DNA of 64,000 nt, taken from the NCBI RefSeq assembly GCF_029855045.1, contig NZ_CP123228.1, positions 3,906,001 through 3,970,000 on the forward strand, in the 5' to 3' direction. The position numbers were made by a program, and so were the translations under genes. How positions within the stretch are numbered: position 1 is the first letter of the stretch; each line of letters starts with the position of its first letter. This stretch comes from Piscinibacter sp. XHJ-5. GTDB taxonomy: Bacteria > Pseudomonadota > Gammaproteobacteria > Burkholderiales > Burkholderiaceae_C. Under the pieces are notes generated by a model. The model was not told the DNA's origin and made no database searches. It saw only the letters and a list, made by a program, of their open reading frames with translations. Positions 1 through 64,000 of the stretch are shown here, one piece after another.

Positions 1-826
1 GGCGAGGCACGATGAGCAGCAGCGGCTGCCCCGCAGCTGACGAGCGATGGCGCGCCCATGCGGCCAGCAGCATCGCCTCCTCGCCCTCGCGTGTCACCGC
101 GGCCAGCAGCACGGGGCGCCCGATCGAGTCGCGCCACGCGCGCCCACGCGACAGGAGCGTCGCATCGGGGGCCATGTCGAACTTGAGGTTGCCGCTGACG
201 ACGACCCGCGGCGCGCCGGCTTCGCGCAGGCGCTGCGCATCGGCTTCGGTCTGCGCGAGCACCAGCGCGAGCTGCTCGACCGCCGGCTGCAGGACCGCGC
301 GCAGCCGCTGGCCCTGGCGCTGGCTCTTTTCGCTGAGGCGCGCGTTGGCCAACACCATGGTCACCCCATGCCGGCGCGCCGCGTGCAGCAGATTCGGCCA
401 GATCTCCGTCTCCATCAGCACGCCGACGCTCGGCTGGAACTGCCGGAAGAAGCGGTTCACGACCCCCGGGGTGTCGTACGGAAGCCATACCTGCCGGTCG
501 CCCGCACGCAGCAGCGCCGCACCGGCCTCGCGGCCGGTCGCCGTGCTGTGCGTGAGCAGCAGCCGCATGTGGGGGTGTTGCCTGCGCAGCGCATCGATCA
601 GGGCCGCGGCCGCACGGGTCTCGCCGAGGGAGACCGCATGCACCCAGATCCAGCCCGACGACGGCGCCTCGCCGCGGTAACTTCCCAGCCGCTCGTTGAC
701 CGCATGCCGGTACAGCGGCTCGGCGCGGCCGCGCCACCACAGCCGCATCAGGTACATCGGCTTCAGCAGCCCGAGGAAGGCGGAATAGCCGCCGCGCGCG
801 AGCTTCTGCCGCCAGGCCATCGTCAT
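1..826 (-). CDS. waaA: 3-deoxy-D-manno-octulosonic acid transferase (Kdo transferase), 3' end outside window
   Basis: Transfers Kdo from CMP-Kdo to lipid IVA, starting the inner core of LPS at the inner membrane. About 275 codons are visible; the C-terminus lies beyond base 1. The N-terminus has the expected hydrophobic/basic stretch (GGYSAFLGLLKPMYLMRLWW), then WVHAVSLGET with the catalytic Glu at about residue 69, and a later VGVLMETEIWPN motif typical of the family. The ATG at 826 overlaps the waaC stop (ATGA), which implies translational coupling; a second ATG lies two codons in. It is the last visible gene of a minus-strand LPS core run: phosphohexomutase, waaC, waaA. Family assignment is confident; only completeness is uncertain. 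Confidence 0.93.
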   Translation of the reverse strand, partial: MTMAWRQKLARGGYSAFLGLLKPMYLMRLWWRGRAEPLYRHAVNERLGSYRGEAPSSGWIWVHAVSLGETRAAAALIDALRRQHPHMRLLLTHSTATGREAGAALLRAGDRQVWLPYDTPGVVNRFFRQFQPSVGVLMETEIWPNLLHAARRHGVTMVLANARLSEKSQRQGQRLRAVLQPAVEQLALVLAQTEADAQRLREAGAPRVVVSGNLKFDMAPDATLLSRGRAWRDSIGRPVLLAAVTREGEEAMLLAAWARHRSSAAGQPLLLIVPR

Positions 827-1800
827 GTCTGGCCTTGGAACTGGGTCCAGACCTGCTGCCATGCGGACCACACCGTGTCCACGTCAGGCGTGGGCTGGCC
901 CTCGATCGACACCTGGTGCGAATGGCCATGCGCGACCTGCGGGCCCGTGCGCCAGGACGTCGGGAAGTTGTACAGCTGCACGTGCGGCAAATCGAGGGCG
1001 ACGGCGATGTGACTCAGGCCGCTGTCGACGCCGATCACGCCGTGCACCGCCCCCATGCGGTCGGTGATCGCATCCAGGTCCATCGCCGGCCACACCTCGC
1101 TGGCCGGACCGATGGCGGCCGCGATGCGATCGGCCCGCTCGCGCTCGACGGGCCCGGCGTGCGGCAGCGCGATGCGCCAGCCGGCGTCCATGACGCGCCT
1201 GCCGAGCTCGATCCAGTGCGCCTCGGGCCACAGCTTGTCGTCGCGAGAGCTGCCGTGCACGAACACCAGCGTGCGATCGATGGACTCGAGCGTGTGCGCC
1301 CGCAGTCCGAAGCGCGGCGCACCGCGCGGCTCGTAGCCGAGCACCCGCGAGGCGAGCAGGCGTGCGCGGTCGAGCGCATGGATGCGTGGGTCGACATCGA
1401 TCGGGTGATCGATCAGCCAGCGCGCGGGCCACTCGTGCGCCGAGCCTTCGGTCTGGTTGCCGAGGCCGAAGGTGGGGCCGCGGGCGATGCGCGCGACCAG
1501 CACCGATTTGGTCAAGCCCTGGAAGTCGATGATGGCGTCGTAGCGGTCGCCGCGCAGCGCGTAGCGAAACTCGCGCCATTCCTCGCGCACGGCCCGCGTC
1601 CACCAGCGCTTGCGCCAGCGCCGCTGCGCGCACTCGAAGCTGCTGTGGATGCCGTGGACGCGGCGCACCAGCGGCGCGAAGCCGGGCTCCACCACCCAGT
1701 CGATCAGCGCATCGGGATGGGCGTTGCGGATGTCGTGCACCACGGGCATCGTGTGGACGACATCGCCCAGCGACGACAGCTTGACGATCAGGACACGCAC
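823..1800 (-). CDS. waaC: ADP-heptose:LPS heptosyltransferase I
   Basis: Adds the first L-glycero-D-manno-heptose to Kdo2-lipid A on the cytoplasmic face of the inner membrane. The 325-residue length fits WaaC (GT9 family). The N-terminus carries the diagnostic SSLGDVVHTMPVV with the catalytic Asp at residue 13; the C-terminal half has GVDSGLSHIAVAL, the nucleotide-sugar-binding loop. The start is GTG at 1800, placed immediately after the TAA of the upstream phosphohexomutase gene with no spacer, and the stop overlaps the waaA start by 4 nt. The three genes are therefore almost certainly one transcript. WaaF is the nearest alternative, but the N-terminal motif and the waaA neighbour favour WaaC. 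Confidence 0.93.
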   Translation of the reverse strand: MRVLIVKLSSLGDVVHTMPVVHDIRNAHPDALIDWVVEPGFAPLVRRVHGIHSSFECAQRRWRKRWWTRAVREEWREFRYALRGDRYDAIIDFQGLTKSVLVARIARGPTFGLGNQTEGSAHEWPARWLIDHPIDVDPRIHALDRARLLASRVLGYEPRGAPRFGLRAHTLESIDRTLVFVHGSSRDDKLWPEAHWIELGRRVMDAGWRIALPHAGPVERERADRIAAAIGPASEVWPAMDLDAITDRMGAVHGVIGVDSGLSHIAVALDLPHVQLYNFPTSWRTGPQVAHGHSHQVSIEGQPTPDVDTVWSAWQQVWTQFQGQT

Positions 1801-3192
1801 TTAGTGGGCGGCCGCGGCGATCCGCGCATCGGGTTTCACCGCACGCAGCGCGGCCATGAACTCTCCTTCAATGCGGTGCAGCGCGTCCTGCGTGTGACCC
1901 TCGAAGCGCAGCACCAGCACGGGCGTCGTGTTCGACGCGCGGATGAGGCCGAAGCCGTCGTCATAGTCCGCGCGCAGGCCGTCGATCGTGATGACCTGTG
2001 CCGCGCCCGGAAAGCGCGCGGTGCGCAGGAGCTCGTCGACGACGCGCTTGGGCTCGCCTTCGGCGCACGGCACGTTCAGCTCGGGCGTGCTGAAGCTCGT
2101 CGGCAGCGCGTTGAGCACCACGCTCGGGTCCTTGCTCTGCGACAGGATCTCCAGCAGGCGCGCCGCGGTGTAGGTGGCGTCGTCGAAGCCGTACCAGCGC
2201 TCGGCGAAGAAGATGTGCCCGCTCATCTCGCCGGCCAGCGGAGCGCCGATTTCCTTCAGCTTGGCCTTGATGAGCGAGTGGCCCGTCTTCCACATCAGCG
2301 GCTTGCCGCCGGCCTCGCGGATCAGCGGCGCCAGGCGCTGCGTGCACTTCACGTCGAAGATGATGGTGCCGCCGGGCACGCGCTTGAGCGTATCGAGCGC
2401 CAGGAGCATGAGCTGGCGGTCGGGGTAGATGATCTGCCCGTCCTTGGTGACGATGCCCAGGCGGTCGCCGTCGCCGTCGAACGCGAGCCCGATCTCGGCA
2501 TCGGTGGTCCGCACCGTGCGGATGAGCTCGGCGAGGTTCTCCGGCTTGCTCGGATCGGGATGGTGGTTCGGAAAGTCGCCGTCGACCTCGGAGTACAGCT
2601 CGGTCACGTCGCAGCCGAGCGCGCGCAGGATGCGCGGTGCGGACGCGCCCGGAATGCCGTTGCCGGAATCGACGACGATCTTCAGGCGGCGCGCCAGCTT
2701 GCAATCGCTGATGATGCGATGCTCGTACTCGTCGAGGATGTCCATCGTCGCCGCGCGGCCGGGGCCCTGCGCATAGTCTTCCGCCTCGATGCGCTGGCGC
2801 AGCTTCTGGATGTCCTCGCCATAGATCGCGCGCCCGGCGAGCACCATCTTGAAGCCGTTGTAGTCCTTGGGGTTGTGGCTGCCGGTCACCTGGATGCCGC
2901 TGCGGCAGCCGTGCTCGCCACGCGTCGCGGCCACGTAGTAGAGCATCGGCGTGGTCGCGGGGCCGATGTCCACGACGTCGAGGCCGGTGGACGCGAGGCC
3001 GCGAATCAGCGCGGCGCTGAGCCCCGGTCCCGACAGCCGCCCGTCGCGGCCGACCGCGACGGCGCGCTCGCCGGCGGCCAGCGCTTCGGTGCCGAAGGCG
3101 CGGCCGAGGTGCTCGGCAAACGATTCGTCGATGGTCTGGTCGACGATGCCGCGGATGTCGTAGGCCTTGAAGATGCTTGCATTGACTTGCAT
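1801..3192 (-). CDS. Phosphomannomutase/phosphoglucomutase (AlgC/ManB type)
   Basis: Interconverts hexose 1- and 6-phosphates, supplying GDP-mannose or UDP-glucose precursors for LPS and exopolysaccharide; cytoplasmic. It has 463 residues, the usual length for bifunctional PMM/PGM. The catalytic phosphoserine loop TGSHNP has Ser at about residue 105, the metal-binding loop DGDGDR is at about 239-244, and EMSGHIFF marks the sugar-binding domain. The ATG at 3192 was chosen because MQVNASIFKAYDIRG matches the family N-terminus; the frame stays open far upstream but without family homology. It heads the LPS operon, ending directly against the waaC GTG. Whether it acts mainly on mannose or glucose cannot be read from the sequence. 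Confidence 0.9.
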   Translation of the reverse strand: MQVNASIFKAYDIRGIVDQTIDESFAEHLGRAFGTEALAAGERAVAVGRDGRLSGPGLSAALIRGLASTGLDVVDIGPATTPMLYYVAATRGEHGCRSGIQVTGSHNPKDYNGFKMVLAGRAIYGEDIQKLRQRIEAEDYAQGPGRAATMDILDEYEHRIISDCKLARRLKIVVDSGNGIPGASAPRILRALGCDVTELYSEVDGDFPNHHPDPSKPENLAELIRTVRTTDAEIGLAFDGDGDRLGIVTKDGQIIYPDRQLMLLALDTLKRVPGGTIIFDVKCTQRLAPLIREAGGKPLMWKTGHSLIKAKLKEIGAPLAGEMSGHIFFAERWYGFDDATYTAARLLEILSQSKDPSVVLNALPTSFSTPELNVPCAEGEPKRVVDELLRTARFPGAAQVITIDGLRADYDDGFGLIRASNTTPVLVLRFEGHTQDALHRIEGEFMAALRAVKPDARIAAAAH

Positions 3193-3309
3193 GGATCTGC
3201 CTGGGGAGAGCTGCGAATCGGGGCGATTGTAGGGACGCCCTCCCAGGCCCGTGGGCGACATGTCCGGAAACGGCGAGTCCGGGCCCTGCCGCTGGCCATA
3301 ATCGTCCGC

Positions 3310-4773
3310 ATGACACTCGATGCCGACGCCGCCTACCTGGTCCTGAAGGCCCGAGATGCCCGCTTCGACGGAAGGCTCTTCGTCGGCGTCACTTCGACTC
3401 GCGTGTACTGCCGTCCGATCTGCCGCGTTCGCACGCCCAAGCGCGAGAACTGCCGCTTCTTCGAGACGCCGGCGCAGGCCGAAGCCGAAGCGTTCCGGCC
3501 GTGCATGAAGTGCCGTCCGGAAATCGCCCCGGGTCCGGGGCTCGCGTGGTCGGTGATGGATGCGTCGCGAACGCTGGCGCGCCAGGCCGCCGACTGGCTC
3601 GACGAGCAGGCCGCGACCGGCGAAGCGCCCGCGCTCACGTCGCTGGCGGCTCGACTGGGGGTCAGCGACCGGCACCTGCGGCGCATCTTCCAGGCCGAGC
3701 ACGGCGTGACGCCGGTGCAATACCTGCAGACGCGGCGCCTGCTGATGGCCAAGCAGCTGCTGACCGACAGCCGCATGCCGGTCGCCCAGGTCGCGATGGC
3801 GAGCGGCTTCGGAAGTCTGCGCCGCTTCAATGCGGCATTCGCACAGAGCTACCGGATGAGCCCCACCCGACTGCGCGGCGATGTCGACGATGCGCTCGAC
3901 AGCGGCGATGCCGTCTGCGTCACGCTCTCGTACCGCGCGCCTTACGACACGGCGAGGCTGATGCGCTTTCTGGCCCAGCGGGCGGTTCCCGGGGTGGAGG
4001 AGATCGACGGCCTCGTCGTGCGCCGCACGCTGCGTGCCGGCGTCGTGAGCGACAGCGCGGGCTGGATCCAGGCCGAATTCGTGCCTCCGTCCGCGCGGGT
4101 GCGGCTGCGCTTCGCGCCCGCGCTGGCTTCGGCCAGCGCGCGTGTGGTGGCCGCGGTCCGCCGCTGGCTGGATCTCGATGCCGCGCCGCACACCATCGGC
4201 GACGCGCTGCGGGCGCTGCCCGGAGACGAAGGATTGCGCCTGCCCGGCAGCCTCGATGCCTTCGAGCTCGCGGTGCGCGCGGTCCTCGGCCAGCAGGTGA
4301 CCGTGGCAGCGGCACGCACGCTGGCACGGCGCGTGGTCGAGCGCTTCGGCGAGCCGCTCGCCACGCCGTGGGAAAGCGTCACCCGCACCTTTCCGGCCCC
4401 GGCGCTCCTGGCCCGGACGGCGCCGGAGCGGATCGCCGAGCTGGGCATCATCCGCACCCGCGCGAACGCGATCATCGGCATCGCCGCAGCGTGGGACGAG
4501 CTCGCGCCGAAGATCGCCGTGCATCAGCCGCCCGAGCCGCTCATCGACGCCCTTTGCGCCCTGCCCGGCATCGGTCCGTGGACCGCGCACTACATCGCCA
4601 TGCGCGCGCTGAGCTGGCCCGATGCCTTCCCGCCCAACGACGTGGCGGTGCTCAAGGCGATGAAGCAGCTGTTCGATTGCGGCTCGCAGCGTGCGGCCGA
4701 TGACATCGCCCGAGCCTGGCGACCCTGGCGCGCGTATGCCGTGCTTCGACTCTGGAACAGCCTGGAGACCTGA
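3310..4773 (+). CDS. alkA: Ada-AlkA fusion: DNA-3-methyladenine glycosylase II with methyl-sensing transcription-factor module
   Basis: A 487-residue protein combining an Ada-type methylphosphotriester sensor with an AlkA glycosylase that excises alkylated purines. Domains: zinc-binding Ada domain, residues about 8-72, with Cys34, Cys38, Cys65 and Cys68 (Cys34 is the expected methyl acceptor); AraC-type HTH, about 95-175; AlkA N-terminal fold, about 195-305; HhH-GPD glycosylase, about 310-487, with LPGIGPWTAHY and the catalytic Asp in PPNDVAV. The ATG at 3310 directly precedes the family N-terminus. It is divergent from the LPS operon and followed 2 nt later by ogt, so it probably activates its own operon on methylation, as E. 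coli Ada does (inference). The suicide methyltransferase domain of classical Ada is absent here and is supplied by the separate ogt gene. Confidence 0.92.
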   Translation: MTLDADAAYLVLKARDARFDGRLFVGVTSTRVYCRPICRVRTPKRENCRFFETPAQAEAEAFRPCMKCRPEIAPGPGLAWSVMDASRTLARQAADWLDEQAATGEAPALTSLAARLGVSDRHLRRIFQAEHGVTPVQYLQTRRLLMAKQLLTDSRMPVAQVAMASGFGSLRRFNAAFAQSYRMSPTRLRGDVDDALDSGDAVCVTLSYRAPYDTARLMRFLAQRAVPGVEEIDGLVVRRTLRAGVVSDSAGWIQAEFVPPSARVRLRFAPALASASARVVAAVRRWLDLDAAPHTIGDALRALPGDEGLRLPGSLDAFELAVRAVLGQQVTVAAARTLARRVVERFGEPLATPWESVTRTFPAPALLARTAPERIAELGIIRTRANAIIGIAAAWDELAPKIAVHQPPEPLIDALCALPGIGPWTAHYIAMRALSWPDAFPPNDVAVLKAMKQLFDCGSQRAADDIARAWRPWRAYAVLRLWNSLET

Positions 4774-4775
4774 CG

Positions 4776-5297
4776 ATGAGCTTTGCCACCTCGGTCATTC
4801 GACGCCGCTGCACTGCGCAGGCGACGATCGCCACGCCGCTGGGCGCGCTGCTGCTCGCGCGCACGGCCGACGGCCTCGCCGGCGCGTGGTTCGAAGGCCA
4901 GAAGTACCACGCGGGTGCACTCGACGCGCCACAGTGTCCCGATGACCGGCTGCTGCGCGCGGCGGCAGACCAGCTGGAAGCCTACTTCGCCGGCCGCTCG
5001 TCGCGCTTCGATGTGCCGCTGGACCTGCACGGCACCGATTTCCAGCGCAATGTGTGGCGGCAGCTGCTGGCCATCGTGCCGGGACAGACCTGCAGCTACC
5101 TCGACGTCGCCCGCCGAGTAGGGTCACCGGGCGCGGTGCGCGCGGTCGGCGCCGCGGTCGGGAAGAATCCGCTGTCCATCATCGTGCCTTGCCACCGCGT
5201 CGTCGGCAGCGGCGGCGCGCTCACCGGCTACGCGGGAGGGCTGCACCGCAAGCGGGCGCTGCTCGCGCTCGAAGGGCACCAGCAGGAGCTGCATTGA
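4776..5297 (+). CDS. ogt: Methylated-DNA--[protein]-cysteine S-methyltransferase
   Basis: Repairs O6-methylguanine and O4-methylthymine by irreversible transfer of the alkyl group to its own cysteine. The 173-residue protein has the active-site PCHRV (Cys139) and the preceding winged-helix segment FQRNVWRQLLAIVPG that inserts into the DNA minor groove. The ATG is 2 nt after the alkA stop, so the two are co-transcribed and probably coupled. Its end overlaps the TTG start of the following transporter gene. Together, the Ada-AlkA fusion and Ogt reconstitute the functions of the classical adaptive-response protein. Confidence 0.95.
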   Translation: MSFATSVIRRRCTAQATIATPLGALLLARTADGLAGAWFEGQKYHAGALDAPQCPDDRLLRAAADQLEAYFAGRSSRFDVPLDLHGTDFQRNVWRQLLAIVPGQTCSYLDVARRVGSPGAVRAVGAAVGKNPLSIIVPCHRVVGSGGALTGYAGGLHRKRALLALEGHQQELH

Positions 5298-6181
5298 AAA
5301 CATCCGATGTTGGCGAGCTGTTCGCGCTCGCCGCGCTGTGGGGCGCGTCGTTCCTCTTCATGCGCATGGGAGCGGTCGAGTTCGGGCCGGTGGCGCTGGC
5401 TGCCGTGCGGGTGATCGGGGCGACGCTGTTCCTGCTGCCGCTGCTGCGGGCGCGCGGCCAGCTCGGCGAGCTGCGGGTGCATTGGCGCCCGCTGCTGATC
5501 GTCGGTGTGCTGAACTCGGCGCTGCCGTTTCTCTGCTACAGCTATGCGGCGCTGTCGATCACGGCCGGACTGTCCTCCATCTTCAACGCGGCGACGCCGC
5601 TGTTCGGCGCCGTCATCGCGTGGCTGTGGCTGAACGACAGGCTCACCCCGTCGCGCATCGTCGGCCTGGCAATCGGCTTCGCCGGCGTGCTGTGGCTGGC
5701 CTGGGACAAGGCCAGCTTCAAGCCGGGCGGGTCGGGCTGGGCCATCGTCGCGTGCCTGGCAGCGACGCTGTGCTACGGCATCTCGGCGAGCTACACGAAG
5801 AAGAAGTTCACCGGCGTGCCGCCGCTGGCCGTGGCCACCGGCAGCCAGCTTTCCGCGACGCTGGTCCTGCTGCCGCTCGCCCTGCTGTGGTGGCCCGCGG
5901 CGATGCCGTCGCAGACGGCATGGATCGCGGCCGGGCTGCTCGCGGTCGCCTGCACCGGCGTTGCCTATGTCCTCTACTTCCGCCTCATCGCACACGTGGG
6001 GCCGGCCAACGCCATCGCGGTGACGTTCCTGATTCCGGTCTTCGCGGTGCTGTGGGGCTGGGTGTTCCTCGACGAAGGCATCACGCCGCAGATGGTGATC
6101 GGCTGCGCCGTGATCCTGGCGGGCACGGGTCTGACAACCGGCGTGCTGAAGCTGCCATCGCGCGCGCCAGTTCGCGCCTAG
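5294..6181 (+). CDS. EamA/DMT-family inner-membrane transporter
   Basis: A 295-residue drug/metabolite-superfamily exporter with two EamA repeats and about ten predicted hydrophobic helices, e.g. FALAALWGASFLFMR near the N-terminus and VTFLIPVFAVLWGWVFLDE in the second repeat. Substrate unknown; family members export amino acids, nucleosides or drugs. I place the start at TTG 5294, which overlaps the ogt stop (TTGA) and gives the correct family N-terminus; there is no better ATG upstream. The TAG stop at 6179-6181 is part of the CTAG target site of the insertion sequence that follows, so the insertion leaves the protein unchanged. It is third in the alkylation-repair operon, although its role there is unclear. 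Confidence 0.85.
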   Translation: MKTSDVGELFALAALWGASFLFMRMGAVEFGPVALAAVRVIGATLFLLPLLRARGQLGELRVHWRPLLIVGVLNSALPFLCYSYAALSITAGLSSIFNAATPLFGAVIAWLWLNDRLTPSRIVGLAIGFAGVLWLAWDKASFKPGGSGWAIVACLAATLCYGISASYTKKKFTGVPPLAVATGSQLSATLVLLPLALLWWPAAMPSQTAWIAAGLLAVACTGVAYVLYFRLIAHVGPANAIAVTFLIPVFAVLWGWVFLDEGITPQMVIGCAVILAGTGLTTGVLKLPSRAPVRA

Positions 6182-7232
6182 TTGTGAAGCTTCAATAGGT
6201 TGTTGCGGGTGTCCACCCGGAAAGGTTTTGAGAGACTGGAAATTGCCAAACCCCCAGTCAACTCAACAACCAAGTCCGGATGAACACCCATAAGAATGCC
6301 CGATTGACGTACTTGCGCCGCCTTGAGATGGTCCAAGACATGACCGCACGTGGCCTTTCCCCTTCGCAGGCAGGTGCCTTGCACGGCGTCAGCGCCGTGA
6401 CCGCGCGCAAGTGGCTGGCTCGTTAGCTGGCCGACGGACCGCAAGGGCTGTTGGACAGGTCTTCGCGGCCGGCCAAGTCGCCTCGAGCCATAGAACCTCG
6501 TGTTGCGTTGGCCATCGTGGAGCTTAGGCGCAAGCTGTTTCTTCAGGGCACCATTGCCTCGTACATGGGCGTGTCCAAGGCTACGGTCAGCCGCGTGTTG
6601 CGACGAGCCGGCTTGTCCAGGCTCAGCGATCTGCAGCCCGTGGAGCCGGTTCAGCGCTACGAGCGGGAGGCCCCTGGCGAGCTGTTGCACATCGACATCA
6701 AGAAGCTGGGTCGAATCGAGCGAGCCGGCCACCGCGTCACGGGCGACCGTGGTGGCCGCATCCGCGACGGTGTTGGCTGGGAATATGTCTTCGTGGCCGT
6801 CGACGATCACAGCCGCATCGCGTTCACCCAGATCCATCCCGATGAGCGAAAGCAAAGTGCCGTGGCCTTCCTGCACGCAGCGCACGCCTACTACGCCCAG
6901 CTCGGCGTGAGCATCCAACGGCTGATCACGGACAACGGCGCAGCGTTCCACTCCAACGCCTTCTTCGACGCGTGCCACGAGCTGAACATCAAGCACAGGT
7001 TCACCCGAGCCTACCGACCTCAACGAACGGCAAGGCCGAGCGCTTCATCCAGTCAGCCTTGCGCGAGTGGGCCTATGGACGACCCTACAACCACTCCGAC
7101 GAACGGCGAGCCGCACTGCCCGTCTGGAACCACTTCTACAACTGGCACCGCGAGCACCATGGCATCGGCTGCCAGCCGCCTATGTCCCGTCTCTCGGCGT
7201 CACGCAAGAACGTCTTGACACTTCACAACTAG
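6178..7232. mobile_element. IS481-family insertion sequence (degenerate) with CTAG target duplications
   Basis: The element proper spans 6182-7228 (1047 bp, the usual IS481 size). Imperfect terminal inverted repeats begin TTGTGAAG at the left and, read on the minus strand, TTGTGAAG at the right, with further matches over about 30 bp. CTAG occurs directly outside both ends (6178-6181 and 7229-7232), the target preference known for IS481. Deleting the element and one CTAG restores a site in which CTAG simply contains the EamA stop codon. The transposase is broken (separate entry), so the copy cannot move by itself. Confidence 0.92.
6280..7232 (+). pseudogene. IS481-family transposase, inactivated by a nonsense mutation and a frameshift
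   Basis: The reading frame starts at ATG 6280 (MNTHKNARLTYLRRLE), with an N-terminal HTH region, and meets an in-frame TAG at 6424-6426 where the family has a Tyr codon (RYLADG). The same frame continues through the catalytic core with the first DDE Asp (LLHIDIKKLG) and the second (ITDNGAAF). Around 7021-7024 one A appears lost: CCTCAACGAACGG should read Pro-Gln-Thr-Asn-Gly. The frame then shifts, so the third catalytic residue (KAERFIQ) and the C-terminus are only readable one frame over. The TAG at 7230-7232 that ends the C-terminal frame lies in the flanking CTAG, so the stop codon is supplied by the target site. Confidence 0.9.
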
Positions 7233-7341
7233 TGTCGAGCGACACGCCCTACACTGCGCGTCCCATGCCACGGCCCGATCGTGCCCGCGGGCCTTCGATG
7301 TGCAACCCGGACCCCGCCTGATCCGCCAGATGGAGACGACC

Positions 7342-7812
7342 ATGCGCATTGCCCTTTCCTGCCTTGCGCTGTGCAGCTCGCTGCTCGCCGCGTGTGCCAG
7401 CGCGCCTTCCGCGCCGTCGACGACGGCCGGGCCGGTCGACCGCGCGCTGCTGGAGCGCCAGGTCGCCGACACCGAGCGCGCGTTTGCCAAGACCATGGCC
7501 GATCGCGATCTGGCAGGCTTCAGCGGCTTCCTGTCGGAAGAGACGGTCTTCTTCTCGGGTCCGTCGCCGTTGCGCGGCAAGGCCGCGGTCACCGACTGGT
7601 GGAAGCGGTTCTACGACAAGCCGGCGGCGCCGTTCTCGTGGCGTCCCGACCGGGTGGAAGCGCTCGACTCCGGCACGCTGGCGCTGAGCACCGGACCGGT
7701 GTTCGATCCGGCGGGCAAGTGCATCGGGCGCTTCACGTCGATCTGGCGACAGGAAGCGCCCGGGGTCTGGAAGATCATCTTCGACAAGGGCGGGCCCTGC
7801 GAAGAGAGGTAG
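7342..7812 (+). CDS. Lipoprotein with DUF4440/SnoaL-like (NTF2 fold) domain
   Basis: A 156-residue predicted lipoprotein. The signal peptide ends in LLAAC (lipobox Cys18), followed by a short Ala/Ser/Pro linker. Residues about 36-150 look like an NTF2-like DUF4440 domain (RAFAKTMADRDLAGFSGFLSEE, then SIWRQEAPGVWKIIFDKG at the C-terminus), a fold used by steroid isomerases and by binding proteins of unknown role. The start is ATG 7342 because it gives an intact lipoprotein signal and has GGAGAC upstream; the frame is open further 5'. It sits just downstream of the insertion sequence and, before that insertion, followed the EamA gene directly. Specific function unknown. Confidence 0.8.
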   Translation: MRIALSCLALCSSLLAACASAPSAPSTTAGPVDRALLERQVADTERAFAKTMADRDLAGFSGFLSEETVFFSGPSPLRGKAAVTDWWKRFYDKPAAPFSWRPDRVEALDSGTLALSTGPVFDPAGKCIGRFTSIWRQEAPGVWKIIFDKGGPCEER

Positions 7813-7813
7813 G

Positions 7814-8902
7814 TCAAGCCTCTCCCCGCTTCATCTTCATCCACTGCCGCGTCGCCTTGCCGCGCGCCCGCCACACCGAGGCCTGCTGTTGCCGCTCGAG
7901 CACCGTCATCGTGTCGCGCCGCGCCTCACGCATCAGCTTGTGGTAGTTGCGCAGGCGGTCGCCGGCGATGCCTTCGCGGACCGCGCAGCCGGGCTCGTCC
8001 TGGTGGCGGCAGTCGCGGAAGCGGCAGTGCAGCGCGAGCTTGCCGATGTCGTCGAAGAGCCAGGCCAGCGTGGCCTCGTCCACATCGGGACGCAGCGCAC
8101 GCAGCCCCGGCGTGTCGATGACGCAGGCGCCGCCCTGCAGGGGGTGCAGCGAACGCGACGTCGTCGTGTGCTTGCCGCGGCTGTCGTGCTCGCGAACGGC
8201 CCCCGTGTCCTGCAGGGCGGCGCCGGCCAGCGTGTTGGTCAGCGTGCTCTTGCCGGCCCCCGACGAGCCCATCAGCACGACCGTCTGGCCGGCGTGCAGG
8301 TACGGCGCGAGCGCGTGGGCCGCCGATGCATGCGTGGCGTTCACCGCGACCACGTCGAGCGAGCCGGACACGCGCGCTCGCAACTCCTGCAGCATCGGCG
8401 AGAGCAGCTCGGGTGTCGGCGCCGCGACGTCGACCTTGGTCAGCACGATCACCGGCTGCACGCCGCTGCCTTGCACCAGCGCCAGATAGCGCTCGAGGCG
8501 GCGAAGGTTGTAGTCGTCGTCCAGGCCCATCACCAGCAAGGCCGTGTCGACGTTGCTGACGACGGGATGGCGGCTGCCGTCGGCGTCGCGGCGCACGATG
8601 TGGGTGAGCGGCGGCGCCTGCATGTGCACCCAGCAGTCGCCGTGCACGTCGGGCGTCGCCAGCACCCAGTCGCCGACGGCGAGCGCGGTGTCTTGCTCTG
8701 CCAGCTCGCGGGTGAGGCGCGGCAAGACGCGCGCCGAATGCTCGTGCTGTCCGTCGTGCAGCCGCAGCGTTTCGCGGTGCACTTCGATGAGTCGCATCAG
8801 CGTGAAGGGACCGCCCTCGGGGACGGTCTGCATCGCCAGGTGCTGGGCCATCGCAGGAGTGAGGCCCATGCAGCGCAGGCGTTCGAAATCGATGTCGATC
8901 AT
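7814..8902 (-). CDS. rsgA: Ribosome small-subunit-dependent GTPase A
   Basis: Circularly permuted GTPase that checks late 30S maturation. From ATG 8902 it is 362 residues. The permuted motif order is visible: TKVD (G4) at about 155-158, then GSSGAGKST (G1/P-loop) at about 212-220, then DTPG (G3) at about 263-266, followed by a Cys/His zinc knuckle (HCRFRDCRHQDEPGC). An OB-fold N-terminal region precedes these. A TTG at 8920 would extend the protein by six residues; neither start has a convincing Shine-Dalgarno, so the exact start is uncertain. It is convergent with the DUF4440 lipoprotein gene, leaving almost no space. Confidence 0.92.
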   Translation of the reverse strand: MIDIDFERLRCMGLTPAMAQHLAMQTVPEGGPFTLMRLIEVHRETLRLHDGQHEHSARVLPRLTRELAEQDTALAVGDWVLATPDVHGDCWVHMQAPPLTHIVRRDADGSRHPVVSNVDTALLVMGLDDDYNLRRLERYLALVQGSGVQPVIVLTKVDVAAPTPELLSPMLQELRARVSGSLDVVAVNATHASAAHALAPYLHAGQTVVLMGSSGAGKSTLTNTLAGAALQDTGAVREHDSRGKHTTTSRSLHPLQGGACVIDTPGLRALRPDVDEATLAWLFDDIGKLALHCRFRDCRHQDEPGCAVREGIAGDRLRNYHKLMREARRDTMTVLERQQQASVWRARGKATRQWMKMKRGEA

Positions 8903-9282
8903 GGTGTGTGTTTGCAACAAGGCATGAAGACGCCGGCGCGACGAACGCGCAGCGACGCCCCGCGCGCGGCGGCGCGGAAATGGAAGGACGTGAAAGGGCA
9001 GCGGCGCCTTAGACGGCCGCGATCAGCATGGATCGAACGGGGAGAACTGCTGCAGCGAAGACCCGGAGGTCAGCAGGACAGACTCGTGAACCCTGCCGTC
9101 AGGCGACCAGCGAAGGAGCCGAAGGTGCAATCGTCTTTTGCTGGGACATGGCACGTCTCCTTGTGGTGTGGGTTGCATGGGCGCGGCAGGCGCCGCGAGG
9201 AAGGCGGCAAGTGTCGCAGCACCACCCTTGATCGTCAACGACCCCTGTGGCATGTTGGCCCTTCGAACTGGGGAGACACGCC
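8903..9282. other. Intergenic region between divergent rsgA and SDR gene
   Basis: About 380 bp without a recognisable conserved gene. The only structured signal I see is a well-placed ribosome-binding site and 16-codon open frame on the minus strand (9099-9149, separate entry). The plus strand near 9270 has GGGAGACACGCC, the ribosome-binding region of the SDR gene. No convincing sigma-70 promoter or terminator was recognised. Confidence 0.5.
9099..9149 (-). CDS. Possible 16-residue peptide with strong Shine-Dalgarno, upstream of rsgA
   Basis: On the minus strand an AAGGAG is placed 7 nt before ATG 9149, and the frame reads MSQQKTIAPSAPSLVA, then TGA. The same frame after the TGA stays open to a TAA about 31 codons later. 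This could be a short leader peptide in the rsgA 5' region, a small protein, or the remnant of a longer gene. I do not recognise the sequence. The evidence is only the quality of the ribosome-binding site and the start spacing. Confidence 0.3.
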   Translation of the reverse strand: MSQQKTIAPSAPSLVA

Positions 9283-10050
9283 ATGACTTCACGACTTCAC
9301 ATCCTCACCGGCGCTTCGCGCGGACTCGGCGCCGCAATGGCGGAGCAGCTGCTGGGCATCGACACGACGCTGCTGTGCATCTCGCGCCACGTGAACGTCG
9401 AGCTCGCGGCGAAGGCCGAGGCCGCGCCGGCGCAGCTGGAGCAGTGGTCGCGCGACCTGGGCGATCCGCTGCCGCTGGCGCGCCAGGTCGAGGCCTGGCT
9501 GCACGGCTTCGATGCGGCGCAGTTCGACGAAGCCGTGCTGATCAACAACGCCGGCGTCATCACGCACATCGGACCGGTCGATGCGGGCAGCGACGAGGAG
9601 CTGTCGGCGGCACTGCGGGTCGGGCTGGAGGCCGCGATGCTGCTCACCCGCGCCTTCCTGCGCGCCACCGGCGAGTGGCGCGCACGCCGGCAGGGCGGCT
9701 GCAAGGTGTTGAACATCTCCTCGGGTCTGGGCCGCAGGGCGATGGCGGGCAGCGCGGTCTACTGCGCGGCCAAGGCCGGCATGGACCACTTCTCGCGGGC
9801 AGTGGCGCTCGACGAAGCGCACCGTGGCCATGCAGCCCGCGTCGTGTCGCTGGCGCCCGGAGTCATCGACACCGACATGCAGAAGCAGCTGCGCTCGGCA
9901 GACCCCGGGGGCTTTCCCGAGCAGGACATGTTCGTCACCTTGCGTGCATCAGGCCAGCTCACGCGTCCGCGGGACGCGGCGGCCCGCGTGCTGGCCTACC
10001 TCCAGCGCGACGATTTCGGCACCGACGTGGTGGCCGATGTGCGCCAGTGA
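9283..10050 (+). CDS. Short-chain dehydrogenase/reductase (SDR) family oxidoreductase
   Basis: A 255-residue classical SDR using NAD(P)H; the substrate is not evident. Cofactor motif TGASRGLG at residues 9-16, NNAG at 88-91, catalytic Ser in ISSGLG (146-147), and YxxxK as Tyr160/Lys164 (YCAAK). The basic residue in TGASRG suggests NADPH preference (inference; sepiapterin-reductase-like members are similar). Start ATG 9283 was preferred over ATG 9247 because GGGAGA lies in front of it and the family N-terminus begins here. It precedes the S9 peptidase gene by about 40 bp and may share its transcript. Confidence 0.88.
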   Translation: MTSRLHILTGASRGLGAAMAEQLLGIDTTLLCISRHVNVELAAKAEAAPAQLEQWSRDLGDPLPLARQVEAWLHGFDAAQFDEAVLINNAGVITHIGPVDAGSDEELSAALRVGLEAAMLLTRAFLRATGEWRARRQGGCKVLNISSGLGRRAMAGSAVYCAAKAGMDHFSRAVALDEAHRGHAARVVSLAPGVIDTDMQKQLRSADPGGFPEQDMFVTLRASGQLTRPRDAAARVLAYLQRDDFGTDVVADVRQ

Positions 10051-10091
10051 TGCCGACGCCGTACCGGGCGCGCAGGCACAATCGCAGCCCC

Positions 10092-12113
10092 ATGAAGCTG
10101 CTCGCCCCTCTCGCGCTCATGGCCGCGGCGCTGGCCGCCTGCACCACCCCCGCCCCGCCCGACGTTCCCGCCGCGCCGCCTGCCGCTTCGGCGCCACTGG
10201 ACGTGTTGACGCCCAACGGCAACCTCGTCGTGCAGGGGATCCCGCCGATTCCGCAGAGCCTGGTGCAGCAGGTCGAGAAGTACACCGACTTCCGCGGCCA
10301 CGGCCTCGTCGATTGGCATCCCACGCGGCGTGAGCTGCTGGTGGCGCATCGCCCCGCCGGCGGAAACACGGCGCAGCTGTTTCGCATCGCGCAGCCGATG
10401 GCAGAGCCGGAGCAGCTCACCGATTTCGCCGACCCGGTCACCTCGGCCAGCTACGAGCCGCGCGAAGGCCGGTATTTGGTCTTCGAACGCAGCGCCGGGG
10501 GCAGCGAAGCCGATCAGATCTATCGGCTCGACCTCGACAGCCGGCAGGTCGCGCTGCTGACCGAGCCGAGCGAGCGCCACGAGATCGAAGGCTGGCTGCA
10601 CCTGAGCTCGCAGCTGCTGATCAGCTCGCTGCCGCTCGACCGGACGGCGCGCAACGGCACGCGAACGTCGGTAACCCAGACGCTGACCCTGCTCGATCCG
10701 GCCCATCCCACGTCGCGCCGCCGACTCGCGGAGCTGCCCGGCGGCGGCTGGAGCGTCGGCGGCGTGTCGTGGGACGACAAGCAGGTCGTGCTCAACCGCT
10801 ACCTCTCGGCCAACGAATCGCAGGTGTGGCTCATGAGCCTGGCCACCGGCCAATCGGCGCAGGTGCTGCCGGCGCCGCGAAGCAAGGACCGCGGCGTGTT
10901 CCTCGCGATCGGCTTTCGGCGCGACAACACGGGCATCTTCGTCGTCACCGACCGCGACGGCGAGTTCAACGAGCTGGCCTTCTACCGCTTCGCCACCAAG
11001 CGCTTCCTGCCGATCACCCGGCACATCCCGTGGGACATGAGCGGCGGCACTCTCACCGAGGACGGCAAGCTGATCGCCTTGCGCGCCAACGTCGACGGGC
11101 GCGAGGAACTGCGGCTGTTCGACGGACGCAGCCTGAAGGAGCTCCCGGCACCCCGGCTCCCCGCGGGCAGTGTCCGCTCGGTGGGCTTTCATCGCCGGCT
11201 GGGCGAGCTGGCGCTGATGCTCAACGGCCCCAAGGGTCCGAGCGAGGTCCACTCGCTGGATCCGGCCACGGGCGCGATCCAGCAGTGGACCCGCGCCTAC
11301 GCGCCGCCGGGCATAGACGCAACGCGGTTCAGCGACCAGCAGATCGTGCGCTGGAAGAGCTTCGACGGGCGCCTCATCTCCGGGCTGATGACGCTGCCGC
11401 CGGCACGCTTCGCCGGGCCGCGGCCGGTTCTCATCCTGATCCACGGCGGGCCAGAGGCACAGGCCAAGGTGGGTTTCCGCGGGCGCTACAACTACTTCGT
11501 CAACGAACTCGGCATCGCCATCATCGAGCCCAACGTGCGCGGATCGTCCGGATACGGCAAGACCTTCCTGACGCTCGACAACGGCGTCAAGCGCGAGGAC
11601 TCCGTTCGTGACATCGGATCGCTGCTCGACTGGATCGCCACCCAGCCGCAGTTCGATGCGGCACGCGTGCTGGTGTCCGGCGGCAGCTATGGCGGCTACA
11701 TGAGCCTGGCGTCGGCCACCCACTACGCCGACCGCATTGCCGGGGCGATCGACGTGGTCGGCATCTCCAACTTCGTCACCTTCCTGCAGAACACCGAGAG
11801 CTACCGGCGCGACCTTCGGCGCGTCGAATACGGCGACGAACGCGATCCGGCGATGCGCGAGTTCCTGCAGAAGATCTCGCCGCTCACGCAGGCGCACCGC
11901 ATCACCAAGCCGCTCTTCGTCGTCCAGGGCAAGAACGATCCCCGCGTGCCGTACACCGAAGCCGAGCAGATCGTCGCCAAGGCGCGCGAGAACCAGACGC
12001 CGGTGTGGTACCTGCGTGCCGAGAACGAGGGCCACGGCTTCGCCCGCAAGGAGAACGCGGACTACGAGTTCTATGCGACGGTGCTGTTCCTGCAGCAGAC
12101 GCTGTTGAAGTAG
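10092..12113 (+). CDS. S9 family peptidase (acylaminoacyl-peptidase/DPP IV-like), lipoprotein
   Basis: A 673-residue serine peptidase predicted to be membrane-anchored outside the cytoplasm: the signal peptide ends in LAAC near residue 17. An N-terminal beta-propeller (about 50-400) precedes an alpha/beta-hydrolase domain. The nucleophile motif is GGSYGGYMS with Ser532, the acid lies in GKNDPRVPYTEAEQ, and the His in NEGHGFARKEN. An oxyanion region (HGGPEAQ) is also present. It probably removes short peptides from blocked or proline-containing oligopeptides (family knowledge; specificity not deducible). A second, prolyl-oligopeptidase-type S9 lipoprotein occurs at 28397-30535. Confidence 0.9.
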   Translation: MKLLAPLALMAAALAACTTPAPPDVPAAPPAASAPLDVLTPNGNLVVQGIPPIPQSLVQQVEKYTDFRGHGLVDWHPTRRELLVAHRPAGGNTAQLFRIAQPMAEPEQLTDFADPVTSASYEPREGRYLVFERSAGGSEADQIYRLDLDSRQVALLTEPSERHEIEGWLHLSSQLLISSLPLDRTARNGTRTSVTQTLTLLDPAHPTSRRRLAELPGGGWSVGGVSWDDKQVVLNRYLSANESQVWLMSLATGQSAQVLPAPRSKDRGVFLAIGFRRDNTGIFVVTDRDGEFNELAFYRFATKRFLPITRHIPWDMSGGTLTEDGKLIALRANVDGREELRLFDGRSLKELPAPRLPAGSVRSVGFHRRLGELALMLNGPKGPSEVHSLDPATGAIQQWTRAYAPPGIDATRFSDQQIVRWKSFDGRLISGLMTLPPARFAGPRPVLILIHGGPEAQAKVGFRGRYNYFVNELGIAIIEPNVRGSSGYGKTFLTLDNGVKREDSVRDIGSLLDWIATQPQFDAARVLVSGGSYGGYMSLASATHYADRIAGAIDVVGISNFVTFLQNTESYRRDLRRVEYGDERDPAMREFLQKISPLTQAHRITKPLFVVQGKNDPRVPYTEAEQIVAKARENQTPVWYLRAENEGHGFARKENADYEFYATVLFLQQTLLK

Positions 12114-12128
12114 GGCCCTGTCAGGCTG

Positions 12129-12878
12129 TCACCCCGGCCCCTGGAACCCGTTCGCGCGAAACGTCAGCACCAGCGTGTCGCGGTGTCCCACTTGCGGCTG
12201 CAACGGCTGGATCGGCGTCGTCTCGTGGATGACGCGCTCGTCGTCGAGCAGCAGCGTGGTCCAGGGTTCGGTCATCGTGAAGCGGATGCCGGTGGGACCG
12301 TCGGCGTCGAATACCCGCGTCTCCCCGCCTTTCACCCCGGCGCGATCGACGAGGGCGACCACGACGAAATCGACGCCGTCGCGGTGCGCGCCTTCCGGCG
12401 TCGGCCGGCCGATGCCGTCGGTGGTGTCGATGCGGAACTGATGCGCCTCCACGTACCAGGGCTGCGCTCCCTTCAGCGAAGAGCAGATGCCGGCCAGCGA
12501 ACGCAGCATCGACGTCCACACCGGCCGTGCGACGACAGCGGCGTCCATCGGCTCGAACCAGCGCTCGAGCCCGCCGTGCAGCGCGTTGTATTCCACCGGC
12601 TGCCAGTGCGCCCGATGGGGCGCCTGCGTGACTTCGGCGGCGTCGACGACGAAGCACGAGTGGCGCCGGCGCCGATAGCGCCCGCCGTCGCGCAGGTAGG
12701 TATCGGGCGGCAGGTCGTTCCAGCTGGGGCCGAGTGCATCGAGTGCCGCGGCGTTCGCATCGATCAGCGTGGCAAGTCCCGCGGGATTCAAGGCGGCATG
12801 GCCGGTGGAGCGCAGCGCCTCGCCGAGCAGGCGCGGGTCGGTGAATGGGGGCGGCAAGGCGATCGTCATGTCCGCCAT
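12129..12878 (-). CDS. 2-oxoglutarate/Fe(II)-dependent dioxygenase of the BsmA / isoleucine-dioxygenase type
   Basis: A 249-residue protein matching the 2OG-Fe dioxygenase family that includes BsmA and free L-amino-acid hydroxylases such as L-isoleucine 4-hydroxylase. The iron triad is visible as His165 and Asp167 (AHRDGVD) plus His218 (VIHETTP), with Arg233 (GHRDTLV) placed to bind 2-oxoglutarate. It likely hydroxylates a free amino acid; substrate unknown. ATG 12878 (MADMTI) is used; an ATG three codons later is possible. It ends 15 nt from the stop of the convergent S9 peptidase and is divergent from the cupin gene. Confidence 0.8.
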   Translation of the reverse strand: MADMTIALPPPFTDPRLLGEALRSTGHAALNPAGLATLIDANAAALDALGPSWNDLPPDTYLRDGGRYRRRRHSCFVVDAAEVTQAPHRAHWQPVEYNALHGGLERWFEPMDAAVVARPVWTSMLRSLAGICSSLKGAQPWYVEAHQFRIDTTDGIGRPTPEGAHRDGVDFVVVALVDRAGVKGGETRVFDADGPTGIRFTMTEPWTTLLLDDERVIHETTPIQPLQPQVGHRDTLVLTFRANGFQGPG

Positions 12879-12910
12879 GATGCCAGTGCGAGGGCTATCC
12901 TTGCTCCGTC

Positions 12911-13414
12911 ATGACCGCATCTGCTCCACTCCAGGGACGCGCCGCCGAGCTGGTGTCGCGCCTGCAATTGCAGCCGCATCCCGAGGGCGGTTTCTACCGC
13001 GAGGTGTTCCGCTCGGCACTGCAGGTGCAGCCGGGCGATGCGCGGCCGCAGCGCAGCGCGCTCACGACGATCGACTTCCTGCTGGTGCGCGGCCAGTGCA
13101 GCGCCTGGCATCGCGTGGCCTCGGACGAGGTGTGGCACCTGCTGGAGGGCGGGCCGCTGCGCTTGTGGCTGATGCCGCCTGCGCTGGATGCGCTGCATGC
13201 AGTCGATCTGGAGGCAGTGGACTCGCACCATGCGCCGCGCCACGTGGTGCCGGCGCATTGGTGGCAGGCAGCCGAGCCGCTCGGCGAGCTGGCGCTGGTG
13301 GGAGCGACCGTCGGACCTGGATTTGATTTCGCGGACTTCGCGTTCCTGCGCGCCGACCCCCCGGCCCGGTCAGCGCTCGAGCGCATGCACTCGGACCTGC
13401 TGCGCCTGGCTTGA
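12911..13414 (+). CDS. Cupin-fold protein of the DUF985 (YML079w-like) family
   Basis: A 167-residue protein with the DUF985 pattern: HPEGGFYREVFRS near the N-terminus, IDFLLVRGQCSAWHRVASDEVWH in the barrel core, and VGATVGPGFDFADFAF at the C-terminus. Crystal structures of the family show a cupin barrel; no catalytic role is established. It lies 32 bp from the divergent dioxygenase gene, and the two may share a promoter region. Confidence 0.88.
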   Translation: MTASAPLQGRAAELVSRLQLQPHPEGGFYREVFRSALQVQPGDARPQRSALTTIDFLLVRGQCSAWHRVASDEVWHLLEGGPLRLWLMPPALDALHAVDLEAVDSHHAPRHVVPAHWWQAAEPLGELALVGATVGPGFDFADFAFLRADPPARSALERMHSDLLRLA

Positions 13415-13669
13415 GCGCATTCCCTACGCGACGCAGGGGATGTGGTGCGGCTGCGTCAGCGATGTGCGCCCGCCACACCCGCGCTTTCGAGCAACGCAAA
13501 TGCCTGCGGTTCCCTCTCCGGGCTTGTGCGTCACGCCTTTCACGTGCCTTTACGTACAGCCACAGGCACTCACCAAGCGACCACGACGCCGTTGCACAAG
13601 ACAGGCAAGGTGAGAAGCGCTGACGGCCTGCAAAGGGCCGAAGGCATCCATCAGAAAAGGAGTATTCCA

Positions 13670-14191
13670 ATGAAATTGATTGCCAAAGCACTCATCTCCG
13701 CGGCCGCGCTGGTCGCGCTTTCGGCACAGGCCCAAGGCCCGTATGTCGGCGGCAGCCTGGGCAGCAGCAAGTACAAGGGACCGGACATCGGCGGCCTTCC
13801 CACCGACGATTCGAGCACCGGCGGAAAGGTGTACGGCGGCTACGAGATCACGCCGAACATCGCCGTCGAGGCCGGCTATGCGAACGTGGGCAAGGCCAAG
13901 AGCGCGGCCGGTGACGTGAAGGGCGATGGCATCTTCGTCGATGCGGTCGGCAAGGTGCCGATCACCGAGAGCTTCTCGGCACTGGGACGCATCGGCGCCT
14001 TCAACGGCAAGGGCAAGACGAGCCTGGGGACCAGCGATCGCGATACCAATGCCAAGTACGGCCTTGGCGTGCAGTACGACTTCAACAAGCAGGCCAGTCT
14101 TCGCGGCGAATGGGAGCGCTACAAGTTCAAGGCCTTCGGCGAGAAGGCCGATACCGACATGTACTCGGTCGGCCTGAACTACAAGTTCTGA
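13670..14191 (+). CDS. Small outer-membrane beta-barrel protein (OmpA/OmpW-like porin family)
   Basis: A 173-residue exported protein with a typical signal peptide (MKLIAKALISAAALVALSAQ, cleaved near AQA-QG) followed by alternating amphipathic strands (PYVGGSLGSSKYKG, KVYGGYEITPNIAVEAGYAN, YSVGLNYKF). It ends in Phe, the recognition signature for the Bam complex. Strong AAAAGGAG sits 8 nt before ATG 13670. The eight-stranded OmpA-like barrel is the best structural guess. About 255 bp of untranslated sequence lies upstream, unusually long for this window, with a small GGCC/GGCC hairpin near 13625-13640. The final 13 bp overlap the convergent S4-domain gene. Confidence 0.85.
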   Translation: MKLIAKALISAAALVALSAQAQGPYVGGSLGSSKYKGPDIGGLPTDDSSTGGKVYGGYEITPNIAVEAGYANVGKAKSAAGDVKGDGIFVDAVGKVPITESFSALGRIGAFNGKGKTSLGTSDRDTNAKYGLGVQYDFNKQASLRGEWERYKFKAFGEKADTDMYSVGLNYKF

Positions 14192-14421
14192 TCGCCTTCG
14201 GCCGCGGGGGCGATGACTCGCACCCGCGCGCCGTGCACGCTGACGACCTGCCCCGCGCGGATCTTGCAGGTCTTGCGCAGTTCGTCGCGCCCGTCCACCT
14301 GCACGAGGCCTTCGGCCACCATCGCCTTGGCGGCGCCTCCGCTGCCGGCGAGGCCGGTGGCCTTCAGGAGGTTGTCGAGCGTGACGAACTCGCCGCGCAG
14401 CTCGAAGTCGATGCGCTGCAT
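14179..14421 (-). CDS. S4-domain RNA-binding protein
   Basis: An 80-residue single-domain S4 protein (YbcJ/YaaA-like): EFVTLDNLLKATGLAGSGGAAK and EGLVQVDGRDELRKTCKI are the typical alpha-L RNA-binding motif, followed by a short beta C-terminus. It likely binds structured rRNA or tRNA; no specific role is known. ATG 14421 overlaps the stop of the upstream luciferase-like gene by one nucleotide (TGATG), so it is the second gene of a two-gene unit. Its TAG stop lies inside the last codons of the convergent porin gene. Confidence 0.85.
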   Translation of the reverse strand: MQRIDFELRGEFVTLDNLLKATGLAGSGGAAKAMVAEGLVQVDGRDELRKTCKIRAGQVVSVHGARVRVIAPAAEGDQNL

Positions 14422-15401
14422 CACATCGCGTGCTCGGCCAGCAAGGCGTAGGAGCGCCGGCGCACGAGCGGATCGTGCGCCCAGGTGTTGATCACCAGTT
14501 CGTCCATCTCGAAGCGCGTCGCCAATGCACGCAACTTGTCCGCCACCTGGGCGGGCGCGCCCACGAAGGCCTTGCTTCGCATGCCCTGGACGATGGGCAC
14601 ATCGGACTCGGCGAAGCCTTGGGCGGCGACATCGGCCGGCGCCTGCAAGGGCCCGAACACGCCGCGCTGGCGGTCCACGCGCCAGCGCTCGCGGCTCAAC
14701 GCGTGGTGCATGGCCTCGTCCTCGGTGTCGGCGGCCAGCGCCCAGACGCACAAGGTGGCCTGCGGCAGCGGATGACGCTCGCTCGGCCGGTACAGCGTTC
14801 GATAGAGCTCGATCGCCTGCTCGGCCCCCTGCCCGTCGGTGAAGAAGTATGCGAAGGCATACGGCAGCCCATAGTGCGCCGCGAGCTGCGCGCCGTAGTC
14901 CGAGCTGCCGAGGATCCAGATCTCGGGCGCATGCGGACCCCGTGGATGGGCTGCGATCCCGCGATGCTGTGGCTGGGATGTCCACGCCTGCAGATCACGC
15001 ACCATCTGCGGAAAGGCTTCGGCGGCAAGCGCCGCATCCGGATTCAACGCCTGTGCAGTACGCATGTCACCGCCCGGCGCGCGGCCGACACCCAGGTCGA
15101 TGCGCCCGGGAGCAAGCGCCTCCAGCACGCGAAACTGCTCGGCGACCTTCAGCGCGGAGTAGTGCGGCAGCATGACCCCGGCGCTGCCGATGCGGATACG
15201 CGAGGTGCGCGCCGCGATCGCGGCCATCAGGATTTCGGGTGCGCTGCCGACGATGGTGGCGAGGCTGTGGTGTTCGCTGAGCCAGAAGCGGGCATAGCCG
15301 AGGGCTTCGCAGTGCTCGGCCAGGCCGAGCGTGTCGCGGATCGCCTCGTCTTCGCCGCGGCCGGCGATGGCGACCGATTGATCGAGTACGGAGAGTTTCA
15401 T
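14421..15401 (-). CDS. LLM-class flavin-dependent oxidoreductase (bacterial luciferase-like)
   Basis: A 326-residue FMN-dependent monooxygenase-like protein. Family features: MKLSVLDQS at the start, YARFWLSEHHS, a TSRIRIGSAGVMLPHYSALKVAEQ block, and LEALAPGRIDLGVGRAPG, all typical of the LuxA-like group 1 of LLM proteins. Substrate unknown. ATG 15401 gives the canonical N-terminus; an ATG three codons upstream (15410) is possible. It is co-transcribed with the S4-domain gene (1-nt overlap). Confidence 0.88.
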   Translation of the reverse strand: MKLSVLDQSVAIAGRGEDEAIRDTLGLAEHCEALGYARFWLSEHHSLATIVGSAPEILMAAIAARTSRIRIGSAGVMLPHYSALKVAEQFRVLEALAPGRIDLGVGRAPGGDMRTAQALNPDAALAAEAFPQMVRDLQAWTSQPQHRGIAAHPRGPHAPEIWILGSSDYGAQLAAHYGLPYAFAYFFTDGQGAEQAIELYRTLYRPSERHPLPQATLCVWALAADTEDEAMHHALSRERWRVDRQRGVFGPLQAPADVAAQGFAESDVPIVQGMRSKAFVGAPAQVADKLRALATRFEMDELVINTWAHDPLVRRRSYALLAEHAM

Positions 15402-15428
15402 TGCGCTCATTCTGCGCAAAGGCCGCAC

Positions 15429-15635
15429 CCCTCACAGACGGCCCGCCAGCCGGCCCCGGCCCAATGAGGTACATTAGCCGCACAGGTATACGCAAGACTT
15501 GTGGTTGTGAGTGATCTATTTCCATGCCACGCCGGTTCCGGCGCGGTCTCGTTAGAAATCCCCGAATAACGTTCTTGAGTGTCTCTGCATGCGGAGCATG
15601 TGCTGCGCATTACCTTGTAGAAAGAAGGATCGTCC
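15429..15635. other. Divergent intergenic region and probable long 5' leader of the cold-shock gene
   Basis: About 200 bp, visibly less GC-rich than the surroundings, between the divergent LLM gene and the cold-shock gene. Cold-shock mRNAs usually have long structured leaders, and this stretch is a plausible one. I could not assign a confident -35/-10 pair. A GAAAGGA ribosome-binding site lies before ATG 15636. Confidence 0.4.
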
Positions 15636-15845
15636 ATGACGACGCAAACCGGTACCGTGAAGTGGTTCAACGAGAGCAAGGGCTACGGCTTCATCGCTCA
15701 AGACGCGGGCGGCGCTGACCTGTTCGCCCACTTCCGCGATATCCAGGGCAATGGCTTCAAGACGCTGCAGGAAAACCAGCGCGTCGAATTCGAAGTCAAG
15801 CAGGGCCAGAAGGGCCTGCAGGCCGCGAACATCCGCCCGCTGTAA
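15636..15845 (+). CDS. CspA-family cold-shock protein
   Basis: A 69-residue single-stranded nucleic-acid-binding OB-fold protein acting as an RNA chaperone. RNP1 is KGYGFIA and RNP2 is DLFAHF; the N-terminus [14 protein letters not shown] and C-terminal [11 protein letters not shown] are typical of Burkholderiales members. It is preceded by a good ribosome-binding site and followed 20 bp later by an intrinsic terminator, so it is monocistronic. Number and temperature response cannot be read from sequence. Confidence 0.96.
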
Positions 15846-15865
15846 AGCTGCGGATCCAGCGCCAA

Positions 15866-15895
15866 CAAAAAACGCGGCCTCGGCCGCGTTTTTTT
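15866..15895. terminator. Bidirectional intrinsic terminator between cspA-type gene and BON-domain gene
   Basis: A perfect stem AACGCGGCC / GGCCGCGTT with a 2-nt loop, flanked by A-runs on the left and T-runs on the right. It can terminate the cold-shock transcript on the plus strand and the lipocalin/BON transcript on the minus strand. Confidence 0.9.
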
Positions 15896-15914
15896 CTGGG
15901 AACGGCCGTATGCG

Positions 15915-16346
15915 CTACTTGGACTCGACCGCCACCTTGTTTTCCACCCCGGTCACGCCCTTCTCGTTCTGCGCGATGGTCTGCGCCCGCTGACGAGCCG
16001 CCTCGCTGGGCGCCGATCCGTACAGCGCCACCTTCCCGTCGCGGGTGTCGACGTTGATGCGCAAGGCGCTCAGCTCGGGATCCTTGGCGATGCCGGCCTT
16101 GATCGATGCCGTGATCGCCGCATCGCCAACCTTCTCGGCCAGCACCTGCGACTTCTCCTGGCTCACCTGAGCGGCTTCGTCGAGGCTTCGCTTGGCGCTC
16201 TGCTTGGCTTCGGTGGCGGCGGTCTGCGCCGTGGCGATGCCCTGATCGACCTTCTGCCCGACCGTCGTGCCGTCCGAGGTCCGGTTGTCGCAGGCTCCCA
16301 GCGCCAGCGCCACGAAGGCCACTGTCCATGCGTAGATGCTCTTCAT
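15915..16346 (-). CDS. BON-domain lipoprotein
   Basis: A 143-residue predicted lipoprotein: the signal peptide ends in LALGAC (Cys19), then an Ala/Gln/Glu-rich helical linker (about 25-70), then one BON domain (about 72-140) with ALYGSAPSEAARQRAQTIAQ and GVTGVENKVAV, as in OsmY and other envelope-stress proteins. BON domains are thought to bind phospholipid membranes. ATG 16346 gives the intact signal; GAAAGGA precedes it. It follows the lipocalin gene by 17 nt on the same strand and is probably co-transcribed with it, which suggests a shared envelope-maintenance role (inference). Confidence 0.88.
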   Translation of the reverse strand: MKSIYAWTVAFVALALGACDNRTSDGTTVGQKVDQGIATAQTAATEAKQSAKRSLDEAAQVSQEKSQVLAEKVGDAAITASIKAGIAKDPELSALRINVDTRDGKVALYGSAPSEAARQRAQTIAQNEKGVTGVENKVAVESK

Positions 16347-16363
16347 GAGGAGGTCCTTTCTGG

Positions 16364-16981
16364 TCACACGATCAGGCGCGGCTGTCGCGCCACCGGTCGC
16401 AGCCGCAGCTCGTCGTGCTGCGGCGTGGCGACGAGCCTGTCCACCGGATATTGCTGCGCGCGCAACCGGGCCACGATGTCCTCGTAAGTCGCCACGTCCA
16501 GCGACGGCGTACGCGACAAGATGGTCAGCTTCGTGCGATCGGGGTCGCTGACAACGGCATACCGGTATTCGTCGTCCAGCAGCACCACCCAGTGGTGCTC
16601 GTGCGCGGAGGGCCACCAGGCGAGCCACGACGGAAGGTAGTTGACTTTCATGCGCGCGCCTGCGGCATCACCGCTCGGCATGCTGGCGCGGCCCACCGTC
16701 ACGCCCCACTGCTCGTCGGCGTCCCGACAGCGCTGCACGATGCGCAGCGAGCCGTCGGCCAGCGGCCGGTACGTCGCGGTGGCATCCGCCACGCAACGCT
16801 TGTGCAGCCCATGGGGTACGCGGGCCACCTCGTACCAGGTTCCGGCGTAACGCTGCACGTCGAACTGCTGTACCGGCCGAACCGGTCGAGTGGTGGTCGC
16901 CGCACTCCAGGCGACGACGACTGCGACCAGGCTCAGTCCGGCCAGCAGGTCTCGTGAGAAGGCGACGAGCCGTGGACTCAT
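16364..16981 (-). CDS. Lipocalin family protein (Blc-like)
   Basis: A 205-residue protein with a hydrophobic N-terminal segment (about 11-29; signal anchor or signal peptide, but no lipobox Cys). The lipocalin fold follows: the first structurally conserved region is YAGTWYEVARVPH, then TATYRPLADGSLRIVQRC and AVVSDPDRTKLTILSRTP. The family binds lysophospholipids or fatty acids and is often stress-induced. It is first in a two-gene unit with the BON lipoprotein. Confidence 0.88.
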   Translation of the reverse strand: MSPRLVAFSRDLLAGLSLVAVVVAWSAATTTRPVRPVQQFDVQRYAGTWYEVARVPHGLHKRCVADATATYRPLADGSLRIVQRCRDADEQWGVTVGRASMPSGDAAGARMKVNYLPSWLAWWPSAHEHHWVVLLDDEYRYAVVSDPDRTKLTILSRTPSLDVATYEDIVARLRAQQYPVDRLVATPQHDELRLRPVARQPRLIV

Positions 16982-17121
16982 GTCAGGGAATCTACGGAGC
17001 CTGCCGGCACGCAGGTATCGGCAGGCAGCGTCTGATGGTGTCGGACTCGTCCGACCACGCCGGCCATGGCGCTACCATCGACCGCACGGCACCGTGCGAA
17101 CGTCACCTAGGAGACACCTCG

Positions 17122-18156
17122 ATGCACACGCTCTCGGACCTCGAGAACCATCAGATTCGACTCGCGTCCCGCCCGGTCGGCCTGCCTGCCCGCGACAACT
17201 GGCGCTTCACCACGGAACCCGTGGGCGAGCCTGCCGACGGCGGCATCGTCGTGAAGACGCTGTTCCTGTCGCTCGATCCGGCGATGCGCGGCTGGATGAA
17301 CGACGTCAAGAGCTACATCCCGCCGGTGGGCATCGATGACGTGATGCGCGCCGGCGGCATCGGCGTGGTCGTCGCCTCGAAGAGTCCCGCCTTCGCGGTC
17401 GGCGACCATGTGAGCGCGATGCTGAACGTGCAGGAGTACGCCACGATCGCGGCCGATCAGATGAAGCGCGCCGGCCTGTTCAAGATCGATCCCCGCGCGG
17501 GCACCCCGACGCAGTGGCTCAACGTGCTGGGCATGCCCGGCATGACGGCCTACTTCGGACTGCTCGATGTCGGCCAGCCCAAGCCGGGCGACACGGTCGT
17601 CGTCTCCGGCGCCGCGGGCGCGGTGGGCCAGACGGTCGGCCAGCTCGCGAAGGTCAAGGGCTGCCGCGCCGTCGGCATCGCCGGCGGCCAGGCCAAGTGC
17701 GACTGGGTCGTCAAGGAGCTGGGTTTCGATGCCTGCATCGACTACAAGGGCGGCAGCGTGCGCGACGGCCTGAAGACGCACTGTCCTGACGGCGTCGATG
17801 TGTACTTCGACAACGTGGGCGGTGAGATCCTCGACCATGTGCTGGCCCGCATCAACCGGAAGGCACGGGTCGTCATCTGCGGCGCCATCAGTCAGTACAA
17901 CAACACCGCCCCGGTGCAGGGGCCGAAGAACTACCTTTCGCTGCTCGTCAACCGGGCGCGCATGGAAGGCCTGGTCGTGTTCGACTACGCCGACCGCTAT
18001 CCGGTGGCGATCGCGGAACTGGCCGAGCACCTGAAGTCGGGGCGCATGAAGTCGAAGGAAGACGTGGTCGTCGGGCTCGAGAGCTTTCCCGAGACGCTGC
18101 TCAAGCTCTTCAACGGCGAGAACTTCGGCAAGCTGGTGCTGCAGGTCGCCACCTAG
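17122..18156 (+). CDS. NADP-dependent MDR-family oxidoreductase (CurA/YfmJ/leukotriene B4 dehydrogenase-like)
   Basis: A 344-residue zinc-independent medium-chain reductase that typically reduces alpha,beta-unsaturated ketones or aldehydes with NADPH. The nucleotide-binding motif is SGAAGAVGQTVGQLAK at about 161-176; LGMPGMTAYFGL and FDNVGGEILD are diagnostic of the PTGR/CurA subgroup. ATG 17122 has TAGGAG upstream. It ends 9 nt before the hybrid kinase gene and may be co-transcribed with it. Its stop TAG lies in a CTAG. Confidence 0.9.
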   Translation: MHTLSDLENHQIRLASRPVGLPARDNWRFTTEPVGEPADGGIVVKTLFLSLDPAMRGWMNDVKSYIPPVGIDDVMRAGGIGVVVASKSPAFAVGDHVSAMLNVQEYATIAADQMKRAGLFKIDPRAGTPTQWLNVLGMPGMTAYFGLLDVGQPKPGDTVVVSGAAGAVGQTVGQLAKVKGCRAVGIAGGQAKCDWVVKELGFDACIDYKGGSVRDGLKTHCPDGVDVYFDNVGGEILDHVLARINRKARVVICGAISQYNNTAPVQGPKNYLSLLVNRARMEGLVVFDYADRYPVAIAELAEHLKSGRMKSKEDVVVGLESFPETLLKLFNGENFGKLVLQVAT

Positions 18157-18165
18157 CGCCTGCCA

Positions 18166-21100
18166 ATGCCCATGGATGCTGCCGAAGCGCCGACCGGCAT
18201 TGCGGGGGCATGGTCCGCGCTGGCGGCTCTGAGCGCCGACCTGCTCGCGCTGCTCGACGGCGAGGGGCGCATCGTCTGGGTCAACCCCGCGTTCGAGCGC
18301 ATCGGCGGCATTGCTGCAACTCAGGCGCGCGGACAGCGCTTCGCCGACCTGCTGGGGGTCGAAGGCAGCGGCGCCTGGCCCGCCATCGGCGAGGCGCTGG
18401 CCCGCGGACGCGCCGTGGCACGCACCGAGCTGCCGTGGAGGCACCCGTCGGGCGACACCCGCTGGGGCGCGCTCAGCGCGCAGCCGCTGCCCTCCGACAG
18501 CTCCGCGAGCGCACGGCTCGCGGTGTGTCTGCACGATCTGTCGGAGCAGCGCCGCCTGGCCGAACTCCTGGAGACGGCACAGGAGTTCGGCCGGCTCGGC
18601 GTGTGGGAGCGAAAGATCCCGTCCGGCGAAGGCCGATGGGACCGCCACGTGTTCCGCTTCTTCGGCATGGACCCCGAAGCCGGCACGCCCGACTTCGACG
18701 TCGCCGCGCAGCGCATCCATCCGGACGACCGGCAGACGGCCGACTACCCCAAGTCGACGCAGCGAGCCGGCAAGTACGAAGCACGCTACCGCGTCCTGCT
18801 GCCCGACGGCTCGATGCAGCGCATCCACTCGCAGTGGGAGGTCAAGAACTCGCCAGCCGGCGTGCCCGAGCGCACCGTCGGCATCATGGTCGACGACACC
18901 GAGACCTATCAGCTCGCGCAGGCGTTCAACGACACCAGCGAGCAGCTTCGGTTGGCGGTTGATCTCGGCAACATCGCGATCTGGCGGCAGGACTTGCGGA
19001 CCAACCGCATGCACTACAACTACCGCGCGTACCAGGTGCTCGACATTCCGCCGCGGCCCGAGGGGCTGTCGCTGGAGGAAGTCCGGGCGATGATTCACCC
19101 GGACGACCTGCCGCGCGTGATCGCAGCCGCGCACACGGCGCTGGCATCGGATCGGCCGGTCGACATGGAAGCACGCTACCGTCGCTCCGACGGAACATGG
19201 CGCTACGTGCTGACGCGGCGGATGCTGAGGCGCGACGCCAAGGGCGAGCCGCTGGAGTTCGTCGGCGTCGCGCTCGACGTGACCGAGCAGGTCGACAAAT
19301 CGCGCCGCGCGAACGAGCTGGCGCAGCGGCTGGAGATCGCCACCCATTCGGCCGGCTTGGGCATCTTCACGCGCGATCCCGAGACCGAGCAGGGCGAGTG
19401 GAATGCCGAGATGTTTCGCTTGATGGGCCGCTCGCCGGAACTGGGCGTTCCTTCGCGCGACGAGTGGGTCGGCACCATCATCCATCCGGACGATCGCGCG
19501 ATGATGAGCACGGCGCGCGAGTCGCTGCTGAATTCGCAGCAGGACACGCGCGAGGAGCAGTACCGCGTCGTGTGGCCTGGCGGCGAAGTGCGCTGGATGA
19601 TGAACCGGGCCCGGCGCGTGATGCGCAACGGCCGTCGCATGATCTATGGCATCACGATCGACGTGACCGAACGCGTGCGCACCGAGGCCGCGTTGCACAG
19701 CGCCACCGAACGCGTGGCGCTCACCGCGCACAGCGTCGGCCTGGGCACCTGGGAATGGCAACCGGCCGGCGACACCGCCCTCTGGGACGAGCAGATGTAC
19801 CGCCTGCGCGGGCGCGAGCCGCAGGCCGTGGCGCCGGACTCCGCAGGCCGGCGCGCGATCGCCCATCCCGACGACGGCGAGCACATCGAGCGCATGCTCG
19901 CGGATGCGGCGCTCCAAGGCCGCAGCGCGGCCTACGAGTTTCGCGTCGTGTGGCCGGATGGCTCGGTGCACTGGCTCGCGTCGCGCTCCACCCCGGTGAC
20001 CGATCCCGACGGCAGGCTTCGCTACATCGGCGTCAACTGGGACATCACCGACAACGTCACTGCGGAAGCCGAGCGCCGCGACAGGCTGATCGCGCAACGC
20101 GAAAGCGAAGCCAAGTCCCAGTTCCTCGCGCGCATGAGCCACGAGTTGCGCACGCCGCTCAACGCAGTGCTGGGCTTCGCCCAGCTGCTGCAGCTCGACA
20201 ACGGCGGCGCATCGGCCGAGCAGCGCGGACGCATCGAGCACATCCTGTCGGCGGGCGAACACCTGCTCTCCTTGATCAACGACGTGCTCGACCTGTCGAG
20301 CCTCGAGAGCGGACAGCTGCGTCTCGAGCTTCAGCCGGTCGCGCTGGACGAACTGATCGCCGAGGCGCTGCCGCTGGTGGTGCCGCTGGCAGACAGCTTC
20401 GGCGTGCAGGTGCACACCGCCCGCATCGACGGCTGCGTCATCGCCGACCGCACGCGCCTGCGCCAGGTGCTGATCAACCTGCTCAGCAACGCGATCAAGT
20501 ACAACCGGCAAGCCGGCGAGGCAACGGTCGAAGCCGCGGTGCGCGGGGCCCAGGTCGTGCTGCGCGTGAGCGACACCGGCCGGGGCCTCACCGCCGAGCA
20601 GCGCGCACATCTGTTCGAGCCGTTCAACCGCCTGGGCATCGAGTCGGAAGGCATCGAGGGCACCGGCATCGGGCTGGCGATCGTGAAGACACTGGTCACG
20701 CACATGGGCGGCTCGATCATCGTGGACAGCCAGCCCGGGCGCGGCTCGACTTTCGAGGTGCTGCTCCCGCGCGCCGATGCGGCACCGGCCGAGCCGCCCC
20801 CCGCGCAAGACGCGGCACCGTCCGTCGGCAGGCACGAGCGCGTGGGACAGCTGCTCTACATCGAGGACAACCCGATCAACGTGATGCTGCTCGAGGAAGT
20901 GGTGGCCAGCCGCTCCCGCATGGCGATCGTCTCGGAGCCCACCGGCGAGCGCGGCGTGGCGCGAGCGCGGGCGCTGCGGCCGGATCTTGTGCTGGTGGAC
21001 ATGCAGTTGCCGGATTTCGACGGCTTCGAGGTGCTGCGGCGGCTGCGCACCCTGCCCGAAACCGCGCACACACCTTGCATTGCCGTCTCGGCCAATGCCA

Positions 21101-21219
21101 TGCCGGAGGACATCCGGCGCGCCCTCGATGCGGGCTTCGCCGAGTACTGGACGAAGCCGATCAGCTTCAACGCGTTCCTGCGGTCGCTCGAGATGCTGCT
21201 GCAGGAGCGCATGACGTGA
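18166..21219 (+). CDS. Hybrid sensor histidine kinase with five PAS-type domains and a C-terminal receiver
   Basis: A 1017-residue protein without an obvious transmembrane segment, so probably a cytoplasmic sensor. Order: PAS domains at about 20-140, 140-265, 265-390, 390-515 and 515-645 (several with the PAS_3 signature IHPDDR); HisKA with SHELRTPLN (phosphoacceptor His659); HATPase (N-box LINLLSNAIKY, G-boxes DTGRGL and GTGIGLAI); receiver about 890-1010 with acidic IEDN and phosphoacceptor Asp945 (VDMQLP), conserved Lys in TKPISF. No separate response regulator or HPt gene is adjacent, so its output is unknown. It starts 9 nt after the MDR oxidoreductase gene. Confidence 0.9.
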   Translation: MPMDAAEAPTGIAGAWSALAALSADLLALLDGEGRIVWVNPAFERIGGIAATQARGQRFADLLGVEGSGAWPAIGEALARGRAVARTELPWRHPSGDTRWGALSAQPLPSDSSASARLAVCLHDLSEQRRLAELLETAQEFGRLGVWERKIPSGEGRWDRHVFRFFGMDPEAGTPDFDVAAQRIHPDDRQTADYPKSTQRAGKYEARYRVLLPDGSMQRIHSQWEVKNSPAGVPERTVGIMVDDTETYQLAQAFNDTSEQLRLAVDLGNIAIWRQDLRTNRMHYNYRAYQVLDIPPRPEGLSLEEVRAMIHPDDLPRVIAAAHTALASDRPVDMEARYRRSDGTWRYVLTRRMLRRDAKGEPLEFVGVALDVTEQVDKSRRANELAQRLEIATHSAGLGIFTRDPETEQGEWNAEMFRLMGRSPELGVPSRDEWVGTIIHPDDRAMMSTARESLLNSQQDTREEQYRVVWPGGEVRWMMNRARRVMRNGRRMIYGITIDVTERVRTEAALHSATERVALTAHSVGLGTWEWQPAGDTALWDEQMYRLRGREPQAVAPDSAGRRAIAHPDDGEHIERMLADAALQGRSAAYEFRVVWPDGSVHWLASRSTPVTDPDGRLRYIGVNWDITDNVTAEAERRDRLIAQRESEAKSQFLARMSHELRTPLNAVLGFAQLLQLDNGGASAEQRGRIEHILSAGEHLLSLINDVLDLSSLESGQLRLELQPVALDELIAEALPLVVPLADSFGVQVHTARIDGCVIADRTRLRQVLINLLSNAIKYNRQAGEATVEAAVRGAQVVLRVSDTGRGLTAEQRAHLFEPFNRLGIESEGIEGTGIGLAIVKTLVTHMGGSIIVDSQPGRGSTFEVLLPRADAAPAEPPPAQDAAPSVGRHERVGQLLYIEDNPINVMLLEEVVASRSRMAIVSEPTGERGVARARALRPDLVLVDMQLPDFDGFEVLRRLRTLPETAHTPCIAVSANAMPEDIRRALDAGFAEYWTKPISFNAFLRSLEMLLQERMT

Positions 21220-21225
21220 TGGGCA

Positions 21226-23292
21226 TCAAGCGGGTGCAGGCGTCTGCACCAACCCCTTCTTGCGCAGCATGGGGCCCACCGTCGCTGCGCGTCCGCGAAA
21301 CGCCTGGTACGCCGCCGACGGCTCCATCGAGTCGCCTGACGAATAGATGTACTGCCGCAGCCGCTTCGCCACTTGCACATCGAATGGATTGCCCGCCTCC
21401 ACGAAGGCATCGAATCCGTCTGCGTCCAGAACCTCCGCCCACAGGTACACGTAGTAGCCCGCGGCATAGCTGGAGCCGGAAAACAGGTGCTGGAAGTGCG
21501 GCAGCCGGTGGTTCATGCCGATCCCGGGCGGCATGCCGATGCGCTGCAGTTCGGCCGCCTCGAAGGCCGCGATGTCGGGGCCCTCGGCCGCGGTGAGCGA
21601 ATGCACCGCCATGTCGACCAGCGCCGATGCGGTGTAGCGCACGGTCTCGTAGCCCTGGTTGAAGTTGCGAGCAGCCTGAAGGCGCCGCACGAGGTCGTCG
21701 GGAATGGGTTCGCCGCTTCGATGATGGCGCGCATGCCGCTTGAGCACTTCAGGCTCTGACAGCCAGTGCTCGAAGAGCTGCGACGGCAGCTCGACGAAGT
21801 CGCGCAGCACGTTGGTGCCGGAAAGGCGCTCGTAGGTCACGTCGGAGAGCAGCCCGTGCAGGCCGTGGCCGAATTCGTGGAACAACGTGCGCGCGTCGTC
21901 GAAGCTCAGCAGCGTGGGCTCGCCCGGCGCCGCCTTCGCGAAATTGTTGTTGTTGACGATGATCGGGGTGACCTCGCCGCCCGAGCGCGACTGGTTGCGA
22001 AACGAGCTCATCCACGCGCCGCTGCGCTTGCTGGCGCGCGCGAAGTTGTCGTGCAGGAACACGCCGACCAGTGCATCGTCGGCGGACCGCACTTCGTAGA
22101 CCTTGACGTCGGGGTGGTAGGCGGCTGCCTGCGGCTGCGCCACGAAGCGCAGTCCGAACAGCCGATGAGCGCAATCGAAGGCGGCCTCGACCATGCGATC
22201 GAGCGGGAAGTAGGGCTTGACCTCCGCTTCGTCGAGCTCGTAGCGCGCCTGGCGCACCTTCTCGGCGTAGTAGCGCCAGTCCCAGGCCTCGATCTGCAGC
22301 GTTTCGCCACGCGACAGCACCATGGCCTGGAGCGCCTGACGCTCCCGCTCGGCGCTGGCCTTGGCCGGCTGCCAGACCTGGTTCAGCAGCTCGTTCACGG
22401 CGCTCGCGCGGCCGGCCATGGTGTCGGCCAGCGCGTAGTCGGCATAGCTGGCGTGGCCGTGCAGTCGCGCCTGCTCGTTGCGCAAGGCGAGGATCTCGCG
22501 CGCCACCGGCCGGTTGTCGTGCACGCCTTCGTGCTCGCCGCGCGTGGTCCAGGCCCGGTAGGCCTGCTCGCGCAGATCGCGCCGGTCGGAGAAGGTCAGG
22601 AAGGGCACGATGTGCGATCGCGACAGCGTGACCACACCGGCATCCGCGATACCGCGGTCGGCAGCCGCCTGGCGCGCGGCAGCGCGCACGAAATCGGGCA
22701 GGCCGGCGAAGTCCTGTTCCGTGCGCAACACGAGGCGGTAGCTCGACTCGTCGGCCAGCACGTTCTGCGAGAAGCGCGTGGTGAGCTCGGCAAGCCGCTC
22801 CATCACCTGCGCGTAGCGCGACTGCGCCGCGGGCGCGAGCTTGGCGCCGGCGCGCACGAAGTCGAGGTGCAGCCGCTCCAGGAAGCGCCGCTGCTCGGCG
22901 CTGAGGGCCAGCGCTTCGCGCTGCGCATGCAAGGCATCGATGCGGCGAAAGAGCCCCTCGTGCATGTAGATGGCGCTGCTGTGCGCGGCCATGACCGGCG
23001 CCAGCTCCATCTCGACCGCCTGCAGCGCCTGCGAGGTTTCCGACGACGTGAGGTTGTAGAACAGGCCGTCGAGCCGCGCCAGCAGCCGTCCGCTGCGGTC
23101 GAAGGCGGCCACCGTGTTCTCGAACGTGGGCGGCTCGGGCGAAGCAGCGATCGCCTCGATCTCGTCGCGCTGGATCTTCAGCGCTTCGTCGAAGGCAGGC
23201 CGGAAATGCTCCGGCGAGACCTCAGCGAAAGGCGGCAGGCCGTACGGCGTGCTCCAGGGGGCAAGCAGCGGATTGCTCGTGGCAAGGCTCAT
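21226..23292 (-). CDS. dcp: Peptidyl-dipeptidase Dcp, M3-family zinc metallopeptidase
   Basis: Removes C-terminal dipeptides from oligopeptides in cytoplasm or periplasm. The 688-residue length fits Dcp. The zinc motif HEFGHGLH lies at 472-479; the third ligand Glu is expected in the following helix. QIEAWDWRYYAEKVRQ and LDEAEVKPYFPLDRM match Dcp rather than oligopeptidase A. No clear signal peptide is seen, suggesting a cytoplasmic form. It converges with the hybrid kinase (6 bp apart) and is the last of three minus-strand genes after gor and a coiled-coil gene. Confidence 0.9.
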   Translation of the reverse strand: MSLATSNPLLAPWSTPYGLPPFAEVSPEHFRPAFDEALKIQRDEIEAIAASPEPPTFENTVAAFDRSGRLLARLDGLFYNLTSSETSQALQAVEMELAPVMAAHSSAIYMHEGLFRRIDALHAQREALALSAEQRRFLERLHLDFVRAGAKLAPAAQSRYAQVMERLAELTTRFSQNVLADESSYRLVLRTEQDFAGLPDFVRAAARQAAADRGIADAGVVTLSRSHIVPFLTFSDRRDLREQAYRAWTTRGEHEGVHDNRPVAREILALRNEQARLHGHASYADYALADTMAGRASAVNELLNQVWQPAKASAERERQALQAMVLSRGETLQIEAWDWRYYAEKVRQARYELDEAEVKPYFPLDRMVEAAFDCAHRLFGLRFVAQPQAAAYHPDVKVYEVRSADDALVGVFLHDNFARASKRSGAWMSSFRNQSRSGGEVTPIIVNNNNFAKAAPGEPTLLSFDDARTLFHEFGHGLHGLLSDVTYERLSGTNVLRDFVELPSQLFEHWLSEPEVLKRHARHHRSGEPIPDDLVRRLQAARNFNQGYETVRYTASALVDMAVHSLTAAEGPDIAAFEAAELQRIGMPPGIGMNHRLPHFQHLFSGSSYAAGYYVYLWAEVLDADGFDAFVEAGNPFDVQVAKRLRQYIYSSGDSMEPSAAYQAFRGRAATVGPMLRKKGLVQTPAPA

Positions 23293-23388
23293 GGCGGCTC
23301 TCGGGGTGGGAGAGCGGCCATTCTAGGGACGTGTCGATCACCAGGGGCGAGTGGCATTTCGTCGCCTTGCACCCGTCGCGACGCGGGA

Positions 23389-23868
23389 TCACTGCCCCTT
23401 TTCCTTCTTGATCGCGATCTCGTCGGCCTCGTCGAATCGCTTGTTGCCGCAGTCGCGGGTCCAGGCATCGCGCTGCGCATTGAGCGCGTCGACCTGGGCA
23501 TTGAAGCTGTTGGAGCGGGCCTGGTAGTCGTCGATCATCTTGTCGCGCTCGGCGGCTCTCGCGTTGTACTGGTCCACCTGCTCCTTGCTGCTGCGATCCA
23601 GCGACACGAGCTGCTCCTTCATCTCGTCGGCGCGGCGTGCGATCTCTTCCTTTTCCTGCGTGAGCTGCGACTGCAGCTTCACCGTCTCCTCGCGCTTGGC
23701 CTTGATGCGGTCCTGCATCGCCATGCATTCGCGCAGCTCGCTGCGGCTGAGCAGCAGGGACTTGCCCTTGGGAGCAGTGCCCTTCGGCGGGTCGGCGGCC
23801 TGCACGGCAGCGACGGACAGCAGCATGCCGGCGAGCAGCGCCGGCGACAGGAGGCGGGGGGACGACAT
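23389..23868 (-). CDS. Exported coiled-coil protein of unknown function
   Basis: A 159-residue protein, not recognised. ATG 23868 has GAGGAA in front and gives a normal signal peptide (SPALLAGMLLSVAAVQAAD); a start eight codons upstream is less likely. Residues about 45-120 form a long charged coiled coil (DRIKAKREETVKLQSQL, KEEIARRADEMKEQLVSLD), and two cysteines flank it (ELRECMAMQ and TRDCGNKRF), possibly forming a disulfide in the periplasm. It lies between gor and dcp on the same strand with gaps of 84 and 96 bp. Confidence 0.7.
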   Translation of the reverse strand: MSSPRLLSPALLAGMLLSVAAVQAADPPKGTAPKGKSLLLSRSELRECMAMQDRIKAKREETVKLQSQLTQEKEEIARRADEMKEQLVSLDRSSKEQVDQYNARAAERDKMIDDYQARSNSFNAQVDALNAQRDAWTRDCGNKRFDEADEIAIKKEKGQ

Positions 23869-23952
23869 CTGGGATTCCTCGGGGTCGGACAAGGTGCGGC
23901 GCGCATCATGCCACCATGCCCAACCCCTCGCGGGCGGGCCTGTTTCAAAGGC

Positions 23953-25305
23953 TCACCGTGCCGCCGGCTCGCGCATGGTCACGAACTCCTCGGCTGCCGT
24001 CGGATGGATGCCGACCGTCGAGTCGAACACCGCCTTCGTCGCGCCGGCGCGCAGCGCCACCGCGAAGCCCTGAACCGTCTCGCCGGCATCCGCGCCGACC
24101 ATGTGCAGGCCGACGACGCGATCGGTCGCATCGTCGACCACCAGCTTCATCAGCGTGCGTTCGCTGCTGCCGGACAGGGTGTGCTTGAGCGAGCGGAATT
24201 CGCTGACGTAGGTGCGCACCGCTGCATGGCGTTGGCGCGCCTCGCTCTCGGTGAGGCCGACGGTGCCGAGGTTGGGATGGGTGAACACCGTCGTCGGGAT
24301 CAGCTCGTAGTCCATCCGGCGCTTGCCGGGCCCGAACAGGCGGTCGACCAGCACCATGGCTTCACCCAGCGCCACCGGCGTCAACTGGATCCGGTCGGTC
24401 ACGTCGCCCAGGGCCAGGATGGAGGGCACGTTCGTCCGATAGTGCGCATCGACGATCACCTCCCCGCGCTGCCCCAGCGCGACGCCCGCGTCCTCGAGGC
24501 CCAGTCCCTGCGTGTTGGCGACGCGTCCGGTCGCCATCAGCACGGTGTCGGCCTCCAGCACCTGGCCGTCGTGCTGCGTGAGGTGCAGCGTGTCGCCTTC
24601 GCGGCCGATGCGCTGCACGTGCGTGCCGAGCCGGATGTCGACGCCCTTCTTGCCCATCTCGACCGCCAGGAAGGCAGCCGCGTCGTCGTCGAAGCCGCGC
24701 AGCAGCCGCGAGCCACGCACCAGCTGCGTGACCTGCGCACCGAGCCCGCGGAAGATCGACGCCATCTCGCAGGCGATGTAGCCGCCTCCGACGACGATCA
24801 GCCGCTGCGGAAAGCGCGGCAGGTCGAACATCTCGTTGGAGCTGACCGCATGCTCGGCCCCCGGCATCTGCGCCTGCAGCGGATGGGCGCCCGTCGCGAC
24901 GAGGATGTGCCGGGCGCGAAAGCGCTGTCCGTCCACGACGACCTCGTGCGGCGACACGATGCGGGCCCGGCCGCGCAGCAGGGTCGCCTGCGCGGCCAGC
25001 AGCACCGCCTCGTACACGGAGTTGAGCCGCTCGATCTCCAACGCGCGGTTGGACTTCAGCAGCTCCCAGTCGAACTCGGGGCGCTTGACCGGCCAGCCGA
25101 AGCCGTGGGCCTCCTCGAAGGCTTCGGAGAAGTGCGCGGCGTAGCTGTACAGCTTCTTCGGGATGCAGCCGACATTCACGCAGGTGCCGCCCAGCGCGCC
25201 CATCTCGGCCACCGCCACCTTGGCGCCGCGCTGCGCCGCCATGCGGGCGGCACGGACGCCGCCGCTTCCGCCGCCGATCACGAACAGGTCCAGGTCGTCT
25301 GCCAC
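23953..25305 (-). CDS. gor: Glutathione-disulfide reductase
   Basis: FAD- and NADPH-dependent reduction of GSSG in the cytoplasm. The protein has 450 residues, the normal Gor size. FAD motif GGGSGGVRAA near 11-20; redox-active pair Cys42/Cys47 in GGTCVNVGCIPKK; NADPH motif VVGGGYIACE; C-terminal GIHPTAAEE with the catalytic His/Glu. The start is GTG 25305, chosen over an upstream ATG at 25380 because a perfect AGGAGG lies 8 nt before it and residue 2 onward matches the family. It heads a minus-strand set and is divergent from the SRPBCC remnant. Confidence 0.94.
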   Translation of the reverse strand: MADDLDLFVIGGGSGGVRAARMAAQRGAKVAVAEMGALGGTCVNVGCIPKKLYSYAAHFSEAFEEAHGFGWPVKRPEFDWELLKSNRALEIERLNSVYEAVLLAAQATLLRGRARIVSPHEVVVDGQRFRARHILVATGAHPLQAQMPGAEHAVSSNEMFDLPRFPQRLIVVGGGYIACEMASIFRGLGAQVTQLVRGSRLLRGFDDDAAAFLAVEMGKKGVDIRLGTHVQRIGREGDTLHLTQHDGQVLEADTVLMATGRVANTQGLGLEDAGVALGQRGEVIVDAHYRTNVPSILALGDVTDRIQLTPVALGEAMVLVDRLFGPGKRRMDYELIPTTVFTHPNLGTVGLTESEARQRHAAVRTYVSEFRSLKHTLSGSSERTLMKLVVDDATDRVVGLHMVGADAGETVQGFAVALRAGATKAVFDSTVGIHPTAAEEFVTMREPAAR

Positions 25306-25445
25306 GCGCGTGCCCTCCTGCCGCGATGATGCATCGGGCGCCCGCGCCTTGCGGCGAAGGGGCGGCAAGGCCCCTGCCATTGAAGCCCCCGCGCATCCGG
25401 TGCAGACTCCCCAGCCTCGTACACCGATGACCGCGGGAGGAACCG

Positions 25446-25550
25446 ATGAGGATCGTGAAGTGGCTGCTGATCGTCTCAGGCGACGGCACCAAGGTCACGT
25501 GGACGATCAACGCCGACATGGGCAGGAACCCGGTCTTCGTGAACCGATGA
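25446..25550 (+). pseudogene. Internally deleted SRPBCC-family gene remnant (34 codons)
   Basis: ATG 25446, preceded by GGGAGGAACCG, opens a 34-codon frame. The first ten residues (MRIVKWLLIV) look like the membrane-anchor start of exported SRPBCC (polyketide cyclase-like) proteins; the rest (GDGTKVTWTINADMGRNPV) looks like the conserved segment near the end of the same family, where intact members read GTxVTW...DMGxNPxGRYFG. The roughly 110 residues between are missing and the C-terminus stops early. The stop overlaps the ATG of the next gene (ATGA), so the remnant may persist because it couples translation of that gene. The family match is from memory of the motif and is the uncertain step. 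Confidence 0.5.
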
Positions 25551-26257
25551 AAGCGTGGCAGAAGTGGCTCGGCAGCGGCCTGCTGCTGCTCGTGTTGCTG
25601 TTCGGCGGCATCGGCTGGTGGCTGCACGGCAACCTCGACGCCATCGTCAAGCGTGCCATCGGGCACTACGGCAGCCAGATGACGCAGGCGCGCGTGTCGG
25701 TCGACGAAGTTCAGATCCGAAGCACCGACGGCGCCGGGGTGATTCGTGGCCTGGTGGTCGGCAATCCCGCCGGCTTTCGCACGCCGCATGCGCTGAAGGT
25801 CGGCATCATCGACGTCGCCGTCGACATTCGCACGCTGGCCGACCCGGTGGTCGTGATCAAGCGCATCGTCATCGAGTCGCCCGACGTGATCTACGAGAAG
25901 GGCGACACCATGACCAACTTCGACGCCATCCAGCGCAACATCGCACGCTCGCTCGGCCCGGCCAGCGGGGGCGGCAGCGCCGGCAGCAGCCCGGGGCGCA
26001 AGCTCATCGTCGAGGAGCTGACGATCCGCCATGCGCGCGCGCAGGCCAGCACCGCGGCACTGGGCGGCAACACGATGTCGGCCACGCTGCCCGACATCAC
26101 CCTGCGCAACGTGGGCCGCGCTCAGGGCGGCGTCACGCCGGGCCAGCTGGGTGAGATCGTGGCGCGCGCGCTCAGCCAGCGGCTGGTCGCGAGCCTGTCG
26201 TTCGACCGCGCGATCAAGTCGCTGGGCGACCGCGTCAAGGGGCTGTTCGGCAAGTAG
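25547..26257 (+). CDS. AsmA-like membrane-anchored protein of unknown function
   Basis: A 236-residue protein with one N-terminal transmembrane helix (about 8-26, GLLLLVLLFGGIGWWL) and a periplasmic part rich in beta structure. VSVDEVQIRSTDGAGVIRGLVVGNPAGF resembles the repeated units of the AsmA/DUF748 family, which shuttles or shields lipids in the envelope. A low-complexity Gly/Ser linker (GPASGGGSAGSSPG) splits the periplasmic part. Its ATG overlaps the stop of the collapsed SRPBCC frame. Specific function not established. Confidence 0.75.
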   Translation: MKAWQKWLGSGLLLLVLLFGGIGWWLHGNLDAIVKRAIGHYGSQMTQARVSVDEVQIRSTDGAGVIRGLVVGNPAGFRTPHALKVGIIDVAVDIRTLADPVVVIKRIVIESPDVIYEKGDTMTNFDAIQRNIARSLGPASGGGSAGSSPGRKLIVEELTIRHARAQASTAALGGNTMSATLPDITLRNVGRAQGGVTPGQLGEIVARALSQRLVASLSFDRAIKSLGDRVKGLFGK

Positions 26258-26317
26258 GCGGCCCACGCTGTCGCCGATGCAACAGCGGGTTCCCACCGCC
26301 CTTTCGATAATGCGCGG

Positions 26318-27142
26318 ATGAACCTCACGCCCCTTTCCGCGCTGCTGGCGCGCCGCGAGCGCCGCGGCGTCGACGTGAACTTCGACATTCCGCAAGACTG
26401 GATGCAGGGGCGCACGTCGTTCGGCGGCCTGGTCTCGGTGTTCGCGGTGCAGGCGATGCGCGACATCGCCGGCGCGGCCTGGCCGGCCGACGTGAGCCTG
26501 CGTGCCATGCAGGTCAATTTCATCGCACCGGTCGGCGCGGGCGCCCTGGCGGTCGCGGTGCAGGTCCTGCGCGAGGGCCGCAACGTGCGGCAGGTGCAGG
26601 CGAGCGTGCGGCAAGGCGGCGAGACCGTCGCGCTGATGATCGGCGTGTTCGGTACGCCGCGGCAGTCCACGCTGCGCGCGTTGCAGCCGCAGCGGCCCGC
26701 GCCGGCCAGGCGCGCGGAGGACCTGCCGGCCGCGAAGCACGTCGCCGGCCACAGACCCAACTTCGTGGCACACATGGACATGCGCTGGGCGGAGGGCGGC
26801 CCGCCGTTCAGCGCGACGCCGGGATGGCGCGCCAGCATTCACCTTCGCCTGGCCGACGCAGACGCGGCGCACATCGAACCGGAGCTGATGACGGTGCTGT
26901 TGGCAGATGCCTCGCCCAGTCCGGCGCTGAGCTTCTTCGGCCAGCCTTCGCCGGCGAGCTCGGTGTCATGGGCGCTCGAGCTGCGACCGCTGAACGCGGA
27001 GGACACGCTGCACGGGCACTGGCGCGCCGACAACCTGGTCATCGCGGCCAGCGACGGCTACGTGAACCAGCAGTCGACGCTGTGGGCACCCAGCGGCGCG
27101 CTGGCCGCGCTGGCCTACCAGGTGGTCACCGTCTACGGTTGA
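26318..27142 (+). CDS. Acyl-CoA thioesterase family protein (TesB-like double hotdog)
   Basis: A 274-residue protein with two tandem hotdog halves. The first (about 15-120) contains QGRTSFGGLVSVFAVQAMR and the core MQVNFIAPVGAGALAV; the second (about 165-270) contains the HGHWRADNLVIAASDGYVNQQSTLW end typical of TesB-like thioesterases. It would hydrolyse acyl-CoA esters; chain-length preference unknown. The ATG is 60 bp after the AsmA-like gene, and it converges with the RHH-like gene (6 bp gap). Confidence 0.85.
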   Translation: MNLTPLSALLARRERRGVDVNFDIPQDWMQGRTSFGGLVSVFAVQAMRDIAGAAWPADVSLRAMQVNFIAPVGAGALAVAVQVLREGRNVRQVQASVRQGGETVALMIGVFGTPRQSTLRALQPQRPAPARRAEDLPAAKHVAGHRPNFVAHMDMRWAEGGPPFSATPGWRASIHLRLADADAAHIEPELMTVLLADASPSPALSFFGQPSPASSVSWALELRPLNAEDTLHGHWRADNLVIAASDGYVNQQSTLWAPSGALAALAYQVVTVYG

Positions 27143-27148
27143 CGGGCA

Positions 27149-27421
27149 TCACGCCAGCGCATCGCGAAGCAGCTCCGCGACGACGCCGTTGACGCCGCCT
27201 TCGTGAGCGGCGGCACGGTCGTTGATCTGCTTGACCAGCTCGGCCGGCAGCTTGCAGGCGAAGGGCACCAGGCCGGCAGCCGCGTCGCGCCGCCGCTGCT
27301 CGCGCCGGTCGATTACCTCGCCGGCGCCCTGTGCGAAGCGGCCCGGCACGCCGGCGGCCTTCATTCGGCCATTGATCTTCAGCGCGAGGTTCTTCGCGAG
27401 ATCGGTCTTCTTCAGGCTCAT
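27149..27421 (-). CDS. Small protein with ribbon-helix-helix-like C-terminus
   Basis: A 90-residue basic protein. The C-terminal part (about 52-90: VPFACKLPAELVKQINDRA, then GGVNGVVAELLRDALA) has the strand-helix-helix spacing of Arc/MetJ-type DNA-binding proteins; the N-terminal half is Lys/Arg-rich. It could be a small regulator or nucleoid protein. It is divergent from yaeQ with a 70-bp gap and no toxin-like partner next to it. Function is inferred from pattern only. Confidence 0.65.
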   Translation of the reverse strand: MSLKKTDLAKNLALKINGRMKAAGVPGRFAQGAGEVIDRREQRRRDAAAGLVPFACKLPAELVKQINDRAAAHEGGVNGVVAELLRDALA

Positions 27422-27491
27422 CGTCCACTCCTTGGCATGCGCCCGATTGTCGTCGCGGATGGTCTAATCGCCGCTCCCCACCGGAAGCACC

Positions 27492-28049
27492 ATGGCACTC
27501 AAGGCCACCATCTACAAAGCCAACCTGCAGATCGCCGACATGGACCGCAGCGTCTACGGCGACCACGGCGTGACAATCGCGCGCCATCCGTCCGAGACCG
27601 ACGAGCGGATGATGATCCGGCTGCTCGCCTATGCGCTCAACGCGCCCGCCGACAACGACCACGGCGCGCTCGAGTTCGCCAAGGACTTGTGGGACACCGA
27701 CGAGCCTGCGCTGTGGCGGCGCGACCTCACCGGCCAGATCGAGCACTGGATCGACGTCGGCCAGCCTGACGATCGGCGGCTGATGCGCGCGAGTCCCCGC
27801 TCGGCGCGCGTCAGCGTCTATACCTTCAGCGCCAGCACGCCGGTCTGGTGGGCCGGCATCGCGACCAAGATCACGCGGGCCGCCAATCTCGACATCTGGC
27901 AAGTGGCCGCGGACCAGAGCGAGGCGCTGGCCGCGCTCGCCCAACGCACCATGCAACTGCAGGTGACCGTGCAGGACGGCAACGTCTGGATTGGCGACGG
28001 CGAGCGCTCGGTCGAGATCACGCCGACCCGGCTGTACGGCGGCAGCTGA
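27492..28049 (+). CDS. yaeQ: YaeQ family protein
   Basis: A 185-residue member of the YaeQ family, whose fold resembles a PD-(D/E)XK nuclease. The family N-terminus MALKATIYKANLQIADMDR and SETDERMMIRLLAYAL are clear, as is the DIWQVA segment in the core. E. coli YaeQ was once proposed as a suppressor of rfaH haemolysin defects; biochemical function is not established. The ATG is preceded by a GGAAGCACC stretch. Confidence 0.93.
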   Translation: MALKATIYKANLQIADMDRSVYGDHGVTIARHPSETDERMMIRLLAYALNAPADNDHGALEFAKDLWDTDEPALWRRDLTGQIEHWIDVGQPDDRRLMRASPRSARVSVYTFSASTPVWWAGIATKITRAANLDIWQVAADQSEALAALAQRTMQLQVTVQDGNVWIGDGERSVEITPTRLYGGS

Positions 28050-28110
28050 CCGTCGCCCGTCCAAAGACCTCCGCGGCAGCATGACCTCTGCCGGCTGGAA
28101 CAATCAGCGA

Positions 28111-28386
28111 ATGACGATCCACGTTCGACACAACCCGCGGCAAAGCCGCTTCGAGGCCGAAGTCGAGGGCCACCTCTGCGTCGCGGACTACCGGCTGCAC
28201 GACCGCGTCATCGTGATGACGCACACCGAGGTGCCGGAGCCGGTCCAGGGACGCGGCATCGCCGCGCGGCTCGTGAGCGCCGCCCTCGCCCACGCCCGAG
28301 AGCATGGCCTGCGCGTGGATGCACAGTGCTCGTACGCGCGGCACTACATGCGCCAACACCCTGAAACGCAGTCACTGAGCGTCTGA
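28111..28386 (+). CDS. GNAT-like N-acetyltransferase (YidJ/GTL3B-type)
   Basis: A 91-residue minimal GNAT domain: RHNPRQSRFEAEVEGHLCVADYRL forms the first strands, EVPEPVQGRGIAARLVSAAL the acetyl-CoA-binding loop (Q-x-x-G-x-G/A), and the end ARHYMRQHPE matches small bacterial GNAT proteins often annotated as predicted acetyltransferases. Substrate unknown. ATG 28111 is favoured; an ATG ten codons upstream (28081) is in frame. Confidence 0.85.
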   Translation: MTIHVRHNPRQSRFEAEVEGHLCVADYRLHDRVIVMTHTEVPEPVQGRGIAARLVSAALAHAREHGLRVDAQCSYARHYMRQHPETQSLSV

Positions 28387-28396
28387 TGATCCAGCG

Positions 28397-30535
28397 ATGA
28401 CCCGACTCCCGATTCGCGGCGCCGTCTGGGCCGCGGCCGTCCTTCTCTGCGCCTGCACCACCATGTCCGAACACACTGCTGCACCGCCGCCCGCCGACGA
28501 CCCCTTTCTGTGGCTGGAGGACGTGGAGGGCGAACGGGCACTGGCGTGGGTGCGCGAGCGCAACGCGCTGTCGCAAAGGGAACTGACGGCACGGCCCGAA
28601 TACGCACCCATTCGCGCCCAGGTGCTGGACGTGCTCAATTCGAAGGACCGCATCCCGTACGTGTCGCGGCGCGGCGAGTGGCTCTACAACTTCTGGCAGG
28701 ACGAGGTCCACAAGCGCGGGCTGTGGCGCCGCACCACGCTGGCCGAATACCGGCTCGGCGAGCCTCGCTGGGACACCCTGCTCGACCTCGATGCACTGGC
28801 CAAGGCCGAGGGCGAGAACTGGGTCTGGGGCGGCGCCACCTGCCACGGGCCGAGCTATCGCCGCTGCCTGCTGTCGCTGTCGCGCGGCGGCGCCGATGCC
28901 AAGGTGGTGCGCGAATTCGACGTTGTCGACAAGCGCTTCGTCGACGGCGGCTTCACGCTGCCCGAGGCCAAGTCGGACGTGGAATGGATAGACGCCGACA
29001 CGCTGTACGTCGCGACGGACTTCGGCCCCGGATCGATGACGGAGTCGGGCTACCCGCGCATCGTCAAGCGCTGGCGGCGCGGCACCCCGCTCGCTTCGGC
29101 GGCGACGGTGTTCGAAGGCCAGGCGAGCGACGTCTCCGTGGGCGTTTGGCTGGACCGCACACCGGGCTTCGAGCGCACGGTGTTCATCCGCTCGATCGAC
29201 TTCTATCGCCGCGAGACGCTGCTGCTGCAGGGCGACCGCCTCGTCGCGCTCGACGTGCCCAGCGATGCATCGATCCACTTCATGCGCGACACGCTGCTGC
29301 TGTCCTTGCGCAGCGACTTCGAAGCCGGCGGCATGCGCTTTCCCGGCGGCTCGCTGCTGGTCGCTGATGCGGCGGGCTATCTGCGCGGCGAGCGCCGGCT
29401 GAAGGCGCTGTTCACGCCCACCGCGACGCGCTCGCTCGCCGGCTACACCACGACGCGCGACCACGTGCTCGTCGACGTGCTCGAGAACGTGGCAAGCAAG
29501 CTCGAGCAATGGACCCGTCGCGGCAGCAGCGACTTCGAGTTCAGCGAGGTGCGTGCGCCCTTCCCCGGCACGCTGGGCGTGACCGGGCTGCACGACGTGC
29601 TGATCGCCGACGATCCGCTGGCCAATCACTACCTGCTCAGCTACACCGACTTCCTCACGCCCGACTCGCTGTTCCTCGCGAAGGCGGGCAGCGACGAGCG
29701 CGAGCTGCTGAAGTCGCGCCGCCCGCTGTTCGACGCGCAAGGCATGCGCGTCGAGCAGCGCTTCGCCACCTCCAGGGACGGCACCCGCGTGCCCTACTTC
29801 GTCGTCTGGCCGCCGGGGGCGCAGGCCGACGGCCGCAACCCGACCCTGCTGTATGGCTACGGCGGCTTCGAGGTGTCGCTGAACCCCTGGTATTCGGGCG
29901 GCATAGGCCGCGGCTGGTACCAGCGTGGCGGCGTCTTCGTCGTGGCCAACATCCGCGGCGGCGGGGAGTTCGGTCCCGCGTGGCACCAGGCCGCGCTGAA
30001 GGAGCATCGCCAGCGCAGCTACGACGACTTCATCGCCGTGGCCGAAGACCTGATCGCCCACAAGATCACGTCGCCGCGCCACCTCGGCATCGAGGGCGGC
30101 AGCAACGGCGGCCTGCTGGTCGGCGCCGTGTTCACGCAGCGGCCCGAGCTGTTCAATGCGGTGGTCTGCCAGGTCCCGCTGCTCGACATGCGGCGCTTCC
30201 ACAAGCTGCTGGCGGGTGCATCGTGGATGGCCGAGTACGGCAACCCCGACCTCCCGCAGGAATGGGCCACCCTGGCGACGTACAGCCCGTACCACCGCGT
30301 CGCGCCGGGCGCGAAATACCCGCGCGTGCTGTTCACCACCTCGACGCGCGACGATCGCGTGCATCCGGCGCATGCGCGCAAGATGGTCGCGCGCATGCTG
30401 TCCCAGGGCCACGATCCGCTGTACTACGAGAACATCGAAGGCGGCCACGGCGGCGCGGCCGACAACGAGCAGCGCGCGCACCTCCAGGCACTGGAGTTCA
30501 GCTACCTGTGGCAGCAGCTCGGGCCGGGACGATGA
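28397..30535 (+). CDS. Prolyl oligopeptidase (S9A), lipoprotein
   Basis: A 712-residue prolyl oligopeptidase-type enzyme that cleaves after proline in short peptides. The signal peptide ends in LLCAC near residue 20, so it should be a membrane-anchored periplasmic enzyme rather than cytoplasmic. An N-terminal DDPFLWLEDVEGE start and a seven-bladed propeller precede the hydrolase domain. Nucleophile GGSNGG with Ser569; acid in TSTRDDRVHP; His in GGHGG. The GGFEVSLNPWYSGG and IRGGGEFGPAWHQA stretches are typical. It starts 10 nt after the GNAT gene and overlaps the DUF924 gene (ATGA). Confidence 0.92.
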   Translation: MTRLPIRGAVWAAAVLLCACTTMSEHTAAPPPADDPFLWLEDVEGERALAWVRERNALSQRELTARPEYAPIRAQVLDVLNSKDRIPYVSRRGEWLYNFWQDEVHKRGLWRRTTLAEYRLGEPRWDTLLDLDALAKAEGENWVWGGATCHGPSYRRCLLSLSRGGADAKVVREFDVVDKRFVDGGFTLPEAKSDVEWIDADTLYVATDFGPGSMTESGYPRIVKRWRRGTPLASAATVFEGQASDVSVGVWLDRTPGFERTVFIRSIDFYRRETLLLQGDRLVALDVPSDASIHFMRDTLLLSLRSDFEAGGMRFPGGSLLVADAAGYLRGERRLKALFTPTATRSLAGYTTTRDHVLVDVLENVASKLEQWTRRGSSDFEFSEVRAPFPGTLGVTGLHDVLIADDPLANHYLLSYTDFLTPDSLFLAKAGSDERELLKSRRPLFDAQGMRVEQRFATSRDGTRVPYFVVWPPGAQADGRNPTLLYGYGGFEVSLNPWYSGGIGRGWYQRGGVFVVANIRGGGEFGPAWHQAALKEHRQRSYDDFIAVAEDLIAHKITSPRHLGIEGGSNGGLLVGAVFTQRPELFNAVVCQVPLLDMRRFHKLLAGASWMAEYGNPDLPQEWATLATYSPYHRVAPGAKYPRVLFTTSTRDDRVHPAHARKMVARMLSQGHDPLYYENIEGGHGGAADNEQRAHLQALEFSYLWQQLGPGR

Positions 30536-31107
30536 GCACGCCGCCCGATGCAGCCGCAGCCGTGCTGGACTTCTGGTTCGGCACCGAAGAGCAGGCCCGC
30601 GCCGAGTGGTTCCGCAAGGACGATGCGTTCGATGCGCTGATCGCCGGGCGCTTCGGCACGCTGGTGGAACAGGCCCTGGCCGGGGGGCTGCGCGAATGGG
30701 ACGCGCAAGGCGAATCGGCGCTTGCGCGCATCCTGCTGCTCGACCAGTTCACCCGCAACATCTTTCGCGCAACGCCGCGTGCCTTCGCCGGCGATCCGCT
30801 GGCGCTGCCAGCCGCCCGGGCGCTGGTCGCTTCCGGGCAGGACCAGGGCCTGCCGCCCTTGTGGCGCTCCTTCGTCTACCTGCCCTTCGAGCATGCGGAG
30901 AACCTGGCCGCGCAGCATGAAGCGGTGCGGCTGTTCGAGGCGCTGGAAGCGTCGGCGCCGCAGACCAAGGGCATGCTCGAGTACGCCGTTCGGCACCGCG
31001 ACATCATCGCCCGCTTCGGCCGTTTCCCGCATCGCAATGCCATCCTCGGACGTGCCTCGACGCCCGAGGAGATTTCCTTCCTGCGCGAGCCCGGCTCGGG
31101 CTTCTGA
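30532..31107 (+). CDS. DUF924 family protein
   Basis: A 191-residue protein matching DUF924: AVLDFWFG near the start, WFRKDDAFD, LLLDQFTRNIFR, and FVYLPFEHAENLAAQ, RFGRFPHRNAILGR. The fold is all-helical and TPR-like; no enzymatic function is established. Its ATG overlaps the prolyl oligopeptidase stop (ATGA), so the two are translationally coupled. Confidence 0.92.
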   Translation: MSTPPDAAAAVLDFWFGTEEQARAEWFRKDDAFDALIAGRFGTLVEQALAGGLREWDAQGESALARILLLDQFTRNIFRATPRAFAGDPLALPAARALVASGQDQGLPPLWRSFVYLPFEHAENLAAQHEAVRLFEALEASAPQTKGMLEYAVRHRDIIARFGRFPHRNAILGRASTPEEISFLREPGSGF

Positions 31108-31117
31108 CGCCAGCCCC

Positions 31118-31144
31118 AAAAAAAACGCCCCGGATGCCGGGGCG
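31118..31144 (-). terminator. Intrinsic terminator for the DUF4382 lipoprotein gene
   Basis: Stem CGCCCCGG / CCGGGGCG with a 3-nt loop at 31126-31144; on the minus strand it is followed by eight T residues (A-run at 31118-31125). It lies between the convergent DUF924 and DUF4382 genes. Confidence 0.88.
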
Positions 31145-31167
31145 CTGCAATCCGTCGCGTCGACGGC

Positions 31168-32355
31168 TCAGGGGAAAACGAAGTCGTTCGTCGAAGTGCC
31201 GCCGGAGGTCAGCGTGAACGGACCGGCCGTCTTGGTGGCCCCGAGCGCGCTGGCCTGCACCGAGTACTTGCCGGCCACTGCCGTGTCGGCCACGAACGCC
31301 AGCGTGCCCGGCGCGGCCACGAACGGCGCGACCAGGGGGGCGGCCACGGGCAGCGTGTGGCTGTAGTCGCCGGTGGTGCTGTCCGCCGGCGCGGCGGTCA
31401 ACTCGATGGTGTGACCGCCGCTGAGCGTCTGTACAGCGCGGGTGGACGCATCGATCGTGGTCGCGCCCGTCGTGACCTTGCCCTTCGCGGTGCCGTTGGC
31501 GCTGGCAGTCGCCGCGATGGCCGCCGCCGCAGCGTTGAGCGCGGTGACGGTGTCGGCGGTGACGACAACCCCCGTCACGACCACCGTCGTCTGCCCGGGC
31601 GAGGCAATCACCAGGTCATAAGTGCCCGGCGCCACCGGCTGCAGCATGAACTTGCCGGTGTTGTCCGGCGCGGTGGCGCGCACCACCACCCCGTCCTGCT
31701 GCAGCGACACCTGCGTCGTCGCCGCAGGCCAGCCGGCCGCCACCACCCCGCTGACGCCGGAGACGAAGCGCGGGATGACTCTGACCACGGGCTTGAGCTT
31801 GTAGTGGCCGGAGTTGCCGGCGCGAACCACCGACTTGCAGGCATCGAAGTCGAGCACCAGGTCGAGGAGCTGGTCGGCATTGACGTCGAGGTCGACGTTC
31901 ATCTTCAGCCCCGACTGCTGGGCGCTGGGCGTGTCGAGCGCCGTCTCGGTGCCCCCGGTCGGCACCACCGAATTCGCCAACGGCTGCGCGTTGCTGTTCT
32001 CGGCCAGCACGAGGCGCAGCTGCTGGTACTTGCCTGCCGGCAGCGCGGTCTGGCCGAGTTCGGACAGCACGCCGTTCTGCAGCGAAAGCAGATCGACCCG
32101 CTTGGCAGGACTCAGCACCACCTCCGACCATCCGCCATCGCTGTCCGCGGCGCTGCTGCTCTTGTGCACGCGCACTTTCTCGACCGTCACGTTGACGGCG
32201 TCATAGCCGCACGAAGGCGCATCGGTCAGCGCAACACGCATGGTGCCGGTGCCGAACCCGGACTCGCCCGCGTCGCCGCCACCGCCACCACAGGCCACGA
32301 GCGCCGCGCCGAGTACAGCGACGACTCCCATCGACAATTTCTGACGCAGCTTCAT
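31168..32355 (-). CDS. DUF4382 domain lipoprotein
   Basis: A 395-residue predicted lipoprotein with lipobox LVAC (Cys22) and a Gly-rich tether after it. Residues about 35-195 match DUF4382 (TGTMRVALTDAPSCGYDAVNVTVEKVRVHKS, then LPAGKYQQLRLVL). A carboxypeptidase-regulatory-like segment follows (about 200-265, KFMLQPVAPGTYDLVIASPG), then an Ala/Thr-rich C-terminal region. These proteins are surface- or periplasm-facing with unknown role. ATG 32355 gives the intact signal; GAGGT lies upstream. A perfect AT-rich inverted repeat is centred about 28 bp upstream of the start (separate entry). Confidence 0.85.
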   Translation of the reverse strand: MKLRQKLSMGVVAVLGAALVACGGGGGDAGESGFGTGTMRVALTDAPSCGYDAVNVTVEKVRVHKSSSAADSDGGWSEVVLSPAKRVDLLSLQNGVLSELGQTALPAGKYQQLRLVLAENSNAQPLANSVVPTGGTETALDTPSAQQSGLKMNVDLDVNADQLLDLVLDFDACKSVVRAGNSGHYKLKPVVRVIPRFVSGVSGVVAAGWPAATTQVSLQQDGVVVRATAPDNTGKFMLQPVAPGTYDLVIASPGQTTVVVTGVVVTADTVTALNAAAAAIAATASANGTAKGKVTTGATTIDASTRAVQTLSGGHTIELTAAPADSTTGDYSHTLPVAAPLVAPFVAAPGTLAFVADTAVAGKYSVQASALGATKTAGPFTLTSGGTSTNDFVFP

Positions 32356-32370
32356 TTCGGACCTCATCTC

Positions 32371-32395
32371 ATAAATGTGCGTTTTGCACATTTAT
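32371..32395. promoter_or_regulatory. Perfect 10-bp inverted repeat, AT-rich (possible operator or leader hairpin)
   Basis: ATAAATGTGC, five bases, then GCACATTTAT: a perfect dyad in a strongly GC-rich background, 16-40 bp upstream of the DUF4382 start codon. Its symmetry and base composition fit an operator for a dimeric repressor or a hairpin in the 5' leader. The bound factor is unknown. Confidence 0.6.
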
Positions 32396-32479
32396 TCTGC
32401 GCCGGCCCCTTGTTGGCGTGCACTTCCGAATCACTGCCCGTTACGGATTTTTTCGTCTTTGCTTCTTTCCATCGTGTTC

Positions 32480-32508
32480 TTGGCAACACCAGGGCGGGGG
32501 CGAATAAT
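32480..32508 (+). promoter_or_regulatory. Sigma-70-like promoter of the peroxiredoxin gene
   Basis: TTGGCA at 32480-32485 and AATAAT at 32503-32508 are separated by 17 bp; each box matches the consensus at five of six positions. Transcription would start near 32515, about 35 bp before ATG 32551. This is the clearest promoter in the window, fitting a highly expressed antioxidant gene. Confidence 0.7.
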
Positions 32509-32550
32509 CGCTGCCCCACTGCGACTTCCATCGAAACCGAGGAGAACGTC

Positions 32551-33213
32551 ATGTCACTGCGCATCAACGACGTCGCGCCGAACTTCACGGCGAAGACCAC
32601 TCAGGGAACCATCAACTTCCACCAGTGGATCGGTGACAGCTGGGCGGTCCTGTTCTCGCACCCCAAGGACTTCACGCCGGTGTGCACCACCGAGCTGGGC
32701 TACATGGCCAGGATCGAGCCCGAATTCAAGAAGCGCAACGTGAAGATCATCGGCCTGAGCGTCGACCCGGTCGAGAACCACGACCGCTGGGCCAAGGACA
32801 TCGAGGAGACGCAGGGACACGCACCGAACTACCCGATGATCGGCGACACCGACCTGGCGGTGTCCAAGCTGTACAACATGCTGCCCGCCGAGGAGAGCGG
32901 CACCTCGGAAGGCCGCACCGCCGCCACGAATGCCACCGTGCGCTCGGTGTTCGTCATCGGTCCCGACAAGAAGATCAAGCTGATGCTGACCTACCCGATG
33001 ACCACCGGCCGCAACTTCGACGAGATCCTTCGAGTGATCGACTCGATCCAGCTCACCCACGAACACAAGGTGGCCACGCCGGTGAACTGGAAGCAGGGTG
33101 AAGACGTGATCATCGTGACGTCGGTCAACGATGACGACGCGAAGAAGCTCTTCCCGCAGGGCTGGCAGGCTCCCAGGCCCTATCTGCGGATCGTGAAGAA
33201 CCCGAAGAGCTGA
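32551..33213 (+). CDS. 1-Cys peroxiredoxin (Prx6/AhpC-TSA family)
   Basis: A 220-residue thiol peroxidase reducing H2O2 and alkyl hydroperoxides. The peroxidatic cysteine is Cys45 in KDFTPVCTTELG, and it is the only cysteine in the protein, hence 1-Cys class; an external thiol such as glutathione must regenerate it. The long C-terminal arm (VATPVNWKQGEDVIIV, ending PYLRIVKNP) is typical of Prx6. GAGGAGAACGTC precedes the ATG. It is a single gene with a recognisable promoter and terminator. Confidence 0.95.
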   Translation: MSLRINDVAPNFTAKTTQGTINFHQWIGDSWAVLFSHPKDFTPVCTTELGYMARIEPEFKKRNVKIIGLSVDPVENHDRWAKDIEETQGHAPNYPMIGDTDLAVSKLYNMLPAEESGTSEGRTAATNATVRSVFVIGPDKKIKLMLTYPMTTGRNFDEILRVIDSIQLTHEHKVATPVNWKQGEDVIIVTSVNDDDAKKLFPQGWQAPRPYLRIVKNPKS

Positions 33214-33230
33214 CCCTGCAAGCGCCTTGA

Positions 33231-33265
33231 AGAACGGCCGCGAATGTCGCGGCCGTTCTCCTTTT
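33231..33265 (+). terminator. Intrinsic terminator of the peroxiredoxin gene
   Basis: A 13-bp perfect stem AGAACGGCCGCGA / TCGCGGCCGTTCT with loop ATG (33231-33259), followed by CCTTTTC. It abuts the stop of the convergent YVTN-propeller gene. Confidence 0.85.
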
Positions 33266-34401
33266 CAACGCATGTTGCCGGTGTGACCGAGTGAATAGCG
33301 ACCCGGCTGGGGCCACACGGTGAGCCCGTGCGGCTCGCGGCCCGCCGGCAGGATGGTCACCTTGCCGGTCGACGTGTCGAACACATAGATCTTGTTGTCG
33401 AAGCGGCCCGACAGCCACAGCTGCTTGCCGTCCTCGCTGACATTGCCCATGTCCGGACTGCCGCCGCCGGGGATGTGCCAGGTCGCATCGACCTTCTGGG
33501 TGGCGAAGTCGATCACCGACACGCTTCCCGGGCCGCCCGGCGCCGCGAACACCTTGTTCGAGCCGCGGTTGGCCACATAGAGCTTCTTGCCGTCACGGCT
33601 CGGATACAGCCCGTGCGTGCCCTTGCCCGTCTTGATGAAGCCGGTCTCCTTGAAGCTCGCGCCGTCCACCACGAAGACGCCGTCGACCATCATGTCGGCC
33701 ACGTAGAAGGTGCTGCCGTCGGGCGACACGCGGATGTCCTGCGGCATCCTGCCCTTGGACAGCTTGAGGTAGCCGACCACCTTGCGCTCGACCAGGTCGA
33801 CTTTCACCAGCTTGCCCTTGAACTCGCAGGTGAAGATGGCCCACTTGCCGTCGATGGAGAAGTCGGCGTGGTTGATGCCGTCGCACTCGGGCGTCGGGAG
33901 CGACGACTTCAGCGCCATCGTCTTCGGATCGCGGAAATCCAGCCGCTTGAAGGCCTCGGCGACGACGATGGCCTCCTTGCCGTCGGGCGTGAAGTACATG
34001 TTGTACGGATCATCCACCGCGATCTGCGTGCCGGGCTTGCCGGTGACGGGATCGACCGGCGTCAGGCTGCCGTCGGTGCGGCCCTCGGCATTGTTGGCCA
34101 CCCACAGGGTCTTCATGTCCCACGACGGCACGACGTGCTGCGGGTTGACGCCGACCTTGAACTTGTCGACCACCTTCAGCGTCGCCGGGTCGTAGACCCA
34201 CACGTCGTTCGACTGGCGGTTGGGCACGTAGACCCGCGGCAGGTGCCCCTTGACCGATTCGCTCAGCTTGCCGGACGCCGTCTCGCTGTACAGGTTGGAG
34301 CCATCGGGCACGGCGGGCATGCCGGGCACCGTCTCGACGGGGCCGGCCGCGAAGGCGGCAGGAACGGCGGCGGCGATCAGCAGGGCAAGTCTCGATCTCA
34401 C
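33265..34401 (-). CDS. Exported YVTN-family beta-propeller protein
   Basis: A 378-residue protein with a Sec signal peptide (LALLIAAAVPAAFAAG) and a seven-bladed YVTN/YncE-like propeller; repeats include RVYVPNRQSNDVWVYDPATLKVVDKF, TLWVANNAEG, PQDIRVSPDGSTFYVAD and GKKLYVANRGSNKVFA. Such periplasmic propellers are binding proteins or accompany quinoprotein dehydrogenases; no catalytic residues are evident. It follows the creatininase gene by 33 bp on the same strand and is likely co-transcribed with it, but why the two are paired is not known. Confidence 0.85.
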   Translation of the reverse strand: MRSRLALLIAAAVPAAFAAGPVETVPGMPAVPDGSNLYSETASGKLSESVKGHLPRVYVPNRQSNDVWVYDPATLKVVDKFKVGVNPQHVVPSWDMKTLWVANNAEGRTDGSLTPVDPVTGKPGTQIAVDDPYNMYFTPDGKEAIVVAEAFKRLDFRDPKTMALKSSLPTPECDGINHADFSIDGKWAIFTCEFKGKLVKVDLVERKVVGYLKLSKGRMPQDIRVSPDGSTFYVADMMVDGVFVVDGASFKETGFIKTGKGTHGLYPSRDGKKLYVANRGSNKVFAAPGGPGSVSVIDFATQKVDATWHIPGGGSPDMGNVSEDGKQLWLSGRFDNKIYVFDTSTGKVTILPAGREPHGLTVWPQPGRYSLGHTGNMR

Positions 34402-34434
34402 AGGCAGAACTCCTCGGTGATTGTTGTGTCGGCT

Positions 34435-35220
34435 TCAGCGGCGCGATTGCTCGCGCCGGATGGCGGCGATCGTTCGTCCAACGATCAGGTCGGCGCCCAG
34501 TTGACCGAGCTCGGCGCTCGAGCGTGCAGGATCACCGTTCGCCCCGTCGGCCGGCTTCGGCCTGGAGGCGAGCCTGTCCTGCCGCACCAGACGCGAATCC
34601 ACGGCCATCGCGAGCGAGGTGTCCGCGACGCCGGCGTGCCGGCCGATCTCGTCGTCGCTGTAGCCCTTGTCCTTCAGCAGCCGGGTGTAGTCGGCGTCGA
34701 AGGCGCGATAGTAGTCGTCGACCGCGTGCACCCGCGCGGTGTCGGCGGTCCATTCGCGGTTGAGCTTGTCGGCCACGCGCTTCAGGTTGCTCTGATAGCC
34801 GCCGTGATCGCCGATGAGCACGATGTGGCGAAAGCCGTGCTGGCGCAGACTGCGCGCGGCGTACTCGACGGTGCTGTCGAACGCGGCGTCGGGAATGGTC
34901 AGCGTGCCGGCGAAGCGCATGTGGCCGGTGGGCGGATGCACGGCGCCTTCGGGCACATAGGCGATCACCGGCGCCACCAGCGCCTGTCCCAGGCCCGAGG
35001 CAATGCGGCCGGCGAGCACGCGCACGCGCACGTTGTGCTTGCCGAGCGCCACCGCCGGTCCGTTCTGCTCGGTGCCGCCGACCGGCACGATGACGGTGGT
35101 GGTGCCCGACTTCAGCAGGTCGCGCACCTCGGTCCAGGTGAGGTCCTCGAGGTACACGCTGGGGGGCTCGCCATGGGCGAGGGGCAGGTACAGGACCAGC
35201 AGGAGCACGAGGAAGCGCAT
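34435..35220 (-). CDS. Creatininase-family amidohydrolase with signal peptide
   Basis: A 261-residue creatininase-fold metal hydrolase. Motifs: PVGGTEQNGP (metal-binding Glu region), LGKHNVRV (metal-binding His), and LIGDHGGYQSNLKRVAD, the loop around the metal site. The N-terminus MRFLVLLLVLYLPLAHGEPP is a convincing signal peptide, so the enzyme should act outside the cytoplasm, unlike classical creatininase or MftE. ATG 35220 gives this signal; the frame is open further upstream. Substrate unknown; it heads a two-gene unit with the YVTN propeller. Confidence 0.85.
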   Translation of the reverse strand: MRFLVLLLVLYLPLAHGEPPSVYLEDLTWTEVRDLLKSGTTTVIVPVGGTEQNGPAVALGKHNVRVRVLAGRIASGLGQALVAPVIAYVPEGAVHPPTGHMRFAGTLTIPDAAFDSTVEYAARSLRQHGFRHIVLIGDHGGYQSNLKRVADKLNREWTADTARVHAVDDYYRAFDADYTRLLKDKGYSDDEIGRHAGVADTSLAMAVDSRLVRQDRLASRPKPADGANGDPARSSAELGQLGADLIVGRTIAAIRREQSRR

Positions 35221-35407
35221 CCGGGCGATGTTAGCCGCGCCGGTTGCGCAGTCCCGCGGTGCTGGTTCCGCTGCGCCGCGCCCCTGGCCATGCCGGGAAG
35301 GGACGGCGCATCTTGAGCACCCGTGCGCGGCCCTCATGGGCCACCACAATGCAGGTCGTGTCCATGCAGCCTCCCTGTTCGGGAATCCCTCCGAACGGGC
35401 AATCGCC

Positions 35408-36493
35408 ATGCCGGAACCTTTCAAGAATCTTCTCAACGACGTGGTGGTGCGCAACATCGGCGCGCGACTGCAGGCCGCCTGGCCCGCCTTCGACCGCCGG
35501 GGTTTCCAGCGCCGTGCACTCGAAGGACTGGATTCGCTCGAGCTGAAAGCCCGCGCCATGCACCTGACTTCGGCGCTCGAGTCCACGCTGCCTCCCGACT
35601 TCGCCAGCGCCGCCGACGTCCTCGAGCGCGCGATCGCCGGCGGCCTGGCCGGCTGGGCGCTGTGGCCCGTCGGCGAGTACGTCGCGCGACATGGGCAGGC
35701 CTCGCCGCAGCGAGGCCTTCAGTTGCTGCATGCGCTGACGCCTGCCTTCACGGCCGAGTGGGCGATCCGTCCCTACATCGTCAACCACCCCGCGCTCGCG
35801 TTCGAGACGCTCGCCCGCTGGGCCCACGACCCCGACCCGCATGTGCGCCGCCTCGTCAGCGAAGGCAGCCGGCCGCGCCTGCCCTGGGGCCTGCAGCTGA
35901 AGTCGCTCATCGCCGATCCGTCGCCCACCTTGCCGCTGCTCGAAACGCTGATGGACGACGACAGCGACTACGTGCGCCGCAGCGTCGCCAACCACCTCAA
36001 CGACATCGCCAAGGACCACCCGCACCTCGTGGCCGAATGGGTCGAGCGGCACCTGCCGGGCGCATCGCAGCAACGTCGCGCACTGCTGCGACACGCCTGC
36101 CGCAGCCTGATCAAGCGCGGCGACCCGCGCGTGCTGCACGCCTGGGGCCAGGGCGCCGAGTTTCGCGGCGACGTGGCGCTCAAGCTCGGTCCCCGGCGCC
36201 TCGCGCTCGGCGACAGCCTGACCCTCGAGGTGACGCTCAAGCCGCGCGGCAGGCAGGCGCAGTCGCTCGTCATCGACTACGCGGTGCACCACGTCAAGGC
36301 GAACGGCAGCACGTCGCCGAAGGTCTTCAAGGGGTGGGCGCTCGACCTCGCGGCCGGCGAGCAGCGCGTGCTGCGCAAGTCGCACGCGGTGAGGCCGATC
36401 ACCACGCGCCGCTACTTCAGCGGCACGCACCGCGTGGAGGTGCTGGTCAACGGCAAGGTCGCGGCGCACGCCGCCTTCGAGCTGCGTGCGTAG
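35408..36493 (+). CDS. DNA alkylation repair protein, AlkD-like HEAT-repeat family
   Basis: A 361-residue protein. Residues about 1-240 are helical HEAT-like repeats typical of the AlkD/AlkC glycosylases (RALEGLDSLELKARAMHLTSALE, WAHDPDPHVRRLVSEGSRPRLPW, DDSDYVRRSVANHLNDIAKDHP). RLVSEGSRPRLPW and VRRSVANHLNDI match the AlkC-like subgroup, which excises 3-methyladenine and N3-methylcytosine. A C-terminal beta domain (about 265-361, SLTLEVTLKPRG) is the Ig-like extension seen in that subgroup. ATG 35408 is used; an in-frame ATG lies 23 codons upstream. It stands alone, about 30 kb from the alkA/ogt operon. Confidence 0.85.
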   Translation: MPEPFKNLLNDVVVRNIGARLQAAWPAFDRRGFQRRALEGLDSLELKARAMHLTSALESTLPPDFASAADVLERAIAGGLAGWALWPVGEYVARHGQASPQRGLQLLHALTPAFTAEWAIRPYIVNHPALAFETLARWAHDPDPHVRRLVSEGSRPRLPWGLQLKSLIADPSPTLPLLETLMDDDSDYVRRSVANHLNDIAKDHPHLVAEWVERHLPGASQQRRALLRHACRSLIKRGDPRVLHAWGQGAEFRGDVALKLGPRRLALGDSLTLEVTLKPRGRQAQSLVIDYAVHHVKANGSTSPKVFKGWALDLAAGEQRVLRKSHAVRPITTRRYFSGTHRVEVLVNGKVAAHAAFELRA

Positions 36494-36508
36494 AGCGGTG
36501 ACACGGAC

Positions 36509-38215
36509 TCACCCAACCGCCTGCGAGCCTTCGCGCTCCTGCAGCACCCGCCACAGCACCTTCCCGGCGCCCGACTTCGGCAAGGCCTCGACGAACTCGA
36601 CGAGCCTGGGCACCTTGTACGCCGCCATGTGCTCCCTGGCCCAGCTGATGATGTCTTCCGCGGTGGTGGCATCGGCTCCGGCGCGCAGCACGACCACCGC
36701 CTTCACCGTCTCGCCGCGGTAGGCGTCGCGGGCGGAGATGACACAGGCTTCCTGCACGGCCGGGTGCTTGTACAGCAGCAGCTCCACCTCGGCCGGCCAC
36801 ACCTTGAAGCCGCTCGCATTGATCATGCGCTTGAGCCGGTCCGTGATGAAGAAGTAGCCGTCCTCGTCCATGCGGCCGAGGTCGCCGGTGCGAAAGAAGC
36901 GCTTGCCTTCGAACTCGACGAAGGCCGCCTGGGTCGCCTCGGGGTGACGCCAGTAGCCCTGGAAGACCATGGGACCGCGGGTGATGATCTCGCCGATTTC
37001 GCCGGGCGGGAGTTCCTGCAGCGTGAGCGGATCCACCACCCGCGAATCGACGCCGAAGATCGGCATGCCCAGGCATTGCAGCTTCGGCGATTCAGGCGGA
37101 TTGGCATGGCTGGGCGCGGCGGTCTCGGTGAGGCCGTAGCCCTCTGCGAACATCAGGCCGAATTCGTCGCGCAGCCGCTCGGCCACCGCCTGCGGCATCG
37201 CCGCGCCGCCGCCGCTCAGATAGCGCAGGCTGCCCAGGTCGAAGCTCGCGTAGTTCGGGCTGCCGAACAGGTCGATGATCATCGTCGGGATGCAGGTCCA
37301 GTGGCTCACGCGGTGCCGCGAGATCAGGCGCCCCGCGAGCTCGCGGTCCCAGCGCGGCATGAGCACCACGGTGCTGCCGTTGTAGACCGGCCCCAGCACG
37401 CCGTACATCATCCCGGTGATGTGGAACATCGGCACCACGCCCAGGCTCACGGTCTCGGCGCTGGCGTGGCCCCACAGACCGCCGCCGATGGTGTTGTGCA
37501 TCAGCGTGCGATGGGTGTGCATGCAGCCTTTCGGCAGGCCGGTGGTGCCCGAGGTGTAGGGCAGCAACGCCATGTCGTCGGGCCGCGCGGTGTGCGGACC
37601 CGGCTGCAGGCGCCGCGCGAGCACCTCGGTCCACCGGGTGCAGCCCGCGGGCAGCGGCGGGTCGCTGCGCAGCCAGGCATCCATCGCCGGCGGGGGTGCC
37701 ACGTCCATGGCCATCGCGCCCTCGGGCATCGCGTCGGCGTAGCGCGTGACCAGCAGCTGCTGCAGCCGCTCGCCGTCCCCGACGGCATCGTTGGCGGCCG
37801 ACACGATGCCCGCAAGGTCGGCCGCGCAGATGGCGACGCGCGCCCCGGCGTCGGTGATGTAGTGGGTGAACTCGTCGGCACGGTTCATCGGGTTGACCGG
37901 CACGACGACCGCATTCGCGCGCAGGATGCCGTAGTACGCGACGGCGTACTGCGGGCAGTTCTGCATGTACAGCAGCACGCGGTCGCCGGCCTGCACGCCC
38001 ACGCTCTGCAGCCAGCCGGCCACCGCCTCGGCCTGCTCGCGCGCCTGCGCGAAGCTCAGCTCGCGGCCGAAGAATCGGTACAGCGGCTTGTCCGGATAGC
38101 GCCGGGCCGACACGTCCAGGTTGACCCACAGCGAGGTCTCGGGCACGACCAGCTCGCGCGGCAGGCGCTTGGGCCAGTGCTTGAAGTGGGGACGATCCGC
38201 GGGAACGTTGGGCAC
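36509..38215 (-). CDS. Long-chain acyl-CoA synthetase (AMP-binding family)
   Basis: A 568-residue ANL-superfamily enzyme activating a carboxylic acid with ATP and CoA. AMP-binding motif LLPYTSGTTGLPKGCMHTH, ATP-binding AEGYGLTETAAPSH, hinge TGDLGRMDEDGYFFITDRLKRMI and the catalytic Lys region PKSGAGKVLWR. The start is GTG 38215 with AGGAG five bases upstream (MPNVPADRPHFKHWPKR). It resembles medium/long-chain fatty-acid:CoA ligases; substrate not deducible. Convergent with the AlkD-like gene and divergent from the first sugar-dehydrogenase gene. Confidence 0.92.
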   Translation of the reverse strand: MPNVPADRPHFKHWPKRLPRELVVPETSLWVNLDVSARRYPDKPLYRFFGRELSFAQAREQAEAVAGWLQSVGVQAGDRVLLYMQNCPQYAVAYYGILRANAVVVPVNPMNRADEFTHYITDAGARVAICAADLAGIVSAANDAVGDGERLQQLLVTRYADAMPEGAMAMDVAPPPAMDAWLRSDPPLPAGCTRWTEVLARRLQPGPHTARPDDMALLPYTSGTTGLPKGCMHTHRTLMHNTIGGGLWGHASAETVSLGVVPMFHITGMMYGVLGPVYNGSTVVLMPRWDRELAGRLISRHRVSHWTCIPTMIIDLFGSPNYASFDLGSLRYLSGGGAAMPQAVAERLRDEFGLMFAEGYGLTETAAPSHANPPESPKLQCLGMPIFGVDSRVVDPLTLQELPPGEIGEIITRGPMVFQGYWRHPEATQAAFVEFEGKRFFRTGDLGRMDEDGYFFITDRLKRMINASGFKVWPAEVELLLYKHPAVQEACVISARDAYRGETVKAVVVLRAGADATTAEDIISWAREHMAAYKVPRLVEFVEALPKSGAGKVLWRVLQEREGSQAVG

Positions 38216-38383
38216 GAGGTCTCCTTGCGCTCGAGGCGAGCCCTTCGGTATAGCGAAAGCATCGCGCGGCCTCTGCCGCCTGAGTGACGTGGGCCCCAGG
38301 GACAAACCCGTAGCCGGGGTGCGGTCCGGTCCGCAAGTCCTTACCGTTGGCGCATGGCCATCGGCAACAGAAAGGAGGACCCC

Positions 38384-39784
38384 ATGCTGCCCTTGAAGAC
38401 CCTGAGCGCGCTGGCCTTGGTCGCCACGCTGTCCGCCTGCGGCGGCGGCGGCTCCGGCGCGCCGGCCGGCAACGCGCTGTCCGCGAGCCTGACCACGCCG
38501 GCCGACCTGGCCGGCGGCCTCACCGGCGCGTTGGCACTGGCCGCGACCGCCGCCGGCGACGTGGCCGCCGTGGAGTTCGAGGTCGACGGCGCCGCGGTCG
38601 GCGAGGACGGCAGCGCACCGTATGAGGCCAGCGTCGACACCGGCCTCTATGCCGCCGGACAGCACGTGGTGCGAGCCCGAGCGCGCGACGCGGCGGGCCA
38701 TCGCTCCGCCTGGTCCACTGCGACCGTGAGCTTCGGCGGCAGCGCTGTCGCCCCGGCGGGCTTCACGCGCCTCCAGTGGATCAGCGGGCTGTCGCGCGCG
38801 ACGGCATTCGCGCAGGCCCCGGACGGCCGATTCTTCGTCTGCGAGCAAGGCGGCGTGCTGCGCGTCGTCAGGAATGGTGCGCTGACGGGAACGCCCTTCC
38901 ACACGTTCCAGGTCGACGATGCCGGCGAGCGCGGCCTGCTGGGCGTGGCCCTGCACCCCGACTTCGCGAGCAACGGCTGGGTCTATGTCTACTACACCGC
39001 CACCAGCCCGGGCACGCACAACCGCATCAGCCGCCTGGTGGCCAGCGGGGACGTGTCGAGCGGCATGGAGACCGTGCTGGTGGACCTGCCCGACCTGTCC
39101 GGCGCGACCAACCACAACGGCGGCGCGCTGCACTTCGGCCCCGACGGCAAGCTCTACGCCGCCGTCGGCGACAACGCCAACAGCGCCAGGGCGCCCGACC
39201 TCGCCGATGTCTTCGGCAAGATGCTGCGCTTCAACGACGACGGCACCATCCCCGCGGACAACCCGTTCTGCGGCACGGCCGGCACCCAGCGTTGCGCGAT
39301 CTGGGCGCGCGGCCTGCGCAACCCGTTCACCTTCGCCTTCCAGCCCGGCACCGGACGCCTGCACATCAACGATGTCGGCGAAGGCACCTGGGAAGAGATC
39401 AACGTCGGTGCCGCCGGCGCGGACCATGGCTGGCCCGCGTCCGAGGGTCCGACGAGCGCGGCCGGCATCGCCGCCCCGCTGTTCGCCTACCGGCACAGCG
39501 CTGCATCACCCGCGGGCTCGGGACCGGGAGGCTTCTTCGTCGGCTTCGCGATCGCCGGCGGCGCGTTCTATCCCGACGCGGGGCCCTTCCCCGCGGGCTA
39601 CCGCGGCAACTACTTCTTCGCCGACTACGGCAACCGGTGGATCGGACGGCTCGACGCGACGAACGGCCATGCCGCCTATGCCTTCGGCAGCGTGGGCGAT
39701 TCGCCGGTGGACATGCTCGTCGGCGCCGACGGTGCGCTGCATGTGCTGACGCGCTCGGGGATCACCCGCTTCAGTGCGCCCTAG
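38384..39784 (+). CDS. PQQ-dependent sugar dehydrogenase-like lipoprotein with one Ig-like domain (paralogue 1)
   Basis: A 466-residue lipoprotein: lipobox LSAC (Cys19) after AAAGGAGG and a 6-nt spacing to ATG 38384. One bacterial Ig-like domain (about 28-125, VEFEVDGAAVGEDGSAP, VVRARARDAAGHRSAWS) is followed by a glucose/sorbosone dehydrogenase propeller (about 135-466) with ERGLLGVALHPDFASNGWVYVYYT and HNGGALHFGPDGKLYAAVGDN. Family members oxidise aldoses in the periplasm with PQQ, but whether this one binds PQQ is not shown. It is followed, after 107 bp, by a longer paralogue with the same C-terminal architecture, clearly a tandem duplication. Confidence 0.88.
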   Translation: MLPLKTLSALALVATLSACGGGGSGAPAGNALSASLTTPADLAGGLTGALALAATAAGDVAAVEFEVDGAAVGEDGSAPYEASVDTGLYAAGQHVVRARARDAAGHRSAWSTATVSFGGSAVAPAGFTRLQWISGLSRATAFAQAPDGRFFVCEQGGVLRVVRNGALTGTPFHTFQVDDAGERGLLGVALHPDFASNGWVYVYYTATSPGTHNRISRLVASGDVSSGMETVLVDLPDLSGATNHNGGALHFGPDGKLYAAVGDNANSARAPDLADVFGKMLRFNDDGTIPADNPFCGTAGTQRCAIWARGLRNPFTFAFQPGTGRLHINDVGEGTWEEINVGAAGADHGWPASEGPTSAAGIAAPLFAYRHSAASPAGSGPGGFFVGFAIAGGAFYPDAGPFPAGYRGNYFFADYGNRWIGRLDATNGHAAYAFGSVGDSPVDMLVGADGALHVLTRSGITRFSAP

Positions 39785-39891
39785 GCGCGGGTCTTGTCCC
39801 TGGCGCCGTCCCTTCCATCCGACACAGACGGGCGGCGCGATGGAATGATGCGTGAACAAGACCGAGGGGACACGGGAGGTGGAGATGAGGG

Positions 39892-42180
39892 ATGAGCACC
39901 GAGCCGTTCGTGCGGAGGGTGGGGTGGCGATTGCTGTTGGTCGGCCTGCTGGCGGCCTGCGGCGGCGGGTCGTCTGACGGACCCACGCCCGGTGGCAACC
40001 AGCCGCCGGTTCCCGTGATCACCGCCCCGGCCGAAGGCGCGACCTTCGCCGCCGGCGACACGCTTCAATTCGCCGGCAGCGCCACGGACCCCGAGGACGG
40101 CAACGTTGCGGCCAGCGGCCTGAGCTGGTGGGTCGAGTTGCATCACGACACCCACACCCATCCGTTCCAGCCCGAGACGGCCGGCGGCAGCGGCTCGGTC
40201 ACGATACCCGTGCGCGGCGAGACCTCCGACAACATCTGGTACCGCTTCCATCTGCGGGCCACGGACAGCGCGGGCCAGGCCGTCGAGGTGACACGCGACG
40301 TCCAGCCGCGCAAGGCGCAGCTCACGCTCGCGACGCAGCCTGCGGGGCTGACGGTGACCCTGGACGGCCAGCCCGTCACCGGAAACACCGTGGTCACCGG
40401 TGTCGTCGGCCTCGAGCGTGATCTGGCAGCGGCCGACCAGAACGCCAACGGCCGGCGCTGGCGCTTCGACGGCTGGAGCGACGGCCTGCCGGCGAGCCAC
40501 ACCATCGCCACGCCATCCGCCGACACGGTGTACACGGCGACGTTCACGGACATCGGCGCGGCGACCAACCAGGCGCCCACCGTCACGCTGACGGCGCCCG
40601 CCAGCGGCACCGTGGGCTCCGCGATGACGCTGAGCGCGAGCGCTGGCGACAGCGACGGGCAGGTCGTGCAGGTCCAGTTCCGCGACGGGGCGACCTCGCT
40701 CAACGTCGACACGACGAGTCCCTATGCCTTCACCTGGACACCCGCATCGGCCGGCACCCACACGCTGACGGCCATCGCCACCGATGACCAGGGCGCCACG
40801 ACCACCAGCAACGCGGTGCAGGTGACCGTGGGCGGCGGCGGCGGTGGCGGCGACATCGTGGCGCCGACCGCGACCCTGACAGCGCCTGCCGATCTGGCGA
40901 GCGGCCTGCTGAACAACCTGACGCTCAGCGCCACCGCCGCCGACAACGTGGGCGTCGCCGCCGTCGAGTTCCAGATCGACGGCGTGACCGTGGGCGAGGA
41001 CACCAGCGCGCCGTACTCGGTCACGGTCAACAGCAACCTCTATGCGCACGGGCAGCACATCGTCCGCGCGCGGGCTCGCGACACGGCGGGCAATCTGTCG
41101 GCGTGGTCGCGTGCCACCGTGTCCTTCGCCTTCACGCCGCGGCTGCCTTCGGGCTTCTCCAAGAACGATGCATGGGCCACGGGCCTGACCGACTCCACCG
41201 CCTTCGCCCAGGCACCCGACGGCCGCATCTTCGTCTGCGAGCAAGGGGGCGCGCTGCGCGTGGTCAAGAACGGTGCGCTGCTGCCCACGCCGTTCCACCA
41301 GTTCACGGTCGACGGCGGCGGCGAGCGCGGGCTGCTGGGCGTTGCATTCCATCCGGACTTCGCGACCAACGGCTGGGTGTACGTCTACTACACCACGACG
41401 ACCAGCCCGGTGCACAACCGCATCAGCCGGGTCGTCGCCAACGGCGACGTGTCGACCGGCACGGAGACGACGCTCGTCGATCTGCCGCCGCTGTCGGGCC
41501 TGACGCACAACGGCGGCGCCCTGCACTTCGGCCCCGACGGGAAGCTGTATGTCGCGGTCGGCGACAACGGCACCGGCACCAAGGCGTCCAACCTCGCCGA
41601 GGTGTTCGGCAAGGTGCTGCGCTTCAACGCCGACGCCACGATTCCCTCGGACAACCCCTTCTACGCCACGCAGACCGGCCTGGCGCGCGCGGTCTGGGCC
41701 TACGGCCTGCGCAATCCATTCACCTTCGCCTTCCAGCCCGGCACCGGCCGCATGCACATCAACGACGTCGGGCAGGCGACGTGGGAAGAGATCAACGTCG
41801 GCGCGCGCGGCGCCAACTACGGCTGGCCCTCGTCCGAAGGTCCCGACCGCATCACCGCCGGCATCACCGCGCCGCTGTTCGCGTACAACCACACCGCCTA
41901 CAGCCCGCCGGGGTCGGGTCCTGGCGGCTTCATCACCGGCATCGCGATCTCCGGCGGCGCGTTTTATCCGAGCGGCGGCAACTTCCCGGCCGCCTACCGC
42001 AACAGCTACTACTTCGCGGACTACGGCCGCCGATGGATCAGCCGCCTGGACCTCGACAACCCGGGCGATGCGTACGGTTTCGCCTTCGTCTCCGGCGAGC
42101 CGGTCGACGTGCTGGCCGGCAGCGACGGCGCGATCTACGTGCTGCTTCGCGCAAGCATCGCGCGCATCAGCGCACCGTGA
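39892..42180 (+). CDS. PQQ-dependent sugar dehydrogenase-like lipoprotein with several Ig-like domains (paralogue 2)
   Basis: A 762-residue lipoprotein (lipobox LLAAC). N-terminal modules: a PKD/cadherin-like domain (about 35-140, VITAPAEGATFAAGDTLQFAG), a short beta module (about 145-220), an Ig-like domain (about 228-313), a Gly-rich linker (GGGGGGGD), a second Ig-like domain (about 320-412), then the dehydrogenase propeller (about 425-762) with ERGLLGVAFHPDFATNGWVY and HNGGALHFGPDGKLYVAV. The last Ig domain plus propeller align throughout with paralogue 1, so the extra N-terminal domains were gained here or lost there. GGGAGG lies near ATG 39892. Confidence 0.88.
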   Translation: MSTEPFVRRVGWRLLLVGLLAACGGGSSDGPTPGGNQPPVPVITAPAEGATFAAGDTLQFAGSATDPEDGNVAASGLSWWVELHHDTHTHPFQPETAGGSGSVTIPVRGETSDNIWYRFHLRATDSAGQAVEVTRDVQPRKAQLTLATQPAGLTVTLDGQPVTGNTVVTGVVGLERDLAAADQNANGRRWRFDGWSDGLPASHTIATPSADTVYTATFTDIGAATNQAPTVTLTAPASGTVGSAMTLSASAGDSDGQVVQVQFRDGATSLNVDTTSPYAFTWTPASAGTHTLTAIATDDQGATTTSNAVQVTVGGGGGGGDIVAPTATLTAPADLASGLLNNLTLSATAADNVGVAAVEFQIDGVTVGEDTSAPYSVTVNSNLYAHGQHIVRARARDTAGNLSAWSRATVSFAFTPRLPSGFSKNDAWATGLTDSTAFAQAPDGRIFVCEQGGALRVVKNGALLPTPFHQFTVDGGGERGLLGVAFHPDFATNGWVYVYYTTTTSPVHNRISRVVANGDVSTGTETTLVDLPPLSGLTHNGGALHFGPDGKLYVAVGDNGTGTKASNLAEVFGKVLRFNADATIPSDNPFYATQTGLARAVWAYGLRNPFTFAFQPGTGRMHINDVGQATWEEINVGARGANYGWPSSEGPDRITAGITAPLFAYNHTAYSPPGSGPGGFITGIAISGGAFYPSGGNFPAAYRNSYYFADYGRRWISRLDLDNPGDAYGFAFVSGEPVDVLAGSDGAIYVLLRASIARISAP

Positions 42181-42185
42181 GTCGC

Positions 42186-42211
42186 GCCCTCTCCCGCTCG
42201 CGGGAGAGGGC
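42186..42211. repeat. REP-like palindrome (CCCTCTCCC type)
   Basis: GCCCTCTCCCGC / GCGGGAGAGGGC with a 2-nt loop, followed by CCGGGGTGAG. This short palindrome with a GGGGTGAG tail is a dispersed intergenic repeat in many high-GC proteobacteria. Here it sits 6 bp after the stop of the second sugar-dehydrogenase gene. It lacks a T-run but could still aid mRNA 3' end stability. Confidence 0.6.
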
Positions 42212-42292
42212 CGGGGTGAGGCGGTCCCGCATGGAACGCGGCACAGCGCTTGCATACGCGGCGCTCCGACATCTCATACCCAGGAGACCACG

Positions 42293-43081
42293 ATGTTCCG
42301 CCGTCCCGTTCTTCTTTCGCTGGCTGCAGTGGCTGCCGCGCCGCTGCTCGCCGGCACCGCGAGTGCGCAAAGCGCACTCGACGAGGTGCTCGCGAAGAAG
42401 ACCATCACCATCGCCATCCCGACCGACTTTCCGCCGTACGGCTTCGTCGGCACCGATCTGAAGCCGCAAGGCCTCGACATCGACATGGCGCAGCTCATTG
42501 CCGCCCGCCTGGGCGTCAAGGCCGAACTCGTGCCGGTGACCAGCGCCAATCGAATCCCCTACCTGCAGACGAAGAAGGCCGACCTGGTGATCTCCACCCT
42601 GGGGAAGAACCCGGAGCGGGAGAAAGTGATCGATTTCACCATCGCCTACTCGCCGTTCTTCCAGGCGGTGTTCGGCCCGAAGACCATCGCGGTGAAGACC
42701 GCGGCCGATCTCAACGGCAAGTCCATCGCGGTGACACGCGGCGCGATGGAAGACCAGGAGCTCGGCAAGATCGCGCCGCCCGGCCTGGACGTGAAGCGCT
42801 TCGAGGACAACAACGGCACCGTCGCGGCCTACGTGTCCGGGCAGGTGCAGCTGATGGCGACCGGCGCTTCCGTGGCCGGCAACGTGATGTCTCGCAATCC
42901 GCAGCTCGGCACCGAATTCAAGCTGCTGCTGAAGGACTCGCCCAACTTCATCGGCGTGGCCAAGGGCGAGGACAAGCTGCGCCTCAAGGTCAACGAGATC
43001 ATCGCCGAGGCGCGAAAGGCGGGCGAGCTCGACAAGATGGCGGTGAAGTGGCTTGGCCGCCCTGCCGGAGACCTGCCCTGA
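42293..43081 (+). CDS. Amino-acid ABC transporter, periplasmic substrate-binding protein
   Basis: A 262-residue family-3 solute-binding protein with a signal peptide ending in GTASAQ. The ligand-binding motifs are LAKKTITIAIPTDFPPYGFV, GLDIDMAQLIAARLGVKAELVPV and AYSPFFQAVF. Polar amino acids are the usual ligands. CAGGAGACCACG precedes ATG 42293. It is the first gene of a complete four-gene importer cassette: binding protein, two permeases, ATPase. Confidence 0.92.
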   Translation: MFRRPVLLSLAAVAAAPLLAGTASAQSALDEVLAKKTITIAIPTDFPPYGFVGTDLKPQGLDIDMAQLIAARLGVKAELVPVTSANRIPYLQTKKADLVISTLGKNPEREKVIDFTIAYSPFFQAVFGPKTIAVKTAADLNGKSIAVTRGAMEDQELGKIAPPGLDVKRFEDNNGTVAAYVSGQVQLMATGASVAGNVMSRNPQLGTEFKLLLKDSPNFIGVAKGEDKLRLKVNEIIAEARKAGELDKMAVKWLGRPAGDLP

Positions 43082-43091
43082 TCCGCCGCGC

Positions 43092-43745
43092 ATGATCGCG
43101 TTCGATTTCGCGGCGGTCTTCGTCGAGTGGCCGCTGCTCGCCAAGGGCGTGGCGGTGACCGTCGCCCTGACCGCCGTGTCGGCCACGATCGGCGTGGCGC
43201 TCGGCATCGGCTGCGCGTGGGCGCGCTCGCACGGCCCGCGATGGCTAGCCGCCATCGTCGGCGCCTATGTCGAGCTGATCCGCAACACGCCCTTCATCGT
43301 CCAGCTCTTCTTCCTGTTCTTCGGGCTCCCCAGTCTGGGGCTGAAGCTGTCGCCCGAGCTCGCGTCGGTGCTGGCGATGGTGATCAATCTTGGTGCATAT
43401 GCGGCCGAGATCGTGCGGGCGGGGGTGGCGGCGACGCCGCGAGGCCAGGTCGAAGCCGCGCTGAGCCTTGCGCTCACGCCGCGCCAGGTCTTCCTGCGCG
43501 TGGTCCTGCCGCCGGCCCTGCAGCGGGTCTGGCCGGCGCTGGTGAGCCAGATCATCATCGTGATGCTGGGTTCGGCCGTCTGCGGACAGATCTCGACGCC
43601 CGAGCTGTCGTATGCGGCCAACCTGATCCAGTCGCGCAACTTCCGCGCCTTCGAGGCCTTCATCGTCGGCACGCTGATCTACCTGGCGCTGGCGATGGCG
43701 CTGCGGCGACTGCTGCACTGGCTGGGGCCACGCTTCCTCTATTGA
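43092..43745 (+). CDS. Amino-acid ABC transporter permease (HisQ/M family), first
   Basis: A 217-residue inner-membrane permease with about five helices (WPLLAKGVAVTVALTAVSATIGVA near the start). The EAA-type cytoplasmic loop that contacts the ATPase reads GQVEAALSLALTPRQVFLRVVLP, and IRNTPFIVQLFFLFFGLP is a family hallmark. ATG 43092 was preferred over an upstream in-frame start because it falls right at the family N-terminus, 10 nt after the binding-protein stop. Confidence 0.92.
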   Translation: MIAFDFAAVFVEWPLLAKGVAVTVALTAVSATIGVALGIGCAWARSHGPRWLAAIVGAYVELIRNTPFIVQLFFLFFGLPSLGLKLSPELASVLAMVINLGAYAAEIVRAGVAATPRGQVEAALSLALTPRQVFLRVVLPPALQRVWPALVSQIIIVMLGSAVCGQISTPELSYAANLIQSRNFRAFEAFIVGTLIYLALAMALRRLLHWLGPRFLY

Positions 43746-43748
43746 TCC

Positions 43749-44399
43749 ATGGTCGACTTCTCCATCTGGGACATCGCCCGCAACCTGCTGCTGGCCGCAC
43801 GCTGGACCCTGCTGCTGTCGCTGATCGCGTTCGTCGGCGGCGGCATCGTCGGGCTCGCGCTGCTGGTCGCGCGCATCGCGAAGCTGCGCGGCGCCGAGAC
43901 GCTGGTGTCCGGCTACGTTCAGCTGTTCCAGGGCACGCCGCTGCTGATGCAGCTTTTCCTGGCCTATTTCGGCCTCGCACTGCTGGGCGTCAACGTGTCG
44001 GCGTGGACCGCGGCGGCGCTGGCGCTGACGCTGTACAGCAGCGCCTTTCTCACCGAGATCTGGCGCGGCTGCGTCGCGGCGGTGCCCAAGGGCCAGTGGG
44101 AAGCCTCGCAGGCGCTCGCGCTCAGCTTGCGCGAGCAACTGACCCACGTCATCGGCCCCCAGGCGCTGCGTGTGGCCGTGCCGCCGACGGTGGGCTTTCT
44201 CGTTCAGGTGGTCAAGGGCACCGCGCTGGCATCGGTGATCGGCTTCGTCGAGCTGACCAAGGCCGCCACGATGATCAGCAACGCGACCTTCCGGCCCTTC
44301 ACCGTCTACGCCTGCGTGGCGCTGATGTACTTCATGCTGTGCTGGCCGATCTCGGCATGCAGCCGCGGTCTTGAGAGGAGGCTGCATGCGCAGCGCTGA
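43749..44399 (+). CDS. Amino-acid ABC transporter permease (HisQ/M family), second
   Basis: A 216-residue permease homologous to the preceding one: LFQGTPLLMQLFLAYFG, the coupling loop GQWEASQALALSLREQLTHVIGPQALR, and five to six hydrophobic helices. It starts 3 nt after the first permease and its end overlaps the ATPase start by 14 nt. The two permeases presumably form the transmembrane heterodimer. Confidence 0.92.
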   Translation: MVDFSIWDIARNLLLAARWTLLLSLIAFVGGGIVGLALLVARIAKLRGAETLVSGYVQLFQGTPLLMQLFLAYFGLALLGVNVSAWTAAALALTLYSSAFLTEIWRGCVAAVPKGQWEASQALALSLREQLTHVIGPQALRVAVPPTVGFLVQVVKGTALASVIGFVELTKAATMISNATFRPFTVYACVALMYFMLCWPISACSRGLERRLHAQR

Positions 44400-45132
44400 C
44401 GGAGCCATCGTTCATATCCACGGCCTGCGCAAGCGCTTCGGCGACAACGAGGTGCTCAAGGGCATCGACCTCGCGGTCAAGCCCGGCGAGGTGATCGCCA
44501 TCATCGGCAAGAGCGGATCCGGCAAGAGCACGCTGCTTCGCTGCATCAACGGCCTGGAGACCTTCGACCAAGGCACGCTGAGCGTCGACGGCCAGCCGCT
44601 GCTGCACGGCAATGGCGCGGCGATGCGCACGCTGCGCCAGCACGTCGGGATGATCTTCCAGAGCTTCAACCTGTTTCCGCACCTCAGCGTCGGACGCAAC
44701 GTGATGCTGGCCCCGACGCTGGTCAAGAAGCGCCATTCGCCCGATGCGGTCGAGCAGGCGCGAGCGCTGCTGGCGCGCGTGGGCCTGGCCGACAAGTTCG
44801 ATGCGCGGCCGGACCAGCTCTCCGGCGGGCAGCAGCAGCGGGTGGCCATCGCCCGCGCCCTGGCGATGGAGCCGGCCGTGCTGCTGTGCGACGAGATCAC
44901 CTCCGCGCTCGATCCCGAGCTGGTCGGCGAAGTGCTTCGCGTCGTGGAGTCGCTCGCCGAGGACGGCATGACGCTGCTGATGGTGACGCACGAGATGGGT
45001 TTCGCGCGCAAGGTGTCCGATCGGCTGGTGTTCATGCATGCGGGACGCATTCATGAGCAGGGGCCGCCGGACGTCCTGTTCGGACGGCCGCAGACGGCCG
45101 AGTTGCGGCAGTTCCTGGCGGCCGTGGGTTGA
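44386..45132 (+). CDS. Amino-acid ABC transporter ATP-binding protein (GlnQ/HisP family)
   Basis: A 248-residue ATPase powering the importer. Walker [11 protein letters not shown]-loop [12 protein letters not shown], signature [15 protein letters not shown], Walker [18 protein letters not shown]-loop [18 protein letters not shown] 44386 is chosen because GAGAGGAG is 5 nt upstream; a TTG at 44371 is in frame. Its stop lies 1 nt before the CTAG that bounds the palindromic element at 45134. Confidence 0.93.
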
Positions 45133-45133
45133 C

Positions 45134-45408
45134 CTAGTGTCGTGAGTTGGAAATACGTGGCGTTTCGATTCGACCAGATGGTGATGATCGGGCGGCTGCG
45201 CGAAGGGGCCAATACTGGACGTATTGGCCCCTTCGCGCAGGCGACCGAGGGCGCCATCTGGTCGAAGAACCGAAGGCGGGCCGAAACGGGGCGATCTCCG
45301 CGTTGCAGAGTCGGGTCCATACCCCCGGTATGGACCCGACTCCGCGCCTTGCGCTCATCCCCGTTTGGGCCCGTCGAAACGCCACGTATTTCCAACTCAC
45401 GACACTAG
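45134..45408. mobile_element. MITE-like non-autonomous element with 31-bp perfect terminal inverted repeats and nested internal palindromes
   Basis: Core 45138-45404 (267 bp), flanked on each side by CTAG (probable target duplication). Terminal repeats 45138-45168 and 45374-45404 are perfectly inverted over 31 bp, beginning TGTCGTGAGTTGG. Arm 1: TTCGACCAGATGG (45169-45181) pairs with 45254-45266, enclosing a perfect 20-bp hairpin (45196-45215 with 45221-45240, loop TGGAC). Arm 2: 45278-45291 pairs with 45359-45372 (13 of 14), enclosing a perfect 16-bp hairpin (45308-45323 with 45327-45342, loop CCC). No transposase is encoded. TGT ends and CTAG target resemble IS481-type elements, but the terminal sequence differs from the IS481 copy at 6182. 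It lies between convergent genes and has no T-run to act as a standard terminator. Confidence 0.8.
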
Positions 45409-47150
45409 CCTCCCTGCTCCGACCGCCTGCGCCGCTCCAGCATCTCCTGCACCTTGCGGCACTGCGGATGCCCCTGGAAGCGCGGCAGCCCGCATTGCTC
45501 TTCCATGCACAGGGCCAGCGCGATGAACACGCGCGAGCCGCAAGCCTGGCGCGGGGTCTGCGGCTCGCGCGCCGACGGCGGCGTGGCCACCGGCGCGGCG
45601 GCCACCGGCGAGCGAGCCGCCGGCTCGTTGCGCACCGGCATCGAAACGGCGGGACGCTCCACCGCCTGAGGGTCTTCTCGAGCCGCGATGTCCGTCGGCC
45701 GGGCGTGAGGCTTGATGACCGGCTTGGCGACGGGCGTGAAGCCGGACGGCGGCGGCACGAGGCGCACCGCGCCGGCCGCGGCCGGCCGGTCCAAGGACAG
45801 CGCAGCCTCGGTCGCCGGCGGCGCCACGACGGCGACCGAGGCGGCCGGCGCTGCCGCTTCGAGCGGTGCGCCCGCCTTGGCCGCGGCGGCCGGCGCCGGC
45901 TCCCGACTGCCCATCCACCATGCCGCAGCGGCAGCCACGGCGACCACCAGCGCAAAGCCGGCCATCAGCATGCCCAGACGCGAGCCCTCGGACGGCGCCT
46001 CGACGGTGGGCCGGCTCGGCATCACCGTCGGCACGTCGGTCCGGGACACCGGCGGGTGCGTGCGACGGGGCGTGGTGACGGGCGGCGGCGCCGTCATCGG
46101 CCGCGTGCGCTCCATGCCCCCCGCGTCGGCCACGGTGCGCTGGACCGGCTGTGTCTTCTCGAAGCCTACCGTGTCGTCATCGGCCGCCTGCGGTCGCTGC
46201 GGCACGGTGGCGCCGCCGCGGCTGCGCGGCGGCACGGCGGCGCGGCCGTCCAGCACCTGCCGCAGCGCCGCGATGTTCTGTGGCCGGTCGGCCGGCCGGA
46301 TGGCGAGCGCCCATTCCACCGCCGCGATGAACGACGGCGACATGTCGGGGTGCTCCGCGGGCACCAGCAGCGGCACATCGTCCTGCACGGCGCGCGCGGT
46401 GGCCGGCGGGGGCGGTGCGCCGCGCAGCAGGTAGTAGACGACGGCACCCAGCGCATACAGGTCGGTCCACGGCCCCTGCCGGAGCTGCACGACTTCGGCG
46501 TACTGCTCGATCGGCGCATAGCTCGGCTTGAGGATGGCCGTGAAGGTCTGCGTGCGGTCGCCGATGGCCCGGCGCGCCGCGCCGAAGTCGAGCAGCACCG
46601 GCAGCTCGCCGGGCGGCAGCAGGATGTTGTCCGGCGCGATGTCGCGATGGAAGACGTCCTCGCGGTGAAGCTGGTCGAGCGCATCGAGCAGCGGGTTGAC
46701 CACCGAGCGGATCCAGCTTTCGGACGGCGGCGCCGACATCGAGCGGCGCACCTCGCGCAGCGTGCGTCCCTGCAGGTACGGCATCACCATGTAGGCCGTG
46801 CCGTTCTCCTCCCAGAAGCGGTACACCTTGACCAGCGAGGGATGGTTGAAGCGCGCCAGCAGCCGCGCCTCGTTGACGAAGGAGCGAAGGCCCAGCGCGT
46901 AGGTCTCGGTGTGCGCGCCGGAGCGGATGGACACCATGAGTCCCTTGCCGCGGCCGGCGAGGGAGCTGGGCATGTACTCCTTCAGCGCGACCTGCCGCTC
47001 GAGCGCATGGTCCTGCGCGAGGTAGACGATGCCGAAGCCACCGACGCCCAGCACGCGCAGGACCTCGAGCTCTCCGAAGCGTGTTCCCGCCGGCAGCGCA
47101 TCGTGCTCGTCCATCGGAGGGGGCGCAGTGTCGGGCGGAGTCGGGGCCAT
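45405..47150 (-). CDS. Transmembrane Ser/Thr protein kinase with C-terminal four-cysteine tail
   Basis: A 581-residue Hanks-type kinase. Catalytic domain about 25-300: glycine loop GVGGFGIVY, Lys57 in VALKEYMP, catalytic loop HRDIAPDNIL (Asp170, Asn175), DFG 188-190. The usual HRDxKP Lys is replaced by Ala. A Pro/Thr/Arg-rich linker leads to one transmembrane helix (392-413), then an Ala/Pro-rich stretch and a tail with Cys537, Cys548, Cys553 and Cys564 (C-x10-C-x4-C-x10-C), expected in the periplasm. Its TAG stop is part of the CTAG bounding the palindromic element. It lies 90 bp downstream of the PAS hybrid kinase gene on the same strand. Confidence 0.9.
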   Translation of the reverse strand: MAPTPPDTAPPPMDEHDALPAGTRFGELEVLRVLGVGGFGIVYLAQDHALERQVALKEYMPSSLAGRGKGLMVSIRSGAHTETYALGLRSFVNEARLLARFNHPSLVKVYRFWEENGTAYMVMPYLQGRTLREVRRSMSAPPSESWIRSVVNPLLDALDQLHREDVFHRDIAPDNILLPPGELPVLLDFGAARRAIGDRTQTFTAILKPSYAPIEQYAEVVQLRQGPWTDLYALGAVVYYLLRGAPPPPATARAVQDDVPLLVPAEHPDMSPSFIAAVEWALAIRPADRPQNIAALRQVLDGRAAVPPRSRGGATVPQRPQAADDDTVGFEKTQPVQRTVADAGGMERTRPMTAPPPVTTPRRTHPPVSRTDVPTVMPSRPTVEAPSEGSRLGMLMAGFALVVAVAAAAAWWMGSREPAPAAAAKAGAPLEAAAPAASVAVVAPPATEAALSLDRPAAAGAVRLVPPPSGFTPVAKPVIKPHARPTDIAAREDPQAVERPAVSMPVRNEPAARSPVAAAPVATPPSAREPQTPRQACGSRVFIALALCMEEQCGLPRFQGHPQCRKVQEMLERRRRSEQGG

Positions 47151-47240
47151 GGCTGGGGCGAGTCGGCAGCCCGCAAGCTTAACGCTGCGACTTCGGCCGA
47201 CTGGGCGGCGGCAAGCCCGGCCGTGAAGGAATGCCGACCC

Positions 47241-49163
47241 TCAGCGAGCCTGGCGCGTGCGCCGGACCCAGCGCGCCAGAACCTGCGCGAGACGGTCGCA
47301 ATCGATGGGCTTGGAGAGGAAGTCGTTCATGCCGTGGCGCAGCGCCGACTCGCGCTCCGACACCAGCACGTCGGCGGTCAGCGCGATCACGGGCAGCTCG
47401 CTGGCGCCGAAGCGCCGGCGGATCGCGATCGTGGCGTCGATGCCGCCCAGCACCGGCATCTGCAGGTCCATCAGCACCGCATCGAAGCCCTCCGGCTCGC
47501 GCTGCACCGCCTCCAGCGCATCGGCGCCGTTGGCCACCGTCGTGACCTGCACGCCCCACTGGCGCAACAGCGCCTCGGCAACCATCGTGTTCACCGGGTT
47601 GTCCTCGGCCAGCAGGATGCGCGATCCGCGCAGAGCCTCGCTGACGGTGGCTCGCTGCTGCTGCCGCTCGCGCACCGCCGGTGCGCTTTCGAGGGGCACT
47701 TCGGCCCAGAAGCAGCTGCCCTCGCCGGGGCGACTGTCCACGCCGACCGATCCGCCCATCAACTCGGCGAGCTGTCGGCAGATGCTCAGGCCGAGCCCGG
47801 TGCCGCCGAACCGCCGCGTCGTCGAGCTGTCGGCTTGCGAGAAGGGCTGGAAAAGACGCGGCAGCAAGTGATCGGTGATGCCCGGACCGGTGTCGCACAC
47901 CTCGAAGCGCACCCCCGCTCCGCAGCCCGCGACGCTGATCTCGATCAGCCCGCGGTCGGTGAACTTCAGCGCATTGCTCAGGAAGTTGGTGAGGATCTGG
48001 CGCAGGCGCACCGGATCGCCGTCGACCCATTGCGGCACGCCGGGCGCGATGTCGAACCGGAACGCGAGGCCCTTGGCGCGCGCGAGCTCGGAGTAGGCAT
48101 TGCGCACCGTCGTCAGCAGCGTGTGCATGTCGAAGGTCACACGCTCCAGCGTCAGCCGGCCGGCCTCGATCTTCGACAGGTCGAGGATGTCCGAGATGGT
48201 GCCCGCGAGCGCCTCGGCGCTGTCCTGGATGCGCTCGAGGTAGTCGCGCTGGCGGCCGCCTGCGACGCCCGGCGCGAGCGCCAGCCGCACGAGGCCGAGC
48301 AGGCCGTTGAGCGGCGTGCGGATCTCGTGGCTGGTGTTGGCGAGGAACTCGCTCTTCGCCTTGCTGGCCGCCTCGGCCTGCTCCTTCGCTGCCGCGAGCG
48401 TATGCTCGACGCACCGCCGCTCGGTGATGTCGTCGATGATCCAGATCGAGCCGCCGGTCACCGGCTGCTGCGGGTCGATCGCGCGCGCCCGCACGCTGGC
48501 CCAGAACACGGTGCCGTCGCGGCGCGCCATCTGGAACTCGCCCTCGAACACGTCGGCATTGGCCAGCAGCGGCCCGGCACGGCGGCCGATGTCGGCATAG
48601 GCTTCGTCGCTGGGCCACACCGCCCGCCCCGGCTGGCCCGCGATGGCACCGACCGGCCAGCCGAACATCTCCTCGAAGCGCGGGTTGGCGTGCTGGAACA
48701 CGCGGTCGCGCGTGAAGGCGATGCCGACCACGGCGTTGTCGAGAATGGCCTGGTACTGCAGGCGGCGGCGGTCGCGCGCGCCGACGTCGCGGAACACCGC
48801 CACCATGTAGGCAACGCCGCCGTGCTCGAAGACCGTCGCCGAGACCTGCACCGCGATCGGCTGCCCCTGCTTGGAACGGAACACCGCCGGGAAGTCGTCG
48901 ACCCGTCCCTCGGCCAGCAGCCGCTGGACGTAGCGCTCGCGCAACCTGGGATCGACCCACAGTCCCACGTCCACGGCGCGCCGCCCCGCCAGGTCGCCCG
49001 CGTCGTAGCCGGTCAGCTCGGCGAAGGCCGGGTTGACGCTGACCAGCGAGCCCGATTCGAGCTCGGTGACCGTCATCGGCTCGTTGCTGACATCGAACAG
49101 GCGGGCGAGCACTGCCTCCGCGCCCACGATGGCGGCGGTTGGGAGGGGGACTCGGGCATTCAT
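47241..49163 (-). CDS. PAS-domain hybrid sensor histidine kinase with receiver domain
   Basis: A 640-residue protein with no obvious transmembrane segment. Two PAS domains (about 20-130 and 135-250), HisKA with SHEIRTPLN (His279), HATPase (N-box [12 protein letters not shown]1 DTGPGI, G2 GGTGLGLSI), then a receiver (about 514-635) with LAEDNPVN, phosphoacceptor Asp566 (LMDLQMP) and Lys in LSKPID. No adjacent HPt or response regulator is seen. Likely co-transcribed with the downstream Ser/Thr kinase gene. Input signal unknown. Confidence 0.9.
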
Positions 49164-49240
49164 TCGCGGGCGCGCACGGTGATCCGGCGATTACACCCTC
49201 GGGACGGCGGGCCGCGTCGGGCGAGGAAGGGCGGAAATGA

Positions 49241-50620
<1,380 letters not shown>

Positions 50621-50628
50621 GGGCCGCC

Positions 50629-50943
50629 ATGACCACCGACAAGCTGCACGCCGTCGTCACCACCCGGGCCAACGTCTACTTCGAGGGCAAGTGCGTCTCG
50701 CACGGCCTCGAGCTGCCGGACGGCACGAAGAAGAGCGTCGGGGTGATCCTCCCCTCGACCCTCAACTTCAACACCGGCGCGCCTGAAGTGATGGAGCTGG
50801 TGGAAGGCGAGTGCAAGGTCCGCCTGGCAGGCCAGCAGGACTGGAAGCACTACACCGCGGGCCAGTCGTTCGAGGTGCCTGGCCACTCGTCGTTCGAGAT
50901 CGAGGTGTCCCGGCCCCTGCACTACATCTGCCACTTCGAGTAG
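50629..50943 (+). CDS. ppnP: Pyrimidine/purine nucleoside phosphorylase (cupin type)
   Basis: A 104-residue small cupin phosphorylase that splits nucleosides into base and ribose 1-phosphate. The signature region is EGKCVSHGLELPDGTKKSVGVILPSTLNFNTG in sequence order, followed by EVMELVEGECKVRL and the C-terminal SFEIEVSRPLHYICHFE. The ATG lies 8 nt after the argG stop, so it is co-transcribed with argG. Confidence 0.95.
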   Translation: MTTDKLHAVVTTRANVYFEGKCVSHGLELPDGTKKSVGVILPSTLNFNTGAPEVMELVEGECKVRLAGQQDWKHYTAGQSFEVPGHSSFEIEVSRPLHYICHFE

Positions 50944-51019
50944 CCACCCGGCCGGGTGCGGCTTCGTCGCCCCGGCCCGCATTTCGCCCCGGCCGATCTG
51001 CCGTTCGTCGCAGACCGGT

Positions 51020-51047
51020 TTGAAGCACCCCGCGGGACTCCTAGAGT
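51020..51047 (+). promoter_or_regulatory. Candidate sigma-70 promoter for the small exported protein gene
   Basis: TTGAAG (51020-51025) and TAGAGT (51042-51047) with 16 bp between; each box has four of six consensus bases. It lies about 43 bp before ATG 51090. A weak candidate, listed because spacing and position are right. Confidence 0.35.
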
Positions 51048-51089
51048 TGATTCGACGCCACCCATCGGCGTCATCCTCAGGAGCCCCAA

Positions 51090-51290
51090 ATGTTTGACCG
51101 AATCTTCTCTGCCGCACTCGCCTTCTGCGTCCTCGCAGGCGGCACGCTGGCCGTCGGCTCGGCCATGCTCGATGTGCGCCCCGGCGAGATGCGAGTCGTG
51201 CAGATGCCCCGCGTCCAGGTGAACGGCAAGCGCGCCGTCACCGTCAAGATCGTCGAGGCCGAGCAGGCCGCTGACACCCGGGTGCAGTGA
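51090..51290 (+). CDS. Small exported or membrane-anchored protein, unknown function
   Basis: A 66-residue protein with an N-terminal hydrophobic segment (FSAALAFCVLAGGTLAVGSAM) and a short basic/beta tail (MRVVQMPRVQVNGKRAVTVKIVEAE). CAGGAGCCCCAA precedes the ATG. I do not recognise the family. It lies between ppnP and the convergent LytTR regulator. The ribosome-binding site, upstream promoter-like sequence and normal codon use support it as a real gene. Confidence 0.65.
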   Translation: MFDRIFSAALAFCVLAGGTLAVGSAMLDVRPGEMRVVQMPRVQVNGKRAVTVKIVEAEQAADTRVQ

Positions 51291-51351
51291 CAACCAGTGC
51301 GCAGCAGAGCTGCCCGTGTCGTTCCGCCAGCGGGCAGAGCGCGCAACCGGC

Positions 51352-52119
51352 TCACATCTGCCGGAACACATGCATGAAGCTGCGGCTCACCGGCAGCAGC
51401 TCCTTGCGCCCCTTCATCTGGATCTCCGCCGTCTCGTTCGGCCCGCGATTGACCTGAGCCACCTGGTGCAGGTTGACGATCACCGACCGGTGCACCTGCG
51501 CGAAGCGGTCGGGATCGAGCTCATCGGCCAGCTCGCGGATCGTCTTGCGGATCAGCGCCTCGCCTCCGTCCCACACCACCAGCGTGTACTTCTCGTCCGC
51601 GCGCAGGTAGGCCACCTGCTCCACCGGGATGAGCCGCACGCTGCTTCCCACCGAGGCCTTGATCCATTGCAGCCACGGCCGCCCCGCGGTGCGCTGGCGC
51701 AACTCGCTCGACAGCTGCTCGATGACCGCATCGAGCGTGCCGCCGTCGGGGCGTGACGGCCGTTGCAGCCGTTCGTGCAGCCGCCGCACCGTGTCGGCCA
51801 GGCGCGCCTCGTCGAAAGGCTTGACCAGGTAGTCCAGCGCGCCCTGCTCGAAGGCCTGCACCGCGTACTGCTCCCACGCGGTCACGAACACGATCTGCGC
51901 GCGCCGCGCGACCGAACGCGCCGCCTCGATGCCGTTCAGGCCGGGCATGTGCACGTCGAGGAACACGATGTCCGGCTGGTGCAGGTCGAACAACTCCACC
52001 GCCTCGCGGCCGTTGCGGGCCTCGGCCACCACCTCGAGCTCCGGCCACAGCCGGCCCAGGTGCGAGCGCAGGCGTTCTCGCAGCAGCGGCTCGTCATCCG
52101 CGATCAGCGCCGTGGTCAT
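51352..52119 (-). CDS. LytTR-family response regulator (AlgR/LytR type)
   Basis: A 255-residue regulator: receiver domain 1-120 with phosphoacceptor Asp55 (IVFLDVHMPG), conserved Thr in FVTAWEQYA and Lys in LVKPFDEAR, then a LytTR DNA-binding domain (about 150-253, with VAYLRADEKYTLVVWDG, IRELADELDPDRFAQVHRS and FMHVFRQM). Its ATG overlaps the stop of the sensor kinase gene, so the two form a standard pair. Targets are not visible here. Confidence 0.92.
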   Translation of the reverse strand: MTTALIADDEPLLRERLRSHLGRLWPELEVVAEARNGREAVELFDLHQPDIVFLDVHMPGLNGIEAARSVARRAQIVFVTAWEQYAVQAFEQGALDYLVKPFDEARLADTVRRLHERLQRPSRPDGGTLDAVIEQLSSELRQRTAGRPWLQWIKASVGSSVRLIPVEQVAYLRADEKYTLVVWDGGEALIRKTIRELADELDPDRFAQVHRSVIVNLHQVAQVNRGPNETAEIQMKGRKELLPVSRSFMHVFRQM

Positions 52120-53201
52120 CGGGCCACGCCCTGCGGGTCGAAGCTGAGCTCGGCCCGCAGGCCCTGCGGCACCAGCTCTTGCAGCTCGAGCCGGCCGCTG
52201 TCACCGTAGAACGCCTTCATTCGCGCCCGCAGGTTGGTCAAGCCGGTGCCCGCGGCCACCTTCTCGTTCATGCCTCGGCCGGTGTCGGCAACCCAGATCT
52301 TCACCAGGCCGCTGGCGGCCTCGCGGGAGGCGCCGACCTCGATGCTGCCGCCCTGCTCGGTGGGGTCGATGCCGTGACGGATCGCGTTCTCGACCAGCGT
52401 CAGCAGCGCCATCGATGGAAAGCGCAGCGCGTGCAGCTCCATCGGCACCGCGATGTGGAAGTGAAGCCGGTCCGGCATGCGCATGTGCATCAGCTCCAGG
52501 TAGGCCCTCACCAGGCCCAGCTCGGTGGACAGCACGGGCTCCTCGTCGCTGAGCCGCGGCACGGCGGCGCGCAGGTAGGCGATCAGGTGCTTGAGCACCG
52601 GCCCCGCCTGCGGCGAGCCCGACTCCACCAGTTCCTGGACGTTGGCCAGCGTGTTGAACAGGAAATGCGGCTCGATCTGGGCGTGCAGCAGTCGCAGCCG
52701 CGCATCCAGCGCCTGCCGCTCCAGCGTGCTCTTCTCCAGCGCGAACTGCAGCCGGTCGTTGCGTGCCTGGGCATCGCGCTCGCGGTACATCGCGCCCAGC
52801 GCGAGCAGCGGGCCGATGACCAGGCTGCAGCCGGCAATCAGGATGAAGCCGGAGACACGGCCTTCATGCGCGAGCACCGCCGACACGTCGCCGCCGACGG
52901 CCGGCAGGTAGGCCACGAAGGTGGCGATCGGCGCCGCGATCGCCACCGCGACGACGCGCGCCAGCCACGACGGGATCCACGACGGCCGCCACAGTCCGGC
53001 GGCGATGAACACCAGCAGCAGCACCATCGCGATCACCAGCGTGCGCCCCAGCAGGACGACGAAGGGCGTGATGAACAGCGGATTGAGGGCCGCCGCGACG
53101 CTGATCGCCAGCACGATGGCGACGATGACGCGGCGCAGGGTCAGCGCCGACAGCATCGAGGGCGATGGCGCCACCGGGGTGGGTTCGGACAGGACTCCCA
53201 T
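52116..53201 (-). CDS. LytS-like sensor histidine kinase
   Basis: A 361-residue membrane sensor of the His_kinase/YpdA class. Four hydrophobic helices lie within about 23-138 (VIVAIVLAISVAAALNPLF, VIAMVLLLVFIAAGLW, VAVAIAAPIATFVAYL, ILIAGCSLVIGPLLAL), followed by a coiled coil, the kinase core with phosphoacceptor His179 in IEPHFLFNTLANVQ, and an ATPase domain (LVENAIRHG, DTGRGM). Partner of the LytTR regulator; the 4-nt overlap implies coupled synthesis. Signal unknown. Confidence 0.92.
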   Translation of the reverse strand: MGVLSEPTPVAPSPSMLSALTLRRVIVAIVLAISVAAALNPLFITPFVVLLGRTLVIAMVLLLVFIAAGLWRPSWIPSWLARVVAVAIAAPIATFVAYLPAVGGDVSAVLAHEGRVSGFILIAGCSLVIGPLLALGAMYRERDAQARNDRLQFALEKSTLERQALDARLRLLHAQIEPHFLFNTLANVQELVESGSPQAGPVLKHLIAYLRAAVPRLSDEEPVLSTELGLVRAYLELMHMRMPDRLHFHIAVPMELHALRFPSMALLTLVENAIRHGIDPTEQGGSIEVGASREAASGLVKIWVADTGRGMNEKVAAGTGLTNLRARMKAFYGDSGRLELQELVPQGLRAELSFDPQGVAR

Positions 53202-53278
53202 GGCGCGACGATAACGCCGCGCCCAGGCGATTCATCGGCTCACGCGATGAACCACGGGTTTCGGGGGGCAGGCGGCCC

Positions 53279-56047
53279 CTAGGCGCCCGCCCTTTGCAGC
53301 TTCGCGCCCAGGGCCTGCGACAGCGTGTCCGCGCTGTCCTGCAGATGCGCCCGCGCCTCCGCGCTCAGCCCGGTTCGCTTCGAGGCGGCGCTGATGCGCA
53401 CGAGCATGGCCTGCGCCTGGGTGCGGACCAGGCTGCGCGCGTCGGTTCGGCTCATCGCCGAGGGACGCAACAGCAGGTTGGCGATGCGGTTCACATGCTC
53501 GCGCTGCAGCTCGCGCCGCAGCGCCGGGATGTCGGCTCGCCCGCCCAGCTCGCTCCACACCGACTTGTCGAGGCGGTTGTAGAGCTCGGACAGCCGAAGC
53601 GCCTCCTTCGGCGCCTTGGACTCGCTGTCGAGCAGGCGCGACGCGACGGTGTCGCTCATCAGCTGGCCGATGACGCCGCGCTGCAGCTCGATCAGCTGCG
53701 AGGCGAGCGAGAAGTCGGTGCCGGCCGTCTCCTCGCCGCGAAACACTGCGTCGGTGCGCTCCTGGTAGTCGAGCGTCAGCTTGCGCTGCAGCGCCGGCGA
53801 GAGCGTGAAGCTGTCGGCCGAGAGGAAGCTGGACGCCAGGATGTCGAGGGCGGCGCGCTGCTCGCCCGCCGGCACCGGCATCAGCGGATCGCGTCCGCTG
53901 CCGGCATGGTCGCGCAGGGTGCGCACGCCGCCGATCTGCCGCGTGAGGATGCCGGCAGCGCGGCCCATGTCGCGCAGCGCGAACGACACCGAGCGGCGCA
54001 GCACCGAGTAGTCCTGATCGGGGCCCAGCTGGCGCGTTTCCTGTCGCGTCAGCAGGTCGCGTGCGATGCCGACGCGCTTCTTGGCAAAGGCGACGGCGTC
54101 GGTGCCGAGGTCGAACTGCAGCGTCTCGGGGTCGACGCCGAGGAAGTTGTCCTCGTCGGTGCCGTAGGCGAGCGCGGGTTCGGCGCTGCGCGCCGCGAGC
54201 TTCTTCAGCTCGGCCTCTTCCTTGTCGGCCGGCAGCGGCTTGTAGGCGTACTCGATCGCCCAGTAGTCGTAGGGGCCCAGCGTGGTGTTGAACGGCGCCG
54301 GGAGTTTGTCCTTCGGGGTGCCGGCGGCGGCCAGGTTGATCGCGGCGTACTCCATCACCGACCCCGACACGCCGTGCTTGGCGGTGAACGCCGGGTCGGA
54401 CAGCTGCTGGTCGGTGTAGATGCGCGACGAGCGGAAGTTGTGGCGCAGGCCGAGCGTGTGGCCCACCTCGTGCATCGTCACGTCCTTGAGGTAGTCGTAG
54501 ACGAACTTCTCCGCCTCGGGACTGGCCGGATCGAGGTCGCCGCGTGCCTCGAGCACGTCGAGCGCATAGGCGAGCTGCTCGGCCGCATGGTCGGCGAACT
54601 CGCAGAAGGCGATGGCCTTGCCGCGTGCGCCGATCGCCAGCTGCTGGTGATCGTGCGCGGCCTCGGCGGCCAGCGGCGCGGCCAGCACCTGGGCGCGCAG
54701 CGCGCGCTGGTTGCGCGACGACAGGCTCTCGACACCGATGTCGGCGTCGAGGATCTCGCCGGTGCGCGGATCGACGTGGCTGGGACCGATGGCGCCGAAG
54801 GTCGGGCTGGAGTTGGTCATCCAGCGAATCGACGCGCGCCCGAAGTCCAGCGTGTCCCACTCGGCATCGGCCGGCTGCACCTCGACGCGCACGGCGTTGC
54901 GGAAACCGATGCGCTCGAACGCCTTGTTCCACTCCAGCACCCCGGCGGTGATGGGCGCGCGGTACTTCTCGGGAATCGTCTTGTCGAGCCAGAAGGTGAT
55001 GGGCTTGACCGGCTCCGACATCTCGGCAGCGGGGTCGTTCTTCTCGAGGCGCCAACGGTTCACGAAGCGCTGGCGCGGCGTGCGCGCCAGGTCGTCGCTG
55101 AAGTCCATGACTGCGCTGGTGAAGTAGCCGACGCGCGCATCCGCCTTGCGCGGCTTCATCGGCTGCTCGGGCAGCCTGGCCAGCGAGTAGTGCAGCCCGA
55201 TGAACATGCTGCGCGGGTCGGGCAGCGACTTCGGAGCGCTGGGCGCGAAGCCCATCGAGCCCGGCGTCGACTGCTGGATGGAGCCGGTGGAGTAGTGGTT
55301 CTGCACCTCCACCACCACCAGGTCGGGCGTGGCGCGCACCTGGGTGATGGCGGAATTGCGGGTGTCGAGCGAGTAGCCCTGGCGGTAGGTGCGCTGCAAC
55401 TGGGTGCCGGTGCCCAGCATGTCGTTGACGAACAGCGCGTTCGCCTCGATCAGCACCGACTTGCGCTCCGGGTGCGGCAGGCTGAGCACGCTGGTGCTGG
55501 CCAGCAGGCTGGGCGAGAAGGCCGCCTGCACGGCTCGGCCGTTGGGGGTGTCGGCGCGGGCCACGAACTCGGTATTGCGGGCGAGCAGCTGAAGCTGGTT
55601 GTGCACGCGGTGGAACTCCACCACCACCTCCTCGCTCATCAGGCCGCCGTACAGACGGGCCTCGCCGATGCCGGTCTTGAACTTCGGCGACAGGAAGAAG
55701 GGATGGTCGAGGTCGGAGGGCTTCAGCTCGATCCAGACCTTGTCGTCCTTCTGCCAGAGGGTGAACAGCCCGTCGATGCGCCGGGCGTCCTTCACGATCT
55801 CGGTGAAGGGACGCAGGCTGCTGGAGGGCGCCGATGGTGCGGAGGAGCCCGTTTTCGGTGCGGCCGTGCTGGCCGCCGATGCCGCGGTGGCGACCAGCAC
55901 GGGCGCAGGCGAGGCGTCGGGTTCTCGCTGGGGCTCGGCCTGCTGCGCCGTCACGGGGCGCATGGCGGCGCAGCCGGACACCAGTGCGAACAGGACGGGC
56001 GTCGCGAGCAGCGCGAACCGGGGACGAGGGCGAAACGAATACTTCAT
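53279..56047 (-). CDS. Large zinc-dependent metalloprotease lipoprotein (DUF5117/DUF5118, metzincin type)
   Basis: A 922-residue predicted lipoprotein with a signal peptide ending in ALVSGC near residue 22. The central metzincin motif HEVGHTLGLRHNF provides His526, His530 and His536 as zinc ligands with Glu527 as catalytic base; GSVMEYAAINLA downstream is the expected Met-turn. The N-terminal half (about 75-390) corresponds to DUF5117/DUF5118, and the C-terminal third to a helical region found in the same architecture. ATG 56047 gives the intact lipoprotein signal. Substrate unknown; family members are exported, often in Bacteroidetes and proteobacteria. It is a single gene. Confidence 0.88.
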   Translation of the reverse strand: MKYSFRPRPRFALLATPVLFALVSGCAAMRPVTAQQAEPQREPDASPAPVLVATAASAASTAAPKTGSSAPSAPSSSLRPFTEIVKDARRIDGLFTLWQKDDKVWIELKPSDLDHPFFLSPKFKTGIGEARLYGGLMSEEVVVEFHRVHNQLQLLARNTEFVARADTPNGRAVQAAFSPSLLASTSVLSLPHPERKSVLIEANALFVNDMLGTGTQLQRTYRQGYSLDTRNSAITQVRATPDLVVVEVQNHYSTGSIQQSTPGSMGFAPSAPKSLPDPRSMFIGLHYSLARLPEQPMKPRKADARVGYFTSAVMDFSDDLARTPRQRFVNRWRLEKNDPAAEMSEPVKPITFWLDKTIPEKYRAPITAGVLEWNKAFERIGFRNAVRVEVQPADAEWDTLDFGRASIRWMTNSSPTFGAIGPSHVDPRTGEILDADIGVESLSSRNQRALRAQVLAAPLAAEAAHDHQQLAIGARGKAIAFCEFADHAAEQLAYALDVLEARGDLDPASPEAEKFVYDYLKDVTMHEVGHTLGLRHNFRSSRIYTDQQLSDPAFTAKHGVSGSVMEYAAINLAAAGTPKDKLPAPFNTTLGPYDYWAIEYAYKPLPADKEEAELKKLAARSAEPALAYGTDEDNFLGVDPETLQFDLGTDAVAFAKKRVGIARDLLTRQETRQLGPDQDYSVLRRSVSFALRDMGRAAGILTRQIGGVRTLRDHAGSGRDPLMPVPAGEQRAALDILASSFLSADSFTLSPALQRKLTLDYQERTDAVFRGEETAGTDFSLASQLIELQRGVIGQLMSDTVASRLLDSESKAPKEALRLSELYNRLDKSVWSELGGRADIPALRRELQREHVNRIANLLLRPSAMSRTDARSLVRTQAQAMLVRISAASKRTGLSAEARAHLQDSADTLSQALGAKLQRAGA

Positions 56048-56230
56048 GGACCGACCCAGGTGAGAACGGCGGCTCGGAAGCATCGTTCGTGCCGCCCTCA
56101 TAGGCGCTTTTTCTGCACCTTTCAGTGACCAGATTTTGCAGTCTGTGACTGCGCTCGTCACTGGGGAAAGGCCTGGGCCGGACTCAATCGGTCGGGATTG
56201 AAGTTATTTCACTGGCGCATCGAGCTCGGG

Positions 56231-57895
<1,665 letters not shown>

Positions 57896-58017
57896 GCTTG
57901 GTCCTGTGGCGTGTTTGTCGTCGGTTCGAAGGGAAGGCCGGGCCGCAGAACGCGGTGGCGACGCCGCTATTGTCGCCGCACTGCAAGGGCGGGGGCTTTC
58001 TGCTACGTTGCCCCCCT

Positions 58018-59169
58018 ATGCCGCGCCTGCTCTACGTCTTCACGCTGTGCAACCTGGTGATCGGCACCGGCGCCTTCGTTCTCAGCGGAATCCTGGCGCC
58101 GATCAGCATGTCGCTCGGCGTGAGCATCGCCACCAGCGGGCAGGCGATGACGGCCTACGCGCTGTCGACCGCCGTGCTCGCGCCGCTGGCGCTGGTGCTC
58201 ACCGGCAGCTGGCCGCGCAAGCGGGCGCTGTGCTTCGGTATGGCGGTGTTCGCGCTCGGCAACGCCCTGTGCGCGCTGGCCCCCAGCTTCACCATGCTGC
58301 TCCTGGGACGCGTGCTGATGGGCGTCGGCGCGATGTTCACGCCGGTCGCCGCGGGCATCGCCGTCGCGCTGGTCGATCCGGCGCGCCGCGGCCGCGCGCT
58401 TTCGCTGGTCTTCCTCGGCATCAGCCTGAGCTATGTGGTGGGACTGCCGCTGGGCGCCTGGCTCGGGTTCCGCTTCGGCTGGCAATGGCCGATCGCGCTG
58501 GTCGCGATGCTGGCATTGCTGAGCTTCGGCGCGCTGCTGGTGCTGCTGCCCAAGGACATCGCCGCGCCCGGCGCAAGCTTCAAGGGACTGGGCGAGCTGC
58601 TTACCCGGGCGGCGGTGCTGTGGACGCTGAGCCTCACGCTGCTGTACTTCATCGCCATCTTCCTGGTCTTCTCCTACATCGGCCCGGTGCTGCAGTCGCT
58701 GCAGCCGATGTCGGGCGAGCGCATGTCTGCCACGCTCGCCATGTTCGGCGTGTCGGGCGTCATCGGCACGCTGGTCGGCGGCTGGGCCAACGACCACTTC
58801 GGCGCGCGGCGCTCGCTGGTCGTCCAGCTGTCGGTGCTGGGCACCATGATGGCCGTGCTGCCGCTGACGCGCGGCCACTACGAGTGGATGGTGCTCACGC
58901 TGCTCGTCTGGGGGATCGCCGGCTTCGGGATGATGGCGCCTCAGCAGTCGCGCCTGGCCGTTCTGGCGCCGGCGCAGGCGCCGGTGCTGCTGTCGCTCAA
59001 CACTTCGATGCTGTACTTCGGCACGGCGCTCGGCGCCGCGATCGGCGGTGCGGCGTCGGCGCACCTTCCCTTCGACCAGATGGCCTGGGTGGGTGTGCCG
59101 TTCGCGCTGGCCGGGCTGCTCACCTTGTGGATCAGCGCAGGAAATCGAGGGCTTCTCAAGCCGGCCTGA
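58018..59169 (+). CDS. MFS transporter (arabinose/drug efflux type)
   Basis: A 383-residue inner-membrane exporter with about twelve hydrophobic helices. LGRVLMGVGAMFTPVAAGIAVALVDPARRGRALS in order carries the usual MFS motif after helix 4, and GGWANDHFGARRS is motif A between halves. It resembles AraJ/sugar-efflux or chloramphenicol-efflux transporters; substrate unknown. ATG 58018 fits the family N-terminus (PRLLYVFTLCNLVIGTGAF); the frame is open further upstream, overlapping the EttA promoter region, but without homology. Confidence 0.86.
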   Translation: MPRLLYVFTLCNLVIGTGAFVLSGILAPISMSLGVSIATSGQAMTAYALSTAVLAPLALVLTGSWPRKRALCFGMAVFALGNALCALAPSFTMLLLGRVLMGVGAMFTPVAAGIAVALVDPARRGRALSLVFLGISLSYVVGLPLGAWLGFRFGWQWPIALVAMLALLSFGALLVLLPKDIAAPGASFKGLGELLTRAAVLWTLSLTLLYFIAIFLVFSYIGPVLQSLQPMSGERMSATLAMFGVSGVIGTLVGGWANDHFGARRSLVVQLSVLGTMMAVLPLTRGHYEWMVLTLLVWGIAGFGMMAPQQSRLAVLAPAQAPVLLSLNTSMLYFGTALGAAIGGAASAHLPFDQMAWVGVPFALAGLLTLWISAGNRGLLKPA

Positions 59170-59321
59170 CCCGCCGCGCCCGGTACAATCCGTTCCACCA
59201 GCGCAGACTCCAGTCACTACGCTGCCGTCAGTCCTGACACCGAGCCCCGCGCTCACCCACCTTCTGCCTGCGACTGGCGCCCGAGAAGCTCGAGCGACAG
59301 GCCGATCCCCGATGGACCCCC

Positions 59322-60824
59322 ATGTCTTTTGACTCTCTCGGCCTTGCCGAGCCGCTGCTGCGTGCCGTGCACGAACAGGGCTACACCACGCCCACGCCGA
59401 TCCAGGCGCAAGCCATTCCCGCAGTGCTGTCCGGCGGCGACCTGCTCGCCGGCGCCCAGACCGGCACCGGCAAGACCGCCGGCTTCACGCTGCCGATGCT
59501 TCACCGGCTGGCGCAAAAGCCCGCAGTGCGCGACGCCAAGGGCCGCCTGCCCATCCGCGCGCTGATCCTCACACCGACACGCGAGCTTGCCGCGCAGGTG
59601 GAAGAAAGCGTGCGCACCTACGGCAAGTACCTCAAGCTCACGTCGATGGTGATGTTCGGCGGCGTCGGCATGCAGCCGCAGATCGACAAGCTGCGGCGCG
59701 GCATCGACATCCTCGTGGCCACGCCCGGCCGCCTGCTCGACCACCACCAGCAGCGCACGCTCGACCTGAGCCATGTCGAGATCTTCGTGCTCGACGAAGC
59801 CGATCGCATGCTGGACATGGGCTTCATCCACGACATCAAGAAAGTGCTGGCGATCGTGCCGCCGCAGAAGCAGAGCCTGCTCTTCTCGGCAACGTTCAGC
59901 GACGAGATCAAGAACCTCGCCGATCGCCTGCTGAACAAGCCGGCGCTGATCGAGGTGGCCCGCCGCAACCAGACCGCCGACACGATCGCTCAGAAGGTGC
60001 ACCCGGTCGGCCGCGAGCTGAAGAAGGACCTGCTCACGCACCTGATCAAGACCAACGACTGGCACCAGGTCCTCGTCTTCACCCGCATGAAGCACGGCGC
60101 GAACCGCCTCGTCGAGCACCTGCTCAAGCAAGGCATCAGCGCGATGGCGATCCACGGCAACAAGAGCCAGGGCGCGCGCACCAAGGCGCTGGCCGATTTC
60201 AAGAGCGGCGAGCTGCGCGTGCTGGTCGCCACCGACATCGCCGCCCGCGGCATCGACATCGACCAGCTGCCGCATGTCGTCAACTTCGAAATGCCCAACG
60301 TGCCCGAGGACTACGTGCACCGCATCGGCCGTACCGGCCGCGCCGGCGCACAAGGCGAGGCGGTGTCGCTGGTGTGCCTGGACGAAGAGATCTTCCTGCG
60401 CGACATCGAGAAGCTGATCAAGCGCGAGATTCCCCGGGAAGCCGTCAACGGGTTCGGCCCGCCCGCCGGCGAGAAGGCCGAACCCATCGTGCTGGGGCGC
60501 ATGGTCATCGGCACCGGCGCAGGCCGCGGCGGCCACCGCCACGCCAGCGCCCCACGCGGCGGCCACGCGCCTGCCGGCGGGGCGCATCCCCACCGCGGCC
60601 GCCAGGACAGCGGCTCGCGCGCACCGGCGCCGGCGCGCGGCCATCATCCGCCGGCAGCCCCGGCGCACGCCAAGGGCGGCGGCACCCACGGCACGCCGGC
60701 GCGGCACAGCGGCAACGCACCGGCGCGCGCGGCCGCACCGCCGGCCGCCGGCGGCGCACCGGCGCCGCGTCCGGAGCGCCGCGATGCCAAGCCGCTGCCG
60801 CGGCTGACGCAACCCAAGCGCTGA
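59322..60824 (+). CDS. rhlE: DEAD-box RNA helicase RhlE
   Basis: A 500-residue ATP-dependent RNA helicase. Motifs: Q-motif [10 protein letters not shown], Walker A AQTGTGKT, Ia [26 protein letters not shown] and [29 protein letters not shown] is the RhlE N-terminus. After about residue 395 a basic, low-complexity tail rich in Gly, His, Ala and Pro follows ([18 protein letters not shown]), typical for RNA contacts in betaproteobacterial RhlE. The last codons and stop are involved in a 17-bp tandem duplication (separate entry). Confidence 0.94.
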
Positions 60825-60844
60825 CGCAACCCAAGCGCTGACGC
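60803..60844. repeat. 17-bp tandem duplication over the rhlE stop codon
   Basis: GCTGACGCAACCCAAGC occurs twice in tandem (60803-60819, 60820-60836), followed by a partial third copy (GCTGACGC). The stop TGA of rhlE lies in the second copy. As 17 is not a multiple of three, two different frames both end in Leu-Thr-Gln-Pro-Lys-Arg-stop. Replication slippage is the simple explanation. Confidence 0.85.
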
Positions 60845-60925
60845 GCACGCTTGCATTCCGAAGCGACTGGACACAGACGGTCGCTCGCGCGCGCGTTAGC
60901 GTGAAAGGTTCTGGAGGATTCGCCC

Positions 60926-61423
60926 ATGCACAACACTTGGCGCACCGCCTGGCAGGGCCAGGACATCGTGGTCTTTCGCGACGAGGCCGAGGTGGATCGC
61001 GTGAACGCCGGTCAGATCGAGCGCATCGTTTTCGTCTACTCGGGCAGTGGCGATTCGCCCGGCGACCTGCAGTTCGCCGTCGTCACCACCCCGGACGACT
61101 GCATCATCTTTCCCGCGGACACGGGCTTTGCCGGCCGCGTCAACTTCGAGCGCATCGATTACTGGGCGAATCGCGGCTGCGTGTACTGGGCTCCCCAGTC
61201 CAAGGCACCGCTGCCGATGCGCCTGCGCCGCGGCCGGTTCTGGCTGCGCCTGTCGTCTTCGCCGGCCTTCACCCGCGTGCCGCGCGGCGAGTTGGCGCCG
61301 CTGATCGACCATTGGCCGCTCGAAGGCCCGCAGACTTGGGAGCAGCGCAAATGGCGGCGCATCGAGCGCAGCCGGCCCTTCGCCAAGCGCGACGAATCCT
61401 CCACGCACAAGGTGCGTGCCTGA
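60926..61423 (+). CDS. Conserved-looking protein of unknown function
   Basis: A 165-residue soluble protein, not recognised. CTGGAGGATTCGCCC precedes the ATG. Aromatic-rich and basic at the C-terminus (GRFWLRLSSSPAFTRVPRG, WEQRKWRRIERSRPF). It has no signal peptide, membrane segment or catalytic motif that I can name. The frame carries normal third-position GC and a well-placed ribosome-binding site, so it is a real gene. It is convergent with the CoA-transferase gene (6 bp gap). Confidence 0.75.
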   Translation: MHNTWRTAWQGQDIVVFRDEAEVDRVNAGQIERIVFVYSGSGDSPGDLQFAVVTTPDDCIIFPADTGFAGRVNFERIDYWANRGCVYWAPQSKAPLPMRLRRGRFWLRLSSSPAFTRVPRGELAPLIDHWPLEGPQTWEQRKWRRIERSRPFAKRDESSTHKVRA

Positions 61424-61429
61424 TCGCTC

Positions 61430-62455
61430 TCAGGTGAACAGCGGATGCCGCTGCGCCTCGTCCAGGCGCAGTACCGGCGTCACGCAGCAATCGACGGGGT
61501 CGAACAGGGCCAGCCAGTGCGCGAGCGGCCGGGCGCCGATCAGCGCGGCCAGCTCGTCGCGCAGGGCCATCGCCGCATCCCCGCCCGGGGCTTCTCCGAG
61601 CGACCAGTGACGCTGGCCCCACTGGGGTCGGCCGATCGCTTCGCACAGGGCCTGCCAGAACTTCAGTTCCAGCGCGCCGACGGCCAGATGCCGGGCGTCG
61701 GCGGTGCCGTAAACCCCGTAACAGGGCGCACCGCCTGAGAGCAGGTCGCGGCCCGGCGACGGCACCTTGCCGGTGGCCGCCAGCGTGGCGCCGGCGAGAA
61801 CATGGTGACGCAGCACCTCGTGCGCCATCGAGATGTCGACGTAGCGCCCCCGTCCGTGGCGTTGCGCGGACACCAGCGCCGCGAGCAGGCCCGAGAGCGC
61901 GGCCTGCGCTCCGCCGAGCAGGTCGCCGATCTGGAAATTGGGCAGTGCGATCTCGCCGTCCGGCGTGGCGATCTGCTCCAGCACGCCCGCCATGGCGATG
62001 TAGTTGATGTCGTGCCCCGCGCGTCCCGACCACGGGCCCCGCTGCCCGTAGCCGCTGATGGCGCAGACCACGAGGCGCGGATTCGCCGCGTGCAGCGTCT
62101 CCCATGCCAGACCCAGGCGCTGCATCACGCCGGGGCGGAATCCTTCGATCAGCACGTCGGCTTCGCGCGCCATCTCGAGGAGGCGATCGCGCCCCGCGGC
62201 CTCGCGCAGGTCCAGCCGCAGCAGCGTCTTGCCGGCGTTGAGCCTGCGAAACGTCAGGCTGGGCCGTTGCGCGGCGATGTCCTCGGCCGTGAGGCCCATG
62301 TAGCGCGCGCCGTCGTCCTGGCCGATGGGGCCTTCGATCTTGATGACCTCGGCGCCCCATTCGGCGAGATGCCGGGTGGCCAGCGGACCGGGCAGCAGCC
62401 GCGTCAGATCGAGCACCCGGATGCCGGACAGCGGCGCGTCCGGTGCGACGGTCAC
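61430..62455 (-). CDS. CaiB/BaiF family CoA transferase, AMACR-like
   Basis: A 341-residue member of the family III CoA-transferases. SGIRVLDLTRLLPGPLATRH and GAEVIKIEGPIGQDDGAR start the family; the catalytic Asp lies in AGHDINYIAMAGVLEQ, a pattern closer to alpha-methylacyl-CoA racemase than to formyl-CoA transferase, and the length also fits AMACR. It would racemise 2-methylacyl-CoA thioesters or move CoA between acids. The start is GTG 62455, overlapping the prolyl-hydroxylase stop (GTGA), so expression is coupled to that gene. The frame is open upstream but antisense-type. Confidence 0.85.
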   Translation of the reverse strand: MTVAPDAPLSGIRVLDLTRLLPGPLATRHLAEWGAEVIKIEGPIGQDDGARYMGLTAEDIAAQRPSLTFRRLNAGKTLLRLDLREAAGRDRLLEMAREADVLIEGFRPGVMQRLGLAWETLHAANPRLVVCAISGYGQRGPWSGRAGHDINYIAMAGVLEQIATPDGEIALPNFQIGDLLGGAQAALSGLLAALVSAQRHGRGRYVDISMAHEVLRHHVLAGATLAATGKVPSPGRDLLSGGAPCYGVYGTADARHLAVGALELKFWQALCEAIGRPQWGQRHWSLGEAPGGDAAMALRDELAALIGARPLAHWLALFDPVDCCVTPVLRLDEAQRHPLFT

Positions 62456-63306
62456 TCGAAGCGCCCTTCCCTCAGCCACTTGGTCGCGACCCACTTCTCG
62501 CCCTCGATGACGGGTGCGCCGCCGTGCAGCGAGCGGGTCATCGGGTGCGGACGGTCGTAGCTGAAGAAGACGGCGTTGCCCTTGATCGGGGCGACGTCGA
62601 AGTGCACGTCGGGAAAGACGGTCGCACCACCGCGCGTCGGCGTGTTCAGGTACATGACCAGCGAGGCCACGCGCTGCCCGCCGCGCTTGAGGATGCCCGG
62701 GGTGCCGGGCTGGGTGGGATCGAAGTAGTCGTAGTGCGGCTTGTATTCCGCGCCGGGGCGGTAGCGCAGCACCTGCAGGCCCTCGCCATTCTCGATCGGC
62801 CACTGCAGCAGGCTTGCGATGCGCGCCTCGATGCGCCGGCAGACGTCGTTCTCGCCGCGCAGGAAGAACATGCCTTCGCTGGTGCGCGCCTCGTTCACCT
62901 CGCTGGCGCCGGTGTGCAGCTGGACCGTCTCGGAGCGCGCCAGGCGCTGGCGCGCCAGCTCCACCATCTCGTCGCACTCGTCGTGGGACAGCAAGCTGCC
63001 GAAGACGACCACACGCGGGCTGCGCATGCTCGCCAACACCTGCACGTCGCGGTCGCCCGCCTGCAGGATGACCTCGCCGTCGAGCGACATCGGCTCGGGA
63101 ACGACGACCGGCGGCGGCAGGCCGTTCGCCTTGGCGTGGTCGACGAGGAAGCCGCGCAGCGTCTCCTCGAGCGCGACGACCGCCACCTCCTCGGCCCAGC
63201 CGCTGTCCATCATCGACTTGAGCACCGCTTCGGGCGGCTGGCCGGCGGAGGCCTGCGTGACGATCCACTGACGCAGTTCGGGGGTGATTTGCTGGGGCGC
63301 GTTCAT
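62452..63306 (-). CDS. Prolyl 4-hydroxylase-like 2OG/Fe(II) oxygenase
   Basis: A 284-residue protein with a P4H catalytic domain at about 95-282: iron ligands His191 and Asp193 (KPHYDYFDP), distal His261 (RSLHGGAP) and Lys271 for 2-oxoglutarate (EGEKWVATKWLRE). The N-terminal 90 residues contain a short helical region (ITPELRQWIVTQASAGQPPEAVLKSM) and a linker. Bacterial P4Hs hydroxylate prolines in proteins such as EF-Tu or in peptides; substrate unknown. It is coupled to the CoA-transferase gene by a 4-nt overlap. Confidence 0.9.
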   Translation of the reverse strand: MNAPQQITPELRQWIVTQASAGQPPEAVLKSMMDSGWAEEVAVVALEETLRGFLVDHAKANGLPPPVVVPEPMSLDGEVILQAGDRDVQVLASMRSPRVVVFGSLLSHDECDEMVELARQRLARSETVQLHTGASEVNEARTSEGMFFLRGENDVCRRIEARIASLLQWPIENGEGLQVLRYRPGAEYKPHYDYFDPTQPGTPGILKRGGQRVASLVMYLNTPTRGGATVFPDVHFDVAPIKGNAVFFSYDRPHPMTRSLHGGAPVIEGEKWVATKWLREGRFE

Positions 63307-63376
63307 CCCGCAATTTTGCCGGATGGCGGCCGCCGACGACCCCCGTATGTTTCCGGTCGTAGCCCCGTGGCAGCGG

Positions 63377-64000
63377 CTACTTCAGCAGCCGGAACGCATG
63401 CGACCACTCGTTGCGCTGCAGCCCCGGAATGCACCACAGCATGCACAGCGGCTCGATGGCGCGCGCGGCCACCGCCGGCCCCATGTCGGCCACCTCCCAG
63501 CCCAGCTCGCGCACCAGGCCCCCCACGGCGTGCCGCGCCCGCTCGTCGTCGCCGCAGATGAACATCGTGGGCGGCCCGCCCTCGAACGACGGATCGATCA
63601 TGTGGGCGGCGCCGACCGAGTTGAAGGCCTTCACGAACTTCAGCTCGGGATACTCGCGCTGCAGCTGCTCGTGCAGCGATTCGCCGGGCCCGGTGAAGAA
63701 CCGCAGCACCCCGTGCAGCGGCGGCTCGTCGGCAATCGGGTTGGTGGTGTCGATGATGGTCTTGCCGGCCAGCAGGTGCGCGCCGGCCGCGCGCACCGCA
63801 GCGACGGCCGCGTGGCCCTTGACCGCCAGCACCGCGATGTCGCCGAAGCCGGCGGCGTCGGCGAAAGTGCCGACCCGGGCTCGCGGATGTGCGGCCTGCC
63901 ACTCGGCCAGCTTGGCCGGCGAGCCGGTGCCGAGCACGACGTCGTGCCCATGTTGGAGAAGGCCCGCCCCCAGCGACTGGGCCACGCTGCCGGAACCGAG
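63377..64000 (-). CDS. NAD(P)-binding oxidoreductase (F420-dependent NADP reductase fold), 5' end outside window
   Basis: The visible 207 codons include the end of the dinucleotide-binding loop (LGSGSVAQSLGAGLLQHGHDV) and continue to a normal stop; the first few codons lie beyond base 64000. GKTIIDTTNPIADEPP, VKAFNSVGAAHMIDP and MFICGDDERARHAV are characteristic of the F420-dependent NADP reductase-like family, which in non-F420 bacteria acts as an NADPH-dependent reductase of unknown substrate. Located 70 bp upstream of the P4H gene on the same strand. Confidence 0.87.
   Translation of the reverse strand, partial: LGSGSVAQSLGAGLLQHGHDVVLGTGSPAKLAEWQAAHPRARVGTFADAAGFGDIAVLAVKGHAAVAAVRAAGAHLLAGKTIIDTTNPIADEPPLHGVLRFFTGPGESLHEQLQREYPELKFVKAFNSVGAAHMIDPSFEGGPPTMFICGDDERARHAVGGLVRELGWEVADMGPAVAARAIEPLCMLWCIPGLQRNEWSHAFRLLK

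Follow-up and report, generated by a model that had tools for sequence, protein, structure and literature searches.

The window analyzed here is a stretch of 64,000 nucleotides from Piscinibacter sp. XHJ-5, and coordinates refer to it unless the host genome is named. Positions 45137–45405 were found to hold a palindromic element of 269 bp that is intergenic and apparently non-coding, and the genes on either side, for an ABC transporter component and a protein kinase, converge on it. The features of the locus are as follows.

44371..45132, plus strand: gene for an ABC transporter ATP-binding protein (PF00005, 130.5 bits); its stop codon is separated from the left TA by 2 bp
45134..45136, no strand: left target site, C-TA; the TA, part of a CTAG, is read as the duplicated dinucleotide
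45137..45168, plus strand: left terminal inverted repeat, 32 bp, beginning GTGTCGTGAGTTGGAAATACG, in perfect pairing with 45374–45405
45169..45266, minus strand: arm A, with an outer stem of 13 bp, an asymmetric internal loop, and a 20-bp apical hairpin
45267..45276, no strand: linker GAACCGAAGG, 10 nt, the counterpart of a CCCTTCGGG mini-hairpin in relatives
45277..45373, plus strand: arm B, with an outer stem, an internal loop, and a 16-bp apical hairpin
45300..45306, plus strand: conserved motif GCGTTGC on the 5′ side of the internal loop of arm B
45344..45352, plus strand: conserved motif GCGCCTTGC on the 3′ side of the same loop, 37 nt after GCGTTGC
45374..45405, minus strand: right terminal inverted repeat, 32 bp
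45406..45408, no strand: right target site, TA-G
45405..47150, minus strand: protein kinase gene (PF00069, 102.2 bits)

The two-layered arms described in the initial annotation were recovered from the sequence. In arm A, the outer stem of 13 bp is formed by 45169–45181 and 45254–45266 and the inner stem of 20 bp by 45196–45215 and 45221–45240; in arm B, the outer stem (45277–45291/45359–45373) contains one mismatch and the inner stem of 16 bp pairs 45308–45323 with 45327–45342. The stems of the palindrome are thus as first described, and the termini, which had been put at 31 bp, are perfect over 32 bp, or over 35 bp when the flanking CTA is included. The proposed folding check was run, and the result lies far beyond shuffled sequences. 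The RNA fold of the element reaches −216 kcal/mol, shuffled sequences averaging −107 (z = −21), the DNA fold has a z of −23.7, and in neither case was the value equaled in 200 shuffles (0/200 each), which rules out a chance origin of the folds. Long open frames cross the interior, as is usual at this GC content, and the copy lengths of 266, 268, and 269 bp argue against a coding interior. An Rfam search of 44800–45800 returned 7 matches, all below the gathering threshold, and none exceeded that threshold in 20 loci.

The host genome, a single contig of 6,648,202 bases, was searched by BLAST and by terminus, and 13 copies were found at different sites. The BLAST-type check proposed earlier therefore returned dispersed copies and not a single one. 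Seven of these are near full length (L001–L007) and six are deletion derivatives, L008 with a net loss of about 46 bp and L009–L012 and L047 shorter still. Copies L009 and L010 have one common deletion of 93 bp that removes arm B, and they lie at different sites. It is most likely that the one-armed form moved too; alternatively, the same deletion occurred twice, between short repeats. If both descend from one deleted copy, half of the core was dispensable for transposition, and the core is then not needed for moving. The host also contains at least two further terminus classes with the same arm motif, listed here by host coordinate.

400587, 1849196, and 2677273: L188, L190, and L191, respectively, each with one arm and termini GTGGCCTGTAACGG
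1346589–1346751: L189, with two arms and termini GGGCATGTTAACG

The transposase that mobilizes the element, left open in the initial annotation together with a search for full-length insertion sequences, is likely of the IS630 family. The exact 23-base terminus was found in three stretches of the contig database (Rubrivivax, Nevskiales, and a Burkholderiaceae MAG), and a terminus within 2 mismatches of 22 bases was found in 7 of 399 genomes of the family, among them the host. One of these 7 genomes encodes a 369-residue transposase between matching ends (L059; NF033545, 263.8 bits against a cutoff of 100), and another carries a transposase inside an element that runs to the contig end (L064; NF033545, 146.7 bits against the same cutoff of 100). 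An annotated IS630 element on a plasmid of Acidovorax carolinensis (L242) has CTAGTGTCGTGAGTTAGAAGTTCG at both ends. When counted by eye, the outer 21 bases of the terminus were identical at 18 of 21 positions with L242, at 18 of 21 with L064, and with L059 at 19 of 21 for the right end and 15 of 21 for the left. Together with the many dispersed copies, these common termini bear out the earlier MITE reading, and we regard it as nearly certain that the element is a non-autonomous MITE mobilized by a transposase of the IS630 type. Its mobility is well supported by the dispersed copies and by the ends shared with insertion sequences.

In the host genome itself, PF13358 had no match, and the L059 protein aligned by tblastn at two places over short stretches of 76 and 40 residues; these weak matches were set aside. 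Neither search thus revealed an intact IS630 gene there. The mobilizer has been lost from the host, lies outside it, or is too different to see. Present mobility is doubtful on this account. The 23-base terminus had no match in viral contigs, and the whole element from the window had none in plasmids.

A C before the left end and a G after the right end were found in 12 of 12 host copies inspected, and 11 of the 13 copies have TA on both sides, the exceptions being L006, with GA on the right, and L047, with TG on the left. The CTAG noted earlier at both ends more likely reflects target choice by an IS630-type element that duplicates 2 bp, TA, which we take to be the habit of this family, than the 4-bp duplication first proposed; TA would then be the target duplication. 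One of the one-armed copies (L010, near host position 2257128) lies exactly at the CTAG that ends the remnant of a GTTAAC-type element (L231), which fits CTAG as the target. For 5 of 7 prepared sites, the two flanks were joined and compared with 4 relatives of the genus, and this empty-site check, also proposed earlier, yielded no orthologous empty site; the sole alignment through a junction was that of a paralogous gene junction (L228), too distant to count.

Insertion at CTAG tends to rebuild stop codons, and the kinase stop codon TAG (45405–45407) consists of the terminal base of the element and the right TA. For 7 host copies (L001, L002, L005, L006, L007, L009, and L012), the TAG at the boundary terminates a flanking frame whose codon GC pattern is gene-like, a count from which L003, L004, L008, L010, and L011 were left out for frames with atypical patterns and L047 for having no frame.

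A model of arm B, denoted R1, was built from 4 sequences and is of low information. It scores arm B at 98.5 bits, its own sequence being in the model, and arm A at 45.9 bits on the minus strand. When the host's order was searched (Burkholderiales, to judge from named relatives), R1 matched 35 of 399 genomes at E ≤ 0.01, and the loci listed from it, host copies aside, were mostly other repeats with the same plan, namely an outer stem, a middle stem, and an apical hairpin, with GCGTTGC and GCGCCTTGC as nearly invariant words, in an arm of about 97 nt with the words mostly 36–37 nt apart. Arm B of the element in the window has this pattern with a spacing of 37, arm A is without the canonical words, and the element as a whole is built on the two-arm plan, with inverted arms, a linker, and a total of about 265–269 bp. 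The exact pattern GCGTTGC-N35-38-GCGCCTTGC was found in 72 of 369 genomes of the host's class (GTDB Gammaproteobacteria, again judged from named relatives) at up to 47 places per genome. The reversed pattern, used as a control, gave 8 matches in the 369 genomes (counted from the list of matches), against dozens in each of several genomes for the forward one. Genomes G1151, G984, G1132, G1065, G999, and G872 contain 26–47 exact arm motifs each. The spacing of the words was counted in 87 distinct instances, using exact words and allowing 15–60 nt, with many of the loci prefetched at 35–38 nt and others by the arm model or by termini; it is 36–37 in 68 instances, 35–39 in 85, and 16 and 41 once each.

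When 78 loci were scanned with the arm model, 74 were matched, and 34 of the 74 have a second match within 60 nt. The order of the arms is minus/plus in 32 of the 34 paired loci, several of which are copies from one genome. The remaining 40 loci have one match, some of them being one-armed and others having a second arm that scores under the threshold. Between the arms, the linker is mostly CCCTTCGGG-like and 6–39 nt long; in two loci of a Rubrivivax MAG (L055 and L089), it measures 38–39 nt and contains an extra short hairpin sequence (GGGGCCTTCGGCCCC in L089). One locus inspected by eye for a three-arm form (L156) looks truncated. An unannotated two-arm element (L241) was also found on a plasmid of Comamonas odontotermitis (NZ_CP083452.1, 53952–54217), where it follows an organic hydroperoxide resistance gene at a distance of about 20 bp; there are 3 such places in that plasmid.

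Some of this likeness could in principle come from convergence or chance among GC-rich hairpins seen through a structure-heavy model. R1 was indeed made from 4 sequences with little information, and some single exact-motif matches, such as L168, L177, and L185, pair poorly and are clearly due to chance. The near-invariant words at nearly fixed spacing, the 8 matches of the reversed pattern against 72 of 369 genomes for the forward one, and the equal lengths of the elements described below make this explanation highly improbable. We consider it very probable that a structured core is shared across these genomes.

Inverted ends with a duplication were found for 59 distinct elements, the duplication being TA in 40 and TNA in 19. 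Spans of 140–330 bp were allowed, a G was required as the first base, the loci were chosen by their arm matches, and 9 of the 59 are from the host. The length is 265–268 bp in 38 of the 59, with two arms, and 158–163 bp in 8, with one arm; the other 13 measure 182–282 bp, among them L137 and L143 (276 bp), which read long with their ends set 4 bp too far out. The two size classes differ by one arm plus linker. These elements fall into about 18 terminus classes, some of them alike (a 19th reflects misread ends), and three of the classes agree with the ends of real transposons, which belong to two families, IS630 and IS5. The class GAGCCTGTTCACGATCTTC agrees at 18 of 19 bases with the ends of L238, an IS5-family element on a plasmid of Xanthomonas campestris with TTA duplications, and the class GGGCCTGTTAAC is as on one end of L239, an IS5-family element on a plasmid of Polaromonas sp. 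JS666. L238 is annotated as two reading frames. IS630 genes (PF13358) were detected in 3 of 10 genomes that carry other terminus classes; for those without such a gene today, IS630 may still have acted in the past, as the host illustrates. Judged from the matching ends of the three classes, at least two transposase families have provided ends for the core module.

The copies from MAGs have the same arms in other letters, with the Nevskiales copy cut by the contig end. With 4 sequences for each arm, changes on both sides that keep the pair were found at 14 of 40 predicted pairs in arm A and at 12 of 40 in arm B. A set of 8 dissimilar arms of equal length was then taken from arms in which 11 or more of the 14 outer pairs form, after near-duplicates had been removed from 16 arms of that geometry; 93.1% of its cells are paired, and 27 of 36 pairs changed on both sides. 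Its covariation score is 0.576, compared with 0.191 in shuffles (0 of 500 as high), and slid structures gave 4–10 pairs. The preselection on outer pairing favors the outer helix in this set, and in inner helices 3 and 4, where nothing was selected, 11 of 13 pairs changed on both sides. The motif helix is almost invariant, with no change at 5 of its 7 pairs. A nearly fixed motif within covarying stems is the pattern of a fold with a recognized internal loop.

Pairing of each arm with its own partner was also compared with swapped partners. With free offsets, at least 10 of 12 outer pairs formed in 13 of 19 dissimilar exact-motif arms with their own partner and in 1 of 342 foreign combinations; the 6 arms that fell short are L164, L165, L168, L175, L177, and L185. 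With fixed offsets, the result was mixed because offsets differ between subfamilies, the mean being 7.0 of 14 pairs for own partners and 4.4 for swapped ones, with at least 11 pairs in 12 of 44 and 0 of 1892, respectively. RNAalifold kept only 12 pairs in a MAFFT alignment of 46 arms, where the stems are not in register. All of these arms are mutually related, and the counts lack phylogenetic independence.

The fold has thus been kept through compensatory changes, in agreement with the initial suggestion that the internal palindromes are more than a by-product. The opposite reading is that of an ordinary MITE with an inert interior, whose hairpins are by-products of DNA strand switching that keeps palindromes and changes both sides together. 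Template switching is able to mimic covariation, and the termini with half of the core seem to be enough for transposition (L009 and L010). Such repair should, however, erase imperfect internal loops, and yet the internal loops are the most conserved part. An inert interior would also leave the length of 265–268 bp in 38 of 59 elements across about 18 terminus classes, the retention of the same core across transposase families, and the strand bias of the mismatches (below) to be accounted for. For these reasons, we regard an inert interior as unlikely.

If one strand acts as RNA, then that strand would be expected to tolerate G-U pairs and not A-C mismatches. On the GCGTTGC strand, the outer stems of 50 dissimilar arms contain 6 G-T and 24 A-C mismatches (binomial p = 0.0014); in a looser non-redundant set of 71 arms, the numbers are 16 and 29, a weaker contrast, and the outer stems of both sets had been preselected for pairing. 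The middle stem gave 2 G-T and 14 A-C mismatches in 42 arms, its register being uncertain. The excess of A-C on the GCGTTGC strand would make the complementary strand the working one, if RNA is involved. That strand folds better in 43 of the 50 arms and still in 40 of 50 with the wobbles removed, so most of its folding advantage is due to loops. With the arms in minus/plus order, the first arm reached by an RNA polymerase is in the working orientation, whichever side it comes from.

The strand bias is suggestive of RNA. Protein binding, hairpins at replication forks, and an RNA structure had been listed as equal options, and the mismatches tilt this choice toward the last of them. Action of the core at the level of RNA is a serious possibility that falls a little short of what we would call probable. 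The competing idea, that the arms act as single-stranded DNA or cruciforms, for example as binding sites for a protein of the host, at the replication fork, or when a transpososome assembles, draws on the symmetry of an element with inverted arms, on the DNA fold (z = −23.7), and on the structure kept by covariation. Tolerance of G-U on one strand is expected for RNA and counts against it, as do the one-armed elements that seem to move, and we judge action as DNA to be quite improbable.

On balance, and with moderate confidence, our reading is that of a MITE with a structured core whose arms probably form RNA hairpins at the 3′ ends of genes. An IS630 transposase acting in trans would recognize the termini of 30-odd bp and insert the element at the TA of CTAG. 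The interior would be a widespread structured module and not debris of an insertion sequence, consisting of two inverted arms of about 97 nt with a short hairpin between them. Whichever side transcription enters from, the transcript would first run into an arm in the G-U-tolerant orientation and fold it into a long, imperfect duplex at the gene's 3′ end, which may serve as a signal for processing by an RNase III-type enzyme and for stability. CTAG often supplies a stop codon, so insertions at gene ends would do little harm, and the element might pay for itself.

MITEs of the IS630 family are known, for example RUP of Streptococcus pneumoniae. The element described here resembles them in its IS630 termini, probable TA target, apparent lack of a transposase gene, and many copies, and differs in its two-arm module, which also occurs between ends of the IS5 type, and in a length that is mostly 265–268 bp. 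ERIC, YPAL, and REP/BIME are intergenic palindromes able to act in mRNA; their termini or mobilizers are other than those of the element in the window.

As judged by motif, the Correia elements of Neisseria (CREE/NEMIS) are the closest described relative, and they too are short repeats that do not move autonomously, often lie at TA, and give RNA hairpins. A 19-base Correia word was matched in 4 of 399 genomes, all of one genus, at up to 72 places. Of 12 CREE-like copies that were fetched (L243–L254), 9 are 107 bp long and the others 109 and 111 bp, with one having outer ends taken. These copies contain GGCGTTGCCTCGCCTTGCC and GTCTGCGGC...GTCGCCTTG, which resemble the arm motif; the two arm words stand side by side, and there is another stretch resembling GTCTGCGGC..GTCGCCTTG, an arrangement that would fit loss of the apical hairpin from the arms. 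Their termini are TATAGTGGATTAA, whereas those of the element in the window begin with GTGTCGTGAGTT, and they have neither a 36-nt apical hairpin between the motif words nor an inverted pair of full arms. PMC2649163 gives CCGGTACGG and TCAGGACAA as Correia core words and reports that RNase III can bind the RNA hairpins of CREE and either cleave or protect them. Neither word is present on either strand of the element in the window. Identification of the element as a Correia element was rejected, since termini and core words differ; Correia elements may be reduced relatives of the two-arm superfamily.

QMITE1 and QMITE2 of Coxiella burnetii have transcripts that fold strongly and give small RNAs, according to the part of PMC5896051 that was available; by the description there, they are set apart by other lengths and duplications. 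The available part of a review (PMC10969869) describes MITE transcripts as stable stem-loops, and nothing on a shared core was found in it. In titles and the openings of abstracts, a search outside of which lie most subscription papers and ISfinder, no core shared across transposase families was found.

We tentatively advance a broader proposal, which is somewhat more doubtful than an action of the core as RNA. The two-arm core may be a structured RNA of ancient origin that is mobile but tied to no single transposase and has been taken up repeatedly by the ends of IS630, IS5, and perhaps other elements across the Gammaproteobacteria (in the GTDB sense). Length and fold would be held because the transcript serves the element or its host, for example by marking the 3′ ends of mRNA for processing.

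MITEs are usually read as shrunken transposons with irrelevant interiors. Here, the interior is conserved and the ends change. The near-constant motif and geometry, with swappable ends, provide a simple handle for annotation in other genomes. If the proposal is true, it would define a class of mobile structured elements that are otherwise filed as many unrelated MITEs, and it would make testable the existence of non-autonomous elements held together by the function of their own RNA.
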